Origin: Phycisphaerae bacterium | GTDB lineage: Bacteria; Planctomycetota; Phycisphaerae; Phycisphaerales; SM1A02 | Reading direction: 5' to 3' | DNA: 64,000 nucleotides | NCBI GenBank assembly: GCA_002702575.1 | Contig: PAAJ01000006.1 | Span: forward strand, 62,001-126,000 | Shown here: in pieces, positions 1 through 64,000 of the stretch | Layout of the letters: each line of letters opens with the position of its first letter | How positions within the stretch are numbered: position 1 is the first letter of the stretch | The notes under the pieces: generated by a model | Databases searched by the model: none | What the model saw: the letters and a program-made list of their open reading frames with translations, nothing else | What the model was told of the DNA's origin: nothing | Program-made: the position numbers and the translations under genes

Positions 1-57
1 TCCTCATCGGAAAACGGATTTTAAGTCCGTCGCGTCTGCCAGTTCCGCCACAGGCCC
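1..57 (-). tRNA. tRNA-Leu (UAA), 3' end cut by window edge
   Basis: Read on the minus strand, the 5' acceptor strand GGGCCTG (57 to 51) is followed by TG and a class II tRNA-Leu D-arm (GCGGAACTGGCAGACGC). An anticodon stem GACGGA...TCCGTT encloses a loop with TAA, which decodes UUA and UUG. The sequence then enters the long variable arm and leaves the window at base 1, so the T-arm and 3' acceptor strand are not visible. The D-arm is highly characteristic of leucine tRNAs. Confidence 0.9.
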
Positions 58-187
58 TGACACCAGTGTATCGACGCAAGACTCCCATTCGTATTCAAGT
101 CGGTCTACCATGGATCCCATCCGGAATATCCGGCGATGGGCCTCACAGGATCGCCTGTCTCAGCTGCTTTGCGAAGAAAGTGAAACC

Positions 188-1531
188 ATGATTTCAAGTC
201 TGTGCCTGACGCTCCTGATGCTTGCTTCTCCGGCTGTCGACACCACGTCACGGCCGGACATCGTCATGATTCTCGTCGATGACATGGGATGGGCTGATCC
301 CGGCTTCATGCCTGATGGTTCTCAGGTAACACCCAACTTGGATGCGCTTGCTGAACAAGGGATGGTCTTCACACAGGCGACGAGTAATGGGCCGAACTGT
401 GCGCCCAGCCGAGCTTGCATGATGACGGGTCAATGGTCGCCTCGTCATGGAATCTTCACGGTCGGAAATGCCAAACGTGGCAAGGCGGAGAATCGACGGA
501 TGGAGCCGCCTCAGAATCGTACCGTGCTGGCTTTGCAAGAAGAGACCATGGCCGAGCAACTTGGCAAGGCCGGCTATCGAACCGGTCACTTCGGCAAGTG
601 GCATCTGGGAAAGGACCCACTCGAACAGGGATTTGAATTCAATGTCGGTGGCAACAAGGCCGGTCATCCAAAGTCCTACTTCAGCCCGTATCGCAATGCG
701 AATCTCAAGGATGGTCCCGAGGGAGAATCCCTCACTGATCGGCTGACGGATGAGGCCATCGAATTTCTTCAGGCCGAGGACGACCGACCGGTCTTTCTGC
801 ACATGTCCTACTACACGGTCCATACGCCGCTGCAGGCGACTGATGAGGAAATCGCAGCACTGCTGAAACAGCATCCCGACTGGGACAAGAGGCAGGCAAC
901 CTACACGGCCATGGTTCAGCGGCTCGACCGGAACATCGGAAGACTGCTGGAACACGTGGACGAGCATGATGTCGTCGTTTTCTGTTCGGACAACGGCGGC
1001 CAGCCGCGCATTGGAAACATGGCCATGCTCAGAGGATCGAAGGGCATGCTGTACGAAGGCGGTATCCGCGTTCCACTGGTCATCTCGGGACAGGGTGTCG
1101 AGTCGGGTCGCACGGACCTTCCTGTGACACTTCTGGACGTGGCCCCCACCATCTACGAATGGGCTGGTATCCCCGACGATGAGCAGTCGCTTGATGGTGA
1201 CAGTCTGGTACCGGTCCTTGAAGGGTCGGATCATTCACTGGAATCCCGATCGCTGTTCTGGCATTTCCCGGCCTATCTCGAGGCCGCAGGCAAATCCGGT
1301 CCATGGCGAACAACCCCGGCGGGTGCCATCCGCGAGGGTCGATGGAAGTTGATTGAGTTCTTTGAAGATGGACGGCTGGAGCTCTACGACCTCGAGGCGG
1401 ATCCAGGAGAAACCAGAAACCTGGCCAAACAGGAACCCGAGATCCGTGAACGCCTGCATCGACTTCTGGTCGAGTGGCGAGAATCCGTCAAGGCACCGAT
1501 GCCGGTTGCACTCACTCGAGCGGCGCCCTGA
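188..1531 (+). CDS. Secreted sulfatase (arylsulfatase A family, type I formylglycine)
   Basis: A 447-residue alkaline-phosphatase-fold sulfatase, expected to hydrolyse sulfate esters outside the cytoplasm, probably on marine sulfated polysaccharide. The start at 188 is preferred over an in-frame ATG at 110 because it places a signal peptide (MISSLCLTLLMLASPA) at the N-terminus and has GAAGAAAG upstream. The metal-binding N-terminus (VDDMGWADPG) is followed by the C-A-P-S-R signature with Cys71, which is converted to formylglycine in this family. GKWHLGK and FCSDNGG supply further active-site residues. The stop shares its last base with the start of the following lipoprotein gene (TGATG), so the two are probably translated together. 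Substrate is not predictable from sequence alone. Confidence 0.93.
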   Translation: MISSLCLTLLMLASPAVDTTSRPDIVMILVDDMGWADPGFMPDGSQVTPNLDALAEQGMVFTQATSNGPNCAPSRACMMTGQWSPRHGIFTVGNAKRGKAENRRMEPPQNRTVLALQEETMAEQLGKAGYRTGHFGKWHLGKDPLEQGFEFNVGGNKAGHPKSYFSPYRNANLKDGPEGESLTDRLTDEAIEFLQAEDDRPVFLHMSYYTVHTPLQATDEEIAALLKQHPDWDKRQATYTAMVQRLDRNIGRLLEHVDEHDVVVFCSDNGGQPRIGNMAMLRGSKGMLYEGGIRVPLVISGQGVESGRTDLPVTLLDVAPTIYEWAGIPDDEQSLDGDSLVPVLEGSDHSLESRSLFWHFPAYLEAAGKSGPWRTTPAGAIREGRWKLIEFFEDGRLELYDLEADPGETRNLAKQEPEIRERLHRLLVEWRESVKAPMPVALTRAAP

Positions 1532-2031
1532 TGAAGCTCATCTCTCTCCTTCTGCTCCTGCTCACGTTTGGTCTACTGGGTTGTGACGAGGAGAATCCCT
1601 ACTTCGATTCATCGAACTGGAACATGAACCAGACGGTTGATCGTCTCGCCCGCATCGTCCAGAACGAAAACTCGTTGATTCTGGAAGCTCGTGACTCCAA
1701 TGGTCTTTCGGAGACTTCGCGACGTGATCTCTGGGCGCTCTTCATGGATGAATGCGACATTGGATTTGAAGTCTGGGTCAGATTGAGAAGGAACCGACGT
1801 CTGGTCTCACCGTTCTGCGAGGCGTATTCGATCAAGGTCGCCCCACTCTTGGAGCAGCGAGCCGAACTGCAGGTACAGGGATCGGACGTGGATATCTTCT
1901 ATTTGAAAGCCGTTGCCCCGAATCCGACTGCGGGAATCGAATTCGAGAGCCGATTCAAGGCGTTTGGCGCACGAGCGCTTCAGGAGCGATGCCTGGACCG
2001 GGAAGGTTACCGACAACGTCACTGGCCCTGA
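1531..2031 (+). CDS. Small lipoprotein of unknown function
   Basis: A 166-residue protein with a textbook lipoprotein signal: a positively charged MK, a run of leucines and the lipobox LLGC with Cys18. Asp follows the cysteine. The mature part is charged, with several Arg/Glu stretches and two or three further cysteines, and matches no family I recognise. The start at 1531 is chosen over an upstream in-frame one at 1474 because it begins exactly at the lipoprotein signal and overlaps the sulfatase stop as TGATG. The position suggests a sulfatase partner or surface anchor, but that is inference. Its 3' end overlaps the convergent gene on the other strand by 13 bp. Confidence 0.75.
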   Translation: MKLISLLLLLLTFGLLGCDEENPYFDSSNWNMNQTVDRLARIVQNENSLILEARDSNGLSETSRRDLWALFMDECDIGFEVWVRLRRNRRLVSPFCEAYSIKVAPLLEQRAELQVQGSDVDIFYLKAVAPNPTAGIEFESRFKAFGARALQERCLDREGYRQRHWP

Positions 2032-3080
2032 GTCGTCCCTTCGACGTCAACCTGATTCCGAAGTGTTCTTCCAACATCCGATTTCGATCGATCCGAACGG
2101 GGTGCCGAAGCTCTGATCGCGATGCTGGCCATGTTCGTCGCCGCTTCGGAGAGGTAATGCATCTTGTCTTTCCGCTGTGAGCGGCTGAACCAGCGACCGC
2201 TCTCTCCCTGGTTCGCCTTGAGCCAATCGACTGCGCGATCAATCACCTCCTGGTCATCATGTCCACTTCGTGACAGGATCCAGATCGCAAATGCCGTGGG
2301 ATACGCTTCACTCACATCCAGCTGCGATGAACCGTCGGACCGTGGCCAATCGCCCAGGGAAGCCATGCACCATCCACCATCTTCTTCCTGCTTGGACAGA
2401 AGTTCGTTTCGGTAGTCTGCGAGAACATCGGGCGACAAGGTGATGCCGTTCTCGGCATGCGCCCAGAGCAACATGCCTTTCTGGTGCAGGTTCTGTGGCG
2501 GGTTCTTCGACAACCATGTCTGCAACGCTGCTTGTGCAGTCTTGACGGTGTCCTTCTGGCGGTACTCCTCCGGTGCTCGGCCAAGTGTCAAGGCCATGAG
2601 TGTCACACCGAAATGATGGTCGCTTTCATAGGGTGGCCAGTTGCAGGCCAGCCAATCCGGCCAGTGGCCCGATACGTCCTGAAGAGACAGTGCGTGATCC
2701 AGGGCACGTTGAACCTCCGGGGTGAATGTGCCGAATCGGACACTGTCACCCAACGCCAGAAAACAGGCGGCCGCAACCATGCCTTCGACCGCGCCATACT
2801 GGCCCCTTGGTTCCAGCTCCTCACTGATGTAGCGGTCGAGATACTCCAGTGCGAATGCCCGAGCTTCGCGCCATGGTTCGCCCGCGGGTTCCATGGCTCC
2901 AGTCAGCAGATACAGACCGTTCGTGTGGCATGACACGCAGTTGTACGTCTGGACCCATTTTCCCGATGCCTCTGCGAGATAGCGATCCGCAGCCTTCAGG
3001 GAAAACTCGCCGATAGGCTCCTGGAGTCCGGGACTGCTCATGCAGATCAAGGTCGTCCAGATCCATGAATTCAAGACCAT
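2019..3080 (-). CDS. Secreted squalene-cyclase-like (alpha/alpha toroid) protein with CxxCH
   Basis: A 353-residue exported protein. The N-terminus is a plausible signal peptide, followed by a C-V-S-C-H motif at residues 48-52, the minimal heme c attachment sequence. The remainder has the alternating helices and glycine/tryptophan QW-like motifs (QEEDGGW, NQGESGRW, QDVSGHWPDW) of the terpene cyclase/prenyltransferase toroid fold. No DxDD cyclase acid motif is visible, so cyclase activity is unlikely. The start is at the ATG at 3080, whose A is the last base of the sulfatase stop (TGATG); a GTG at 3083 is the alternative. Coupling with a sulfatase suggests a shared periplasmic role, possibly redox or structural. 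Confidence 0.72.
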   Translation of the reverse strand: MVLNSWIWTTLICMSSPGLQEPIGEFSLKAADRYLAEASGKWVQTYNCVSCHTNGLYLLTGAMEPAGEPWREARAFALEYLDRYISEELEPRGQYGAVEGMVAAACFLALGDSVRFGTFTPEVQRALDHALSLQDVSGHWPDWLACNWPPYESDHHFGVTLMALTLGRAPEEYRQKDTVKTAQAALQTWLSKNPPQNLHQKGMLLWAHAENGITLSPDVLADYRNELLSKQEEDGGWCMASLGDWPRSDGSSQLDVSEAYPTAFAIWILSRSGHDDQEVIDRAVDWLKANQGESGRWFSRSQRKDKMHYLSEAATNMASIAIRASAPRSDRSKSDVGRTLRNQVDVEGTTQGQ

Positions 3081-4564
3081 CACGAATCGTTCGCTTCCTG
3101 CTCGACCTTGTAATCAATCGTCGGCAAGGGAAAGATCTCGGATGGCTCATGGTAGGTATCCATCAGATCCGACATTCGAGCAACGATGTCCGGATGCTTG
3201 GACGCGACATTCTTCTGCTCGCCGATATCCGATTCGAGATCAAACAACTGGATGGTCGTGTTGCCTTTCTTCAAACCGGTGCGGACCGCTTTCCACCGCC
3301 CCATTCGCATGGCCTGCTTGGATCCGATCTCCCAGTACAAGGCCTCATGGGCCTCCTGCGATCCACCAGTCAGCGTCGGGAGAAAGGACTTTCCGTCACA
3401 GGCTGGTGATTCGGCACCGGCCACTTCAGCAAGTGTCGGAAGCACATCATGAAAACCGCTCACATGATCAGTGGTGCTTCCGGCGGCAACTTGGCCCGGC
3501 CATCGAACAACCATCGGGACACGAATGCCGCCTTCATAGAGGGATCCCTTGAGCCCTCTCAGAACACCCGTGCTGTCGAAGAAGTCGTAGTCGACTCCAC
3601 CGGCATAGGTCGTCCCGTTGTCACTGGAGACGATGACGATGGTGTTGTCTGAAAGACCCTGCTTCTCAAGTTCATCAAGCAGGGCGCCGATCTCGGCATC
3701 CAGTCTCGTGATCATGGCCGCATAGGCAGCCCGTGGTCTCGGATGGGGAAGATAGCTCTTCTGCCCGAGATAATGCGTGGTATCCCATTCCCGTGGATAG
3801 GCTTCGATGTCTTCGATCGGTGCCTGAATCGCGACATGGGGAATCGGGCTGGCGTAATACAGGAAGAAGGGTTCGTCCGAATGATCGCGGATGAACTGAA
3901 CGGCTTCATCCCGCATGTAGTCCGGGGCATAATCCTTGCGATCGTATCTGGCTCGATACGCTTCTTCATTCTCGAGCGGAGCCTGAATCTTCTGATGAGC
4001 CCGGTAGTACTCGCCATCGTTGAGGACATGTTTCTCTTCGTTTCGCCAGAGATGGGCTGGATAGTAGTTGTGAGCCTTGCGCTGACACAGGTATCCGTAG
4101 AAATGGTCAAAGCCCTGCTTGTTCGGATGACCGATCGTGTCCGGTCCCCCGAGCCCCCATTTGCCGATGCAGGCGGTGGCATAGCCCTGGTCCTTGAGAA
4201 TCTCGGCAATGGTGACTTCCTCATCGGGCAACGGATACTGTCCCTCGGGTTCATCCGCTCCCCAGCCTCCGTTTTCCCAGTTGTTCCGGACAACGGAATG
4301 ACCGGTGTGCTTTCCGGTCAGCAACACGCATCTCGAAGGTGCGCAGACCGTGCTTCCGGAGTAGTGCTGGGTGAATCGCATCCCTTCCCGAGCAAGCTGA
4401 TCGATGTACGGGGTCTGGATCTTGTCCTGTCCATAACAACCCACCTCGTTCCAACCCAGATCATCTGCGAGGACGTAGATGATGTTCGGTCGTGTCGGGG
4501 TCGATGTATCCGCAAGCGCACTGCCGGACAACAGAAAAACGATCAAGGTGAGCATCTTCATCAT
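3080..4564 (-). CDS. Secreted sulfatase (arylsulfatase A family)
   Basis: A 494-residue type I sulfatase with a signal peptide (MMKMLTLIVFLLSGSALA) and an N-terminal metal-binding segment ADDLGWNEVGCYG. The C-A-P-S-R-C-V-L-L-T-G signature holds the cysteine that becomes formylglycine. GKWGLGG and SSDNGT are the usual later active-site motifs. It is distinct in sequence from the sulfatase at 188-1531, so the two likely act on different esters. It is first in a two-gene unit with the toroid protein and is divergent from the L-2-hydroxyglutarate oxidase gene, with 57 bp between starts. Extracellular or periplasmic desulfation of polysaccharide is the probable role; substrate is undetermined. Confidence 0.93.
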   Translation of the reverse strand: MMKMLTLIVFLLSGSALADTSTPTRPNIIYVLADDLGWNEVGCYGQDKIQTPYIDQLAREGMRFTQHYSGSTVCAPSRCVLLTGKHTGHSVVRNNWENGGWGADEPEGQYPLPDEEVTIAEILKDQGYATACIGKWGLGGPDTIGHPNKQGFDHFYGYLCQRKAHNYYPAHLWRNEEKHVLNDGEYYRAHQKIQAPLENEEAYRARYDRKDYAPDYMRDEAVQFIRDHSDEPFFLYYASPIPHVAIQAPIEDIEAYPREWDTTHYLGQKSYLPHPRPRAAYAAMITRLDAEIGALLDELEKQGLSDNTIVIVSSDNGTTYAGGVDYDFFDSTGVLRGLKGSLYEGGIRVPMVVRWPGQVAAGSTTDHVSGFHDVLPTLAEVAGAESPACDGKSFLPTLTGGSQEAHEALYWEIGSKQAMRMGRWKAVRTGLKKGNTTIQLFDLESDIGEQKNVASKHPDIVARMSDLMDTYHEPSEIFPLPTIDYKVEQEANDS

Positions 4565-4621
4565 GCTCGGAGTCTACTCTCCGCCACTCCTGTGGTGGGA
4601 TTGATTCGCTAGGCTTTTGAC

Positions 4622-5827
4622 ATGACGACCCGGATTACCATCGTTGGCGCCGGCATCATCGGACTGGCAACGGCCCGGGCGATCAATCGCAGATTGCCGG
4701 AAGCCGCCGTCACGGTCGTCGACAAGGCATCGACTGTCGCTGCACACCAGAGTGGTCACAATTCGGGCGTACTCCATTCGGGGATCTACTACACGCCCGG
4801 CTCCATGCGGGCGAGAACCTGTCGTGAAGGCCTGCAGCTGATGGAGGCCTACTGTGATGAGAACCAGATTCCATGGAAACGATGCGGCAAAGTCATCGTG
4901 GCAACGCGTGAAGATGAATTGAAACGACTCGACGCACTTCGGTCACGCGGTCTGGAGAATGGCGTCGACTGCACCAAGATCGATCGACAGGCGCTTGGAG
5001 ACATCGAGCCGCATGTGAACGGTCTTGCCGGACTGCATGTTCCCAGCACCGGAGTCGTCGATTATGTCTCGGTCTGCCAGACGCTTGCCCGGGAACTGAA
5101 CGGTCACGGAAAACTGTTGTTGAATCAGGGCGTCCGACGGATCGAGCGTCGCAGTGGTCACGCCCGGATCATCACGGATGGTGCTCAATGGGACAGTGAT
5201 CTCGTCATCAGCTGCTGTGGTCTGCATGCTGATCGTGTTGCACGGGCTTCGGGAACTCGATCCGGAATTCGAATTCTGCCGTTTCGAGGCGAGTACTGGA
5301 AACTGCGACCAACAGCTGCTCCCATGGTGCGAGGCCTGGTCTACCCGGTCCCGGATCCAGCCATGCCGTTCCTGGGTGTTCATTTCACGAGAACCATCCA
5401 TGACGATGTCGAAGCCGGACCCAGTGCCGTGCCGGCGTTGTCAAGAGAAGGCTACCGTTGGGGTGATATCAACCTGTTCGATGCGATGGAGTCCGCTTGT
5501 GCACTCCGAACATGGAAACTCGCGGCACGTTGGTGGAAGAACGGTCTTGGAGAGATCCATCGTTCCCTCTCGTCCACTCAGGCACTGCAGTCCATGCGAC
5601 ACCTGCTGCCGGAACTGGGCGCCGGTGACATCGAGCGATCCGTATCGGGCGTCCGCGCTCAAGCCGTTGACAGAGATGGTCGGCTGATCGATGATTTTCT
5701 CATCGAAGCCGATGGACCCGTCATCCATGTGCTCAATGCGCCATCCCCGGCAGCAACGGCATCCCTGGCCATCGCCGAGCAGATCGTGGATCGTGGTCTC
5801 GTTCAACTCGAATCTCGGGAAGACTGA
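4622..5827 (+). CDS. lhgO: L-2-hydroxyglutarate oxidase, FAD-dependent
   Basis: A 401-residue member of the DAO family. The N-terminus contains the FAD-binding Rossmann motif VGAGIIGL (residues 8-15) and then VDKAS. The family-specific stretch AHQSGHNSGVLHSGIYY is present and matches the LhgO/L2HGDH group very closely. The enzyme oxidises L-2-hydroxyglutarate to 2-oxoglutarate and passes electrons to the membrane quinone pool. Later motifs FRGEYW and SGVRAQAVDRDG also fit. Length equals the family norm. It is divergent from the adjacent sulfatase, so the 57-bp gap must hold both promoters. It stands alone as a metabolic repair or dehydrogenation enzyme with no functional link to its neighbours. 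Confidence 0.9.
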   Translation: MTTRITIVGAGIIGLATARAINRRLPEAAVTVVDKASTVAAHQSGHNSGVLHSGIYYTPGSMRARTCREGLQLMEAYCDENQIPWKRCGKVIVATREDELKRLDALRSRGLENGVDCTKIDRQALGDIEPHVNGLAGLHVPSTGVVDYVSVCQTLARELNGHGKLLLNQGVRRIERRSGHARIITDGAQWDSDLVISCCGLHADRVARASGTRSGIRILPFRGEYWKLRPTAAPMVRGLVYPVPDPAMPFLGVHFTRTIHDDVEAGPSAVPALSREGYRWGDINLFDAMESACALRTWKLAARWWKNGLGEIHRSLSSTQALQSMRHLLPELGAGDIERSVSGVRAQAVDRDGRLIDDFLIEADGPVIHVLNAPSPAATASLAIAEQIVDRGLVQLESRED

Positions 5828-5998
5828 TTGCATGCCTTTCCCGGATGTCGCCCGAGCGGCAGAACCGTGAAGCAACTCGGATCGAGTGAGCAGTGAGCGA
5901 ACCGGATGATGCCGTCGAATCCGTTGGATTTCCTCATCACATGGGTACTGCATGGGATCGGTCCATGGCGATAGCATGCACACAGGAGGAAGTTGTTC

Positions 5999-8458
5999 AT
6001 GCTCATCGCGCTGCTCGCTCATGCCTGTCTTGCCGTCACACCAGATGCCATTGAGCTGTCTGAACCGATCTGCATCGATTCGACAGGTTCCCGTTGGCGA
6101 AGACCCGTCCATACCGATGTCCTGGAACATGCCATCGTCAATGGCGAGTGGAACATGCCGGTGATCGGTGACACCCTCGAACGCCCCGATGGCAGAACGC
6201 TGAGCTGGAGGCCGCTGCGGGAACAGGAAAGTCGAGGGCCGCGTGGAGGCTATGTGCTCTACACCTTCGACTCCGACGAGTCCTTTCCCGCCATGCTGGA
6301 TGCGCGTGGACACTCCATGGCCTATGTCAATGGCGAGCCCCGCGGAGGCGATGTCTACAACCGTGGTTCCATGCGCATGCCGTTCATGGTTCGGACCGGC
6401 CGGAATGAACTGCTCTTCCGAACAGGTCGAGGACCGCTGTCTCCTGTCGTTCGATCCGCCGACACCATCGGCATGGAGGAAATGACCGGTCATCGCGATC
6501 GAGTCGCCTTCATTGGCAAGCAGGATCGCACCCTGCCGGATCTCGTCACAGGTGAGCCCATCGATGTTCTGGGCAGCGTACTGGTCTACAACGTCGACCC
6601 GGACAGCCGATCAGGGCTTGTGCTCGAGACCGTGATCGATGGTGAAACCACGCGAAATGAAATCGTCTCGCTGCAACCACTGTCATTTCTGAAAGTCCCT
6701 TTCCAGATCAAATCCTCTCGCCCAGTGGAAGGTGATTCCGTTTCGGTGACGCTCAGGCTGCTGGATGGGGATGACGTTCTTGACGAAGACGCCATCAACC
6801 TGAAGGTCAAGTCTCCGACCGATCTGCATCGTCGAACGTTCATGAGTGATATCGATGGGAGTGTCCAGTACTACGCCGTTCGGCCTGCCAACTCCGACAA
6901 GGAAGCGCTTCCGGGAATCGCCTTGTCTCTTCATGGCGCTTCCGTCGAGGCGCAGAGGCAGGCTTCCTGCTATCGATCACGAGACTGGGTCCATGTCGTG
7001 GCACCGACCAATCGTCGACCATTCGGATTCGATTGGGAGCACTGGGGTCGAATGGATGCCATGGAAGTCCTTGAAGACGCTGCCGAGCGATATCCCAACA
7101 ACCCCCGTCGCCGTTGGCTGACAGGACATTCCATGGGTGGCCATGGAACCTGGCAGCTTGGAGCAACTTTGCCTGATCAATGGTCGGCCATCGCACCAAG
7201 TGCCGGCTGGATCTCCTTCTGGACCTATGGTGGTCCGGATCGATATGAACGGGATGGTGGCGTGAAGGAAATACTCCACCGTGCCGCCAATCCAAGTGAC
7301 ACCCTCTTGATGAAGGAAAACCTTGATCAACTCGGGATCTACATCCTCCATGGCGATTCGGATGAAACGGTTCCAGTCGAACAAGCCAGGGAAATGCGAC
7401 GGGTCCTCGCCGATTTCCATACGGACTGGGCCTACTACGAGGAACCCGGAGCCGGACACTGGTGGGGTGATCAATGCATGGACTGGCCCGCATTGTTCAC
7501 TTTCCTCAAGGATCATCAGCTTCCTGAAGAAGGTGAGATCGACCGGATCCGGTTCACGACAGTTGATCCGGGCGGTTCTGCGACAAGCAACTGGGTTCGA
7601 ATCGATGCACAGAACATGGCATTGGAGCCCAGTCGAGTCGATCTTCAACTGGACCGGAAAAACGGAACGCTCAAAGGCAGCACGAACAATGTGTCCAGGC
7701 TCTCGTTGGATTCCACGATCATGGACGAACATGCGGAATCCCTGGATCTCGAGCTGGATGGCAGCACACTCACGATCTCCCGGCTCCCGAATGCCGAACG
7801 CATTCATCTTGACCGGGATGGAGATCGCTGGTCTGCCATCGACCGTCCGTCTGCGGACTTGAAGGGCCCCCATCGCTCCGGACCGTTTCGCGATGCCTTC
7901 AACAACAATGTGCTGCTGGTCTACGGAACCCGGGGCACCCCGGAGGAAACCGCTCGCCTGGCGGCCAGGGCACGGCTGGATTCGGAACGATGGTGGTACC
8001 GTGGCAACGGATTCATGCCCTATGTTCCGGACACCGAATTCGATCCGGCGACTGAGCTCGATCGCAACATCGTCCTCTATGGCAATGCCGATACGAATGC
8101 TCACTGGGATGCGTTGCTGCCCGACAGTCCTGTGATGATTCAACGTGATCGCGTGATGATCGGAGACCAGTCCTGGCCGGGTGATGATCTGGCAGCCGTG
8201 TTCATCCGACCCCGACCGGGAAGTGATCTGGCCAGTGTCGGCGTGATCTCGGGGAGCGGCTCGGCAGGCGATCGTCTGACCGAGCAGCTGCCGGTTTTCT
8301 TTGCAGGTGTCGGATGGCCGGACTGGATGGTCTTGGATTCCAGTACGCTGTTGCAAGGAACCGATGGCATCATCGGAACAGGGTTCTTCGCTGAAGACTG
8401 GTCCCTTGATATGGATCAATCCGCTTTCCGGAATGATCTTGAGATTCAGTCTCAATGA
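5999..8458 (+). CDS. Secreted prolyl-oligopeptidase-like alpha/beta hydrolase
   Basis: An 819-residue exported hydrolase. AGGAGGA at 5984-5990 lies 8 nt before the ATG at 5999, which begins a signal peptide (MLIALLAHACLA); a TTG at 5993 is too close to be the start. An N-terminal beta-rich domain of about 270 residues precedes the hydrolase core. The nucleophile elbow GHSMGGHG gives Ser, HGDSDETVP supplies the acid Asp, and GAGHWWGD the His, so the triad appears intact. A beta-rich C-terminal region of about 300 residues has no assignment. The family includes peptidases and feruloyl or acetyl esterases; with sulfatases nearby, an esterase acting on decorated polysaccharide is reasonable but unproven. 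Confidence 0.8.
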   Translation: MLIALLAHACLAVTPDAIELSEPICIDSTGSRWRRPVHTDVLEHAIVNGEWNMPVIGDTLERPDGRTLSWRPLREQESRGPRGGYVLYTFDSDESFPAMLDARGHSMAYVNGEPRGGDVYNRGSMRMPFMVRTGRNELLFRTGRGPLSPVVRSADTIGMEEMTGHRDRVAFIGKQDRTLPDLVTGEPIDVLGSVLVYNVDPDSRSGLVLETVIDGETTRNEIVSLQPLSFLKVPFQIKSSRPVEGDSVSVTLRLLDGDDVLDEDAINLKVKSPTDLHRRTFMSDIDGSVQYYAVRPANSDKEALPGIALSLHGASVEAQRQASCYRSRDWVHVVAPTNRRPFGFDWEHWGRMDAMEVLEDAAERYPNNPRRRWLTGHSMGGHGTWQLGATLPDQWSAIAPSAGWISFWTYGGPDRYERDGGVKEILHRAANPSDTLLMKENLDQLGIYILHGDSDETVPVEQAREMRRVLADFHTDWAYYEEPGAGHWWGDQCMDWPALFTFLKDHQLPEEGEIDRIRFTTVDPGGSATSNWVRIDAQNMALEPSRVDLQLDRKNGTLKGSTNNVSRLSLDSTIMDEHAESLDLELDGSTLTISRLPNAERIHLDRDGDRWSAIDRPSADLKGPHRSGPFRDAFNNNVLLVYGTRGTPEETARLAARARLDSERWWYRGNGFMPYVPDTEFDPATELDRNIVLYGNADTNAHWDALLPDSPVMIQRDRVMIGDQSWPGDDLAAVFIRPRPGSDLASVGVISGSGSAGDRLTEQLPVFFAGVGWPDWMVLDSSTLLQGTDGIIGTGFFAEDWSLDMDQSAFRNDLEIQSQ

Positions 8459-8498
8459 ATCGACTCGCGTGCTTTGCTAACTGCTCTGGAGATCCAAG

Positions 8499-10100
8499 AT
8501 GCGTGTAATCAGCCTGCTTCTCTCTGTGGGATTCAATCTGCTCGCCATCCTCTGCCTGGTGTTGGGAATCACTGATTCCTGGCTGTGGTTCTGGGGACTG
8601 CTTCCGTCAGCGCTTCTGGGTGGGCTTGCGATCTGGGATCTCACTCAGACCCATCACAGCATTCTCAGGAACTACCCGCTTCTGGGTCACCTTCGGTTCT
8701 TCGCAGAGAGCATCAGGCCCGAGATCGTCCAGTATTTCGTAGAGCAGGATGAAGATGGCAGGCCCTACACCCGGGTTGAACGTTCAGCGGTCTATGAACG
8801 AGCCAAGAATCAGGAAGACGTCAAGCCATTCGGCACCCAGCTGGACGTCTACAACGACGAGTACGAGTTCCTCTCCCACTCGATCGTTCCGAAGCCCCTT
8901 TCAACTGAGCCGTTCCGGACCACGATCGGTGGCGAACAGTGCAGCAAACCGTACTCCACCTCTCTTCTGAACATCTCCGCCATGAGTTTCGGCGCACTGA
9001 GCCCAAACGCGCTGCTGGCGTTGAACCAGGCGGCCAAGAAGGGCAACTTCTATCACGACACCGGCGAAGGTGGCATCAGCCCGTATCACAAGAAGCCTGG
9101 TGGCGATCTCGTCTGGGAAATCGGTACCGGCTACTTCGGCTGTCGCACCGAGGATGGACACTTCGATCCCGACAGGTTCGAGGAACAGGCCACCATGGAC
9201 CAGGTCAAGATGATCGAGATCAAGGTCTCACAGGGCGCCAAGGCTGGGCACGGTGGTGTCCTGCCCGGTTCGAAGGTCGACGAGGAAATCGCCAAGACCC
9301 GCGGTATCCCGGTCGGAAAGGACTGTATTTCACCGGCTTTCCACAGCGCCTTTTCAACACCGATTGAACTGCTTGAATTCATTCAGGTCCTGAGAGATCG
9401 AAGTGGTGGCAAGCCTGCCGGCTTCAAGCTGTGCATTGGAATGCCATCCGAGTTCCTCGCCATCTGCAAGGCGATTCTGGAAACCGGCATCATTCCGGAC
9501 TTCATCGTGGTTGATGGTGGCGAAGGTGGAACCGGTGCAGGCCCTATTGAATTCCTCAACCACATGGGTTGCCCATTGACCGAAGGGCTGCTCTTCGTCC
9601 ACAACGCACTGGTCGGTTGCAACCTCAGGGACAAGATCAAAGTGGGCTGCAGTGCGAAGATCACCAATGCCTTTGGAATGGCCAGTCGAATCGCCATCGG
9701 TGCCGACTGGTGCAATGCCGCAAGAGCCTTCATGTTCTCGGTGGGCTGCATCCAGGCACAACGATGCCATACCAACACCTGTCCAGTCGGCGTCGCGACG
9801 CAGGATGCCCGGCTCTATCGAGGCCTCGTAGTGGAAAACAAGGCGGAACGTGCCTATCACTATCATCGGAACACGATGGATGCACTTGCTGAAGTCGTCG
9901 CTGCCTGTGGACTCGAACATCCCGACGAGTTCACACCCAGTCACGTGCTGCGACGATGCAGCCCGACCGTCGTGAGGAACTACTCCGAGATCTACGAGTT
10001 TCTCAAGCCGAGTGAACTGGTCCAGGGAGGCGGAAATGCACTCTGGCAGAAATACTGGGATGGTTCCAACGCAACGACCTTTGCCATGACCGCATCCTGA
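8499..10100 (+). CDS. Membrane-anchored FMN-binding glutamate synthase family protein
   Basis: A 533-residue protein with two transmembrane helices in the first 50 residues and then the FMN/central domain of the large glutamate synthase subunit. Seen are MSFGALS, EGGISPYH, KVSQGAKAGHGGVLPG and VDGGEGGTGAGP, all typical of the FMN barrel. The cluster C-x5-C-x4-C (GCIQAQRC then HTNTC) matches the 3Fe-4S ligand set. The glutaminase domain and the GXGXG helix domain of GltB are missing, so it is not a complete glutamate synthase. Family members of this length are annotated as FMN-binding glutamate synthase family proteins with unknown reaction. TGGAGA lies just upstream of the ATG. It precedes the NiSOD gene by 27 bp, so co-transcription is likely. 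Confidence 0.88.
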   Translation: MRVISLLLSVGFNLLAILCLVLGITDSWLWFWGLLPSALLGGLAIWDLTQTHHSILRNYPLLGHLRFFAESIRPEIVQYFVEQDEDGRPYTRVERSAVYERAKNQEDVKPFGTQLDVYNDEYEFLSHSIVPKPLSTEPFRTTIGGEQCSKPYSTSLLNISAMSFGALSPNALLALNQAAKKGNFYHDTGEGGISPYHKKPGGDLVWEIGTGYFGCRTEDGHFDPDRFEEQATMDQVKMIEIKVSQGAKAGHGGVLPGSKVDEEIAKTRGIPVGKDCISPAFHSAFSTPIELLEFIQVLRDRSGGKPAGFKLCIGMPSEFLAICKAILETGIIPDFIVVDGGEGGTGAGPIEFLNHMGCPLTEGLLFVHNALVGCNLRDKIKVGCSAKITNAFGMASRIAIGADWCNAARAFMFSVGCIQAQRCHTNTCPVGVATQDARLYRGLVVENKAERAYHYHRNTMDALAEVVAACGLEHPDEFTPSHVLRRCSPTVVRNYSEIYEFLKPSELVQGGGNALWQKYWDGSNATTFAMTAS

Positions 10101-10127
10101 AACAGACTGATACAGAAAGGCCTTCCG

Positions 10128-10643
10128 ATGACTCGTCCAATTGCACTTCTCATTGCCATTTCCATGATTGTCGGCGGCTGGATGGCCGTGAGTGTTTCGG
10201 ACGCTCGTGCACACTGCCAGATTCCATGTGGAATCTACGATGATCCAGCAAGAATCGCGGGCCTGAAGGAAGATGCCGAAACCATCCGCAAGGCTGTTTC
10301 ATCATTGAAGGAAATGACTGAACCGCATCACCATGATCATGGTCACGATCACAGTCATGATCATGAGCATCTCGATGAACTCACGAAGTTCAATCAGGGC
10401 ACGAGATGGATCCTTGCCAAGGATCAGCATGCCCAGAACATCCAGGATGTGGTCTCCTATTACTTTCTCACCCAGCGGGTGAAGGCCGTCCCGGCTGATC
10501 AGGAAGGATACGACACGTATATCGCCCAGCTTGCGGGATTTCATCGTGTGATGGTGGCAGCCATGAAATGCAAGCAGACAGTAAGCCTGGAACAGGTCGA
10601 CGAACTGGACGCTGCCATTTCAGTCGTAGCACAGTGGTATTGA
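10128..10643 (+). CDS. sodN: Nickel superoxide dismutase, exported, with His-rich loop
   Basis: A 171-residue NiSOD that dismutates superoxide to peroxide and oxygen. The Ni-hook sequence H-C-Q-I-P-C-G-I-Y starts at His29, so Cys30, Cys34 and Tyr37 correspond to Cys2, Cys6 and Tyr9 of the mature enzyme. Residues 1-28 form a Sec-type signal peptide ending A-R-A, so signal peptidase cleavage would directly expose the His ligand. Residues 67-81 form an inserted histidine-rich loop with nine His in fifteen residues, absent from the short classical enzyme. AGAAAGG precedes the ATG. No sodX-type maturation peptidase lies beside it. It follows the FMN glutamate-synthase-like gene closely, so both may belong to an oxidative-stress unit. 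Confidence 0.93.
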   Translation: MTRPIALLIAISMIVGGWMAVSVSDARAHCQIPCGIYDDPARIAGLKEDAETIRKAVSSLKEMTEPHHHDHGHDHSHDHEHLDELTKFNQGTRWILAKDQHAQNIQDVVSYYFLTQRVKAVPADQEGYDTYIAQLAGFHRVMVAAMKCKQTVSLEQVDELDAAISVVAQWY

Positions 10644-10666
10644 TTCACTGACCGATGAATTCGGAA

Positions 10667-11329
10667 CTAGGTGTCCGTTTTCATGTGCTTGACGATCTGA
10701 CCGGATACGAAGAAGCTGATGTCTTCGGCGATGTTGACGCAATGATCGGCAATGCGCTCGAGCAATCGTGCAATGGAGAGGATGTCAACAGCGGCTTTCG
10801 TCGTGTCAGGGCTTTCAGGTGCCGTACCTTGAACCCACCAGAAGACCTCGGTTTCCATGCCATCGACAAAACGATCTTCGCGGTGCATCTGCTCGAGGAC
10901 CTCGACACGTTCATCAGCCAGTGCATTCACAACTTCCTGAAGCATCGACAGACATCGACGGCCCATTTCAGAAAGAACATCAGGGAGCTGAACCGCAGGT
11001 CCGTCACACAGGTAGATGACACGCTTCGCGATGCCCTTTGAAAGATCGCCGACTCTTTCCAGATCGTTCGTGATCCTCTGAACGGCCAGTACGAATCTGA
11101 GATCGCCTGCAACCGGTCTGGCCAGTGCCAGAATACGAAGGCAATGCGCCTCGATCGTGACTTCCAGATCGTTGACCTGTTCATCCTCAGATCGAACGGA
11201 CTTCGCCAGATCCGTATCGGCTTCATGCATCGATCGCAAGGCTCTCTGCAGCTGCTGTTCCACGAGACCGCCCATCGAAAGGACTTCACGACGCAGTTCT
11301 GTGATTTCAGTTTCCAGCTCAATTGCCAT
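10667..11329 (-). CDS. phoU: Phosphate transport system regulatory protein PhoU
   Basis: A 220-residue PhoU with two three-helix-bundle repeats. The metal-binding acidic motifs of the family are visible in both halves (NDLERVGDLSKG and LERIADHCVNIAED). Length is that of E. coli PhoU. It is the last gene of the pst operon, 33 bp after pstB. PhoU connects the PstSCAB transporter to the PhoR kinase and prevents signalling when phosphate is plentiful. Convergent with sodN, with only 23 bp between the two stops; no clear terminator hairpin is visible there. Confidence 0.95.
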   Translation of the reverse strand: MAIELETEITELRREVLSMGGLVEQQLQRALRSMHEADTDLAKSVRSEDEQVNDLEVTIEAHCLRILALARPVAGDLRFVLAVQRITNDLERVGDLSKGIAKRVIYLCDGPAVQLPDVLSEMGRRCLSMLQEVVNALADERVEVLEQMHREDRFVDGMETEVFWWVQGTAPESPDTTKAAVDILSIARLLERIADHCVNIAEDISFFVSGQIVKHMKTDT

Positions 11330-11362
11330 GATGAAACTCCAGTGATCTGCCCATCACTTCAA

Positions 11363-12244
11363 TCATCCGAAGCGACCGGAAATGTAGTCTTCAGTTTCAG
11401 AATGTTCTGGCGTCGTGAAGATGCGTTCCGTCGGACCGCTCTCAACGATCTTTCCCGTGTTGAAGAAGGCGGTGTAGTCGGACACTCGAGCAGCCTGCTG
11501 CATGTTGTGCGTCACGATCACGATCGTGTACCGCTCCTTCAGTTCCAGAATCAGCTGTTCGATCCGGGCTGTCGCCTTGGGATCGAGGGCCGATGCCGGC
11601 TCATCCATCAGAAGAACATCGGGGCTGCATGCGATGGCTCGGGCAATGCAGAGCCGCTGCTGCTGACCGCCCGACAACGACAGTCCGGACTTGTTCAAAC
11701 GATCCTTGACTTCATCCCACAGGGCGGCCTGCTTGAGGGCACGCTCGACAATGGCGTCCAGGTCGTTTCGGTTCATCTTCCTGGAGAGCCGCAGACCGAA
11801 CGCGACGTTGTCGTAGATTGATTTCGGGAAGGGGTTGGGTTTCTGGAACACCATGCCGACATTCCGTCGAAGTTCGACGACATCGAGATTCGGATCCAGA
11901 AGGCTTGTTTCAGCAAGACGCAGACCACCCTCGGCCCGGGCGCCCGGAACCAGATCATTCATCCGGTTGATCCATCTCAGAAAGGTCGTCTTCCCGCAAC
12001 CACTGGGGCCGATGAGCGCGGTCACGAGGTTCTTGTTCATGACGAGACTGACATCATGCAGCGCCTGGAAATCACCGTACCAGGCCGAAAAATCCTCGGC
12101 GATCAACGACGGTGTCAGTTGATCCGGCTCCGTCACACTGGCACGCTCTCCCATCGTCACCCTGATGGTGGGAGACGTATTGGTGTCAGGAGCATTTCCT
12201 TGGACGGTTTCCGGTTTGTTCACTGGAGGGGCTTCTGGAAGCAT
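11363..12244 (-). CDS. pstB: Phosphate ABC transporter ATP-binding protein PstB
   Basis: A 293-residue ABC ATPase that powers phosphate import. It has Walker [10 protein letters not shown], the Q-loop FQKPNPFP typical of PstB, signature LSGGQQQRL and Walker [14 protein letters not shown] with its catalytic Glu, then the H-loop VTHNMQQA. About 45 residues of low-complexity sequence precede the conserved core, so a shorter start at an internal Met (MGERAS) is possible. The gene overlaps the pstA 3' end by 25 bp, which implies translational coupling in the order S-C-A-B-U. Confidence 0.95.
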
Positions 12245-13746
12245 TGTCGAACAACAACTGCAATGGCGTTGAAGGTCAGGAGTAGGAACAACAACACGAC
12301 GATACCCGAAGCAGCGACTGCATGGAACTCTTCCTGTGGTCGACCCGCCCAGTTGTAGATCTGGAGGGGTAAAGCCGTGAAATCGTCCATCAGATGCTCA
12401 GGTGTAAAGCGAATGAAGAGAATGCCCGTGAGGACCAGCAAAGGAGCGGCCTCGCCGATGGCACGACTCACGGCAAGAATCGAACCGGTCATGATTCCCG
12501 GAATCGACGCCGGCAGGATCACCTTTTGAATCGTCTGCCACCGAGTCGCGCCGCAGCCCATTGCTGCCTCACGAAGCGATGGCGGTACGGCTCGAATGGC
12601 TTCACGTGAGGCGACGATCACGATCGGCAAGACGACCAGCGCGAGTGTGAATCCGCCGGCGAGTACGGTGCCTCCAAATGGAAGTTGCAGGTAATACCAG
12701 TGTCTTTCCTCGTACGTCTGGACGGGCTCAGCAGCGTCGGATTCCCAGATCGCACCGGGATCATTGGATTCGGTTCCGTCCGGAACGATCTTGATCTCGA
12801 TCGACTGACCTTCGATTCCATACGCCGACATTCCTGAAACGAGCTCGGGAGATTCGGCATCCCGGGATTCCAGTGGAACACTGACCGAAGAACCATTGGC
12901 TGTGAGATAGGAGGCATGATGACTGGCCCCCACCTGGATATTCGGCTCATTGATCGGTCCGAACAGACCGAACATCCTTGCAAAGATCGTCAGACCGATG
13001 ATTCCATAGACGATCGATGGAACGCCGGCCAGATTCGAGATGTTCAGATCGATGATCCTGTAGAGCTTGCCCTTCTTGGAATATTCCTCGAGATACAAGG
13101 CCGTCGCCGTACCAATCGGAATCGCCGTGAGCCCGCACACGATGCTGATGAATATGGTTCCCCACAGGGCGGCCTTGACGCCCGCCTTTTCAGGATCGCG
13201 AGAGGCATAGCTGGTCAGAAGATCCCATGAAAGATACTCCCAGCCGAGATAGCCGATGGCACTGAGCAGAATGACCAGGGACAGGACCGAGAGACCCGTC
13301 ACGCTGAAGCAGAAGGCATGGAACATCCGGTCACGACGTTGGCGATTGGAGCTCGAGGCTCGAGTGAGTTGATTGCCGTCAAGTTCATTTGAACGATCGT
13401 CAACCTCAGCCGATCGCCCGGGCCACCATGCCGTCGTCAGGATGATGACCATGAACACAGCTGATGCCACAAGCCATGTGATCCAGGAGGACTCCGCCGA
13501 GGAGGTATCGGGCATGAACAGGAGCCCTCCACCCGCCATCAATCCCACACCGGCGACCAGCCACAGCAGGCCTCCTCTGGGACGTTCTCCGGAAGCCCGG
13601 CGACCTCGGATGATGAAGCCGATTGCCAATGCACAACAAGCCATCAGGGCGACGACGAGTGAAAGCTCGAGGATCCACCACCAGCTGTGATCTGTCGCAA
13701 GCGCATCGACGGAAACATCGGGAGCCAGGCCTGGCATGTCCTTCAT
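12220..13746 (-). CDS. pstA: Phosphate ABC transporter permease PstA, enlarged
   Basis: A 508-residue permease, against about 300 for E. coli PstA. The C-terminal half carries the canonical EAA loop ([24 protein letters not shown]) and [11 protein letters not shown], and the N-terminal half of the permease core has YLEEYSKKG and [10 protein letters not shown]. Two additions are visible: roughly 130 extra residues at the N-terminus with three predicted membrane helices and a charged linker, and an insertion of about 90 polar residues between the VPSIVYG helix and the later core, probably periplasmic. It starts with an ATGA overlap with the pstC stop and overlaps pstB at its 3' end. Function in phosphate uptake is clear; the purpose of the additions is unknown. 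Confidence 0.9.
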
Positions 13747-14729
13747 TCGTAGGCCTCCCGAAATCGCCTGGAAACCACGGCACCTGCCCAGGTCAGGGCA
13801 AGCGTCATGATGAACAGCACGGCAGCTACGGCATAGCTGGACTGGTACTCGACACCACCAGCCTCCGCATCTCCCAGGAAGATCTGAACGATGTATCCCG
13901 TCATGGTCTGGACCTGACGAGTGGGATCGACTGCGGCGGCGACTCCGTCATTCACCATGTTCACCGGCAACGAACCAGCGGCCAGGGCGACAATCATGGT
14001 TTCACCGACTGCTCTGGCAATGGCCAGCAGGAAGGCTGCGATGATGCCCGAGAGCGCTGCGGGTATGACGACCTTGATGGAAACGTCGAATTTGGTGCCA
14101 CCCAGGGCATACCCACCCTCTCGAAGAGACCTCGGAACCGCACGCATGGCATCTTCGGAAATGGAGGTCACGATCGGAATGATCATGATGCCCACCGCGA
14201 TTCCCGCGCTGAGCGCGTTGTAGAAATCAATGCCCTCATGGATCCAACGCAGAGAGGGTGTGATCACCATCAAGGCGAAGAATCCGTATACCACGGTCGG
14301 GATGCCTGCGAGAATCTCGAGGATCGGCTTCAGGACGTTTCGAAAACGACGCGGTGCATATTCACTCAGATACAGTGCCGTCACGGTTCCAGCCGGCAAG
14401 GCCACCAGTGCGGCAACCGCCGCGACCAGCAGTGTTCCACTCACAAGCGGCCAGATTCCGAAATGCCTCTCCGAACCCAGAAGCGGTGACCATTGACCTC
14501 CTGAAATGAAATCCCAGAGATCGACACTTTCGATTGTCAGGAAGGCAATCGCTTCGGTTGCCAGCACGATCACGATGAACAACGTCGTCAGGATCGACAA
14601 GAGTGTGCAGCCAAGCAGGATCCACTTGATGACCCCGCCAAAAAGAAACTGTCCAACACAAGACCGTGGCCGTCCCGGCAAAGGGTCGGCCACAGTCGGT
14701 TGGTTCATTTCAGACGAATATGTATTCAC
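13743..14729 (-). CDS. pstC: Phosphate ABC transporter permease PstC
   Basis: A 328-residue inner-membrane permease, a normal length for PstC. Landmarks are YLSEYAPRR, EILAGIPTVVYGFF and the EAA loop LREGGYALGGTKF with ARAVGETMIV, as in other PstC proteins. About six membrane helices are predicted. An internal ATG eight codons in is an alternative start. It overlaps pstA by 4 bp (ATGA) and follows pstS after 38 bp. Partner of PstA in the membrane channel for phosphate. Confidence 0.94.
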   Translation of the reverse strand: MNTYSSEMNQPTVADPLPGRPRSCVGQFLFGGVIKWILLGCTLLSILTTLFIVIVLATEAIAFLTIESVDLWDFISGGQWSPLLGSERHFGIWPLVSGTLLVAAVAALVALPAGTVTALYLSEYAPRRFRNVLKPILEILAGIPTVVYGFFALMVITPSLRWIHEGIDFYNALSAGIAVGIMIIPIVTSISEDAMRAVPRSLREGGYALGGTKFDVSIKVVIPAALSGIIAAFLLAIARAVGETMIVALAAGSLPVNMVNDGVAAAVDPTRQVQTMTGYIVQIFLGDAEAGGVEYQSSYAVAAVLFIMTLALTWAGAVVSRRFREAYE

Positions 14730-14767
14730 TGCTCTCGCTGATCAAATATTGACAGGAGGGCTGCTGG

Positions 14768-15763
14768 TCATTGGTAAACCTTGGTCAACGCTCCATGGAT
14801 TTTCTCGCCCTGATCGTCGTGGAATTGAGTTCCCATTTTGCGGGAAGCAAAGTTCGTCTTGCTCCGCTCATACATGCTATCCGGAAGCTTCACATAGCCG
14901 ACGTCGCCAACCAATTTGGGGCATTCCCGCAGATAGTATTCCACAAACTGCCGAACCTCGGGCTTTCTGGCTGATCGGGCATTGATGTAGATGAACAACG
15001 GACGGCTGAAGGGGGCATAGGTCCCGGATTCGATGTTCTCGGTGGTTGCCATGACCGGCTTCTTGGTGACCGGATTGACGATCGGAACCGCCCGGAGCTT
15101 GTCCTTGTTCTCCATGTAGTAGGCACAGCCGAAGAATCCGATGGCATCTTTCTGGCCTGAAACACCATTGACCAGGACATTGTCATCCTCGGAAACGGAC
15201 ATGTCGCTTCGAATGGAACCTTTCTTGCCCGCGATGACTTCCTTGAAGTAATCAAATGTGCCTGAGTCTGTGCCAGGAGAAAAGATCATGATTGGACGTT
15301 CCGGCCAGCCATCACGAACATCAGACCAGTTCTTGGCAGCAGAGTCGGCCAGGAAAATCTTCTTGAGTTCATCCACCGTGAGCGAGTCAGCCCAGTCATT
15401 TTCAGGATTGACTACCACCGTGAGGCCGTCATAGGCGATTGGAAGCTCTATGAAATCGACCTTGTTCTCCGTCATCAACTTCATCTCGGAGGATTTGATG
15501 GGACGAGATGCATCAGAGATGTCGATCTCCTTGGCTGCAAATCTCTTGAATCCACCACCCGTTCCCGAAACACCGACGGTCACCCGGACATTCGGCGATT
15601 CCTTGCTGAATTGCTCGGCAACGGCTTCGGTAATCGGGAACACGGTCGAAGACCCGTCAACCCGGATATTGCCACGAAGTTGTGACAAGTCCTGAGCGAT
15701 CGCATGTCCAGCAAAGCTGGCGACTGCTGCACAGACGATTGAGCCAATGATGCCTCGATTCAT
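14768..15763 (-). CDS. pstS: Phosphate-binding periplasmic protein PstS
   Basis: A 331-residue secreted binding protein with signal peptide ending GHAIAQ. The phosphate-binding motifs are in place: VDGSSTVFPIT, SGTGGGFKRF, DISDASRPI and SPGTDSGTFDYF. This is the SphX/PstS group with PBP-like fold. GGAGAG lies 7 to 8 nt before the ATG. It is the first gene of the structural operon and is separated from phoR by a 147-bp gap that should contain the operon promoter. Captures phosphate for PstCAB. Confidence 0.95.
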   Translation of the reverse strand: MNRGIIGSIVCAAVASFAGHAIAQDLSQLRGNIRVDGSSTVFPITEAVAEQFSKESPNVRVTVGVSGTGGGFKRFAAKEIDISDASRPIKSSEMKLMTENKVDFIELPIAYDGLTVVVNPENDWADSLTVDELKKIFLADSAAKNWSDVRDGWPERPIMIFSPGTDSGTFDYFKEVIAGKKGSIRSDMSVSEDDNVLVNGVSGQKDAIGFFGCAYYMENKDKLRAVPIVNPVTKKPVMATTENIESGTYAPFSRPLFIYINARSARKPEVRQFVEYYLRECPKLVGDVGYVKLPDSMYERSKTNFASRKMGTQFHDDQGEKIHGALTKVYQ

Positions 15764-15910
15764 AGTTTTCTCTCCGGATAGACATTGGAATTTTGTTTAG
15801 ATAGTTCGATCGGGGAGCATCATGAACCCGCTGTGTTCAGTTCTTGTAAAGACCGTGTGATCGAATGGAAAAATGCAACCCAAGCGGCCTGAGCACCCCG
15901 TAAACGGCAT
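15764..15910 (-). promoter_or_regulatory. Upstream region of pstS
   Basis: This 147-bp gap between phoR and pstS is the only room for a pst promoter. It contains TGTGTTCAGTT at 15832-15842 (plus strand), an 11-bp string also present upstream of phoB, and on the minus strand TGAAC and GTTCA arms separated by seven bases. These resemble a PHO-box half-site but in a different arrangement from the phoB copy. No clean -10/-35 pair was identified. Confidence 0.4.
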
Positions 15911-17689
15911 TCAGGAGGAAGGGTACTCGGGAATCGTGAGGAAGAAGGTGCTCCCAACCCCGACCTGGCTTTCCACGCCGACCTGCCCCCCGTGGATCAG
16001 GGCAATGTGCTTCACGATCGACAGGCCCAGGCCGGTCCCACCCTGCTCACGACTGCGGCCGGAATCCACGCGGTAGAACCGCTCGAAGAGTCGGGAAAGA
16101 TGCTCCGCAGGAATACCGGCACCGGTATCTCGGACAGCGATCTCGATATCACCCGATTCCCGCCTGCGGCCGATCAGCGTGATCTCGCTGTCAGGTTCGC
16201 TGTAACGAATGGCGTTTTCGAGCAGATTGATCATCCCCTGATCGATCAGATGACGGTTGCCTTCAATCTGGATGCCGGGCTCAACCTCGGTCCTGATCCG
16301 GACACCAACCTGTTCAGATCGATCCTTGACAAGCAACGCGGCTTCCATCATCAGGTCTTCGATCCTGATCTGTTCGAAGTGAAGCTGCATCGAATGTTCA
16401 TCATCCGATTCAAGGCGTGAGAGCGTCAGAAGATCTTCGATGATGGCATTGAGTCGAGCCGAATTGCGTTCGACTACCTTCAGCCGCTCACGTCCGGCTT
16501 CGTCCTTCACACTCTCATGAAGGAGTTCGATGTAGCCACGGATGGCAGTCAGGGGTGTACGAAGTTCATGAGAGACATTGGCGGCGAAATCCTTGCGAAT
16601 CCGCTCGAGCTTCCGCAGGCGAGTCGTCTCGTTCAAGATGACGAGAACACCACTCATGAGCATTCCAGCACTGGCATAGAGCGGCTCGATAGCGACTTCC
16701 ATGGTTCGCCCGCCCAGAGATTCCAACTCCAGTTCTCGAAAGAGCATCTTGCCGTCATCAATGCCTTCACGGATGGCGTCGAGCAATGCCGGATCCCGCA
16801 CGATCTCCTCCAGCAGCCGCCCGCGTATGTCACGGCCAAGCAGGCCGAATATGCGGGTCGCCGCTGGATTCATCGTCAGGACTCTCAGATCCGTACCCAG
16901 CGCAATCACGCCGTTGTTCATCGAAGCAAGAATCCCCTGGGTTTCACTCTGAGCCTGTTCGGCTGAATCCAATTGCTCTTGAAAAGCTTCCCGACTTCGC
17001 TGCACTCGAACGAACAAACGGACAAGTTCCGATGACACCCTTCGCGACAAGGATCTTGAAGAATCATCCAAAGTCGAATTCGAGCCAATTCTGCGTAAAA
17101 GCTTTGATATCTCACCTGATTCGAAGCGAAGTCTTGAATACATGAAATACAGGAGCACAAACGTCAGAATCATGATTGCAGCAGTGAGCGCAAGCACGAT
17201 GAGCATGTAGCCACTTGCTGGCAGGGCGATGGATTCTTTATCCAAGGCGATGCGAACAATCAACTCACTGCCCTGCGGTGTGGTCACTGTTCCCGCGACG
17301 AACAACAAATCCCGATCAAGTGTTCTGCTGTATCGATTTGATTGACCGGTACCACTCCGTATGGCCATCTGGACTTCAGGCCGGAACAGAAGATTGTTGT
17401 CCATGTTCTCTATGTCGAAATCAGAATCGGACAGAACGTTCCCATCACGACTGATCAAAGTGAGTCGATACTCACCTGGCATCACCAGGCTGCTGGCAGG
17501 CTCTCCCTTGCGGACCTGTTCCAGAACCAATCCAAGGATGCCGTCCATCTGATTCATGGCACGATTGGTCAACAGTTCACTGGATTGGGATGCCAGAAAA
17601 ATGGACATACCTACACCAACAATCATCTCGATGATGATCAAAGGAATTCCAAATGACCAGATGAGTGACTTGGGTTGGCGAGGTGTCAT
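15911..17689 (-). CDS. phoR: Phosphate sensor histidine kinase PhoR
   Basis: A 592-residue membrane kinase. A first membrane helix (about residues 10-32), a periplasmic sensor region of about 135 residues and a second helix (about 170-193) are followed by a HAMP-like/coiled linker. Next comes a PAS domain (GILASMNNGVIALG), a HisKA domain with the phospho-acceptor in VSHELRTPL, and an HATPase_c domain with NLLENAIRYS, DTGAGIP, FERFYR and GGTGLGLSIV. It senses PstSCAB/PhoU status and phosphorylates PhoB. It starts 10 bp after phoB. Confidence 0.93.
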   Translation of the reverse strand: MTPRQPKSLIWSFGIPLIIIEMIVGVGMSIFLASQSSELLTNRAMNQMDGILGLVLEQVRKGEPASSLVMPGEYRLTLISRDGNVLSDSDFDIENMDNNLLFRPEVQMAIRSGTGQSNRYSRTLDRDLLFVAGTVTTPQGSELIVRIALDKESIALPASGYMLIVLALTAAIMILTFVLLYFMYSRLRFESGEISKLLRRIGSNSTLDDSSRSLSRRVSSELVRLFVRVQRSREAFQEQLDSAEQAQSETQGILASMNNGVIALGTDLRVLTMNPAATRIFGLLGRDIRGRLLEEIVRDPALLDAIREGIDDGKMLFRELELESLGGRTMEVAIEPLYASAGMLMSGVLVILNETTRLRKLERIRKDFAANVSHELRTPLTAIRGYIELLHESVKDEAGRERLKVVERNSARLNAIIEDLLTLSRLESDDEHSMQLHFEQIRIEDLMMEAALLVKDRSEQVGVRIRTEVEPGIQIEGNRHLIDQGMINLLENAIRYSEPDSEITLIGRRRESGDIEIAVRDTGAGIPAEHLSRLFERFYRVDSGRSREQGGTGLGLSIVKHIALIHGGQVGVESQVGVGSTFFLTIPEYPSS

Positions 17690-17699
17690 GGAGAACAGA

Positions 17700-18530
17700 T
17701 TAGCGACTGACTGACTCGTTCAGTCTGTAGCCGACGCCACGGACGGTCTCGATGTGTCCGCCATGCGCCCCCAACTTGCGTCTCAGAGCGGTCACATGGA
17801 CGTCAATGGTCCTTCGAGACATGACGACTCGATCTCCATGAAGGGCACTGATGATCTGGTCACGTGTTCTCACGAAGCTCGGTCGACGAGCGAGATAATG
17901 AAGGATCTCGTATTCGGACAGTGTCAGATCGATGATCTTGTCGTCGATGCGGACTTCATGACGGTCATTGTCGATGACGATTCCATCCACACTGACCACC
18001 TCGCCGGAGCCGGTTGCTGGAACGGTGTTTTCGGATCTTCGAAGAATGTTCTGGATCCTGGCGAGGAGGACCTTCGAACTGAATGGCTTGGTGACGTAAT
18101 CCGATGCGCCCAGTTCAAGACCGTCGACAATGTCGGATTCCTCGCCACGAGCAGACACCATGATGATCGGGATGCTTGCGGTGAGTGCCTCTCGCTGAAG
18201 TTCGCGACAGACTTCCAGGCCATCCACATCGGGCAGCATGAGGTCCAGCAGGATGAGATCCGGACGATCATTCTGGGCGCTGGTCATTCCAGCCAGACCG
18301 CGATCCATGACCCGAACGAGATACCCTGCATTCCGAATATGAGTCGCCAGAAGATTTGCGATTTCCGGTTCGTCCTCAATGACGAGAATGGTGGCTGTCC
18401 GGTTGCTCACGTCCATGTCACTTTGCCTGGAATCGATGTTCATGTTCTTGATCACACCCGTGGAATCGGTCATCGCTGTCTTAACACTGTTCATGCCGCA
18501 AGGATAATCAGCCGAAAGACCCGTGTGCAT
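17700..18530 (-). CDS. phoB: Phosphate response regulator PhoB (OmpR family)
   Basis: A receiver domain with IEDEPE and the phospho-acceptor Asp in LLDLMLPDVDG, the KPF Lys region, then an OmpR-type winged helix with TLSEYEILHYLARRP and RRTIDVHVTALRRKLG. It acts as DNA-binding activator of the Pho regulon. The longest reading (276 residues) carries about 45 residues before the receiver domain. The true start is uncertain: 18530 abuts the GTTCA palindrome, and the Met at 18494, or one further in, is more natural. No strong ribosome binding site precedes any of them. Co-transcribed with phoR. Confidence 0.93.
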   Translation of the reverse strand: MHTGLSADYPCGMNSVKTAMTDSTGVIKNMNIDSRQSDMDVSNRTATILVIEDEPEIANLLATHIRNAGYLVRVMDRGLAGMTSAQNDRPDLILLDLMLPDVDGLEVCRELQREALTASIPIIMVSARGEESDIVDGLELGASDYVTKPFSSKVLLARIQNILRRSENTVPATGSGEVVSVDGIVIDNDRHEVRIDDKIIDLTLSEYEILHYLARRPSFVRTRDQIISALHGDRVVMSRRTIDVHVTALRRKLGAHGGHIETVRGVGYRLNESVSR

Positions 18531-18537
18531 TCAGGGT

Positions 18538-18572
18538 GTTCAATTTGAACAGTTGAATCAAAACTGAACACA
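18538..18572 (-). promoter_or_regulatory. Candidate PHO box upstream of phoB
   Basis: Reading the minus strand from 18570 there are TGTTCA, then GATTCA 11 nt later, then TGTTCA 8 nt later, ending in the odd palindrome GTTCAAATTGAAC (18550-18538). Two GTTCA-like units at an 11-nt step resemble the GTTCACC direct-repeat units bound by PhoP in Streptomyces; that comparison is established for actinobacteria, not for this lineage. Autoregulation of phoBR is the obvious role. The same 11-mer TGTGTTCAGTT recurs in front of pstS. Confidence 0.45.
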
Positions 18573-18619
18573 TGGACTGATCCAGAACAGTCCCCGACAA
18601 ACACCTGAAAAGATGGGAA

Positions 18620-18693
18620 AGGCCGAGGTGGGATTCGAACCCACGAATCACGGATTTGCAATCCGTTCCCTTAGTCCACTTGGGTACTCGGCC
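18620..18693 (-). tRNA. tRNA-Cys (GCA)
   Basis: On the minus strand: acceptor GGCCGAG (18693-18687) pairs with CTCGGCC. The D-arm is CCC/GGG, the anticodon stem ACGGA/TCCGT encloses TTGCAAA with anticodon GCA, and the T-arm GTGGG/CCCAC has loop TTCGAAT. All stems pair perfectly. The discriminator base is U and CCA is not encoded in the DNA. It lies immediately upstream of phoB on the same strand. Confidence 0.96.
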
Positions 18694-18814
18694 AGATCAG
18701 GGCTGACGCGTCTCGATCCGCATCCAGTCCGTAACGAGGGAGGATACCCGCGCCAGGACCGGCGGGCAAAGAACAAACACGAGGAACAGCCTGTACTCTG
18801 TTCATGTGCTGAAC

Positions 18815-19729
18815 ATGCCCCTCATCCTCGCTGTCTTATGGGTACCTCTTCAGGCCCAGGCCCCCGAGAAGACCCCTGTGGACGCTGATGGTGCCGCCAA
18901 GGCCCCGGCCAGGGCTCCCTTGCTGACGGAGGGCACCATCATCACGGATGTTCAAGGGGTGATGTACCGGGACAGCAACAGCCCGCTCTGGAGATTCCGG
19001 GTGGACCCGTCTTCTGATGAGCGCCGCGGCAGGCTACGGGAGTTTGTCCTCCTGCCCTGTCGTCTTCTGGAAGAAATGGAGATGAAAGCTGATTCAGCCC
19101 AACCTGGGGAAGCCATCTTCAACTTGAGTGGTGAAGTACTCAACTACGGTCGCGAGAACTGGCTCCTGCCACAGCATGTGGAATGGATCACCACACATGC
19201 CGAGCGCAATGAACCCGATGAAGTGCCTGATGATCCCTCAAGCGAAGTGCGCTCCGGTGATCCTTCCGGACAGCCCGAGGCCTCGACCTCACCATCGGAG
19301 TCCGGTGAAGATCCGTGGGATGAGGATGAGGCCACCAATCGTGATCAGGGAGACAGCATCGCAGACATCGTTGCATCGCTGCAGCAGAGTGTCGGTCCCC
19401 TGAGAAGAAGCATCGACACCGGAGAGACCACCGCGTCCGTATCCGGTCCACGAGAAGGTCAACTGCTCGTTTCGCGGAGAGGCCGACTCGGACGCGGTCC
19501 GACCGGTGCCTGGGTCTGGGTTCAGGATTCCGATGTGAACGGACTCTCGGACCCATCGCTCATTCTCCTGCCTTCACGAAAGACAGCGGAACTGGAAGCC
19601 TATGGTGGCTACGGATGGCTGGGTCAGCCCATGTTGATCAGCGGCGAAGTCTTCACCTATCGCGGGCGTCATTTCCTCAGGCCCACCGCCTGGAAAATAG
19701 TTCGAGAGCGCCCGAATCTGATCCGCTGA
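18815..19729 (+). CDS. Secreted protein with internal duplication, unknown function
   Basis: A 304-residue protein with a short signal peptide (MPLILAVLWVPLQAQA). Two related halves of about 100 residues are separated by an acidic Pro/Ser/Glu-rich linker. The first half contains EFVLLPCRLLEEME and then SGEVLNYGRENWLLP; the second contains LILLPSRKTAELE and then SGEVFTYRGRHFLRP. The pattern hydrophobic-LLPxR...SGEVxxYxGRxxLxP is therefore repeated in order, indicating a tandem domain. It is beta-rich and OB-like in feel, but I recognise no family. A GTG at 18806 is an alternative start. It is convergent with the cyclophilin gene, with 4 bp between stops. Confidence 0.7.
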   Translation: MPLILAVLWVPLQAQAPEKTPVDADGAAKAPARAPLLTEGTIITDVQGVMYRDSNSPLWRFRVDPSSDERRGRLREFVLLPCRLLEEMEMKADSAQPGEAIFNLSGEVLNYGRENWLLPQHVEWITTHAERNEPDEVPDDPSSEVRSGDPSGQPEASTSPSESGEDPWDEDEATNRDQGDSIADIVASLQQSVGPLRRSIDTGETTASVSGPREGQLLVSRRGRLGRGPTGAWVWVQDSDVNGLSDPSLILLPSRKTAELEAYGGYGWLGQPMLISGEVFTYRGRHFLRPTAWKIVRERPNLIR

Positions 19730-19733
19730 GGAT

Positions 19734-20207
19734 CTAGGACTTCATCTTGACTTCGGTCATGACGATCGGCTCCAGCGGGCAATCCCGCCCGTCCGTATCG
19801 GCACCGCCGATCGCCCGGACGACTTCGATGCCATCGATGACCTTGCCGAAACCGGTGTACTGACCGTCCAGATGCTGACAATGCTCTCTTCCGAGACAGA
19901 GGAAGAACTGGCTGCCGGCCGAATTGGGATCCGCACTGCGAGCCATGGACAGGACACCTTCATCGTGTGGCCGGTCGTTGAATTCCGCATCGACGGTCCA
20001 GCCAGGTCCACCCGTACCGGTTCCCTCCGGGCAACCGCCCTGAATGACGAAGCCGGGAATGATCCGGTGGAAACCAAGACCGTCGTAGAAGCCACTCTCG
20101 GTGAGTTTCTTGAAGTTCTCGACATGCCCCGGCGCAACATCATCCCAGAGTTCAATTGTGATCATGCCGTGTGTCGTGTTGATTTCAGCCTGTTTGTACT
20201 CGCTCAC
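19734..20207 (-). CDS. Peptidyl-prolyl cis-trans isomerase, cyclophilin type
   Basis: A 157-residue cyclophilin that catalyses proline isomerisation during folding. Present are the FHRIIPGFVIQGG active-site segment with its catalytic Arg, MARSADPNSAGSQFF with Gln and Phe, and LDGQYTGFGKVIDG. No signal peptide is seen, so it is the cytoplasmic PpiB-like form. It lies 30 bp downstream of gatB on the same strand and probably shares its transcript. Confidence 0.95.
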   Translation of the reverse strand: MSEYKQAEINTTHGMITIELWDDVAPGHVENFKKLTESGFYDGLGFHRIIPGFVIQGGCPEGTGTGGPGWTVDAEFNDRPHDEGVLSMARSADPNSAGSQFFLCLGREHCQHLDGQYTGFGKVIDGIEVVRAIGGADTDGRDCPLEPIVMTEVKMKS

Positions 20208-20237
20208 TGCCTTCTCCTTGGGCCTCCATGGGCCGGT

Positions 20238-21761
20238 TCAACCTCGTAATCGCTCGATCAATCTCTGTCGGACCATGTTGGCGTCCGCCTGTCCACCACT
20301 GGACTTCATGACATGCCCCATGATCCGACCCATGGCTGCATCCTTGCCGCCGGCGAAATCCTCGGCCGCCTGAGGCTGGGCTTCGATGGCGGCATCGATC
20401 CACTCGTCAAGCTGCCCCGAGTCGCTGACTTGAAGCAGACCCTTGGCTTCGGCAAGGTGTTCCGCTGAATCATCGCTGTCACAGAGCAGTTCGAACAACT
20501 GATCCGCAGCCGTGGATCCCACCGCGTTCTCGGAACGCAGCTTGATCACACCGGACAACTGTTCCGGTGTGATGCCAAGATCCTGAACCTCGACATCCCG
20601 CTCTCGAGCCATCCGGACACCGGCATTCAAGAGCCACTTGGCCGTCTGGACCGCTGCTTCAGCCGCGCCCATGTCCGGGACGACATCGGCAGCTCGCTTC
20701 GCACAGTCCTCGAAGAAGTAACAGAGATCCCGTTCATCCGTCAGGGCGGCAGCGTCCTTCGCTGCCAGACCGAGATCTTCCTGGTAACGCATCCGCCGGC
20801 TCATGGGGAGCTCCGGAAGCGTCTTCTGTATTCGAGATTTCCATTCTTCATCGATCACCACGGGAATGAGATCGGGATCCGGAAAATACCTGTAGTCGTG
20901 TGCGTCTTCCTTTTCCCTCTGCAGAACCGTCACATTCTTCTGGTCGTCCCATCCACGTGTGACCTTCATGCCGGGGCCCATCTCACGACCATCTTCAAGC
21001 CAGGCGTCCACCTGACGAATCGATTCATGCTGAATGGCATTGAGAACGGCTCGGAAGGAATTCAGATTCTTGATCTCGACGATTGGTGTCGCGACCGTGC
21101 GGCCGTCATCCAACGTCAATTCCAGATTGACATTGGGCTCGAAACGCATGTGTCCCTTCTGCATGATGCCTTCGGTCACGCCGAGAAAACGGCAGATGTT
21201 CCGGAGTTCTCTACCGAAGGTGACACAGTCCTCGGCACAGTCGAAATCGGGCTCCGTCACGATTTCAAGAAGCGGCGTACCGGCGCGGTTGTAGTCGACA
21301 AGCGATCCCTCGTAGGGATGACCACCCGGCAGTTCATGTCCGGTCTTGCCGGTGTCCTCCTCGAGATGTGCTCGAGTGATGCCGATTCGTCGCGTACCTC
21401 CCTCATGCGCCGGGATCTCGATGGAGCCCTCCAGGCAGAGTGGTTGGTCGTACTGGCTGATCTGATAGCCCTTGGGAAGATCGGGATAGAAGTAGTTCTT
21501 TCGATCCCACTTCGTGAAATCGGCAATCCGGCATCCAAGCGCCATGCCGACCTGCATGGACATCTCGATGGCGGCCATGTTCAACACCGGCAAGGCGCCG
21601 GGCAATGCAATCACCACGGGATCGCAGAGCGTATTGGGTTCTGCATCGTAGTGATCAGGAAACGCGGCACCGCCGGATCGCGAGAACATCTTGCTCCGCG
21701 TGGCCAGTTCCACGTGAATCTCCATGCCGATCTTCAACTGTTTGGAAACGATCTCTGCCAT
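20238..21761 (-). CDS. gatB: Aspartyl/glutamyl-tRNA amidotransferase subunit B
   Basis: A 507-residue GatB, normal length. The N-terminal catalytic cradle shows GMEIHVELAT, LPKGYQISQYDQPLC, RAHLEEDTGK, VDYNRAGTPLLEIV and YRYFPDPDLIPV, and the C-terminal helical/YqeY domain ends the protein. With GatA and GatC, which are elsewhere, it transamidates Glu-tRNA(Gln) and Asp-tRNA(Asn). It follows the GH57 gene by 33 bp and precedes the cyclophilin gene. Confidence 0.97.
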   Translation of the reverse strand: MAEIVSKQLKIGMEIHVELATRSKMFSRSGGAAFPDHYDAEPNTLCDPVVIALPGALPVLNMAAIEMSMQVGMALGCRIADFTKWDRKNYFYPDLPKGYQISQYDQPLCLEGSIEIPAHEGGTRRIGITRAHLEEDTGKTGHELPGGHPYEGSLVDYNRAGTPLLEIVTEPDFDCAEDCVTFGRELRNICRFLGVTEGIMQKGHMRFEPNVNLELTLDDGRTVATPIVEIKNLNSFRAVLNAIQHESIRQVDAWLEDGREMGPGMKVTRGWDDQKNVTVLQREKEDAHDYRYFPDPDLIPVVIDEEWKSRIQKTLPELPMSRRMRYQEDLGLAAKDAAALTDERDLCYFFEDCAKRAADVVPDMGAAEAAVQTAKWLLNAGVRMARERDVEVQDLGITPEQLSGVIKLRSENAVGSTAADQLFELLCDSDDSAEHLAEAKGLLQVSDSGQLDEWIDAAIEAQPQAAEDFAGGKDAAMGRIMGHVMKSSGGQADANMVRQRLIERLRG

Positions 21762-21794
21762 GTGCCCTCAGGTTCGGGAAACGGTGATACCGGC

Positions 21795-23009
21795 TCAGGC
21801 TTCACCGACACGGGATCGTATGTTGTCCAGGACATTCATGAAGTTGATATAGGCGTCATATGGGCTGTCATATGGAGAAAAATACTTGTGGACGTCTCCA
21901 TCGGCCCAGAACTTGGTGCACATGTAGTACAGGTGGTCGGATGTCGTCAGCTTCCGCCAGTCCTCGAGAATGTGCTCATCACCCTCCTGGTGGCGATGTT
22001 TGACCGCACCCTCCAGCCGGTACAGCTCCAGAGCGGCATTCTCCTGCATGGCATTTCCAAGCCAGGCACTCAGGTCTCGCTCCATGTCCGCCCATGAGAT
22101 TGGATCCTGGGCGTCATAGACCCCCACGGGTGTGTTCCGATCCAAGGCCTCGCTGGCCGTGACGAAGTCGTTTGCACCACTCTGGACGTCGAAGACCTTC
22201 TCTGGAAGTGCCTCGAGAAAATCGAAGATTCCGGTATCGGCCCACTGGTGCTCGCCGAAGGTCTCGTAGTCCATGAACAGATTGCAGAGATAGCCGTCAC
22301 CGTTGATCTGATGCACCCAATCAGCGAATGTCTCCGCCCTGAGCGGCCATTCCGACCAGTCCCGGTTTCCAAACCGGAAGGCGATGTCGTCACTCAGCTT
22401 GTAGTTCTTCAGAAGAAGACGCAGTGGCGCATCCGGCAGGAAGTCGCCCGCGCCGGCTGGTGCATAGACGTAGTTGGGTGATCGTGACCCGAGGAGTCGA
22501 TCGACTCCCTCACAGAGCATGCCGTTGAAACGGCCCATATCCGTCACCAGACTGGCGATGCGATTGGAATAGATCAGTTCCGTATTTCGAAAGACACTGG
22601 GATCCTGGTTGAACAGGTTCTGGATCCGCTCCCTGTGGTTGTCGACCTGCTCCCGGAATTCAGACGGGGAGAACAGGGCCGCAAGGGAATGATGGGATGT
22701 TTCCGCGATGAATTCACAGGCACCCGTTTCGCCGCATGCCTGGAGCGTCTCGATGACATCCGGTGCCCACTCCTCCAGTTGATCCAGAACGGTCTGGGTC
22801 AGCGCGAAGGAGACCCGGAACCGGCCTTCGTGTCGACGAATCAGATCCAGGATCAGGTTCGTGGTCGGCCGATAGCACTTGTTGGCGACCTTCTCGAGAA
22901 TCTCCCGATTGGCATCGTTGTCGAAATAGAAGGGATCGGTACTGAATACCGAATATCGCCGCAGCCTGTAGGGCTGATGAACCTGGAAGTAGAAACAGAC
23001 CGATGCCAT
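21795..23009 (-). CDS. Glycoside hydrolase family 57 (alpha-amylase-like)
   Basis: A 404-residue GH57 protein. The conserved regions are visible in order: motif 1 FQVHQPYRLR, motif 2 AETSHHSL, motif 3 FRNTELIYSN with the nucleophile Glu, and motif 4 FMDYETFGEHQW with the acid/base Asp. Family members act on alpha-glucans (amylase, branching or 4-alpha-glucanotransferase). No signal peptide, so it probably acts on intracellular glycogen. The start at 23009 is chosen because the motif region begins there and because the longer reading to 23066 would overlap the divergent pyrE; no strong ribosome site is visible. Confidence 0.9.
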   Translation of the reverse strand: MASVCFYFQVHQPYRLRRYSVFSTDPFYFDNDANREILEKVANKCYRPTTNLILDLIRRHEGRFRVSFALTQTVLDQLEEWAPDVIETLQACGETGACEFIAETSHHSLAALFSPSEFREQVDNHRERIQNLFNQDPSVFRNTELIYSNRIASLVTDMGRFNGMLCEGVDRLLGSRSPNYVYAPAGAGDFLPDAPLRLLLKNYKLSDDIAFRFGNRDWSEWPLRAETFADWVHQINGDGYLCNLFMDYETFGEHQWADTGIFDFLEALPEKVFDVQSGANDFVTASEALDRNTPVGVYDAQDPISWADMERDLSAWLGNAMQENAALELYRLEGAVKHRHQEGDEHILEDWRKLTTSDHLYYMCTKFWADGDVHKYFSPYDSPYDAYINFMNVLDNIRSRVGEA

Positions 23010-23064
23010 CCGGGAATGGTAGCAATCCCGTGCAGGCTTCACGCCGGGCGATAGGATGCTCAGC

Positions 23065-23592
23065 ATGACACATGACGAGATCGCACAACGTATCGCGGAA
23101 CTATCGGTCCTTCATGGCAACTTCACGCTGAGGAGCGGGCGAACAAGCACCTGGTACATCGACAAGTATCGATTCAGTACGGATCCCGACATTCTGAAGT
23201 CATTGGGCAACCTCTTCGTTTCGAAGCTTCCAGAAGGAACCCAACGGCTTGCTGGTGCGGAACTCGGTGGCATTCCCCTGGTGACCACCACTTCGATGGC
23301 CAGCGGACTGCCATGCCTCTTCGTCCGAAATCAGAAGAAGGAATATGGAACAGCCAAGCGATTCGAGGGCACTCTGGAGCAGGGAGAACGCATTGCGCTG
23401 CTTGAGGATGTCGCGACAACCGGAGGTCAGGTTCTGGAAGCCGCGCGTGATCTTGAAGCGGCTGGTGCCGTGATCACGGGCATCATCGCAACCGTGGATC
23501 GACTTGAAGGGGCACGAGAAAACATCGAAGCCGCCGGCTATCACTTCGACTCGTTGTTCACGGTTCGGGATCTCGGGATCGATCCTGATTGA
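23065..23592 (+). CDS. pyrE: Orotate phosphoribosyltransferase
   Basis: A 175-residue OPRT converting orotate and PRPP to orotidine monophosphate in pyrimidine synthesis. It has the PRPP-binding motif ALLEDVATTGGQ, the LRSGRTSTWYIDKY segment and the catalytic-loop basic residues around RNQKKEYGTAKRFEG. AGGA lies 8 nt before the ATG at 23065, which is preferred over the ATG at 23056. The last 35 bp overlap the convergent membrane-protein gene on the other strand. A second OPRT-like gene is at 40977-41606. Confidence 0.92.
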   Translation: MTHDEIAQRIAELSVLHGNFTLRSGRTSTWYIDKYRFSTDPDILKSLGNLFVSKLPEGTQRLAGAELGGIPLVTTTSMASGLPCLFVRNQKKEYGTAKRFEGTLEQGERIALLEDVATTGGQVLEAARDLEAAGAVITGIIATVDRLEGARENIEAAGYHFDSLFTVRDLGIDPD

Positions 23593-24565
23593 TGACGGCT
23601 TCCTGCAAGGATTGATACCGGTGGACAGCTGCTTTCAATCGAGGCCTGAGCATCAGAATCGCGAGGCCACCCAGTGGCAGCAGCACCACAAGTTCAACGG
23701 CGCGGTTGACCAGATCTGCCAGGAGCCCGATCTCAAGAGCGGCGGGCAACATCACGAGCATCGTGGTCAACCAGCCGACCAGCCATTCCCGCAGCCCGAG
23801 GCCGCCTGACAGAAACGGAATGGCGCCGGCAAGCATGCCGATCGATGCCAACGCCATGCAGATATCGAACGACATGGGTTCATTCATCATGATGAACGCA
23901 CATTGATACCGAACCGCCATCAACAAGAGATCCGCGTACTTGAGCACGATGACGATTCCAGCCGTTCTGGTCATGGGAAAGAGCATGAGCCAGCCGGGAA
24001 CGGCGATGGGAATCATCGCCCATGCCCAGAGATCATCACCATTCATCAGGTAGCGAAGAGACAGCGTTCCAGCCGTCAACGCAATGGCGAACAGGCCGGC
24101 GACCCGGGCCAGGATCATGGCACGGGCCGTTTCCATGGGTCGAATGGCGTGAACCACCTGGTGGTAGGCGATCCGCCCCACGAGTCCGGCTTTCAGTGGA
24201 AGGAAATTCAGAAGCGCCGAACCGGCGATCAGTCCCTGCATCTCCATGAAAGGAACCTGATGTCGAGCCAGCAGCAGCTGGAACTGGACTCCGGTAACAA
24301 AGATGGAGACGAGCATGGTCGCCACAAGCAGAATCACGATGCCCGAGCTTGGATGCGACAACGCCTGGAGCGCTGTCGCGATCTTGTCCTGTTGGGCGAT
24401 GATCAACCAGACGGCGCCGGCGAGCATCAGGACACCCACCAGCATCATCAGCAGCTTGAACAGAAACCAGCGACGGCCTCGACCGATTGGCTTCGAAGGT
24501 GTCGGGGTGGGCTGTGAGGATCCAGGCAGGTCTGGATCTTCGTGATCCATGACAGTCTGCATCAT
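23558..24565 (-). CDS. Lysylphosphatidylglycerol synthase TM-region family (YbhN-like) membrane protein
   Basis: A 335-residue integral membrane protein with about eight hydrophobic helices and the family landmarks NFLPLKAGLVGR and PFLSGGLGLREW. UPF0104/YbhN family proteins include flippase domains and lipid-related proteins of uncertain function; no synthase domain is attached here. The start is placed at the ATG at 24565 (or 24562), where ATGATG contains the stop of the upstream gene, so the two are translationally coupled. Its C-terminus is encoded antisense to the last 35 bp of pyrE. Confidence 0.8.
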   Translation of the reverse strand: MMQTVMDHEDPDLPGSSQPTPTPSKPIGRGRRWFLFKLLMMLVGVLMLAGAVWLIIAQQDKIATALQALSHPSSGIVILLVATMLVSIFVTGVQFQLLLARHQVPFMEMQGLIAGSALLNFLPLKAGLVGRIAYHQVVHAIRPMETARAMILARVAGLFAIALTAGTLSLRYLMNGDDLWAWAMIPIAVPGWLMLFPMTRTAGIVIVLKYADLLLMAVRYQCAFIMMNEPMSFDICMALASIGMLAGAIPFLSGGLGLREWLVGWLTTMLVMLPAALEIGLLADLVNRAVELVVLLPLGGLAILMLRPRLKAAVHRYQSLQEAVINQDRSRDPEP

Positions 24566-27060
24566 TCGCCTGAACCTGTCAGTGCCTTCAACCGCTCGTC
24601 TCGCGCCTTCTGCGCCAATGCCTCCATCCACTCGGCCAGATCGCGTACTTCCGGGATGTTGGAATTCAACGCCGAGATGACTGCGGAATCCTCGAGCAGT
24701 GGTTCGATGTTTCCGGCTTCTCGAGCCGTATCCAGAATCCTCATCAGCTGGATCAGGTTGACGGTCAGACTGTCACTGCGTTCCGCCATCTCCCAGATCT
24801 GTTCCAGTCGAGGCGATCTTGCCATGACCGCCAGCAACCAAGCCCGTGAGACCGAGTCGAGTCGCGGATAGATGTCGATGATGATGTCGACCGCGGACAC
24901 GATGACTTCTTCAGGAAGCGGATCTGCAATCAGCGACCCCTTGTTGGACGCGATGACATGCGAAAGCAGTGCCATCTCGACGAGTTCCTCCGTGGTGATC
25001 TGCTCACCACGAAGTTCATCGATCACGCGGGTCGCCCACGCCGTGGTGACTCGCTGTCCGTCAATCCGGATGTCGGTCACATCGGTTTCGATTCCCATCA
25101 AACCCGGCGAATGGGAAGGTTTGCCTGATGAACTGCCGGTACTCATCATGAAGTTGAGAATTCCCGTCAGGTCCACCGCGGCGCCATAGAGCGGATACCG
25201 GTCAATGACAGTTCCAACCCAGTACCGCCGCAGATCGATTTCCACCACCATGGACTCGAAGGGCATCAGCCTGAATCGAGTCGGAATCCCGACGACGATG
25301 GCAGGTCCCTGGGCAGCTGATTCATAGGGCACTCGAACATCGCCCTGGAGCAGAATGAGATCCTGAATCGGACCATCCCGGTCGATGGCCAACGGGAGTG
25401 GTGTGTTGTTGCTGATTTCGATTTCAAGAATGATGGGGTCATAGGGCTTGAAGGATTCCTCGGCTGGCCGCAGTCTCATGGACAGCGCCAATCGCGGATC
25501 CTCCGGAACCCGATCAAGAATCGTGGGTATCTCGGCGACCAGTTCATTCATCGCCATGGCTTCGGCTGACAAGGGGACGGGAACACCAAGCAGTTCCTCA
25601 AGCTTGTCCCGTGCCCAGAGGCCGGTCGGGAGATCACGCTGGTTTTGCCAGAGTGACAGAAGCATCTTGGCGGCATCCCGCTTCTGCCCAAGGTTGATGT
25701 AGGCTTCGATCAGGCCGATCTGGGAAACCATGTGCGTCGCCGCATCCTGTGTGAAGATGGCTACTGCAGCTTCATTGTTTCCACTGCGAAGATCCTCCCA
25801 AGCCTTGATTCGTTGCTTTGCCTGGTCGGACAACTCTGCGAGTGCCTCGATCTGGGCCAGCCGCGTTGCCAACACATCCGGATCCGCATTCAGCCAGAGA
25901 AGCATCCAGTAGAAATTGAGGAGTCTGTTCGCCTGTGCCTGCGGCGCCTCGACCGCCATGTCGGAGAGGCCTCCCTCGAAATCAACCGAGAGAATCAGAT
26001 CCTCCATGGCCTCTGTGCGGGTGATGTCATCCTTGTCACGAACAAGAATGGCATTGATCTTGGCCAGATTCGGTGGCAACGGCGCCTTGAGCTGGGCGAG
26101 CTCGAGTGGCGACTTGCTGGGATCCTCCGCCTGAGCCATTGCTTCATAGACGCTGTTGAGCATCTCCCGCCTGTCGGCAATCGTCTGCAGTGCGCCTTCA
26201 CGATCTCCATTGCCCCATTGGGCCATTGCAAGATCCTGATAGAGCCGACTGCCTGCCGGCGCTCCACGCGCCTGCATCTGGTTCATTCGCATCTTGATCA
26301 TGCGAACCGCGGACTCGTAGGCACCCTCGGCGAGGAGATAGGCATTCAGCGTCGCAAGAATCTTGTCGTCCGTCAGATCCGCCGTGAGCAGGCCCAGGAG
26401 CAGCTCGACATAGGCGACATGATCAGGGACACGATCCCGCAGGTAGCCCGTCGCGATACCGACCGCATCGGAATAGGTCGGATCCATGATGATCGATTCA
26501 CGAAGCCACTGGCCGAACTCGTTGAGATCACCGCGACGGCGATGTCGATCCGCAAGCATGAACGCGAGTCGCGATGAGATTTCAGGCCCGAGGGATTCCG
26601 CGGTTGCGGGCTGCAGCAGCTGTTCGAGTGCGGCAATCTGCTCGTCAACGGTGTTGTATTCGAAGATGGCCGCCTGAAGCCGCTCCAGCTGAGCCTTCTT
26701 GTTTTCAGGTTCGACACGCAGCAGGTTTCTCGTGATCCAATCAAGAAGATCCTCACGATCCATGGCCAATGACATCCGGAGCAGCTTGCGCCAGGTGTCC
26801 GGCTGATCGGGATCCAGTCTGGCGGCCTCCTGATACAGGGACAAGGCGACATTCATTCCGCTGACATTGAGATCCGGGCTCACCATGACCTCATTGGCGT
26901 ATCGGACGAGAATGTTGGCGAGCCGTTGCCTCGTGGTCACGCTGCCCTCATCTTCGAGGAGCGGGTCCATGGGCTGCTGAGCCTGGCTGATTCCAGCAAT
27001 CAGGAAACAGGACAGCCAGATGGGACTCGAAAGCCTCAGGATCTTCATGAAAATGCTCAT
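24562..27060 (-). CDS. Large secreted TPR-like repeat protein, unknown function
   Basis: An 832-residue exported protein with signal peptide ending SQAQ. The first 500 residues are helical and resemble degenerate tetratricopeptide repeats (for example NVALSLYQEAARLDPDQPDTWRK). Residues of about 500-640 look beta-rich (YDPIILEIEISNN, VVEIDLRRYW), and the last 150 are helical again. No catalytic motif is visible. Scaffold or assembly role in the periplasm is a guess. It overlaps the downstream YbhN-like gene at the stop (ATGA). ATG codons at 27060 and 27048 are both possible starts. Confidence 0.72.
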   Translation of the reverse strand: MSIFMKILRLSSPIWLSCFLIAGISQAQQPMDPLLEDEGSVTTRQRLANILVRYANEVMVSPDLNVSGMNVALSLYQEAARLDPDQPDTWRKLLRMSLAMDREDLLDWITRNLLRVEPENKKAQLERLQAAIFEYNTVDEQIAALEQLLQPATAESLGPEISSRLAFMLADRHRRRGDLNEFGQWLRESIIMDPTYSDAVGIATGYLRDRVPDHVAYVELLLGLLTADLTDDKILATLNAYLLAEGAYESAVRMIKMRMNQMQARGAPAGSRLYQDLAMAQWGNGDREGALQTIADRREMLNSVYEAMAQAEDPSKSPLELAQLKAPLPPNLAKINAILVRDKDDITRTEAMEDLILSVDFEGGLSDMAVEAPQAQANRLLNFYWMLLWLNADPDVLATRLAQIEALAELSDQAKQRIKAWEDLRSGNNEAAVAIFTQDAATHMVSQIGLIEAYINLGQKRDAAKMLLSLWQNQRDLPTGLWARDKLEELLGVPVPLSAEAMAMNELVAEIPTILDRVPEDPRLALSMRLRPAEESFKPYDPIILEIEISNNTPLPLAIDRDGPIQDLILLQGDVRVPYESAAQGPAIVVGIPTRFRLMPFESMVVEIDLRRYWVGTVIDRYPLYGAAVDLTGILNFMMSTGSSSGKPSHSPGLMGIETDVTDIRIDGQRVTTAWATRVIDELRGEQITTEELVEMALLSHVIASNKGSLIADPLPEEVIVSAVDIIIDIYPRLDSVSRAWLLAVMARSPRLEQIWEMAERSDSLTVNLIQLMRILDTAREAGNIEPLLEDSAVISALNSNIPEVRDLAEWMEALAQKARDERLKALTGSGE

Positions 27061-27210
27061 GCGTGTCGTTGATCCCTTTCCATGCGGTCTGAGGGGGGTA
27101 AATGATCCTGAAAACCCCTCCCATAGGCGATGTTAGGGGCCGTACGAGCTCTCCGCCAACCTGGATCGGCTGCCAGGTCCGCTTCTGCCTGCGTACCCTA
27201 TCGGTAATCA

Positions 27211-27238
27211 TTGACAATGCCCCCATAGGATTGATACC
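27211..27238 (+). promoter_or_regulatory. Candidate promoter for the secreted protein at 27335
   Basis: A perfect -35 TTGACA (27211-27216) is followed after 16 bp by GATACC (27233-27238), a weak -10. It lies in the 274-bp divergent gap between two secreted-protein genes. The gap also holds GAGGGG and CCCCTC arms 18 nt apart near 27091-27120, of unknown role. Confidence 0.35.
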
Positions 27239-27334
27239 GTCACCGCTTCGATTCCAGCCGTGGCCGAGGCTTTCCCGGCCCCCTGGACGTGGACTGAAGG
27301 TAGTTTCTCGATTTGCCGGAGTGATCTCTTGGAC

Positions 27335-28423
27335 ATGCTCATTCGCCGCTTCAGGGTCATGATCGTCCTTGTCTTCACATGCCTTCTCGGAGGGCATGTG
27401 GCTGCTTTTCAGAACACCCCGGTGCCAGACAAGATCGACCGGCTCAAGAACGTTCTTCCCCTCAGTGATGCCCAGAAAACCATGATCCGTACCTATTCGG
27501 AGCACTGGGTCAAGCAGCTGAAGGAAGGTGATCCGAGTGAAGTCCAGCAAGCTCGCAACAAGCTGACCCAACCGTTCCGATCCATCACTGGTCGGGAGGC
27601 GAGCCGGATGTTCCGGGACATCTACAGCGACTCGACGCTTTCGACCCTCAAGGACATCATCGAAGGCGGCAATGCCTACCGGGCCATCAACGCGATGCAG
27701 GTCGCTGCTGCCATCGGTACCTCCGCCTCGCTCTCCGTGCTGGACAATCACATTGAACCTGAGCTGGAGGACAACCCCCAGGTCAGACTCTGGGCGGCGA
27801 TCGGAATCAGTCGATGTCTCGAGATTCCATCCATCTCCTCAGACAAGCTCAAGACAAGCCTTCGTGCCCTCGTACGAGCCGCCGAAGTCGAGGACAACCC
27901 GCTGGTGCTTCGTCGCGAGATGGAGACACTGGATGCTGCCGTCCGGAATGAACGGGAAGATCGACAGGTGATCCGGGATTTCGCCTTGGAAGGTGAAATC
28001 GACATCCTGAAGACGACCATTGATCGACTGGAGTCAGGCAAGGCCCCTGCTGATCTGATTCTGGCCATCCAACCCTCGCTCCTCCTGATCAGAAACCAGT
28101 ACATCGACCCCAGGATCCAGCGAGAGAAACTGGCGGATGAAATCGCTCGTCGAACCGCACCCCAGCTCGGACGGCTCTACGACGTCATCCTGGTCAACGA
28201 ATCGACCATTCGTCAGTCACCGGAGCTGACGAAGGTGACCGGCCAGATTCTGGATACCAGTGAGACGACCCTGAAGCTCATGGATTCCAATCTTCGAAAC
28301 GGCCAATCTGCTCCGAATGTGACATCAGGCCGCGATCTTTGGGACAAGGGCAATCTGAGCGGACTTGCTGAAAGCCGAGACAAATGGCAGGTCGTTCTGG
28401 CCACTCGCCCGTACAAGAACTGA
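27335..28423 (+). CDS. Secreted helical protein, unknown function
   Basis: A 362-residue protein beginning with an Arg-rich signal peptide (MLIRRFRVMIVLVFTCLLGG); a second ATG at 27359 would also preserve the signal. The body is almost entirely helical and charged, with HEAT-like segments (VRLWAAIGISRCLE). No cysteine cluster or catalytic motif is evident and I do not recognise the family. The longer reading to 27260 adds a poor N-terminus and was not used. It is divergent from the large repeat protein, and both may be exported components of one unknown process. Confidence 0.68.
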   Translation: MLIRRFRVMIVLVFTCLLGGHVAAFQNTPVPDKIDRLKNVLPLSDAQKTMIRTYSEHWVKQLKEGDPSEVQQARNKLTQPFRSITGREASRMFRDIYSDSTLSTLKDIIEGGNAYRAINAMQVAAAIGTSASLSVLDNHIEPELEDNPQVRLWAAIGISRCLEIPSISSDKLKTSLRALVRAAEVEDNPLVLRREMETLDAAVRNEREDRQVIRDFALEGEIDILKTTIDRLESGKAPADLILAIQPSLLLIRNQYIDPRIQREKLADEIARRTAPQLGRLYDVILVNESTIRQSPELTKVTGQILDTSETTLKLMDSNLRNGQSAPNVTSGRDLWDKGNLSGLAESRDKWQVVLATRPYKN

Positions 28424-28467
28424 AACAGTAGAAAACAGCTGGCCGCGGAAGTTACACTTCGATCGTC

Positions 28468-30570
28468 GTGAGTCGATTGGTCCTTCCACTTGTGCTGTTG
28501 GTATTGCTCCTTGTGGCGATTGTGGCCCTCGATGAGCCCAGGCCCCGGGCCGACCTCGTGGTTGCCGGAGGCAATGAGGTCTTCACGCTCGATCCACAGC
28601 GAATGAGCTACCTGGCCGACATGAGGTTGGCATACGCCCTCTATGAAGGGCTTCTCCGCTGGAACACCGATGACTTCTCCCTGGAGCCGGCTGCCGCGGA
28701 AGACTGGACCGTCAGTGATGATGGTCAGGTCCTTGAATTCACTCTTCGATCGGATGGTCGCTGGTCCGATGGATCGCCCGTGACCGCCCATGACTTCGCA
28801 TGGTCGTGGATGCGACTTCTGCTTCCGGATACCGCAGCCGACTACTCCAACCTGTTCTTCTCGATCGAAGGCGCCGGTCCATTCTGGGATTGGCGACAGA
28901 GACAACTCGACGGTTTTTCCATGGATCCATGGAATCAGAAGACCCCTGAAAACCGAACCCGTGCAGTCCAAGGCCTGCTCCATCGCTTCGATGCACTTCG
29001 GAATGCAAAGGAACTGCCAGGGGGGATCGCGTGGCACGTGCTCGATTCGGATCAGATGGCAACCGAGCAGGAAGCGCTCCAGGCCGCGATCGATTCCGAG
29101 CAGGAGGATCGTCTTCTGCAGGTCCTTGAGCAGTCCGATGTGCTCCAGGCGATGCACCGCCGATTGGAGGATCCTGATTCAAAAGCCGTCGAAGCCCTCT
29201 GGATGTGGAATCAGGTCGAACCCAGATTCGAATCACAGGTCGCGATCGATGTGATTGATGATCATCAGCTGACCATTCGTCTGGATCGCCCTGTGCCCTA
29301 CTTTGCCGATCTGCTGGCCTTTGCACCTTCTTCTCCGGTCAACCGACCGGCTGTCGAAGGTTGGTCCATGGATGAAACGATGCTTCAGGACATCCGGTTG
29401 AATGGATGGCATGCGGCCGGGATACCGTCGCTGGATCAACGGTTGCATGTCGACATCTCACCCGACACCGGCCGGCTAGTTCAATCACATCGGTGGGCTC
29501 GACCTGGCGCCATGGTGAACAACGGCCCCTATCAACTGGATGAATGGCGATACAAGAGAGACATGCGGTTATCGAAGTCTCCTGACTTCCATGATCCTGA
29601 GCTCGCAGGATTCGAGACCATCGAGATCCGCTCGATTCCGGATCCGAACACGGCAGTCCTTGCATTCCTCAAGGGAGAGGTGGACTGGCTGACCGGTGTC
29701 GCTGCGGACTGTCGGATCGACATGCTCGAACAACAACGACCCGACATTCATGCCATTCCTGTCTTTGGAACGGATTTCTTCTCGTTCAACTGCAGACCGC
29801 GTCTTGCCGATGGAAGGCCCAATCCATTTTCAGATGCCGCCGTTCGGCGTGGATTTGCGATGGCAACCGACAAACAGACCATCGTCGACAACGTCACTCG
29901 GCTTCGCGAGCCCGTTGCCTCGACACTCGTACCTGCCAATTCCATCAAGGGCTATGAATCACCCGAGGGCCTGCCATTCGATCCGGAGTCTGCAAGAGCA
30001 TCTCTTGCGGAGGCTGGATGGCTGGATCGGGATGGTGATGGTCGGCCGGAGGATTCCTCGGGTAGACCATTTCCTGATGTCGAGCTGCTCTATACCACTG
30101 GAAACCCGAGATTCTCCAGGATGGCCGTCGAACTGCGGGAGCAGTGGCAACGACATCTAGGAATCCCGGTCGTGCTTCTTGGTCAGGACACCAAGTTCTT
30201 CAAGGATGACCTGCGAAAAGGCAATTTCATGGTGGCTCGTGGCCGCTGGTATGGTGACTACGGAGATCCCACGACATTCCTTGAACTGTGCAGGTCGACG
30301 GATGGCAACAACGATCGAGGGTTTGCCAATGATGAAGTCGATGCAGCCTTGAAAGCTGCCGCGAACGAACCTGATCGAGACAGGCGACTTCAAGATCTGG
30401 CTCTTCTTGAAGAACGTCTCTTCCAGCAGGATCTGCCACTCATCCCCGTGTGTCAGCTCGTGGACATCACGATGTACGATCCCGCGCATCTCTCGGGAGT
30501 GACGCATCATCCAAGATTGACTCATTATTTCTGGAAGCTACGGCCAGCAGAGGAGATGTCCGGGCAATGA
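28468..30570 (+). CDS. Oligopeptide-type ABC transporter substrate-binding protein
   Basis: A 700-residue member of the SBP_bac_5 (OppA/DppA) family, translated from GTG. A hydrophobic N-terminal helix (LVLPLVLLVLLLVAIV) serves as signal or anchor. Family motifs include LDPQRMSYLADMRLAYALYEGLL, LEFTLRSDGRWSDGSPVTAHDFAWSW, NNGPYQL and RRGFAMATDKQTIVDNV. It is longer than typical (about 540), with an inserted helical block around residues 150-240. The stop overlaps the permease start by ATGA. Peptide or other small-molecule uptake is expected; ligand unknown. Confidence 0.88.
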   Translation: MSRLVLPLVLLVLLLVAIVALDEPRPRADLVVAGGNEVFTLDPQRMSYLADMRLAYALYEGLLRWNTDDFSLEPAAAEDWTVSDDGQVLEFTLRSDGRWSDGSPVTAHDFAWSWMRLLLPDTAADYSNLFFSIEGAGPFWDWRQRQLDGFSMDPWNQKTPENRTRAVQGLLHRFDALRNAKELPGGIAWHVLDSDQMATEQEALQAAIDSEQEDRLLQVLEQSDVLQAMHRRLEDPDSKAVEALWMWNQVEPRFESQVAIDVIDDHQLTIRLDRPVPYFADLLAFAPSSPVNRPAVEGWSMDETMLQDIRLNGWHAAGIPSLDQRLHVDISPDTGRLVQSHRWARPGAMVNNGPYQLDEWRYKRDMRLSKSPDFHDPELAGFETIEIRSIPDPNTAVLAFLKGEVDWLTGVAADCRIDMLEQQRPDIHAIPVFGTDFFSFNCRPRLADGRPNPFSDAAVRRGFAMATDKQTIVDNVTRLREPVASTLVPANSIKGYESPEGLPFDPESARASLAEAGWLDRDGDGRPEDSSGRPFPDVELLYTTGNPRFSRMAVELREQWQRHLGIPVVLLGQDTKFFKDDLRKGNFMVARGRWYGDYGDPTTFLELCRSTDGNNDRGFANDEVDAALKAAANEPDRDRRLQDLALLEERLFQQDLPLIPVCQLVDITMYDPAHLSGVTHHPRLTHYFWKLRPAEEMSGQ

Positions 30571-31523
30571 CACGGCTTCTGCTCAAACGCCTGATTCAGC
30601 TTCCGATCATTCTGTTGGCGGTGTACACCCTGACGTTCATGCTCACCTGGCTGATCCCCGGCAGTCCTCTTGAGAAATCCGAAGCACGACAGCCTCCTCC
30701 CGAAGTCGTCGCCGCAATGGAGTCCCAGTACCGGCTTGATGATCCATGGCACTTCTACTGGGACTACCTCGGAGGTGTCACCGGAGTGCAGTGGGTCATG
30801 GGTGAACAGCAGGGTCCGATCATCGACCTCGGACCCAGCCTTCGACATGAAAACTGGACCGTCAACGAGATCCTGGCAGCACAGCTTCCTGTTTCAATGA
30901 CACTTGGATTGCTGGCCATTCTGATGGCCTGTGTGATCGGCATCATCACGGGCACGATGGCCGCGGCAAGACCGGGATCATGGCTGGATGTCCTCAGTCT
31001 GTTCATCGCCCTGATCGGCATCAGTCTCCCGGCGTTCGTCACCGGAACGGCACTCCTGCTGGTTGGTGGTCTCTGGCTGGACTGGTTTCCGGTCAGTGGC
31101 TGGGGTCGTCCCTCCCACATGATTCTTCCTGCACTTGCGTTGTCTCTGCCATTCGCCGCATACATCGGAAGGCTTATCCGAGCAGGCATGCTCGAGCAGA
31201 TCGCATCGGATCATGTCCGGACCCTTCGCGCACTCGGTCTTTCGGAACGTACGATCCTGTTGCGTCATTGCCTCAGGAACGCGTTTCTTCCGGTACTTTC
31301 CTATCTCGGCCCCGCAACAGCGGCTGCGATGACGGGATCCTTCGTTGTCGAAAGAGTCTTTGCGGTTCCGGGAGTCGGCAATCACTTCATCGAAGCTGTT
31401 CTCGGCAAGGACATCACGCTCATCATGGGCGTCGTCCTGGTTTACAGTGCGTTGCTTGTCATCTTCAACATGCTTGTGGATCTTCTGTATGGATGGCTTG
31501 ATCCACGGATCCGTCTGGCGTGA
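30567..31523 (+). CDS. ABC transporter permease, OppB/DppB type
   Basis: A 318-residue inner-membrane permease. It begins LLLKRLIQLPIILLAVYTLTF, classical for DppB, and has the EAA loop VRTLRALGLSERTILLRHCLRNAF and the GSFVVERVFAVPGVG motif. The ATG at 30567 overlaps the stop of the binding-protein gene (ATGA). The second permease (OppC) and ATPases (OppD/F) are not downstream: the next gene is a hydrolase. Either the remaining parts are encoded elsewhere or this pair uses shared components. Confidence 0.9.
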   Translation: MTRLLLKRLIQLPIILLAVYTLTFMLTWLIPGSPLEKSEARQPPPEVVAAMESQYRLDDPWHFYWDYLGGVTGVQWVMGEQQGPIIDLGPSLRHENWTVNEILAAQLPVSMTLGLLAILMACVIGIITGTMAAARPGSWLDVLSLFIALIGISLPAFVTGTALLLVGGLWLDWFPVSGWGRPSHMILPALALSLPFAAYIGRLIRAGMLEQIASDHVRTLRALGLSERTILLRHCLRNAFLPVLSYLGPATAAAMTGSFVVERVFAVPGVGNHFIEAVLGKDITLIMGVVLVYSALLVIFNMLVDLLYGWLDPRIRLA

Positions 31524-31544
31524 AGATGCTGGAGAAGATTTCCA

Positions 31545-34641
<3,097 letters not shown>

Positions 34642-37600
34642 GGTAGGTCGCGACAGGCATCGATGAAAAGCAGTCGACTGGTGACGATGCCGGGATCCAG
34701 TTTGAAGTGGGCCTCGACCACGTCCGAATAGAAAGCAAGCTGAGGACGGTAGTAGTCGACCAGCTCGGATTCATCCTCCCCGACCGGACCCGACTTGAAA
34801 TCCACGATCTCCGCAAGCACAACTTCACCCTTGCGGCGTCCGACAACCAGTCGATCCAGTCGACCTCGGATCAGCGTGCCATCCAGCTGCTTGAGCACGG
34901 GCCATTCCCGCAGGACCTCAAGTTCATCCAGATCGAGTCCCTCGTAGGCGGATCGACTCAGTCTTGCGGCGATTTCATCGTTGCCGATGGCATCGATGAA
35001 CGTACCGAGGACTTCCCGACGCTGCTCTGGATCTTGTGGCATTCCGGTGATCATGGCAGCCTGTCGGAGGGCAAACTCGATCGTGTCGTCATCCGGGTGG
35101 CCGTCATCCAGCCATTCGATGATCCGGAAGAGTTCATGCAGTTCCGTGCCCCGATTCCGAGCTCTGGTGTTGAACACCCGAAAGAGATCGTGCATCGATT
35201 CAGGCTCATGTGTCGAGGGCGCGACCGCTTGCTCATCAATCTGGTCATGAGACTTGAATCGGATGATCCGGGCACCTCGTGCCGGTGATGGTTGTTCGAC
35301 GCTGCGAGTCGTGGTGTCGTCCCAGCCGGCTGCGGACCGCATCCAGATCCGTCCTTCGGTGTCCTCGTCCCCGTTGCGAACGGCATCATCGAGATCCGGC
35401 AAGGCGGCTCGAATGATGTTTCCAGCAGTCAACTGCTGATTCGGATCGCGATCGTCCACATGCAGAACCAGATTGATCACATGCCTGGCTCTCGTCAACG
35501 CGACATACAGAAGAGACAGACGATCGGAGAGATCGCGAATCCATCGCTGCTGTTCGGCAACTTCGAGAATCGGTGCATGAAGACGCAGTTCAGCGCCAGC
35601 TTCCGGCATGACCATGGCAACCGGATCCAGTACGGATGGCGACCATGGAATGCAGCTTCCGGAATTCGAGGACTTGATGAGTGTTTCATCAAGAACCGGC
35701 AGAATGATCTCATCGAATTCCAGACCCTTGGCGGCATGCAGTGTCATGACTCGGATGGATGCATCCGACGGTTCCCCGCGCGACGATGTCAGCACATACT
35801 GGACGAATTCGGACAGACGGACTGGTCCCGTCGGTTGCCACGAGGACGCAAGATCAACCAGCATTCCAATCGCTTTCTGATCCTGCGCATCGGTGTCCCC
35901 CGCGAGCGCATGCCTGAGTGAAGTCAGGTACGCCTCGAGGCCCATGTCCAGGACGGCACGGCGAATTCGGTGAGAGACACCTGCAAGAACACTCTTCACG
36001 TTGCCGGATTCAATCGTCTCGAGTGGCTGAAGATCCAGCAGAGGTCCAAGGGGCGAGTGTGAAATCAGGAAGGCTGCTTCGGTATCGCCTGGATGATCCC
36101 CGAGTTGAAGCAGGGACAGGATCGCATCGGCAGCCGGTGAATCCCCCAGTGCGCTGGACCCTTCTTCACTGGCGGGTATGTCCGCATTGCGCAGATGATC
36201 AACGATCGTGGAAACACCCTTGTTGGTCGGCATCAGGATCCCGATGGTGCCGGAACGACCATGTCTTCGCTGGACAATGTCCGTGACCCGTTCAGCAACC
36301 AGATCGAGGTCGATCCGCCTTCGATCGCCACGCTCTACTCGCCAGGCCATGATGGCGCTGGGATCGTCTGGATGTGCCGTCTCATGATGATCGAACTGCC
36401 AGGAATCAAGACCTTGCTCCGCAGGGCTTCGTGACAGATCGATCTCTGGAAGTCCACATTGACGCAGAGTTCCTTCTGGAATCTCCGGATGAGAGGCCGA
36501 CAGAATGCATGTGTTGCTGTTGATTGAATCAAAGAGATCATTGACGAATTCGATGATCGCCGGGCCGGATCGATAGCTTCGTTCGAGTGTGGATTCCTCC
36601 AAGGTCCCCTGCCCGATCTGTCTGACCTTGTCGAGCAGTGCGGAGGTGCCTCCACGCCAGCCGTAGATGGCCTGCTTTGGATCCGCAACGATCAACATCG
36701 AACGGTCGAGATCGTGCGAACCTGATCCAGAAAGAATTTCCTCGAGGATCGGTTGCAGGACCTTGAACTGCGATGCAGACGTGTCCTGGAACTCGTCCAA
36801 CGCCAGATCGCGGAGTTCAGTATCGAGCTGATACTCCAACCAGAGACGGTCATCCTCGCCCAGAACATCACGAGCCGCCAGAAGATCCGCAACATCCTGA
36901 AAGGCATAGGCCCCTGCTTCACGTTGCCGGACTCGAATGGCACGATCAAGGCCGTGAAGCAGAAGCCTCCATGATCGCATTCTCGCCTTGAGACCGGATG
37001 ACAGTTCAGCCAGAGCATGTCCAAGCAACGGCTGGATCGCCGTGCGGAAACCATCAGGGACCACACCCTTGGAATACGGCAGGCCCTGCACCATGTTCTG
37101 GATCAGTGTGCTCGAGAGAAATGGACGCCAGTGACTGTTCTGAGCCCAGTCCAGAAGCTTCGTTCGTTCCTTGCTCCACGCCACCATGTCAGTGCCGTCC
37201 TTCTTCGTGGCCACGGGTGCCTTGGCGAGCGACTTGCAGGCATCGGACAGTTCTTCACGACTGGCTCTTCGAGCGCCCGGTGCGATGGTCTGATCATCCA
37301 GTTCATCGAAGGCCTTCCAGGCACGGTCTCCGGATTCCAGGAATGTCCGTCGCCACAGCGACAGCAGGCCCACGCCTCCATGGGTTCCCCATACCGTCGG
37401 GAGCAGCCTGCTGTGGATCTGCGACTGAAGCACTTCGCGTTCGGCTTCATGGACCAGAAGACTGATGGTCTCGTGATCACAGGCATCGAGCAGATCATCA
37501 AGCGATCGTGTGCGTATGGTCTCCAGCGTCGGCTCGTCACCGATCCTCCAGTTGCTGGGCATGTCGATCAGCGTCGCGCAGCTTGTTGCGATTCGGTTGT

Positions 37601-37933
37601 AGAGGCCGTCGAGCGTTCCGAACTGAAGTCGATGCATCGACTCGGCCAGATCCTGAAGGACCCCGATCAGTTCATCACGATCGGGTGGAGGATCCATGTC
37701 GAATCCTGCGGAAAAGCCCGCAAGCGACTTTGGATCGAGAATCGCACTGGAAACGTGATCAAGCACACGATCGAGAATTTCGCCTGCGGCCTTTCGGGTG
37801 AAGGTGACCGCGACAAGTTGTTCCGGATTGGAGGTTCCGATCGTACGCCGACGCTGAACCAGCCAGCCGATACACCGGTTGGCCAGGGTCCATGTCTTGC
37901 CGCATCCGGCATTTGCAGTGATCAGTACGGAAC

Positions 37934-40636
37934 TCACAGACTGGCCTCCACTTCGGCCAGCAGATTTCCACTGGTGATGATTCCGACGATTCGCTCGGCT
38001 TCAGCAACCGCGTCTTCAAGATCCGACTCTTTCCAAGGGGCCATGGAAACACCACAGACGGTTCCATCGGGTGGAACATGGAAGTAACCAAGACCCTGGG
38101 GTGGAACCTTGATGTCGATGCTGTTGAGCAGCACTCGATACAACGGAAGTTGCAGATCCTTCCAGCCATTCCTGGTTTGATGGGTCTTGACGGGATTGTC
38201 CGGCTTGCTTCCGGTCTTGTAGTCGAGTGCCTGGTATCCAAGTTCCTCATGGAGGTCGACCCGATCGATCTTTCCGTGAAGTGGAAGACCACCTTCCAGT
38301 GGAAAGATGGGCGCATTGCCGCGACCAAAGTTGGCTTCGACAAGGGCGATCTTCCAGCCTTCTCGAGCGCGTTGCGCCTGTGCCAATGCGAGCGCTTCCA
38401 GTCGATGGGCGGCGATGGCGATCTGGACGCGAATACCAGCTGATGGATTCAGTCCAAAGCGGCTGTCCGCATGCTTCACAAGAATCGACTGCAGCGCCTG
38501 GTTGATGCTTTCAGGATCTTCCGTACGACCGGAACGTGACGCTTCCTCTTCCCCCCACCGCTCAAGAACCGTGTGGACCAATGATCCGAAACCCGCCGCA
38601 TCCATCGATTCAAGCGTTTCCACTCCGCCTGCACGGATTCGCTGATCCCGCTCCAGCAGAAAGGACAGTGGATCATCGAGGAACCGCTTGAAGGACGTCA
38701 CAGAAAGATGTTTGATCAGTGGATTGCCGCTGGGAAGTGGCTGTTCGGGGAATCCGCTCTCGATCTCACACGAGTCCTGCCAGTCCGAGAGTCGCGGCAT
38801 GCTCTCACTGACCGAGGACAGTTCACGAATTCGGAGCGCCAGTGAATCCCCACTGGTCCGAAGCAGCAGTCGACTGGGCGGAAGCGGCTCCCCCTGCATG
38901 GCATGCTGTGCCGAGACGAGCGTCGTGTTTCGTTGGCTGGAGAGAATGGCGTGAAGAAGCCATGAATCCCGTGCCAACCGTCTGCGTTCACTGTCGAGAC
39001 CAAGACATTCCCGAAGTCGGTCGGGCAACCAGGCGTCGACGGATGGTCGCGACGGTAGAATGCCTTCGTTCAATCCGGTGATGATGAGCTCGTCAGAATC
39101 ATCGAGATGGGCATCCAACCAGCCGATGATGGCGATTCCACTGCCACTGGTTCGCCAACTCGAATCGGATTGCAGGTCGTTCACAAGCAGCAGAATCAGC
39201 TCGCAGGCCGTGATCTCGGATCCTGCGCCAAGATCGAGCTGTGATTCCATCACGTCACGAACCCGGTTCAGATCTTGCCTGTCATGTTCCTCCAGAGGCG
39301 TCTCCGAAGCGCTCACCAGCGTTGCAAGAACATGCATGAGCGGTCGAACCCACTCGGAAGCTGTTCGCGGCGCACCGTGCAGCGGATCGATCAGCACGAG
39401 CAGATCACCCAGAAGCTCGGTGAACTTCACATGCGCCTTGGATCCTTCCGGAAGATCCGGAAGTGATCTTGGAAAATGGCGATTCCAGAGATCGTCCCAC
39501 GTCGCGACCGGATTTCCGATGCCCCTGCGCTGCAGGTACTGCTCCACGTCGGGATGTCGGAGCATGTCCCCGAAATGTCGGGCCGCCGCGTCCTCAAGAT
39601 GATCCCCGAGGATCTGAAGAAGGCGACAGATTCGGCCATGTCCGGCACCCCTGACGCTCATCACTGGAACCGGAACATCGAACTGCTGCAGTTCACGAAC
39701 GAGCATTCCGACGAATTCGTCATCCGGTACGACGACGGCGATCTCCTCGGCATTCAGGACATCATCCTCATCGGTCTTGTCCGCAAATCGCTCGAGAACA
39801 GCCGCCGCCTGATCATCCACTCGATCACAGCTGACCACCGTGCATTCGGACAGATCGATGGGTCGGTTCACCCACGTGTCGACATCAACGGCACCAAGAT
39901 CATCGAAGGCATCCTCGAGTTCATCGGCATCGCCATGAATGATCGTGTTCACCCTGACATCGTTTCTGTCCAGAAGATGCAGAAGACGACCGAGCAACCG
40001 AGAGGGAGAGGCTGAAACGATGGAGATCTGTTCAATGCCGTCATTCTGCACCGCCGCGGATTCGATGGCATGTCGCCTGGCGACATCGGAATCGATGCGA
40101 TTGGCTGAACGCAGGATCGACTGGACATCGGACCACAGCGTCTGAAGACCGGTCCATCGTGGAACATCGACTGGAAGATTCGACTCCAATGCGATCTTCA
40201 GAACTTCATCCGGTGTGTAGCCTCCACCACCGAGTTCCTTGAGCAGTCGCTGCAATCGACTGGCCAGAGATGTCGCTTCCCGTCTTGTCGGAGGCGTGTC
40301 ATGTCCCGTCACCGCCTTGAGGGTCGACTCGGATGCTCGATTCAAAGCTTCAAGCCAAGCCAGTTGTGAAGTGAGATCATCTGCTCGGGGGCATTCGCGA
40401 ATCAGGAATCGATCCAGCAGTCCAGAGGGTGTCGTGAGTTCAGGTGGAACAAGCATCCGATCACCGGCCTGTTCGATGAGCAGCTGCTCCAATCTGCGTC
40501 TGGCTCGACCCGTAGGCAGCACGACCATGTGCGCACTGCAGTCGAGAACATGCGAGGCGGCATGTTGCTCGAGAAGCCAGGCGGCCAATGACGGCAGCAG
40601 ATGCGTGCCGGAACCCAGAAAGACCCGATTCACCAT
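37934..40636 (-). CDS. addB: AddB-like nuclease subunit
   Basis: A 900-residue partner of AddA. The N-terminus has a nucleotide-loop-like GSGTH that is degenerate as a Walker A; the centre has the AddB/RecC-like ITGLNEGILPSRP motif, and the C-terminus carries a PD-(D/E)XK nuclease with GKIDRVDL and ALDYKTGS. The four-cysteine iron-sulfur cluster of classical Firmicute AddB is not evident. The stop overlaps the addA GTG. GGAGGG lies about 15 nt before the ATG, longer than ideal. The complex should process DNA ends for RecA. Confidence 0.78.
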   Translation of the reverse strand: MVNRVFLGSGTHLLPSLAAWLLEQHAASHVLDCSAHMVVLPTGRARRRLEQLLIEQAGDRMLVPPELTTPSGLLDRFLIRECPRADDLTSQLAWLEALNRASESTLKAVTGHDTPPTRREATSLASRLQRLLKELGGGGYTPDEVLKIALESNLPVDVPRWTGLQTLWSDVQSILRSANRIDSDVARRHAIESAAVQNDGIEQISIVSASPSRLLGRLLHLLDRNDVRVNTIIHGDADELEDAFDDLGAVDVDTWVNRPIDLSECTVVSCDRVDDQAAAVLERFADKTDEDDVLNAEEIAVVVPDDEFVGMLVRELQQFDVPVPVMSVRGAGHGRICRLLQILGDHLEDAAARHFGDMLRHPDVEQYLQRRGIGNPVATWDDLWNRHFPRSLPDLPEGSKAHVKFTELLGDLLVLIDPLHGAPRTASEWVRPLMHVLATLVSASETPLEEHDRQDLNRVRDVMESQLDLGAGSEITACELILLLVNDLQSDSSWRTSGSGIAIIGWLDAHLDDSDELIITGLNEGILPSRPSVDAWLPDRLRECLGLDSERRRLARDSWLLHAILSSQRNTTLVSAQHAMQGEPLPPSRLLLRTSGDSLALRIRELSSVSESMPRLSDWQDSCEIESGFPEQPLPSGNPLIKHLSVTSFKRFLDDPLSFLLERDQRIRAGGVETLESMDAAGFGSLVHTVLERWGEEEASRSGRTEDPESINQALQSILVKHADSRFGLNPSAGIRVQIAIAAHRLEALALAQAQRAREGWKIALVEANFGRGNAPIFPLEGGLPLHGKIDRVDLHEELGYQALDYKTGSKPDNPVKTHQTRNGWKDLQLPLYRVLLNSIDIKVPPQGLGYFHVPPDGTVCGVSMAPWKESDLEDAVAEAERIVGIITSGNLLAEVEASL

Positions 40637-40749
40637 GACCCGTGATTATGCCCTCCAGGCATTCCAAAGCTGCCGTCGTGATCATTTGGGGGCTTTTCAG
40701 GGGGATGGATCAACATCTAAATCCAGTGATATCAGTTATTTGTAAAAAA

Positions 40750-40973
40750 ATGCAGGTTTCTCGCAGGAGTCTGCAATCAGGGCCCTGCTGCGGCGTTCTA
40801 CAGGTGCGACACCCATGGGACGTCTCATCGCAGTTGATCCTGCGGTCCCGGGGTGTGGAGGGGCACGATCCCGGACGGAAAGCGAGAACCCCCGGGAGAC
40901 CTAAAGACAACCCATCTATACCCTCTCCTCGCAGCCCGGCGGAACTCAAGAGGTTCCGTCGGGCTTTTCTTGT
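40750..40973 (+). ncRNA. Candidate structured small RNA
   Basis: Plus-strand elements in order: TGCAG/CTGCA arms (40751-40755, 40771-40775); the palindrome CAGGGCCCTG (40778-40787); a long irregular hairpin pairing ACACCC-GGGAC-CGCAG (809-833 within 40 kb) with CTGCG-GTCCC-GGGTGT (840-856), broken on the 5' side by a 7-nt bulge; a stem TCCCGG/CCGGGA (40869-40874, 40892-40897); and a terminator. No gene follows on the plus strand, so this is not a leader of a CDS. Not recognisable as SRP, RNase P or tmRNA; a 6S-like RNA cannot be excluded. The 5' end and promoter are uncertain. Confidence 0.45.
40934..40968 (+). terminator. Intrinsic terminator
   Basis: A 12-bp GC-rich stem (GCCCGGCGGAAC with GTTCCGTCGGGC, one G-U pair) with a 7-nt loop is followed by TTTTCTT. 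The U-tract is on the plus strand only; in the minus direction the stem is followed by TGCGAGG. It therefore ends plus-strand transcription and is not the terminator of the convergent PRT gene. Confidence 0.85.
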
Positions 40974-40976
40974 CCT

Positions 40977-41606
40977 TCAGGACTTGGTTGAACTGAGGAA
41001 CTGGGCACCGTGGGCGTATCGCGTGTTGACCGGGACACCTTGTGCACAGAGTTCACAGTTTTCAGCGGGCCAGGATGGCAGAGAGACTTCATCCAGGAAG
41101 ATGAATTCATCCACACCAAGCGCCGAAGCCCCGATGTTGCCTCTGTTGATCCATGTCGCGGCAGCCACGACATCACCACCGGCAGCCCGCACGGTATCCA
41201 TGGCCAGCTTGATCGAGTAACCGGTATTCACCACATCATCGACCACCAGAACTCGACGGCCATGCACGAACTCATCCTGTCCGCGGCGAAGGGTGAATCG
41301 TTCCTGTCCATCGACGGTGATCCGTTCGGCATAGACACAACTGCAGGACAAGGCCAACGCCGTGAACTGGGCGCAGATCAGACCGCCCACGGCGGGACCA
41401 CATACGACATCGAAGGAAAGATCGCCCACGGCTTCGGCAAGCAGCTCCCCCAGTCGACGAGGAAGGCGTGGGTCCAGATTGATGATGTCCTTGGCGATCC
41501 ATCCGTTGCCATGATCGCCCGAGGCATAGACGAAGTGATCATCTTCGATCAATGCACCACAGGCTTCGATGATCGCCCGGGTTTCCGCCTGTCTTGGATT
41601 CGACAT
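40977..41606 (-). CDS. Orotate-phosphoribosyltransferase-like protein
   Basis: A 209-residue type I phosphoribosyltransferase. The PRPP motif VLVVDDVVNTGYS and CGPAVGGLICAQ are clear. The C-terminal extension contains a C-x2-C pair (ENCELC) and PVNTRYAHG, features of a PRT group distinct from the housekeeping PyrE at 23065-23592. Substrate is uncertain: orotate or another base. It follows ccsA after 18 bp on the same strand. Confidence 0.8.
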   Translation of the reverse strand: MSNPRQAETRAIIEACGALIEDDHFVYASGDHGNGWIAKDIINLDPRLPRRLGELLAEAVGDLSFDVVCGPAVGGLICAQFTALALSCSCVYAERITVDGQERFTLRRGQDEFVHGRRVLVVDDVVNTGYSIKLAMDTVRAAGGDVVAAATWINRGNIGASALGVDEFIFLDEVSLPSWPAENCELCAQGVPVNTRYAHGAQFLSSTKS

Positions 41607-41624
41607 GCATTCGACGATAGCGGC

Positions 41625-43319
41625 TCACGCGTAGGAGTGCAGCCCTGAGATCGTGAAGTTGATGATGATCCAGTTGAAGAGCATCACACCACATCCGATG
41701 ATCGAAAGAATCGCCGTCCACATGCCCTTGTCCTTCGACTTGAGCCGAACGTGGATCAACATCGCATAGATGATGAAGGTGTTGAGCGCGAAGACTTCCT
41801 TGGGATCCCAACCCCATGGTCGACCCCAGGAGTGATCCGCCCAGATCGCACCCATCACCAGACCGGCCCACAACAGAATGAATGAGAGCTCGACGAGAAT
41901 CATCGTCGTCCCGTCCAGGATGTGACCGAACGTCGTCTTCTCGGAGACCAGACCGACCTGACCGCCGGATCGAGGCACGATCAGGAAGCCGGCACCACCT
42001 GCACGCGCCCAGGCGTCGACACCCTTGCCGTTACGAGGGAACAGTCTCCAGATGATGTAGAAGAAGGCCGTCAGGGCCGCCAGGAAGATCAGGGCGTACG
42101 AGAAGATGATCACGTTGGTATGGATGTACAGCCAGATGTCATGAAGCACAGGCATCTTGTTGGAGATGCCGGCGCTGAGTTCAAGTGGATACAGACGTGT
42201 CGCCATCATGGCGATCATCGAGCATCCCGCACTGACCAGCGCAAAGATGCCTGCCATGCGGGTCCTGCGAACGATCAGTTCCATCACGATCGCAAAGCAA
42301 GCCGCGAACCAGGCGGATGTCGTGATGGCTTCGAACATGTTGGTGTTGGGCCATCGATCCGCCACGTACCAGCGAAGCATCACGGCCGCCGTCTGGCCGA
42401 TGAAGCCCAGGCCGAAGAGCATGAACCCCAGCCACAACGCGCCTCGCCAGCGATAGACCATCCACATCAGAAGCAGCGCGATGCTGAAGAGGTAGATGAT
42501 CCAGACCCAGGTGAGATGCCCCCACTGGAAGTAGAAACTCTCCCACTGCAACCGTTCACCGGATGGATAGACCGCAGGGTTGATTGAACGGACCGCAGCC
42601 GCCAGATCGACGAGCGCGGCATTCACGGCTGGCGCATCTTCGGCCGCCCAGGCTTTCTGGAGTTCCAGCCAGGATGACACGACAGGCTCGTTCGTTCCCA
42701 TCGATGAGAAGCTGTCCAGCGTTTGCCATGGTCTTTCCAGGGCGTCGTCGCCGACAGGTGGCACCATGGCCATCGAACGTCTCAGGATGTCCGGTTGGGC
42801 GACACTGACCGAAGTCTGGATCGCTTCAATGGGCTTGGCGAAGCGAAGAACATCGCCCTGCATGCCACCGAGTTGATCAACCACGCCGGGATTCAGAATG
42901 AATTCACGCGCGATCAGACCTGTTTCCATGAACCGCTCAAGGCGTTCATCTGTTGCTGATTCGGGCCGTCCTTCACCAATGAGCGCCTGAATGATGGCGG
43001 CTCGCATCGGCTTCTTCTTCACGAAGACGATGGGTCTGTCGACATAGGCCTCCGGCCGAAGCGCGAGATCAAGATAGGTGAACGCCGGAGATTGGCCGTC
43101 GATATTCCGTGAACCACTGACAAACTGCATCATCGAACGGGAGAAGGATTCCCATGACTTGATTCGTCCATCCTGCCAGACAGCGACCTCGTTGAATGGA
43201 GAGAGGTCGACCTGGGACTCGAAGGAAGCAGGTTCCTGAGCAGGCGCTTCAACCACTTCCTGAGCCGAAGCCCATGGAGCGAGGCAGATACAGCAGAGAA
43301 TCAGCAGCCACGACTTCAT
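41625..43319 (-). CDS. ccsA: Cytochrome c biogenesis protein CcsA (ResC-like)
   Basis: A 564-residue membrane protein. A signal-like N-terminus (MKSWLLILCCICLAPWASAQ) and a periplasmic region of about 220 residues precede eight or so membrane helices. The heme-handling WWD motif is visible as WADHSWGRPWGWDPKE, with His residues in flanking loops. The start at 43319 is set by the ATGA overlap with the resB stop; a longer frame to 43532 lies inside resB. With ResB it forms the system II heme export and cytochrome c synthetase. The extra periplasmic N-terminal region is unusual for CcsA (about 300-400 residues). Confidence 0.9.
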   Translation of the reverse strand: MKSWLLILCCICLAPWASAQEVVEAPAQEPASFESQVDLSPFNEVAVWQDGRIKSWESFSRSMMQFVSGSRNIDGQSPAFTYLDLALRPEAYVDRPIVFVKKKPMRAAIIQALIGEGRPESATDERLERFMETGLIAREFILNPGVVDQLGGMQGDVLRFAKPIEAIQTSVSVAQPDILRRSMAMVPPVGDDALERPWQTLDSFSSMGTNEPVVSSWLELQKAWAAEDAPAVNAALVDLAAAVRSINPAVYPSGERLQWESFYFQWGHLTWVWIIYLFSIALLLMWMVYRWRGALWLGFMLFGLGFIGQTAAVMLRWYVADRWPNTNMFEAITTSAWFAACFAIVMELIVRRTRMAGIFALVSAGCSMIAMMATRLYPLELSAGISNKMPVLHDIWLYIHTNVIIFSYALIFLAALTAFFYIIWRLFPRNGKGVDAWARAGGAGFLIVPRSGGQVGLVSEKTTFGHILDGTTMILVELSFILLWAGLVMGAIWADHSWGRPWGWDPKEVFALNTFIIYAMLIHVRLKSKDKGMWTAILSIIGCGVMLFNWIIINFTISGLHSYA

Positions 43320-45739
43320 GGAGCTTCCCCCTTCAGGCCACGGTAGACGTCCATCGACTTGCGCCGTTTGAGGACAGGCTTCACATAGAACGCATAGATC
43401 ATGCCGATGACGGACAGAACGCTTCCGAACAACATGGTCCACACACCATTTCGATTGCCTACACCGAGAATCGTGTAGTTCAATCCCTTGCTTCCGGCGC
43501 GTGCAGCCGATGTCGCCTCCGGAGGATCCCACTGGGACTGGAAGTACCAGAACCCGTGTCGTTCCTGTGGAGCATTCACACTGACAGGTGCCAGAAGATC
43601 TCCTTCACCATCCTCGAATCGAACATTGCTGATCCAGTTCAAGACGCTCGAGACCTGACCGGTGAAACCACCGACATGGGACCGGATGTCGAATCCCTCC
43701 AGTGAGACGTTCGAGGGAAGCGGTGCCGTCTGGCGTGAATAGAGAATCTCGATCATGCGCCCATCCGGCATCGTGACGACGGATGGTCGATAGGAAAATC
43801 GTCTGAGAACGTCCTGGGAGTCCTTGAAGGGATAGTGGTGATAGGTCAACCATGCCTGACGTTTTGCATCCGGCATCCTGATCTTGACCATGGACAGCTG
43901 ACCGCCGGCTCGAGGTTGCCTGGCACGCTTTGCTTCCACACGCGGCCGGGTTTCCATGCCCATCCTGGCGTCGTAGGACTTGACGTTCAATGTGACATCC
44001 GGACCCAGCTGGTGTGACTCCCCGACCACCAGGTCGATGATCTGCGGGCCGCCTGGCAGCAAGGTGGATACGAGCCTGAGCTGATTGTCGTCCGGACCGG
44101 CGACCAGGGTGACCGGGGCCATCGGGCGAACCGCCGGCACATAGACCGTCGTGATCGATTCATCCAGCTTGCGATCCTGCGCCATGTGCGCGTCGATCGG
44201 GCCGTCGAGCGGGAAGTCGCCGTTCAGCGCGGGTGAATCAAAGACCCAGCGGAGCCATGTCTGGTTTCCATTGCGCATCTCGACACGAGCCATGTTGAGC
44301 GAACGACCTCGTACAGTCAGATCATCATCAATGCGCTGAACACGCCATGCGTAGTCCGTTCCCTCGACTGGTGTCCATGGGGTATCCGAATCCAGTTCAG
44401 TGAAGCCGGTAATCTCTTCTTCGATCTCGAGATCCAGTTCCGGAACACCGATACGAAGTTGCGGACCACGCGCTTCGAGCATCGAGTCGATCTCGACTTC
44501 ATCATCGATCCAGACGAAACGCATCAGCGAAGGGTCGGGACTGGTCGGATTCTCATCCAGCGCAAACATTCGATGGCTGACTGATCGCCCCTCTGATGTC
44601 ACGAGATCCAGATTGATGACCGGATTGTGCTGATCTCCGCCCGGAACATCACGGGATTCCATGCCGGCATATGGAAGGTAGGCGGTGATGTAGAGCGGTT
44701 CATCCGCCAGTGGATCGTCTGGTGATGCCGGTTCCACCGGTAGAACAAGTCGACCCGTCTTCACCGCATCTTCACCAGCGGGAAGCCATGCATCCGTTGC
44801 CAGTTCGATGTACTCGTTGTACCGAGGAAGGCCTTCGATGGGTCGTTCGATCCATGGTGTCACCGGAACGAGTGCACCATCGATTCCGGGTCGGACTTCA
44901 CGTAGATACAACGCTGAGGAATGCATCACCCAGAAGTGGGATTGCGTATCGGCAGCGAGTTCCATCCGGAGCGTATCGTCGACGAGTGGCTGACCGGTTT
45001 CCTTGACGGATCGTGCCCATGGCTGGGCAGGGTTGCTCGACTGGACCATGTCCTCGGTGAATTCGGGATAACCCGCAAGCAGCTGGCGAATGAACATGCC
45101 TGTTGGTGACTGAACCATCACCTTGACGGCATAGGCGGCCTGCCCCTTGTCATCACCACTCAACAGTTCCCAGTTGGGATCGATGTCGATGACCTGAAAA
45201 TTCCATGGTCCGCCTGGTGCCGTCACCGCTACTTCATGTCCGGGCATGGCCCGAAGCGTGACCGGTGGAGCACCCTCAGGTTGGATGACGAGGCGAGCTC
45301 GTGCAATGGGGACATCGCCCTCAATCTTCGTAGCAAAATAGAAGACGCAACCAAGGGCCATGATGATCAGGCCCGCATGCACCATCCACACGCCGAGATT
45401 GATGACCGAAAACGGAATCCGGCGAATCGTGGTGACGGTCAGGGTCAGACAGGTCAGTCCGACCAGCAGGAAGAACGGCCACCAGTTGAACCACTCGTAT
45501 TCAGTCATCTCGAACAGTCGCCAGGACCGTACAGCTGTCCAGGCTCCGGGTTCCCAGATGGCGTAGGACAGGGGCAGTCCAGCGGATCCAATCGCCGAAT
45601 AGACGAAGAGCAGGAACAGGAGCACGATGCCGAAACGGACACTGCTGAACAGGTCCAGAATCCACATGAATGGATTGGACTGACCCGTCTGTCGGGTCGT
45701 TTCGATCGATGATGAGCTGGTCCTCGCGTCCGAGGTCAC
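43316..45739 (-). CDS. resB: Cytochrome c biogenesis protein ResB (CcsB-like)
   Basis: An 807-residue ResB. The N-terminus has the typical first helices (FSSVRFGIVLLFLLFVYSAIGS, then WPFFLLVGLTCLTL and VINLGVWMVHAGLIIMALG with the conserved His). A very large periplasmic domain of about 570 residues follows, and a final helix near the C-terminus (WTMLFGSVLSVIGMIYAFYV). Translation starts at GTG with AGGAG upstream. It is first in resB-ccsA-PRT. Typical ResB is 350-600 residues, so the periplasmic part is expanded, and a homologous size difference is seen in ccsA. Confidence 0.9.
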   Translation of the reverse strand: MTSDARTSSSSIETTRQTGQSNPFMWILDLFSSVRFGIVLLFLLFVYSAIGSAGLPLSYAIWEPGAWTAVRSWRLFEMTEYEWFNWWPFFLLVGLTCLTLTVTTIRRIPFSVINLGVWMVHAGLIIMALGCVFYFATKIEGDVPIARARLVIQPEGAPPVTLRAMPGHEVAVTAPGGPWNFQVIDIDPNWELLSGDDKGQAAYAVKVMVQSPTGMFIRQLLAGYPEFTEDMVQSSNPAQPWARSVKETGQPLVDDTLRMELAADTQSHFWVMHSSALYLREVRPGIDGALVPVTPWIERPIEGLPRYNEYIELATDAWLPAGEDAVKTGRLVLPVEPASPDDPLADEPLYITAYLPYAGMESRDVPGGDQHNPVINLDLVTSEGRSVSHRMFALDENPTSPDPSLMRFVWIDDEVEIDSMLEARGPQLRIGVPELDLEIEEEITGFTELDSDTPWTPVEGTDYAWRVQRIDDDLTVRGRSLNMARVEMRNGNQTWLRWVFDSPALNGDFPLDGPIDAHMAQDRKLDESITTVYVPAVRPMAPVTLVAGPDDNQLRLVSTLLPGGPQIIDLVVGESHQLGPDVTLNVKSYDARMGMETRPRVEAKRARQPRAGGQLSMVKIRMPDAKRQAWLTYHHYPFKDSQDVLRRFSYRPSVVTMPDGRMIEILYSRQTAPLPSNVSLEGFDIRSHVGGFTGQVSSVLNWISNVRFEDGEGDLLAPVSVNAPQERHGFWYFQSQWDPPEATSAARAGSKGLNYTILGVGNRNGVWTMLFGSVLSVIGMIYAFYVKPVLKRRKSMDVYRGLKGEAP

Positions 45740-45958
45740 GGTTCACTCCTGAGTTCAGGACTGGTTGGGCTGATCAGAGCCCCTTGGGGTTCAAAGCAGG
45801 GCTCAAATGGTAGGCCAGCCACGCCTCTGATGTGGTGGGTCCAAGGAGGATCCAATGGGAGAAATCGGCTTTCTGAGCGCAAAAAACCTCCAAATGACGC
45901 GTCAGGGAGCCTAGAGGGAGATCCCTGCACCATGGATGTGAATATCGGTTGAATGATC

Positions 45959-45986
45959 TTGAGCCCGTTGCATGGCCATACATAAT
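45959..45986 (+). promoter_or_regulatory. Promoter of giant protein 1
   Basis: TTGAGC (45959-45964), a 16-bp spacer and CATAAT (45981-45986). The same hexamers with the same spacing occur before the paralogue at 53711, which supports this as a real promoter. It implies a leader of about 120 nt. Confidence 0.6.
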
Positions 45987-46068
45987 AGAAGGACTGACAT
46001 GTTCAGCCGCTGCTGCGTGATTGGAGATCATCGCAGACAGCATCGGGTGTTCGGAGCATCAGGGATAG

Positions 46069-46110
46069 CCGGGATGATTCCTCATGGAGGGAATCCCGGG
46101 AAGAGAGAGT
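46069..46110 (+). promoter_or_regulatory. Leader hairpin before ribosome site of giant protein 1
   Basis: CCGG-(bulge GAT)-GATTCC pairs with GGAATC-CCGG (46069-46081 with 46090-46099), a 10-bp stem with an 8-nt loop. The stem ends two bases before the purine-rich ribosome site AAGAGAGAG (46101-46109). Its paralogue has an equivalent GATTCC/GGAATC stem. Confidence 0.55.
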
Positions 46111-46114
46111 TGAT

Positions 46115-49100
46115 ATGACCAAGTTCAGGCAATCGCTGTACTTCATGGCCATCGGTGCATGTGTCTCCCTGCAGACGGCATTGGGCGATCTTGAGGGAGT
46201 CATTCCCAGCAGCCCCGGATCGGACTGGGCCCCCTTCTACTACAACTCGTCCGGCGTCCGACCCGATCAGCTCGGGGATGCGGTCGCGATGAGTGATGAC
46301 TGGTTCATCATCGGGGAGTCCGAGGGAGATGGTCCCATCTCCAATACGGGAACCGCCTGGGTGCTCTCGTGGAACGATGGCTCGCAGGCCTTTGGGAACC
46401 CGGTTGATCTGGGATCACTGGTGCCGGCATCCGAAATCGTATCCCAGTCGTCGTTCGGTGCTGCTGTTGATGTTGATGGTGTCTACGCCGTCGTCGGTGC
46501 ACCAACCTGCAACATGGAAGGCACGTTTTCAGGACGGGCCTATCTGTTCGAGTATTCAGAAGGTGAGTGGACCTATCGCCATACGTTCGATGATGGCGCA
46601 GCAGGCAGTGAATTCGGGATTGCGGTTGATATCGATGGACGAAGTGTCGCCATCGGTGAACCCGGCGAAACAAGTGATGCCGGGTATGTCAATCTCTACG
46701 AGATCGTCGATGGGCTGGATTCGGGGGTCGTTTCAGTCGGCGGCCTGCAGCCACAGCGTGGATCGACTCCCAGGTTTGGTGAAGCGCTTGATCGTGATCG
46801 GGATCTGCTGGTCATCGGTGCACCGGGAATCTCAGGCAGCATCGGTTACGCGGCGATCTACGAAAACCTGTCCGACGGTTCCTATGTGTTCGATTCATTC
46901 CTGAATCCACCAGCCGACCTGGATGACAGTCTTTCGAAGTTCGGAGCTGCCGTTGCGATCAGCAACAATACGGCCGTGGTCGGAGCGCCTTGGCCTGAAG
47001 GTGGCGCAGAGGATCACGGTGGCGTCGTGGTCTTCGATCAGGAAGCGGACTCCTCGTGGGTCGCCTCGGCGAGACTCGACAACGATGAGACCGCCTCCAG
47101 CATCCGCTTCGGTCAGGCAGTCGACATCCACGAGGATCTCATCATTGTCGGAATTCCTGCTGACAATCCCGCCGGAAATGGATCCGGTTCCGCGAGGATC
47201 TTTCGGTATTCGCCCACCAGCAGTTTCTGGGTCCTGGAACATCATCTGCTCGGTTGGGATGTGACTTCGGGTGATCAGTACGGCGATGATGTCGCCGCAG
47301 GTCCGCATGGTGTCGGTGTCGGCGTGCCCTTCTACAACGTCGGGTTCACCGGAAACGAATCCGGTGTGGCGTTCATCTACAGACAGATGTCGTGGGACGA
47401 TGACAACTGGCAACATGACATGCGACAGATCCAGCCATGTCTCGGATCTGATCAGATCATACGCAATCCCGAGATCGACGCCGACACGGCCTCGTTCGGA
47501 CTTGATATCGCTCTGGATTCCAACACGGCCATCGTCGGAGATCCCTACTACAGGAATGATGATGGTGATCCCAGCGGAATCGTCCGCTTCTATACAAGAA
47601 GCACTGTCGACAGCGATTGGGTTCTGTTGTCTGGTAAGGATGTCGATCTTCCTGAGCCCATCGATGCCTGGGAACAATTCGGTGCATCCGTGGATATCGA
47701 AGGTGATTTCGCCATCATCGGCGCGCCGGGACATGACTCGGATACCGGGCGAGTCATCATCATGCAGCGACAGGGTTCATCCTGGGTCGAAGTCGATGTC
47801 ATCGGCGATGACGTGACCGGTGCGCTCTTCGGCTTTGACGTGGCTGTGGATGTCGCATTCGGCCAGACCTACTTCATCGTCGGGGCACCGACCTCCTACA
47901 GCACGGCCGGCATCGTCCGCGTGTATCAATGGGACGACGGAGATCAGTATGCAAAGGAGCTCTTCTCCGTACTGGATCCGCAGTGGTCGGGAACAGCAAC
48001 CAGTCGGTTCGGCGAAGCGGTGGATATCAACGTCACGAATACGGATCAGATTCGTTTCGCAGTCGGAAATCCATGGCAGTTTGGACCGGATGGCTACGGT
48101 TCGATCAGCATCTTCGATGCCAACGACACTGGATTTGCATGGATCTACGGAAATTACACCAACAGCCTGCCCTATTCCGATCAATTCGCCCTGGAGGGCG
48201 GGTTCTGCGCAACCAACATCGATCTTGATGACGACCTTCTGATCGTATCCATGCCCCAAAGTACGGACCTCTACTACGAACAAGGAGGCGCCGTGATCTA
48301 TGAAGGCAATGATCTGACCGGCAATGGAGTCCTTGATTGGTCCTTTTCATATCTTCTGTCACTTGATTTGCCAGGGAACGGAGATCTCGCAGGACATGAT
48401 GTCGCCATCGATGCTTCCAGCGGCATTGCCGTGATTGGTGTTCCGGGGCTGGATTACACGGGTGTCAATTCGGGCGCCGTCGCTCCATTCAGGTTCGATG
48501 GATTCGACTGGCGCACGGACATGATGCTCATCAGCAGCGTTCCTCAACCTGGTGTCGCCATCGGCAAATCCGTCTCACTGGATGGCACAAGTCTCCTTGC
48601 AGGCGGACCTGGGCTGGATATCACCGAATCTCCAAGCTTCACCACACGTGCGCTCTCCTGGGAACTCGTGGAACGGACGTCGTATCAGGACATCGATGGT
48701 GGTTCGATGGCGAGCGACAATGCCTGGACGGGTGGTGTCGGTGGTGCCGGACATGCGCTCTTCTCCCTGTGGCTGGCCGATCCCTATGTCGTACCTTTCG
48801 ACATCGATCAATGGCTCGGATCCATCCAGGTCGAACTGGACCAGATCACCTTCAATCTCATGTCAGGCGAGCGTTCGGTGAGCGATTCCATGGAGATCGC
48901 CGGTGCGACGGATATCAAGAGTGCTTCCGTAACCCTCGAAGCTGGAACGCTGACCATTGAAGAGAATATGACTGTGGGTCAGGAGAACGGATATGGCCAG
49001 ATCAATGTCGGCAACTACGGTTTTCTCGAAGTCGTCCAGACCTTGAATCTCACGGAGGATTCCGGAACTTCGATCATTCTGGATGGCTCCGCTGATCCCA

Positions 49101-50848
49101 AGATCATCACCTACGTCCAGCCACCTGCCATCAATGGCACCATGCAGGTCCAGATCGGATCCAGCATGGATGTGGAGGACTTCGTCGAGGGAACAAGAAT
49201 CGTTCTCATCTCGGCGGGCGTGACCCCGACAACGAATGCACTGGATGCGCTGGTCCTGCCTGGTCTGAGTGAAGGACTTGCCTTTCAGGTGACCTATGGC
49301 GATCCGGACAGTCGTTCCATGGGTGGTGGTTGCGTTGGTGGTGAGATCGAGGATTGCTTTGGAAACTGCTGTCCAGCCACGTGGATTGGTGATGGCTTCT
49401 GTGATGATGGATCCTATGACTACGATGGCTTCGACATCTATCTCAACTGCGAAGCACTCGGCTGCGATGGTGGTGACTGTAAATCATGCTGGTCGGAGGG
49501 CGGCACCTGGGAAATGGCCATCGAGGTGGTCTCTCTGGCTGGTCTTCTGAACTTCGGTGATCCCAATTCGGTCCTCGTGGAAGGCGAACCCACCGCTCTT
49601 GAAGTGGTCGACCTGACCAATGACGGTGCAGAGGAAATCTGCGTGACCTTCGCAGGTTCGCCTGGTCAGCTCTACATCTTCGAAAATGATGGTGCAGGCG
49701 GCATTGCCCAGCAGATCGTGCTTGCAACGGGCGATCAACCTGTCGACATCACGAGTGGTGACTTCGACGGTGATGGTCGTACGGATCTCGCGGTTGCGAA
49801 CAATCTCGGTCAATCGGTCGACATCTACTACAACGATGACAACGACGTGAGCAATGGATTCAATCTGTTGAATCCGAGTCTGGCAGTGGATGCCCCACCG
49901 ACCTGCCTGGCAGGTGTCGATGTCGATCTTGATGACATCGATGATCTCGTTGTCGGTCTTGAGGACATCGATGGCAACGGCAACGGTTTCTGGGCCATAT
50001 ACATCGGAAACTCGGCGCTTCGAGGCGCCGGCATGAGCAGCGGTGGCGGACTCGAGCCTTCGGGCACACCACTCGGCATCGATCCCAGTGAAGAAGAGGA
50101 TCAGAAGGAAATGCTCTTTGTTGGACGGACTGACGATGGCAAGGCAAATGTCGGCAAGCGCGAGGCGGCGACCACCGGAGTCTCGCTCACGATTGATGAG
50201 TATGTCGTCGGTGCCGACCCTGGTGGTATTGCACTGGGTGATTTCGATGACGATGGTCTGACGGACATCGCGATCACGAGCACCCTCAACGGTACGGTCG
50301 GCATTCTTCTGCAGGATGCTGGCGGAACTGCTGATTTCCTTCCAGTCACACAGATTCCACTGGGCGATGAGCCGACGGGAATCACGTCCGTGGATTTCGA
50401 TTCGGATGGCAATCTCGACCTGGCGATCATCGTGATCGAGACTGATCTGGCGGGGATCACCACGCCTGTCGTCAGAGTCCTTCAGAACGACGGGAGCCTG
50501 ACCTTTACATCCACCGATGTCGCGGAAAACGAGGACGTCGCACTGGTTGACAATGGCGACATCAGCGGTAACGGGACTTCTGAACTGGTCACCATCGGAA
50601 GCGGTGGCGCGTTCAGACGTGGTGGAGCCAGTCCACTTCTGTCACTGCGTGAACTCGAATCCGCACCGGATTGCATTGGTGATGCAGACGGAAACAGCAC
50701 GGTCAACGTCAAGGATCTTCTTGCAGTACTTTCCGAATTCGGAAGATGTACTTCAGGATGCAATGGGGATTTTGATAGCGATGACGATGTCGACATCAAT
50801 GATCTCCTCGCCCTGATCAGCAACTGGGGTCCATGCGGCAAGGATTGA
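46115..50848 (+). CDS. Giant secreted FG-GAP protein 1 with LNR-like and dockerin-like domains
   Basis: A 1577-residue exported protein with a signal peptide (MTKFRQSLYFMAIGACVSLQTALG). Residues of about 40-830 are integrin-alpha-like FG-GAP repeats with the pattern FGxAVDIxGxxAVVGAP. About 900-1060 is a beta-solenoid-like stretch (GTLTIEENMTVGQENG). About 1079-1125 is a cysteine-rich module, C...CC...DGFCDDG...C...C..GDC, resembling the Lin-12/Notch repeat. About 1160-1510 is an FG-GAP/VCBS propeller with DFDGDGRTDLA motifs. The last 60 residues contain two Ca-loop sequences (DADGNSTVNVKD, DFDSDDDVDIND) ending NWGPC, the planctomycete dockerin-like tail. No catalytic domain is visible; adhesion or surface display is plausible. 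Confidence 0.85.
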   Translation: MTKFRQSLYFMAIGACVSLQTALGDLEGVIPSSPGSDWAPFYYNSSGVRPDQLGDAVAMSDDWFIIGESEGDGPISNTGTAWVLSWNDGSQAFGNPVDLGSLVPASEIVSQSSFGAAVDVDGVYAVVGAPTCNMEGTFSGRAYLFEYSEGEWTYRHTFDDGAAGSEFGIAVDIDGRSVAIGEPGETSDAGYVNLYEIVDGLDSGVVSVGGLQPQRGSTPRFGEALDRDRDLLVIGAPGISGSIGYAAIYENLSDGSYVFDSFLNPPADLDDSLSKFGAAVAISNNTAVVGAPWPEGGAEDHGGVVVFDQEADSSWVASARLDNDETASSIRFGQAVDIHEDLIIVGIPADNPAGNGSGSARIFRYSPTSSFWVLEHHLLGWDVTSGDQYGDDVAAGPHGVGVGVPFYNVGFTGNESGVAFIYRQMSWDDDNWQHDMRQIQPCLGSDQIIRNPEIDADTASFGLDIALDSNTAIVGDPYYRNDDGDPSGIVRFYTRSTVDSDWVLLSGKDVDLPEPIDAWEQFGASVDIEGDFAIIGAPGHDSDTGRVIIMQRQGSSWVEVDVIGDDVTGALFGFDVAVDVAFGQTYFIVGAPTSYSTAGIVRVYQWDDGDQYAKELFSVLDPQWSGTATSRFGEAVDINVTNTDQIRFAVGNPWQFGPDGYGSISIFDANDTGFAWIYGNYTNSLPYSDQFALEGGFCATNIDLDDDLLIVSMPQSTDLYYEQGGAVIYEGNDLTGNGVLDWSFSYLLSLDLPGNGDLAGHDVAIDASSGIAVIGVPGLDYTGVNSGAVAPFRFDGFDWRTDMMLISSVPQPGVAIGKSVSLDGTSLLAGGPGLDITESPSFTTRALSWELVERTSYQDIDGGSMASDNAWTGGVGGAGHALFSLWLADPYVVPFDIDQWLGSIQVELDQITFNLMSGERSVSDSMEIAGATDIKSASVTLEAGTLTIEENMTVGQENGYGQINVGNYGFLEVVQTLNLTEDSGTSIILDGSADPKIITYVQPPAINGTMQVQIGSSMDVEDFVEGTRIVLISAGVTPTTNALDALVLPGLSEGLAFQVTYGDPDSRSMGGGCVGGEIEDCFGNCCPATWIGDGFCDDGSYDYDGFDIYLNCEALGCDGGDCKSCWSEGGTWEMAIEVVSLAGLLNFGDPNSVLVEGEPTALEVVDLTNDGAEEICVTFAGSPGQLYIFENDGAGGIAQQIVLATGDQPVDITSGDFDGDGRTDLAVANNLGQSVDIYYNDDNDVSNGFNLLNPSLAVDAPPTCLAGVDVDLDDIDDLVVGLEDIDGNGNGFWAIYIGNSALRGAGMSSGGGLEPSGTPLGIDPSEEEDQKEMLFVGRTDDGKANVGKREAATTGVSLTIDEYVVGADPGGIALGDFDDDGLTDIAITSTLNGTVGILLQDAGGTADFLPVTQIPLGDEPTGITSVDFDSDGNLDLAIIVIETDLAGITTPVVRVLQNDGSLTFTSTDVAENEDVALVDNGDISGNGTSELVTIGSGGAFRRGGASPLLSLRELESAPDCIGDADGNSTVNVKDLLAVLSEFGRCTSGCNGDFDSDDDVDINDLLALISNWGPCGKD

Positions 50849-50854
50849 GATCGA

Positions 50855-53470
50855 TCAGTTTCCGAATGAACCCAGGGTTTCGAGACATCGTGCGCGAACT
50901 TCACGAGCACTGTCCTCCAGTGCACGAATCGGTTCCGAATCAGGCCACTGTCTTCGAGCCGATTCAGCCAGTTCCATCGCCCGGTCCACTGCAGCCTTGC
51001 CTGCGGAAGGATCGCCTGCTGCCAGATAGGCCTGTGCCAGTGAAATCTCGGTCTGGAGAAGATGCCGGGTGTTCTTCTGATCCGATTTGTTGTCGCCTCC
51101 GGATCGTTGAGCCGCCTCGGACCATCCGATGCGAGCCTCGGACAATGGCATGACTGCTTCGGAAGCCTTTCCCGAGTAGATCATGCAGAGCCCGTACTCG
51201 AGCAGGCCTTTGGCAAGATCATCTCTTGTCCTGATGTCCTTCGGGCTGTCTGCGACGAGTTCGCGCATGAGCGGGATGACCTGAGTGCGATATCGCTTGA
51301 TCGCGGCATCCTGTACGCCCATCGCCATTTCCTGATCAGCGATCAGACGATGCGTGGTCACGATGTCCCGACGCGATGTATTGGTCGCACCTTGCCGTTC
51401 CAGGATCTGCTCTCGACTTTCGAGAGATCGTTCGTACCATTGCTTGGCTCGTTCATGCTCTCCGCGTTGAGACCAGGCATAGGCAAGGCGATTCCAGACG
51501 ATGGTCGCATCACGAACAACACGTGGATCTCCTTCAAAGGCCTCATTCAAGTCATTCAGCATCGACAGCATTCGTGAAAACGCCGGTGTTTCCTCGGGAT
51601 TGCCTTCGGTAGGAACGAGTCGGCTTCGATCGAGCAGAACACCCATCACGATTCGCGCCTGTTCGACATCCCCCATCGGATCTGGCAGGAGGCCTACGTA
51701 CGCTTCCGCTTCTTCAAGTCGTGCAGCCCGATCCTGTTCCTGGCCGGTTCTTCGATACGCATCCACCAGCAGATTCCTGCCACGAATCGAAAGCATGAGA
51801 GACTTGATGTCTTCGGGATCCATTGCACAGAGTGCGTCGGAGATCTGGATGGATTCCTCCCATTTATCGATCGCATCATCGACATCACCACGATTGCCGG
51901 ATTGCAGACTCCACCTGTTGATGCCTGCCTGCTGAAGACCTTCGGAGAGCATCCGTTGAAGCGATGGATCACTTCCAGCCTGCTCTCGAAGTCGATCGAG
52001 ATATTGCAGAGATATGTTGACAACCGATTCACGAGCTTCCTGGCTGTTCGCCAGAGGAACGATTGCATCAAACGTGTCCCGCATGAAGAAGGAGATCAGA
52101 TCTCCCACCATGGCATGCTTCTCCGCCTGTTCCGCCAACGCCGTGTTTCGTGCCTCGAGTGCCTGATTCCTGTTGATCAATGCGAACACACCCGCCATGG
52201 CTGATATGGACAGAAGAATCAGGATGATCGCAAGACCCAGAACGGCCCCTTTGTTTCGTCGAATGACACGACGAAGGGTCGTCATCACGGTCGGTGGGCA
52301 CGCCAGGATCGCATCGCCGGCAAGGTATCGACGAAGATCATCACCCAGTTCGGATGCTGTTCGATATCGATCCTCTCGTTCCTTGGACATGGCCTTGGCG
52401 ATGATCATGGAGACTTCACCGCGAAGACTGGCATCCACGGAACCCAGTGTGGATGGATGATCCTCGGTGATGATCCTGATGGCGCTTGCCAATCCCTTGC
52501 CGGATACGTCATAGGGCAGATCATCACTCAGCAGTTCATAGGCCGTCACACCGATGGCGTACACATCCGCGGCGGAATCCAGATCATGGACGTCTCCACT
52601 GCACTGCTCCGGCGCCATGTACTGGAGGGTTCCTACGATGTCATGTGCACCGGTCGCCATGGTGGCCGCGGCATCGGAATCCGTGCTTCGTGCCACACCG
52701 AAGTCGATGATCTTCACGCGGCCATCGCCAGTCACAAGAATGTTGCCCGGCTTGAGATCCCGATGGATCACACCCTTGGTGTGACCGTGCCCCACGGCTT
52801 CGCAGGTCTGCAGGATCAACTCCAGTCGCTTCCGGGTATCGAGTTTTCGATCCTTTGCGTAATCCGTCAGTATCTTGGCACCGGCGACGTATTCCATCGC
52901 GAAGTAGGGAACACCACCGGCACCTTCATCCCAGGTACCTGCTTCGTAGATCTGGGCGATTCCGGGATGATGAAGCCGTGCCAGCATCTGCGCTTCGAAG
53001 TCGAAGCGCTTGAGCGCACGAGGATTCGTCACACCCGGGTTGATCACCTTGACAGCGACCGTTCGCCTCGGATGGTCCTGACGTGCCATGTAGACGGTGC
53101 CCATGCCGCCGGATCCGATCACGCCCTTGATCAGAAAACCGGCAATTCGAACGGGCATCCCGGGTGGGTGATAGGTTGAATCCAGTTCGAATTCTTCACC
53201 ACCGGCCGGGTCTGCGGTCTCCGCCTGGGATTCTGGAACACGGCCCTTGGCGACACCTGAAGGATCAACGGTTTCATCCAGGTTCCCTGCCGCACCTGGT
53301 CGGACACTGGAATCAAGTGTCTCGGAAACATCCGGATCATATTCCGGAGGGATCCCCGGACGAATACTCGAATCCAGTGTTTCGGAAACATCCGGATCGA
53401 ATGGCTCGTCCTGCTTTCCCGGTGGTTGATCATGTTCACTTGGAAGTGCCACATGAAGAGCGTACCGCAT
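50855..53470 (-). CDS. Ser/Thr protein kinase with helical repeat C-terminus
   Basis: An 871-residue Pkn-type kinase. Residues 20-60 include two near-identical copies of DPDVSETLDSS[I/V]RPG. The kinase domain (about 110-385) has GSGGMGTVY, the VAVKV Lys, HRDLKPGN, IDFGVA and the MAPEQ motif, so it appears active. A membrane helix (about 408-430, LGLAIILILLSISAMAGVFAL) separates it from a 440-residue extracytoplasmic, helical TPR-like region. It is encoded on the opposite strand between the two giant paralogues and ends 6 bp from the stop of the first. Confidence 0.9.
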   Translation of the reverse strand: MRYALHVALPSEHDQPPGKQDEPFDPDVSETLDSSIRPGIPPEYDPDVSETLDSSVRPGAAGNLDETVDPSGVAKGRVPESQAETADPAGGEEFELDSTYHPPGMPVRIAGFLIKGVIGSGGMGTVYMARQDHPRRTVAVKVINPGVTNPRALKRFDFEAQMLARLHHPGIAQIYEAGTWDEGAGGVPYFAMEYVAGAKILTDYAKDRKLDTRKRLELILQTCEAVGHGHTKGVIHRDLKPGNILVTGDGRVKIIDFGVARSTDSDAAATMATGAHDIVGTLQYMAPEQCSGDVHDLDSAADVYAIGVTAYELLSDDLPYDVSGKGLASAIRIITEDHPSTLGSVDASLRGEVSMIIAKAMSKEREDRYRTASELGDDLRRYLAGDAILACPPTVMTTLRRVIRRNKGAVLGLAIILILLSISAMAGVFALINRNQALEARNTALAEQAEKHAMVGDLISFFMRDTFDAIVPLANSQEARESVVNISLQYLDRLREQAGSDPSLQRMLSEGLQQAGINRWSLQSGNRGDVDDAIDKWEESIQISDALCAMDPEDIKSLMLSIRGRNLLVDAYRRTGQEQDRAARLEEAEAYVGLLPDPMGDVEQARIVMGVLLDRSRLVPTEGNPEETPAFSRMLSMLNDLNEAFEGDPRVVRDATIVWNRLAYAWSQRGEHERAKQWYERSLESREQILERQGATNTSRRDIVTTHRLIADQEMAMGVQDAAIKRYRTQVIPLMRELVADSPKDIRTRDDLAKGLLEYGLCMIYSGKASEAVMPLSEARIGWSEAAQRSGGDNKSDQKNTRHLLQTEISLAQAYLAAGDPSAGKAAVDRAMELAESARRQWPDSEPIRALEDSAREVRARCLETLGSFGN
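53302..53402 (-). repeat. Imperfect direct repeat inside the kinase gene
   Basis: Two copies of a roughly 45-60 bp unit (each containing TTTCGGAAACATCCGGATC or a near match, read on the plus strand) encode DPDVSETLDSS[I/V]RPG twice. A third, degenerate copy (NLDETVDPSG) follows. Recent duplication in the cytoplasmic N-terminal tail is likely. Confidence 0.8.
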
Positions 53471-53609
53471 GGGTTCGTTCGATTGCAGAGATCACTTGAA
53501 CCGACGCGACGGATCGGCCATTGGAGCCAGATTCCGGCCGGACAACATGCTGCCAGCACCCTCTGAAGGCACCCTCTGCAGTTCCTGTCCTGAATGGTCG
53601 GCTTCACTC

Positions 53610-53637
53610 TTGAGTAGGCCAGTCATCACACCATAAT
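53610..53637 (+). promoter_or_regulatory. Promoter of giant protein 2
   Basis: TTGAGT (53610-53615), 16-bp spacer, CATAAT (53632-53637): the same layout as before giant protein 1. An in-frame ATG at 53636 lies inside the -10 box and so cannot be the start. Just upstream, GCACCCTCTG is repeated at 53556 and 53569 with a 13-bp period, a possible operator. Confidence 0.6.
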
Positions 53638-53658
53638 GAGGAGATCGGCCGCCTTGCT

Positions 53659-53700
53659 GATTCCCCTGGGCTGGCCGATATCGGAGGGGGGAATCCGGAG
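53659..53700 (+). promoter_or_regulatory. Leader hairpin before ribosome site of giant protein 2
   Basis: GATTCCCC (53659-53666) pairs with GGGGAATC (53688-53695); an ATCGGCC/GGCCGAT pairing competes with it. The stem ends one base before the CGGAG ribosome site at 53696-53700, as in the paralogue. Confidence 0.5.
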
Positions 53701-53710
53701 CTTGAAAATC

Positions 53711-56700
53711 ATGTCAGCTGCCCTGATTGGCGCTCTCTCGATCTCGCTTCTGGGAGGAAGTGCCGATATTCAGCCTCCATCAGGAGCCACTCCGGGATTC
53801 GGAAGCTCAATCGATGCGTCCGGATCCCATCTGATCATCGGAACGTCAACCGGTAATGGTGGCAAGGGTCACGTTGCGATCTACGACCAGGCGGATACGG
53901 CAACACCTGTCTGGACACTTGATGTCGCAGGATTTGGAAGTGACGCGGCAGCAGGAACCGCTGTGGCTATCGAAGGACCGTGGGCGGTGGTCGGCATACC
54001 TGGTGACAACAAGGTGGTGATCCTGCATTTCGATGCCGATGCGCCGACACCCCAATGGACCGAACACGAATGGCTCTTCCCACCTCCCGGCATCACTGAA
54101 TTCGGATACTCGATCGATTTGAACGGCAACGAGATGCTGATTGGCGCACCTGGTGGAGATGAAGGTGTTGGCGCCTGGGTTCTCGAGGACTACACGTTCC
54201 CGGATGGATCCACCCAGGTGCTCTGGAACAGCTACGGTTTCATCGGCACACCCCTGCCACCCGGAAGTCGTTGGGGTCATTCCGTCACGATTGAATCCTC
54301 AATTGGATTCGTCGGATCACCGAACGACAACGATGGCAGTGGCCGAATTCACCTGGTCTTCCTGTCTGGTGGGTGGATCGATATCGGTTACGACCTCACC
54401 ACCGAGATTCCGTGGACCAGTGGACAGATCGGCTGGGACGTGATGTGTCGTAATGGCCAGCTGTACGTATCGGCACCCTCCTACGGCCTCAATGAGGCTT
54501 CCGGAATCGTCTGGGTTCTTCGGAACCTCGAACAGGAGGATGGCAGCTTTGCGTGGGCACTCAACAACTATCTCACGCCACCATCAGATGTTCTCCTGAG
54601 CCAGTTTGGTTATTCGATCTTCACGAACGCGAGCAGAGTCGGAATCTCCGCGCCTCAGGCGGATGGCAAGGGCGCGGTCTTCATCTATGACTGTTCGGTA
54701 AAAGACCCCTTGTTCCCGAACTTTCCGTATCTCGGTAAATCCAGTCCAGCAAGCCTGACGAACGATTCTGAATATGGAACCGGTCTGTTCATTGGTGCAA
54801 ACGACATCATCGCCGGTGCGCCCGGAAGTGATGTCTACGGCGACGACAGTGGGCGTGTTCTGATCGACAATCTGGATTCGATCGAACCCCCGTCCAACTT
54901 CCAGGTCCCCTACGACAATTCCACTCCGCTCCTCGCCTTCGAGGGATTCGCGCCTTCATCGATCACTTCTTCAGGCAGCCGAGTTGTCCTGGGTATTCCC
55001 CATGTCAACAGTGGACAAGGCATTGTGCAGTTGATTGAAAATCAGAAAGGTTCCTGGAACATCGATGGTGTTCTGATGAACGACAAGGCTTCCAGTGCGA
55101 ATCTGTACGGTCATGATGTCAGTCAGCATGAAAACATCCTTGCCGTCGGAGCACCTGGAACCAATGGTTCGGGTGCTGTGTACATCTACAAGCAAAGCGG
55201 CCAGGGATATGGTTTCGAAGCCAAGCTGTTTGCGCCGCGGGCCTCCAATACGGCTTTTGGATATTCGGTGGATGTCTACAGGGACGAAGAGGGTCGCGCT
55301 TATGTCGCCGTTGGTGGCCCGGGAATCAATCTTGACACTGGACAGATCACGAATCCCGGACACTGTTACGTCTACCGAGCTGACGCATCCGACTACTCGA
55401 GTTGGTCCTTGATCCTGAGCTGCATCTCTCACGAGCCCAAGTCGCTTCTTGGAATCGATGTTGATATCGAGCAGATGGACAATGGTCTGGTCATGGCTGC
55501 TGGCGAACCCAGTTTTCTTGACGGCAAGGGTTCCGTCAGAATGTTCAGTGGATCCGATACAGCGGAATCATGGAGCGAGCTGCCATCGCTCAGTGGTGAG
55601 GTTGCCGGCAGTCAGCTTGGCTACAGCATCGGTCTGAAGGGTCGTTATCTGGTAACCGGTGCACCTGGCAGTACCGTCAATGCCCCACAGGGTGCCGCCT
55701 ATGTGGTCGCACTCGTCGATGGTGGCCTCTCGGAATGGCACGTCTTGACACCAGCAGCTGGAGATACGCTTGATTCGTTCGGTCAAAGCGTCTCGATCAC
55801 ACGGGACGAGGAGTTCTACCGGGTTGCTGCTTCGATCACGGGTTTCAACGGCGGCCCGAACAGTTCCGGTGTGTGGAGTGGAAGTGCAGCTGATGTGTTC
55901 ATGGGGCAGATTGTCGAAGGTGGATACATCAACTCGCTTGATTATCAATGTCGAGCCGTCAATCCCGAAGTCACGCATGGTCTTGGAAGCAAGGTCGCTT
56001 TCCATGATTCCAGCCTCTTCATGATCAACAACCGGCAAGATGCGCAGGCTCTTGGTTCTGTAGCAAAGGGCGTCTCCGTGTACGAAGGTGCACAGACCTG
56101 CTACTGGATGGCCGGAGACGGAGGCGATACCAATCAGGATTCGAACTGGTCGAGAACGCCTCAGGATGGTGATACGCTGGTCTTCTCCCTTCTTGGGACA
56201 ACTCGATACCTGGTCAACATGGTTGGAATCGTCAATGGCAGACTCGAGTTTCTCTACGACAAGGCGATCCTCATCGTCCAGGAGGAGGCCGCAAAACTGA
56301 AATCGATCATGGTCGGATCGAATGCTGCTGTTGAATCGGCGAGCATCATCATTGGCGGTGGATTGGTTGAGGTCGAGGAAGCTGTACAGATCGGTGGTGA
56401 TGCACAGGACATGGCAGGCAGCCTCTACCTCGCCGTTGATGGTCGACTCGACTGTGACACGATCACACAATCATCTACCGGTCAAATGGGATACGGCATC
56501 AGCAGCATGACATCACCATCCCAGTGGGTCATCGACACCAACAACATCGAAATCAACGGATCGCTTCGGGTCCAGATCCTGGCGGCATTGGCGGATACGC
56601 TGACCGTCAAGGACAGCTTTCACTTCATTCGCTCCTCCACACTCCCACCAGAATCGCAGAATCGTTTCGACGTGATTGTCCTTCCGGCGCTTCCCAATGG

Positions 56701-58081
56701 ACTCGCGATGCTGCCCAAGTACACCGAGGAGTCCGGTGTACGTGCTGGCACCACCGGCTGGACACTCAGCCTGGTCGTCGTATCGGTCGATGATCTTCTC
56801 GCATTCAACGATCCAAGCTCGGTCATCGTCGATGACAACGCCATCGCCATCGAAGTGGTTGATCTGACGGGTGACGGTGCCGAGGAGATCTGTCTGATCT
56901 TCGATGGATCACCTGGAACACTTGTCATCTTCGAAAATGATGGAGCAGGCGGCATCACTCAGCAGGTCATCGTGAATACCGGCAACACGCCGGTCGACAT
57001 CACCTCGGGTGATTTCGACGGAGATGGAACATTCGATCTTGCAGTAGCCAATTCCGCAGATGAGAACGTCAGGATCTACTACAACGAAGACAGCGACATC
57101 ACGAATGGTTTCACGACACTGGATGTCGCGATTGCAAGAACGCCGACCTGTCTTGCAGGAATCGACTACAACTCCGACAGTCTTCGTGATCTCGTCATCG
57201 GTGTCACGGATGATGATGCCGATGGCAATGGCGACTGGCTCTTCTACGAAGCCACCATCGCCATGCGAGCTGGTGGATTCAACCCCGGCGGCGGCATTGC
57301 CACCAATGGCACGCCCCTCGGCGTCGACCCCAGTGAGGAGGAGGACCAGAAAGAGGGCCTGCCGTTCTCTGGAAGGAAATCCAACGGCAGAGCGGATGTC
57401 GCCCGGTTCACCGGTGCCACCAATCTCACGCCTGTCATCGAACTCGATGAATACATCGTGGGTGCCGATCCGGCTGGAATCGTCAATACCGATCTGAACG
57501 GTGACGGATTGATGGATGTGGCGGTCACAAGCAGAACGAATGGAACGATTGCGATTCTGATCCAGGATGTTGCGTCACCAGGTGATTTTCTTGGTCCCAC
57601 CTACATCGCCATCGGAACCGATCCGATGCAGATGACCGCAATCGATTTCAACCTCGATGGCAACAATGACCTCGCCGCCATCACGACAGACGATGATGGT
57701 TTCAGGGTCGTTCGAGTCCTTCAGAACAACGGCAATCTGACCTTCACCAGTATTGATGTCGGCAAGGGCGAGTCACCCATCCTTGTGGATTCCGGTGATA
57801 TTGACGGAAACGGAAGCCGTGAACTGGTCACCATCGGGGACTCCGCCGCACTTCGAAGTGGAGGAACCGAGCCATTGATGTCGGTCCGTGAGGCGGAATC
57901 CAATTGCAACTGCGATGGCGATGCCAATTGCGATTTGAACGTGAACATCGACGATCTTCTTGGAATCCTCGCGGAATATGGTTGTGTTTCCAGATGCAGC
58001 TACGACATCAATCAGGATGGTGTCACCGATGTCGACGACATTCTCATCGTGATCGGCAACTGGGGTCCGTGCTCAAGCTGA
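53711..58081 (+). CDS. Giant secreted FG-GAP protein 2 with dockerin-like tail
   Basis: A 1456-residue paralogue of the 46115 protein. Signal peptide MSAALIGALSISLLGGSA starts at 53711, preceded by GGAG. FG-GAP repeats (VGIPGDNKVVI, FGYSIDLNGNEMLIGAPGG and others) fill about residues 20-790; a beta-solenoid-like linker follows; and residues of about 1050-1380 form a VCBS propeller closely matching paralogue 1 (FENDGAGGITQQ, PVDITSGDFDGDG, GTPLGVDPSEEEDQKE). The end has the two Ca-loop motifs (DANCDLNVNIDD, DINQDGVTDVDD) and NWGPC. The LNR-like cysteine module is absent. No enzyme domain is visible. Confidence 0.85.
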   Translation: MSAALIGALSISLLGGSADIQPPSGATPGFGSSIDASGSHLIIGTSTGNGGKGHVAIYDQADTATPVWTLDVAGFGSDAAAGTAVAIEGPWAVVGIPGDNKVVILHFDADAPTPQWTEHEWLFPPPGITEFGYSIDLNGNEMLIGAPGGDEGVGAWVLEDYTFPDGSTQVLWNSYGFIGTPLPPGSRWGHSVTIESSIGFVGSPNDNDGSGRIHLVFLSGGWIDIGYDLTTEIPWTSGQIGWDVMCRNGQLYVSAPSYGLNEASGIVWVLRNLEQEDGSFAWALNNYLTPPSDVLLSQFGYSIFTNASRVGISAPQADGKGAVFIYDCSVKDPLFPNFPYLGKSSPASLTNDSEYGTGLFIGANDIIAGAPGSDVYGDDSGRVLIDNLDSIEPPSNFQVPYDNSTPLLAFEGFAPSSITSSGSRVVLGIPHVNSGQGIVQLIENQKGSWNIDGVLMNDKASSANLYGHDVSQHENILAVGAPGTNGSGAVYIYKQSGQGYGFEAKLFAPRASNTAFGYSVDVYRDEEGRAYVAVGGPGINLDTGQITNPGHCYVYRADASDYSSWSLILSCISHEPKSLLGIDVDIEQMDNGLVMAAGEPSFLDGKGSVRMFSGSDTAESWSELPSLSGEVAGSQLGYSIGLKGRYLVTGAPGSTVNAPQGAAYVVALVDGGLSEWHVLTPAAGDTLDSFGQSVSITRDEEFYRVAASITGFNGGPNSSGVWSGSAADVFMGQIVEGGYINSLDYQCRAVNPEVTHGLGSKVAFHDSSLFMINNRQDAQALGSVAKGVSVYEGAQTCYWMAGDGGDTNQDSNWSRTPQDGDTLVFSLLGTTRYLVNMVGIVNGRLEFLYDKAILIVQEEAAKLKSIMVGSNAAVESASIIIGGGLVEVEEAVQIGGDAQDMAGSLYLAVDGRLDCDTITQSSTGQMGYGISSMTSPSQWVIDTNNIEINGSLRVQILAALADTLTVKDSFHFIRSSTLPPESQNRFDVIVLPALPNGLAMLPKYTEESGVRAGTTGWTLSLVVVSVDDLLAFNDPSSVIVDDNAIAIEVVDLTGDGAEEICLIFDGSPGTLVIFENDGAGGITQQVIVNTGNTPVDITSGDFDGDGTFDLAVANSADENVRIYYNEDSDITNGFTTLDVAIARTPTCLAGIDYNSDSLRDLVIGVTDDDADGNGDWLFYEATIAMRAGGFNPGGGIATNGTPLGVDPSEEEDQKEGLPFSGRKSNGRADVARFTGATNLTPVIELDEYIVGADPAGIVNTDLNGDGLMDVAVTSRTNGTIAILIQDVASPGDFLGPTYIAIGTDPMQMTAIDFNLDGNNDLAAITTDDDGFRVVRVLQNNGNLTFTSIDVGKGESPILVDSGDIDGNGSRELVTIGDSAALRSGGTEPLMSVREAESNCNCDGDANCDLNVNIDDLLGILAEYGCVSRCSYDINQDGVTDVDDILIVIGNWGPCSS

Positions 58082-58103
58082 ATCGGAAGATTGAACACCC
58101 GGT

Positions 58104-59587
<1,484 letters not shown>

Positions 59588-59588
<1 letters not shown>

Positions 59589-62287
59589 CAGTCGATATAC
59601 ATGAAGGCATTCAGGTTGAGCATACCCAGACAGGTGTAGTGCATCGCCTCTTCTCTGGAAAGTCCTTCGGATTCCAGGTCGGAAAGCATCTCAAGGCATG
59701 TTGAAACGTCCTCCTCATGGGCCGGACGCTGGGTAGCCAGTGCGAGCCCCCTTCGAATCATGGCTTCCGGATCACCGTTCATTTCCTTCTGGAGCCGTTC
59801 AAACAACCGAGCCGCCTGTTGATTCAACTCGTCACTGTTGAGCATCGTGAGCGCCTGGGTCGGCACCGTGGTGTTGAAACGAACAGGACAGGCTGAATCG
59901 CTGTCGGCCATATCGAAGGATTCCAGCAAGGGCATCTTCAGTGACCGTTTCAGATGGACGTAGAGCGTCCGTCGAGCAGCCTCTTCCTTGGAAGATCTTC
60001 CCCATGCCTGATCAGGCCGGGATGCGGTTGCCAGGACTTCATCGGGAAGAGATGGATAGATACTGGGGCCACCAAGAGTTCTGTTGATGGTGCCATTGAC
60101 GGACAGCAGCGAGTCTCGAAGTTCCTCCGCGGTCAACCGCCTCATGTCGAATCGTGAGAACAGGTCGTTCATCGGATCGGCCTGCAACGCCTCTGTGGAT
60201 GGCGTGGATGCCATCCGATACGTCGCAGAGTTCATGATCAGACGATGCATGTCCTTCAGATGCCAATCACGCTCCATCACTTCAACAGCCAGCCAGTCCA
60301 GCAGCCTAGGATGCGTCGGAGGCAGACCAAGGACCCCGAATTCATCCGGCGTCCGAACGATTCCACGACCAAAGTGATGCTGCCAGAGACGATTGACCAG
60401 AACACGGCTGGTCCGGACATTGGCTGGATCCATGATCCATCCTGCCAACGCCAGTCGTCGTCCTGTTGAATCGTTGTGAATCGTCGGATTCACAGACAAC
60501 GACTCGCCACCGAGGAATTCCGGAACACCTGGTTGAACCAGCTCGGCTGGTGCATGGGGGTTTCCCCGAGGGAGCCGATGGGTGGCTGGTGCTTCGATAC
60601 CGACTTCGATCGCCGCGAGGACTTCTGCTGTTTCCGAAGCAGGGCGTGACAACTGAAGCCTCTGATCACAGATCTCATCAAAGCGATCAACCGTGGGTTC
60701 ATCGAGATGTTGTTCGACCAGTCGCCTTGCATGCTCTCCATAACCGGAGGTCTCATGCAGTGCCAGGATTTCCCGTGGAGAGAGCACTCGGTCATGGATT
60801 CGTACTTCATCAATCGCGCCAGGAAACGGATTGCCACCGGGATGCATTCGACCGACTGCAAGGACATCGGGCGTCGTCAGGGATTGGGTGCCACCGGTCT
60901 TCTCATCAACCAGCTCACCGTCGACCCACAACTGGATTCGACCGGTATCCCGATCTCTTGTCATGGAGGCGACATGCCATTCACCCAAAGACAATCCAGG
61001 TGGTGATGCCATGAAGGTTTCGGGTTTTCCAACACCTGCCGTGACACGGCCATTGCTGTACCACGACATCCCGAAATCATCGACGATTCCAGGAACTTCG
61101 CCATCCACCAGTCCTGAACCCAGGAACCAACGTGGCGGACCATCTCCCCGACCATCCTCATCGGGACGAAAGGCAATCGTCAGCGTGAAGTCATCTTGAA
61201 CAGGACGTGGAATGGTCATCGAATCTTCCACAGTTCGAATCAGCAACGCATGGCCTCGATGACCGACCTCACAGATTTCCGGATCTCCCTCGAAGTCGAG
61301 ATGTGTGACCAGTCCGTGACTTGGCAATTCAAGAACGTCATCCAGATCCGCCGTGGCATCCTGACCATTCTTGCGGCTGACCGCCTGCCGAGTGATTGAT
61401 TCGGTTTCACGTCGAAGACGTTCCCGTTCCGTGACCCAGTCCTCAACAGCGGAATGATCCTCGTGGCCGAAGTCGAGTGGAAGCTGTCGGACATAGTGAG
61501 ATGGAATGACTGCATTCCCGTATCCGACTCGATACGGCTTCAACCCTCTGAAAAACGACAGCATCCTGTAGTAGTCGGCCTGAGGAATGGGATCACGCTT
61601 GTGGTCATGGCACCGGACACAGCCCATGGAAATCGCCATCGTTGCTCTGCATGTCGTATCCAGCATGCCGTCCAGATCGTCATAGATTGCCGTTTCTGGA
61701 TCTGTTGGTTCGTCATCACGGATACCCAGATGCAGATATCCAGTCGCCACCATCGTCGAGAAGTCGCGATCAGGCACCTCATCCCCGGCAAGCTGAAGCG
61801 TAATGAACCGGTCGTAGGGCATGTCGTCGTTGAAGGCATCGACGACCCAGTCACGGTATCGCCAGGCACCTGGTTTGATGCGATCTCTTTCGTAACCATC
61901 CGTCTCAGCCCATCGGACACGATCCAGCCAGTGCCGCCCCCACTTCACTCCATACTGTGGAGAATCCAGAAGTGATTCAATGAGCCGCTCGTAGGCATCG
62001 GGGTCATCATTTGCAGCAAATGCCTCGACTGCTTCCGGATTCGGAGGGAGTCCCGTGAGGTTGTAGGTTGCGCGACGAATCAATGTCCTGCGGTCAGCCT
62101 CGGGCGAAGGTGTCAGGCCCTCAGCCTCAAGACGAGCAAGAATGAAGTGGTCGATGTCATTACGGCACCACGAGTCGGCCTTCACGGCGGGTGGTTCATC
62201 CCTGGAAATCGGTTGATCCGCCCACCAGTCTGAAGATCCGCTGAAAGACAGGGCAATCAATGTGATGACTTCGATGGGAGGCAGCAT
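59588..62287 (-). CDS. DUF1549/DUF1553 protein with LamG-like insert
   Basis: An 899-residue exported protein. A signal-like segment (VITLIALSFSG) is followed by the DUF1549 domain (DHFILARLEAEGL, RRATYNLTGLPP, CVRCHDHKRDP with a CxxCH). At about residues 330-530 lies a concanavalin/LamG-like domain (LDFEGDP, DDFTLTIAFRPDE, WHVASMTRDRDTG, IDEVRIHDRVLS). The rest is DUF1553 (RVLVNRLWQHHFGRGIVRTPDEFG, RRLTAEELRDSLL). The usual N-terminal cytochrome PSCyt1 domain is missing. The start at 62287 is preferred over 62329. Together with DUF1501 it forms the common planctomycete pair. Confidence 0.92.
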
Positions 62288-62355
62288 CACGCCAGTGTAA
62301 TCGGACGAGAAGACTTCTCGGGCACCCAATCCCCTCTATTGAGATCCTGAGCACA

Positions 62356-64000
62356 TCAGCTCATGGGACAGACCTGTGGCCTGGTCGGGATCTTCTGATC
62401 GTGATCGCCGGGTGTGTTGATCTCTTCATTCAGAATGGCGTCTCGGATTTCACGGATATTCCTGGAATGCCTGTGGGTATCGCCGACAAGCATTCGGAGG
62501 GTGTCCAGTGCGGATTGAGCCAGGCTCAGCGCTTCGTCATGATCTCCGGTCAACCAGAGCTTGTGGGCGAGATTGCCCTTGGTCACCTGGACCATGACAC
62601 TGTCGGGTCCATGAAGATCGATCTGATCCTCCAGAATCTTCTGGAGCGATTCTCTTGCCTGGTGATGGTTGCCACGCAATGACTGAACATGCGCGAGATC
62701 GCACTGTGCGAGCAACTTCGTACCAAGCCCCATTGAAGCGACCATGTCAGTGGAACGTTCGATGAGAAGCTCAAGATAGGACTCCGACTCGTCGTATCGA
62801 CCCTGGTTTCCACACGCTTTCGCGATCATGTGGATGATCGCTGTCGTGTGTTCGTGGGATTCGCCCATGATCGATTCATGCAGTGGCAATGTCTTTTTCA
62901 GGTACTGCTCGGATTTTTCCGGCTGTTCGAGCTTCAGAAAGACCGTTCCGGCAAGTCTGTAGGAGTCCATTGTCTTGACATGTCTTTCACCAAGATGAGA
63001 CTCGAAGATCATGACTGCCGATTCCATGTCGCTGATGACATCTCCAGAAAACTCTTCCGGCATGTCGGATATCAGAAGCAGCTCCTTGGCACGCTGGATC
63101 GTCTTCAATTGAAGACGCGCACGAAGGAGTGGCTGGTCAGACATGTGCTTTCGAATCTTGTCCAGCGTTGAACCCATCAGGTCCATGCTCAGATACCGAT
63201 GTACTGCCGTGGAGACTTCCGGTGCACTGACATCACTGGAACATTCGTCATCCTTGTTGAGACCATTGACAGAGTGACCGTGGCAGAGTGCGTCCTTGAG
63301 GGATCGCCGCAGATTCTTGCGGTCCATGTCTTCGATGCTGTCTTCGATGAAAGCCGTCAATCGGCTCGCTTCAATAGCCTTCAGATGGGCCTCGACTCCG
63401 GCGTCGCGGGCTTCCCAGGCAAGTGCCCCGGTCCCGGTCACACCGATCATGAGAATGAGCGAGGCTGCAATGGCAGCCCGTCGTCGTTGCATGAACAATC
63501 TGATTCGATAGGACAGTCGCTGAGGTCCAGCCTCCAATGGAAGACCTGAGAGCCATCTTCGAACATCATTTCCAAGTGATTCGGCGGAGACATAGCGATC
63601 TCTTCGAGACTTTCTGATCGCCATCAACGGTATCCAGTCGAGATCCCGGCGAAGCGTCGTGATCAGAGCCGAAGATCGGATGTTTCGAAGAGAAGCAATG
63701 AAATCAACTGATTTGGTTGATGCCTTGGACAGAAGTGAGCTTGGCCGAGGTGGTTCATCCTCCTGGATGGCGGTCAACAGCTTCGAATAATCCTGTGCTG
63801 ATCCGGTTTCACGTTCAAACGGCAGCTTGCCTGCAATCAGCTCATAGAGCACCACACCAAGTGAATAGACATCACTTCGTGTATCGATTCCAAGCGCCGT
63901 CCCACTGGCTTGTTCAGGACTCATGTACTCGGGTGTTCCGACGAACTGGCCGATACTGGTGACGAACGAATTTCTGGTCAATGGTGCATGCAGAGCCTTG
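62356..64000 (-). CDS. Ser/Thr protein kinase, N-terminal part outside window
   Basis: The reading frame is open to the window edge, with 547 residues visible. It starts at KALHAPLTRNSF, the segment just after DFG, then FVGTPEYMSPEQA, SDVYSLGVVLYEL and the C-lobe through RDRYVSAESLGNDVRRWLSG. A membrane helix (AAIAASLILMIGVTGTGALAW) follows, then a tetratricopeptide-like extracytoplasmic part (YRLAGTVFLKLEQPEKSEQYLKKTLPLHE). The catalytic HRD and DFG are beyond the edge. The architecture parallels the kinase at 50855-53470. Confidence 0.9.
   Translation of the reverse strand, partial: KALHAPLTRNSFVTSIGQFVGTPEYMSPEQASGTALGIDTRSDVYSLGVVLYELIAGKLPFERETGSAQDYSKLLTAIQEDEPPRPSSLLSKASTKSVDFIASLRNIRSSALITTLRRDLDWIPLMAIRKSRRDRYVSAESLGNDVRRWLSGLPLEAGPQRLSYRIRLFMQRRRAAIAASLILMIGVTGTGALAWEARDAGVEAHLKAIEASRLTAFIEDSIEDMDRKNLRRSLKDALCHGHSVNGLNKDDECSSDVSAPEVSTAVHRYLSMDLMGSTLDKIRKHMSDQPLLRARLQLKTIQRAKELLLISDMPEEFSGDVISDMESAVMIFESHLGERHVKTMDSYRLAGTVFLKLEQPEKSEQYLKKTLPLHESIMGESHEHTTAIIHMIAKACGNQGRYDESESYLELLIERSTDMVASMGLGTKLLAQCDLAHVQSLRGNHHQARESLQKILEDQIDLHGPDSVMVQVTKGNLAHKLWLTGDHDEALSLAQSALDTLRMLVGDTHRHSRNIREIRDAILNEEINTPGDHDQKIPTRPQVCPMS

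What the first reader, a model, noticed from the sequence alone, without database searches (positions are those of the whole stretch)
40750..40973. Candidate unclassified small RNA with own terminator
Several stable hairpins in a row, including a 16-bp irregular stem with a 7-nt bulge, end in an intrinsic terminator with a plus-strand U-tract, and no plus-strand gene follows. The structure does not match SRP, RNase P or tmRNA by eye. Could be 6S-like or lineage-specific.
Basis: seen in the sequence. Interest (0 to 1): 0.65.

Follow-up and report, generated by a model that had tools for sequence, protein, structure and literature searches.

The report
Conserved small RNA gene, marine Phycisphaerales
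This stretch is very probably a genuine, previously uncatalogued small RNA gene with its own stop signal, shared by two genera of uncultured Phycisphaerales bacteria; its fold is clear but what it controls is not yet known.

Summary
Window 40750-40973 (+) lies between the convergent gene pyrE and an AddB-like gene and ends in a 14-bp intrinsic terminator with a plus-strand U-tract. No Rfam family reaches threshold, and no relevant weak hit appears. Homologues occur in 4 of the 5 other genomes of the genus and in 2 genomes of a second genus of the same family. The seven copies share a three-way-junction fold, with 10 pairs changed on both sides within the genus and 17 over both genera; slid structures give 0-2 and 0-5. 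The 7-nt bulge GUCUCAU is invariant in all seven. The RNA stays near pyrE although the other flanking gene differs and one genus has an extra gene in between, so it is an independent gene. No reading frame is conserved. It was found nowhere else in 181 family genomes or a 397-genome class sample. A standard 6S RNA (own genome) and Hfq (0 of 6 genomes) were not detected. Best reading: a lineage-specific regulatory sRNA, probably base-pairing in trans without Hfq through invariant exposed segments. No target is shown.

The parts
40750..40970 (+). sRNA gene, approximate extent; 5' end not mapped (A/T-rich tract TTTGTAAAAAAATG just upstream; GCAAT box inside)
   Evidence: sequence
40773..40777 (+). 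GCAAT box, found 15-16 nt upstream of the GCGTT/CCGTT anchor in all 7 homologues while the bases between vary
   Evidence: spacing read by eye
40793..40968 (+). conserved core of the RNA (aligned in 5 genus members)
40806..40808 (+). P1 5' strand, pairs with 40930-40932; closes the three-way junction; changed to CAG/CUG in G012
40809..40814 (+). P2 outer stem 5' strand (ACACCC), pairs with 40851-40856
40818..40821 (+). P2 middle stem 5' strand, pairs with 40845-40848
40822..40828 (+). 7-nt bulge GUCUCAU, invariant in all 7 homologues
40829..40844 (+). P2 apical hairpin (5 pairs); longer in genus g8; covaries
40857..40863 (+). P3 5' strand GGAGGGG, pairs with 40920-40926 (40863 faces A40920, unpaired, in this genome only among the five g1 copies)
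40869..40897 (+). P4 hairpin; stem sequence diverges but pairing is kept; loop holds invariant GCGAG (40882-40886)
40908..40917 (+). C/A-rich segment CAACCCAUCU, predicted unpaired; AACCCAUC invariant in all 7 homologues
40920..40932 (+). P3 3' strand (CCCUCU) followed by CCUCGC (P1 3' strand at 40930-40932)
40933..40970 (+). intrinsic terminator, 14-bp stem and U-tract
   Evidence: conserved in 5 of 5 genus members; GCCCGACGGAGC...GCUCCGUCGGGC also follows the RNA in both g8 genomes
40977..41606 (-). pyrE (phosphoribosyltransferase), convergent neighbour; directly next to the RNA in g1, one gene away in g8
37934..40636 (-). AddB-like PD-(D/E)XK nuclease gene on the other side; beside the RNA in genus g1 only

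Best explanation
SHOWN: a conserved structured element on the plus strand, about 180-220 nt, single copy, ending in its own intrinsic terminator, inherited at the pyrE locus in two genera of one Phycisphaerales family, with no conserved reading frame. INFERRED: it is an independently transcribed regulatory sRNA. A three-way junction (P1; P2 with the 7-nt bulge; P3 with hairpin P4) next to the terminator holds out invariant unpaired segments (GUCUCAU, AACCCAUC, loop GCGAG). The likeliest use of these is as seeds that pair in trans with mRNAs. GUCUCAU and AACCCAU both end in CAU, the complement of an AUG start codon, and the second runs on into a Shine-Dalgarno complement (CUCCCCUCUCC); the natural reading is that partial pairing near start sites blocks translation. 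Because no Hfq was found, the RNA's own fold and terminator would have to provide its stability, or another protein does. That it is a real RNA gene: about 0.95. That it acts by trans base-pairing: about 0.5.
For: RNA gene: terminator and geometry; homologues in 4 of 5 other genus members and in 2 genomes of genus g8 (E 0.005 and 0.006 with model R1, built without them); covariation 10 pairs against 0-2 in slid controls on a MAFFT alignment, 17 against 0-5 on the model-fitted 7-sequence alignment; plus strand favoured over minus (z -7.2 vs -4.7; G-U pairs occur on the plus reading); pyrE/ccs synteny in 6 of 6 homologous loci examined besides the window while the other neighbours change; no conserved frame. 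Trans-acting: no plus-strand gene follows in genus g1; invariant segments lie in predicted loops.
Against: No expression data and no mapped 5' end; the promoter scan found no sigma-70-type site. No mRNA target was found: the full 20-nt anti-RBS complement allowing 3 mismatches gives, outside the RNA gene itself, one site in one of 6 genus genomes. Invariant segments could equally be protein- or ligand-binding sites, and the lack of Hfq (0 of 6 genomes) removes the best-known helper of trans-pairing sRNAs. The longest invariant C-rich stretch is partly paired in P3, so it would have to open. One genus genome, G004, lacks a convincing copy.
Confidence: 0.55

Rival explanations
1. Protein-binding or polymerase-binding RNA: the rigid junction and invariant loops bind a protein (6S-like regulator, sponge or RNP scaffold) rather than mRNAs.
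For: Very high conservation of fold and loops relative to the upstream flank; no standard 6S detected in this genome; no Hfq; no mRNA target found.
Against: No match to 6S; three-way junction rather than a rod; found in two genera only, unlike housekeeping RNPs.
Confidence: 0.3
2. Cis-acting leader (riboswitch or attenuator) whose downstream gene was lost in genus g1. In g8 the RNA and terminator lie about 100 nt upstream of a co-directional gene for a predicted secreted protein.
For: g8 geometry: RNA, terminator, then a gene with a signal-peptide-like start and a dockerin-like end (by eye).
Against: In all 5 g1 copies no plus-strand gene follows, yet RNA and terminator are kept; no segment complementary to the terminator's 5' arm, hence no evident antiterminator (by eye); no riboswitch family matches.
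Confidence: 0.1
3. Minus-strand element: 3' UTR of pyrE or 5' leader of the addB-like gene.
For: pyrE and addB are co-directional on the minus strand in g1; the minus strand also folds better than shuffles (z -4.7).
Against: U-tract only on the plus strand; plus-strand fold clearly better; G-U variants would be C-A mismatches on the minus strand; in g8 neither gene adjoins the RNA.
Confidence: 0.04

Closest known systems
Intergenic trans-acting bacterial sRNAs with intrinsic terminators
   Same: free-standing intergenic gene, 180-220 nt, intrinsic terminator, exposed conserved segments, narrow lineage
   Different: no Hfq detected; no target known; more structured than typical seed-carrying sRNAs (recalled)
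6S RNA (RF00013)
   Same: size range; own gene; structured
   Different: no CM match; three-way junction with terminator instead of a rod with a central bubble; two genera only
C-rich, anti-Shine-Dalgarno sRNAs (recalled: CCUCCUCCC-motif and UCCC-motif sRNAs)
   Same: invariant pyrimidine-rich stretch complementary to SD-like sequence
   Different: much of the stretch is paired in P3; homology not tested beyond Rfam; target interaction untested
Transcription-attenuation riboswitches
   Same: compact junction fold directly followed by a terminator
   Different: no downstream gene in genus g1; no evident antiterminator; no family match

Membership tests
6S RNA | match to the RF00013 covariance model | tested here: not met
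   this locus; 0 matches in own genome; controls ring in 5 of 14
6S RNA | rod with closing stem, central open bubble and apical stem | tested here: not met
   consensus and single folds show a branched core plus terminator
6S RNA | binding of RNA polymerase and product-RNA synthesis | not testable with these tools
   needs biochemistry
Independent intergenic sRNA gene | own terminator, noncoding, not tied to one downstream gene | tested here: met
Independent intergenic sRNA gene | expressed as a discrete transcript | not testable with these tools
   no RNA-seq available
Structured RNA family | compensatory changes supporting one fold | tested here: met
   10 pairs in 5 sequences; 17 in 7 sequences on a model-fitted alignment
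Hfq-dependent sRNA | host encodes Hfq | tested here: not met
   PF17209: 0 of 6 genus genomes; controls ring in 5 of 14
Riboswitch / attenuator | lies in the 5' leader of a gene in all members | tested here: not met
   no plus-strand gene follows in g1
SRP RNA, RNase P RNA, tmRNA | match to the Rfam models | tested here: not met
   no hit to these up to E 10 for this locus or six homologues; canonical copies elsewhere in the genome were not searched

The most novel reading that the evidence does not exclude
A new class of Hfq-independent translational regulator in planctomycetes: a rigid three-way junction that presents two anti-start-codon loops (GUCUCAU, AACCCAU) and a hidden Shine-Dalgarno complement. 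The terminal CCUCGC could pair either in P1 or with the GCGAG loop of P4, so a conformational switch might expose the anti-SD strand.
Probability: 0.1. Interest if true: 0.72.

Novelty: new member of a known kind. Interest (0 to 1): 0.42.

Why it matters
Little seems to be in print on regulatory RNA in Phycisphaerae: four library searches (listings only were seen) showed no report of a characterised sRNA from this class. A conserved, covariation-supported RNA with a usable covariance model is a concrete entry point, and the lack of detectable Hfq makes its mode of action a testable question.

Tried and rejected
metK link: G011 holds an exact 21-nt match to GGGTGTGGAGGGGCACGATCC just upstream of metK, antisense to it, which suggested a target. 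The metK leaders of the four sRNA-bearing g1 genomes with a metK hit (G000, G002, G003, G005) and of G012 lack it (read by eye), G011 has no RNA homologue, and the match lies beside a metK palindrome; left as coincidence or unresolved.

Anti-RBS target search: outside the RNA gene only one 3-mismatch site, in one of 6 genomes.

Pseudoknot GCGAG-CUCGC: both sides are invariant in g1, so covariation says nothing, and it is broken in G012, where P1 is kept by paired changes (alignment fitted to the model). P1 is therefore preferred.

Weak model hits in G034, G033, G076, a second G003 site, G030, G078 and G004 were examined by model alignment and, for G034, G033, G076 and G004, by gene context. 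They lie inside or overlap genes or keep only fragments of the motif, and I dropped them; G034 is the least clear.

Pattern scan of GTDB genomes: 69 stretches, of which 5 are strong by model R2, all Phycisphaerales already seen (contig lengths equal); the other 64 are at or below 21.5 bits. Viral contigs, with another pattern: 0. Plasmids and phages: none.

Caveats on absence: the wide searches used strict filters and scored only 8-21 candidates per genome, so diverged copies can be missed.

Full report
The window is part of an uncultured Phycisphaerales genome (3.17 Mb in 32 contigs). The candidate lies in the 340-bp gap between an AddB-like nuclease gene (37934-40636, minus; PF12705) and pyrE (40977-41606, minus; PF00156), with a cytochrome c assembly gene (ccs) upstream of pyrE on the same strand. 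The names AddB and PyrE are mine from domain and sequence; Pfam gives the domains.

Observation. The plus strand carries a 14-bp terminator at 40933-40965 followed by TTTTC, preceded by several stems. The MFE is better than all 200 shuffles (z -2.8). The stem with the 7-nt bulge is at 40809-40856. No plus-strand gene follows.

Known families. The whole window gives only a tRNA at Rfam's gathering scores. The locus itself gives no plausible hit up to E 10. The six homologous loci give only scattered sub-threshold hits that are not shared between homologues.

Homologues. blastn finds copies in G001, G002, G003 and G005, 4 of the 5 other genomes of the genus (the fifth, G004, is a 180-contig assembly at 95% completeness). 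A covariance model built from these five sequences then finds two genomes of another genus of the family, G012 and G102, at E 0.006 and 0.005 (151 genomes). Alignment shows the same blocks in them: GGGACGUCUCAUCGAU...AUCGGUCCC, GAGGGG, GCGAGAG, AACCCAUCU and CCUCUCC, then the same terminator stem. A refined model, which includes these two, finds convincingly the same 7 genomes in the 181 of the family searched (four further genomes gave weak matches that I dropped) and only family members among 397 genomes sampled from the class (3 with a match, all among the 7). These wide searches use strict filters.

Structure. On a sequence-only alignment of five copies, 97.7% of cells pair, and 10 of 44 pairs have changes on both sides. 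Shuffles average 3.0 and slid structures give 0-2. On the seven-copy alignment, which was fitted to the model and so leans towards it, the figures are 17 of 33 pairs against 0-5 for slid versions. The fold is a three-way junction: short P1, P2 with the invariant 7-nt bulge GUCUCAU, and P3 capped by P4, followed directly by the terminator. P4 changes sequence almost completely yet keeps a stem around GCGAG. The consensus energy favours the plus strand. Single-sequence z-scores are -2.8, -2.0, -4.2, -4.2 and -5.5 in the five copies folded (the other two copies were not folded singly).

Independence. In all six homologous loci examined the RNA faces the ccs-pyrE pair convergently, as in the window. 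In genus g1 the other neighbour is addB. In g8 it is a hydroxyacid dehydrogenase gene, and one gene for a predicted secreted protein stands between RNA and pyrE. In G009, pyrE is present without the RNA. The RNA core is as conserved as pyrE coding DNA, while the sequence upstream of it is not conserved. No frame on either strand stays open and conserved in all seven, and lengths differ by non-multiples of three. It is therefore best read as an RNA gene and not a leader, UTR or reading frame.

Function. Hfq was not found in 6 of 6 genus genomes; a standard 6S was not found in the own genome. Much of what does not vary is predicted unpaired, the usual mark of interaction sites. Two of these segments, GUCUCAU and AACCCAU, end in the complement of AUG, and the second continues into a Shine-Dalgarno complement; this makes translational repression by base pairing the most economical guess. 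No target supports it yet, and an apparent metK link did not hold up in the genomes that carry the RNA. Protein binding is the main rival.

Upstream, all seven copies carry GCAAT 15-16 nt before the (G/C)CGTT anchor although the bases between vary. This may be a promoter or RNA element; the 5' end is unmapped.

Literature. Four searches of the paper library were read as listings only; no paper was opened. They showed no described sRNA family of Phycisphaerae.

Noticed in passing
L117, L121, L122 (metK loci of G011, G014, G038), upstream of metK: A palindrome of the form TTCATCCG-N(4-6)-CGGATGAA recurs upstream of metK in several Phycisphaerae, perhaps a regulator's operator; absent by eye from the g1 metK leaders.
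   Followed up: partly
G011:C31:61831-61851 (L007 1501-1521): Exact 21-nt copy of the sRNA segment GGGTGTGGAGGGGCACGATCC just upstream of metK in a genome with no detectable sRNA.
   Followed up: partly
window 40773-40797 and the six homologues: GCAAT and (G/C)CGTT at a fixed spacing of 15-16 nt in all seven copies, with variable sequence between.
   Followed up: no
G000:C22:26757-27950 and G000:C29:7957-9150: Two metK hits of identical score in the window's genome, perhaps an assembly redundancy (contamination estimate 8.2).
   Followed up: no
window 40977-41606: This pyrE type gives strong matches in only 7 of 41 genomes (genera g1, g5, g8), a patchy distribution that overlaps that of the RNA.
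   Followed up: no

Follow-up and report, generated by a model that had tools for sequence, protein, structure and literature searches.

Two genes for giant secreted proteins in a marine Phycisphaerae bacterium, referred to here as gene 1 and gene 2, share an uncommon core promoter that appears to be specific to their gene family, and the leader of gene 2 carries a conserved element with the features of a pseudoknot RNA. Both genes lie in the window, the whole stretch of 64,000 nucleotides that was analysed. In the explanation that we favour, and in which our confidence is evenly balanced, the genes are old paralogues expressed from a shared family promoter, and a pseudoknot, or else a two-state structure, in the gene 2 leader tunes translation or mRNA stability. 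In this uncultivated planctomycete group the locus offers a compact system in which regulation can be tested, with a promoter signature that seems to mark one family of giant secreted proteins, and with a leader RNA that is better conserved than the protein encoded downstream of it.

The locus and the genomes compared

Gene 1 (46115..50848, forward strand) encodes a protein of 1577 amino acids, and gene 2 (53711..58081, forward strand) one of 1456 amino acids, counted from the ATG at 53711. As for planctomycete secreted FG-GAP/dockerin-like proteins, both products have a signal-peptide-like start, FG-GAP repeats and C-terminal repeats that by eye resemble dockerin calcium loops, but they are large, and at E 0.01 they match FG-GAP families only and no dockerin model in Pfam or NCBIfam. 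The two proteins are 53% identical across the last 445 amino acids and about 35% identical overall. The signal-peptide-like start of gene 2 (53711-53770) contains no Lys or Arg ahead of the hydrophobic stretch in any of the five species, which is unusual for Sec signals. The longest open reading frame of gene 2 begins at 53636, within the -10 box; a coding function of the leader is ruled out since this frame closes or differs in relatives, and also by the GGAG-ATG arrangement at 53711, the position of the ATG being kept in five species. A Ser/Thr protein kinase gene with TPR matches (50855..53470, reverse strand) is located between gene 1 and gene 2.

The genome holding the window (G000) is represented by a 3.17-Mb assembly of 32 contigs, with a completeness of 96% and a contamination of 8.2%. 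It was compared with five other genomes of the same genus (about 18 Mb for all six), and a scan of public genome contigs for more orthologues returned only G002. Pairs of contigs with identical matches are present in G000 (the end of C25 with C30, C3 with C31, C17 with C32, and C10 with C27), and these duplicated stretches are consistent with its contamination value.

A core promoter shared within one gene family

The core promoter of gene 1 (45959..45986, forward strand) is composed of TTGAGC (45959-45964), a 16-bp spacer and CATAAT (45981-45986), and that of gene 2 (53610..53637, forward strand) of TTGAGT (53610-53615), a 16-bp spacer and CATAAT (53632-53637). These boxes and spacers, as well as the GATTCC and GGAATC arms discussed below, are all found where the initial annotation had placed them. 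Both sites qualify as sigma-70-type promoters, with two hexamers at a spacing of 16-18 bp upstream of a gene, and agree with the consensus in 9 of 12 letters. When both strands of 45700-58600 are scanned for sigma-70-type promoters, only these two sites are identified, but since 6.4 sites are expected in shuffles, a single site of this kind means little by itself. The agreement between the two promoters is beyond chance, as none of 3000 simulated pairs matched at 11 of 12 letters with the same spacing. In the 3.17-Mb assembly, TTGAGY-N16-CATAAT occurs only at gene 1, at gene 2 and at a second copy of the gene 2 locus, an assembly duplicate located at the end of contig C25. No further TTGAG..ATAAT is present in 466 kb of G000 at any spacer length tested, and 137 upstream regions of this genome hold no second case of the promoter. 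Unlike sigma-70-type promoters in general, TTGAGY/CATAAT is kept in the gene family and not found at the other genes sampled. The 137 upstream regions rule out a genome-wide housekeeping promoter, and four tRNA upstream regions likewise have no such boxes; the assembly contains no 16S gene for comparison.

The boxes and their spacing are unchanged among relatives, while the spacer sequence has drifted. Gene 1 and gene 2 have TTGAGT-16-GATAAT and TTGAGC-16-CATAAT, respectively, in G002, and both have TTGAGC-16-CATAAT in G005, so that the promoter and its 16-bp spacing are kept at both genes in three species (G000, G002 and G005); the gene 1 promoter in G001 and G004 reads TTGTCS-16-CATAAT. Across the six genomes, TTGAG-N18-ATAAT gives 12 matches, seven of which are these promoters (six distinct ones and the assembly duplicate) and five of which are elsewhere, mostly within unrelated genes; the reversed pattern gives one match. 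The related pattern CTTGAG-N17/18-CATAMT occurs at 10 distinct sites, with seven upstream of members of the FG-GAP/dockerin-like family, including a third paralogue in each of G001 and G004 (spacer 17, CATACT); the other three are associated with unrelated genes, lying within them, antisense to them or at their start. A different FG-GAP group of the genus has upstream sequence unlike this promoter. That the promoter goes with the FG-GAP/dockerin-like family of gene 1 and gene 2, and is almost absent elsewhere in the genus, is well supported by these sequence comparisons.

Gene 1 and gene 2 would accordingly rely for their transcription on one uncommon type of sigma-70-like core promoter, CTTGAGY-16 bp-CATAAT, presumably served by one sigma factor. 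The shared transcription signal that had been proposed holds in the form of a common, family-specific core promoter, but the joint regulation that was read from it is no better supported than a simple equality of promoter strength. It had further been argued that the likeness is not just recent DNA duplication. Outside the boxes, no similarity is detectable between the upstream regions of gene 1 and gene 2 in G000, which agrees with that argument, but in G005 the two genes are 81% identical over a 69-bp stretch that extends to the end of the -35 box. Because of this repeat, descent of the two promoters by duplication is likely, and duplication with retention of the boxes is the simplest origin.

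Conservation and predicted fold of the gene 2 leader

The comparison of the gene 2 leader covers three sequences (G000, G002 and G005). The block from the -35 box to the ribosome binding site GGAG (53697..53700, forward strand; 9-11 nt ahead of the ATG in five species) is conserved and stops at the ribosome site, with leaders that are 77-79% identical. The promoter spacer has drifted but the leader has not. Protein identity for gene 2 goes down to 46%, and between G000 and G005 the coding sequence is 54% identical and the fourfold degenerate sites 35% identical, which is near saturation.

The initial annotation had described a GATTCC/GGAATC stem next to the ribosome site of both genes, and had proposed that it be examined by covariation. 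In gene 2 this stem is not the minimum-energy fold. Another helix, S1 (53644..53679, forward strand), in which 53644-53654 pairs with 53668-53679 and U53672 is bulged, is the first fold in all three species. Its 5' strand starts about seven bases past the -10 box, at the predicted first base of the mRNA. Two pairs of S1 are changed on both sides (U-A and G-C; C-G and U-A), two further pairs have one-sided changes, and with one broken cell 98% of the cells are paired, compared with at most 71% for slid pairings. The number of both-side changes in these three sequences is equalled by 48 of 500 column shuffles, and the case for S1 as a real helix is therefore supported but not proven, the covariation being suggestive only.

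The stem that was originally noticed, here called S2, would be formed by arms that never vary. The loop of S1 holds GAUUCCCC, which is complementary to GGGGAAUC one base ahead of GGAG. The 5' arm of S2 (GATTCCCC, 53659..53666, forward strand) corresponds to GATTCC(CC) within the S1 loop, and the 3' arm (GGGGAATC, 53688..53695, forward strand) to (GG)GGAATC, one base 5' of the ribosome site; both are invariant in the three species. An 8-nt complement between loop and downstream sequence is found in 0.07-0.2% of shuffled leaders. Because the arms do not vary, S2 has no support from covariation, and the proposed fold rests on covariation for S1 and on invariance and complementarity for S2; the invariant arms could also be a protein-binding RNA sequence or a DNA site. 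As an account of gene 2 the initial annotation thus retains its conserved arms, although as half of a more complex fold rather than as a simple hairpin, and the paired changes fall in S1 and not in the stem it had singled out. The case illustrates that a stem recognised visually may belong to a different fold.

Taken together, these features suggest a gene 2 mRNA with a short leader and a 5' end that coincides, or nearly so, with the first base of S1, in which the S1 loop would offer GAUUCCCC for pairing with GGGGAAUC just 5' of GGAG. The resulting H-type pseudoknot would have an S1 of 9-11 bp, an S2 of 8 bp and a third loop of about 8 nt. Such a fold may shield the 5' end of the mRNA and keep the ribosome site in a set context, and the forming and melting of S2 could tune the initiation of gene 2 translation or, alternatively, affect mRNA stability. 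The leaders do not stand out in folding energy (z of 1.46, 1.06 and -1.57). Rough energies with a standard pseudoknot penalty put the knot about 0.5 to 6 kcal/mol above the most stable fold without one, so its formation may require magnesium, a ligand or a protein, or may not occur.

A rather unlikely alternative is a two-state switch: in one state S1 is accompanied by a short helix, S3, that occludes the start of the ribosome site, and in the other by S2, which leaves the site free. When the leaders are folded without constraints, the first G of GGAG is paired in G000 and the first two bases are paired in G002 (unpaired probability 0.02-0.03); when S2 is imposed, the first three bases of the site are released in G002 (0.84-0.96). 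The register of S3 shifts between species, however, S3 is weak in G005, and the imposed S2 leaves the site unfreed in both G000 and G005. The conserved block can also be read at the DNA level, as an operator that follows the promoter and in which a repressor or activator would bind the S1 and S2 arms as inverted half sites. The long invariant blocks just 3' of the -10 box would suit an operator, but the spacing of the arms varies by one base between species, the changes in S1 come paired, and the conservation ends at the ribosome site, which makes this reading quite improbable. Binding of a protein such as CsrA to the two GGA motifs in GGAGGGGGGAAUCnGGAG, one of which is the ribosome site and would be hidden when bound, is highly doubtful, since GGA is expected in any ribosome site and the flanks of the motifs fit the usual CsrA consensus poorly, even though both motifs are invariant in the three species and a csrA product is encoded twice in each of the six genomes.

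Returning to the pseudoknot fold, a covariance model of the leader was run against the genus and 181 genomes of the family. With E values of about 1e-19 to 1e-20 it recovers the gene 2 leaders of G000 (and the duplicated copy), G002 and G005, and no credible match beyond these, only noise; the leader is present in 3 of the 181 family genomes. In G001 and G004, gene 2 follows about 85 nt past gene 1 without a promoter of its own, and the leader is gone. Among the genomes compared, the leader is retained only where gene 2 has its own promoter. A widespread stem motif was also considered and rejected, as GATTCC..GGAATCnGGAG elsewhere in the family gives scattered single matches only. A literature search on Phycisphaerae dockerin/FG-GAP genes, planctomycete promoters and planctomycete leader RNAs found no mention of the element, and no description of a promoter or leader RNA for this planctomycete group. 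A more speculative proposal, to which we assign a low probability, is that the gene 2 leader represents a genus-restricted new class of regulatory pseudoknot RNA, which would sense a metabolite, ion or protein and set the output of a giant secreted protein.

The leader of gene 1

In G000, gene 1 has a leader of about 120 nt with a strong predicted hairpin at its end, CCGGGAUgaUUCCUC..GAGGGAAUCCCGG (46069..46099, forward strand), with GATTCC at 46076-46081 and GGAATC at 46090-46095, the latter two bases ahead of a weak purine-rich ribosome site that precedes the ATG at 46115. A 6-bp inverted repeat is found in 70% of shuffles of this leader and in 52% of shuffles of the gene 2 leader, each taken alone, but an identical 6-nt arm in both is found in only 0.08% of shuffled pairs. 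The initial annotation took the stem as a simple hairpin ahead of the ribosome site in both genes, acting in joint translational control. In favour of that explanation are the rare shared arm, the predicted fold in gene 1, and a weak hit of the gene 2 covariance model on the gene 1 loop (8.9 bits, E 0.04 in 601 bases), which hints at a common origin. The orthologues argue against it: the gene 1 stem is absent from all four relatives (G002, G005, G001 and G004), and in G002, which has the nearest gene 1 orthologue (66% protein identity), the leader is about 35 nt long and lacks the stem. With S1 as the favoured and covarying helix of gene 2 in three species, a joint hairpin is very unlikely. 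Orthologues without the stem had been named in advance as evidence against the claim, and this is what gene 1 presents; one leader element common to both genes is ruled out. A common origin of the gene 1 hairpin and the gene 2 element is possible, given the rare shared arm and the weak model match, and the species-specific gene 1 hairpin would be a later feature, possibly a remnant of the gene 2 element, and not a shared control device.

Comparison with known leader RNAs

The ompA leader is an example of a 5'-end stem-loop that stabilises a bacterial mRNA. As in ompA-type stem-loops, S1 in the gene 2 leader starts at the predicted 5' end of the mRNA, but its loop is additionally complementary to the stretch ahead of the ribosome site.

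Known RNA families and riboswitch classes, including preQ1-I, are ruled out by the absence of a curated Rfam match, and cmscan of both leaders down to E 5 gave no relevant match. The preQ1 class I riboswitches are small H-type pseudoknots in 5' leaders, whose second helix includes the Shine-Dalgarno sequence or lies close to it (PMC11625349). The gene 2 leader is similar in being a candidate H-type pseudoknot in a 5' leader near the ribosome site. It differs in the lack of an Rfam match, in its longer S1 and S2, in a ribosome site located just outside S2, and in that the gene is not a queuosine gene.

Evolution of the locus and its neighbours

In G000 and G002 the kinase gene separates gene 1 from gene 2; in G001, G004 and G005 gene 1 comes first, gene 2 second and the kinase gene third. 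For gene 1, the kinase and gene 2, identities are 66, 75 and 72% between G000 and G002, and 37, 59 and 46% between G000 and G005, whereas the flanking ResB-like protein of G000 is nearer to that of G005 (80%) than to that of G002 (65%). From this conflict in grouping it follows that the cassette has undergone exchange or turnover with respect to the flanking gene. At 43316-58081 of the window and at L056-L059, the three genes have a history unlike that of the ResB-like flank, and the kinase and gene 2 have swapped places.

Like the present locus, eight others in the genus (L060, L091, L094, L096, L097, L098, L099 and L101) have a Ser/Thr kinase gene of about 800-870 amino acids directly next to giant FG-GAP/dockerin-like genes, with a Pkinase match in eight of eight neighbours tested. 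The pairing of kinase and giant secreted protein is recurrent, in divergent or convergent orientation. Between the ResB-like gene and gene 1, all five species retain the sequence AATGGTAKGYCAG (45800-45825), which lies some 65 bases ahead of the start of the divergent ResB-like gene and is probably a promoter or operator of that gene. In other genera, at L061 (G009) and L093 (G012), open frames that start alike (IEVRT.QGRKR) adjoin distant FG-GAP homologues, and perhaps encode putative FHA-type phosphopeptide readers.
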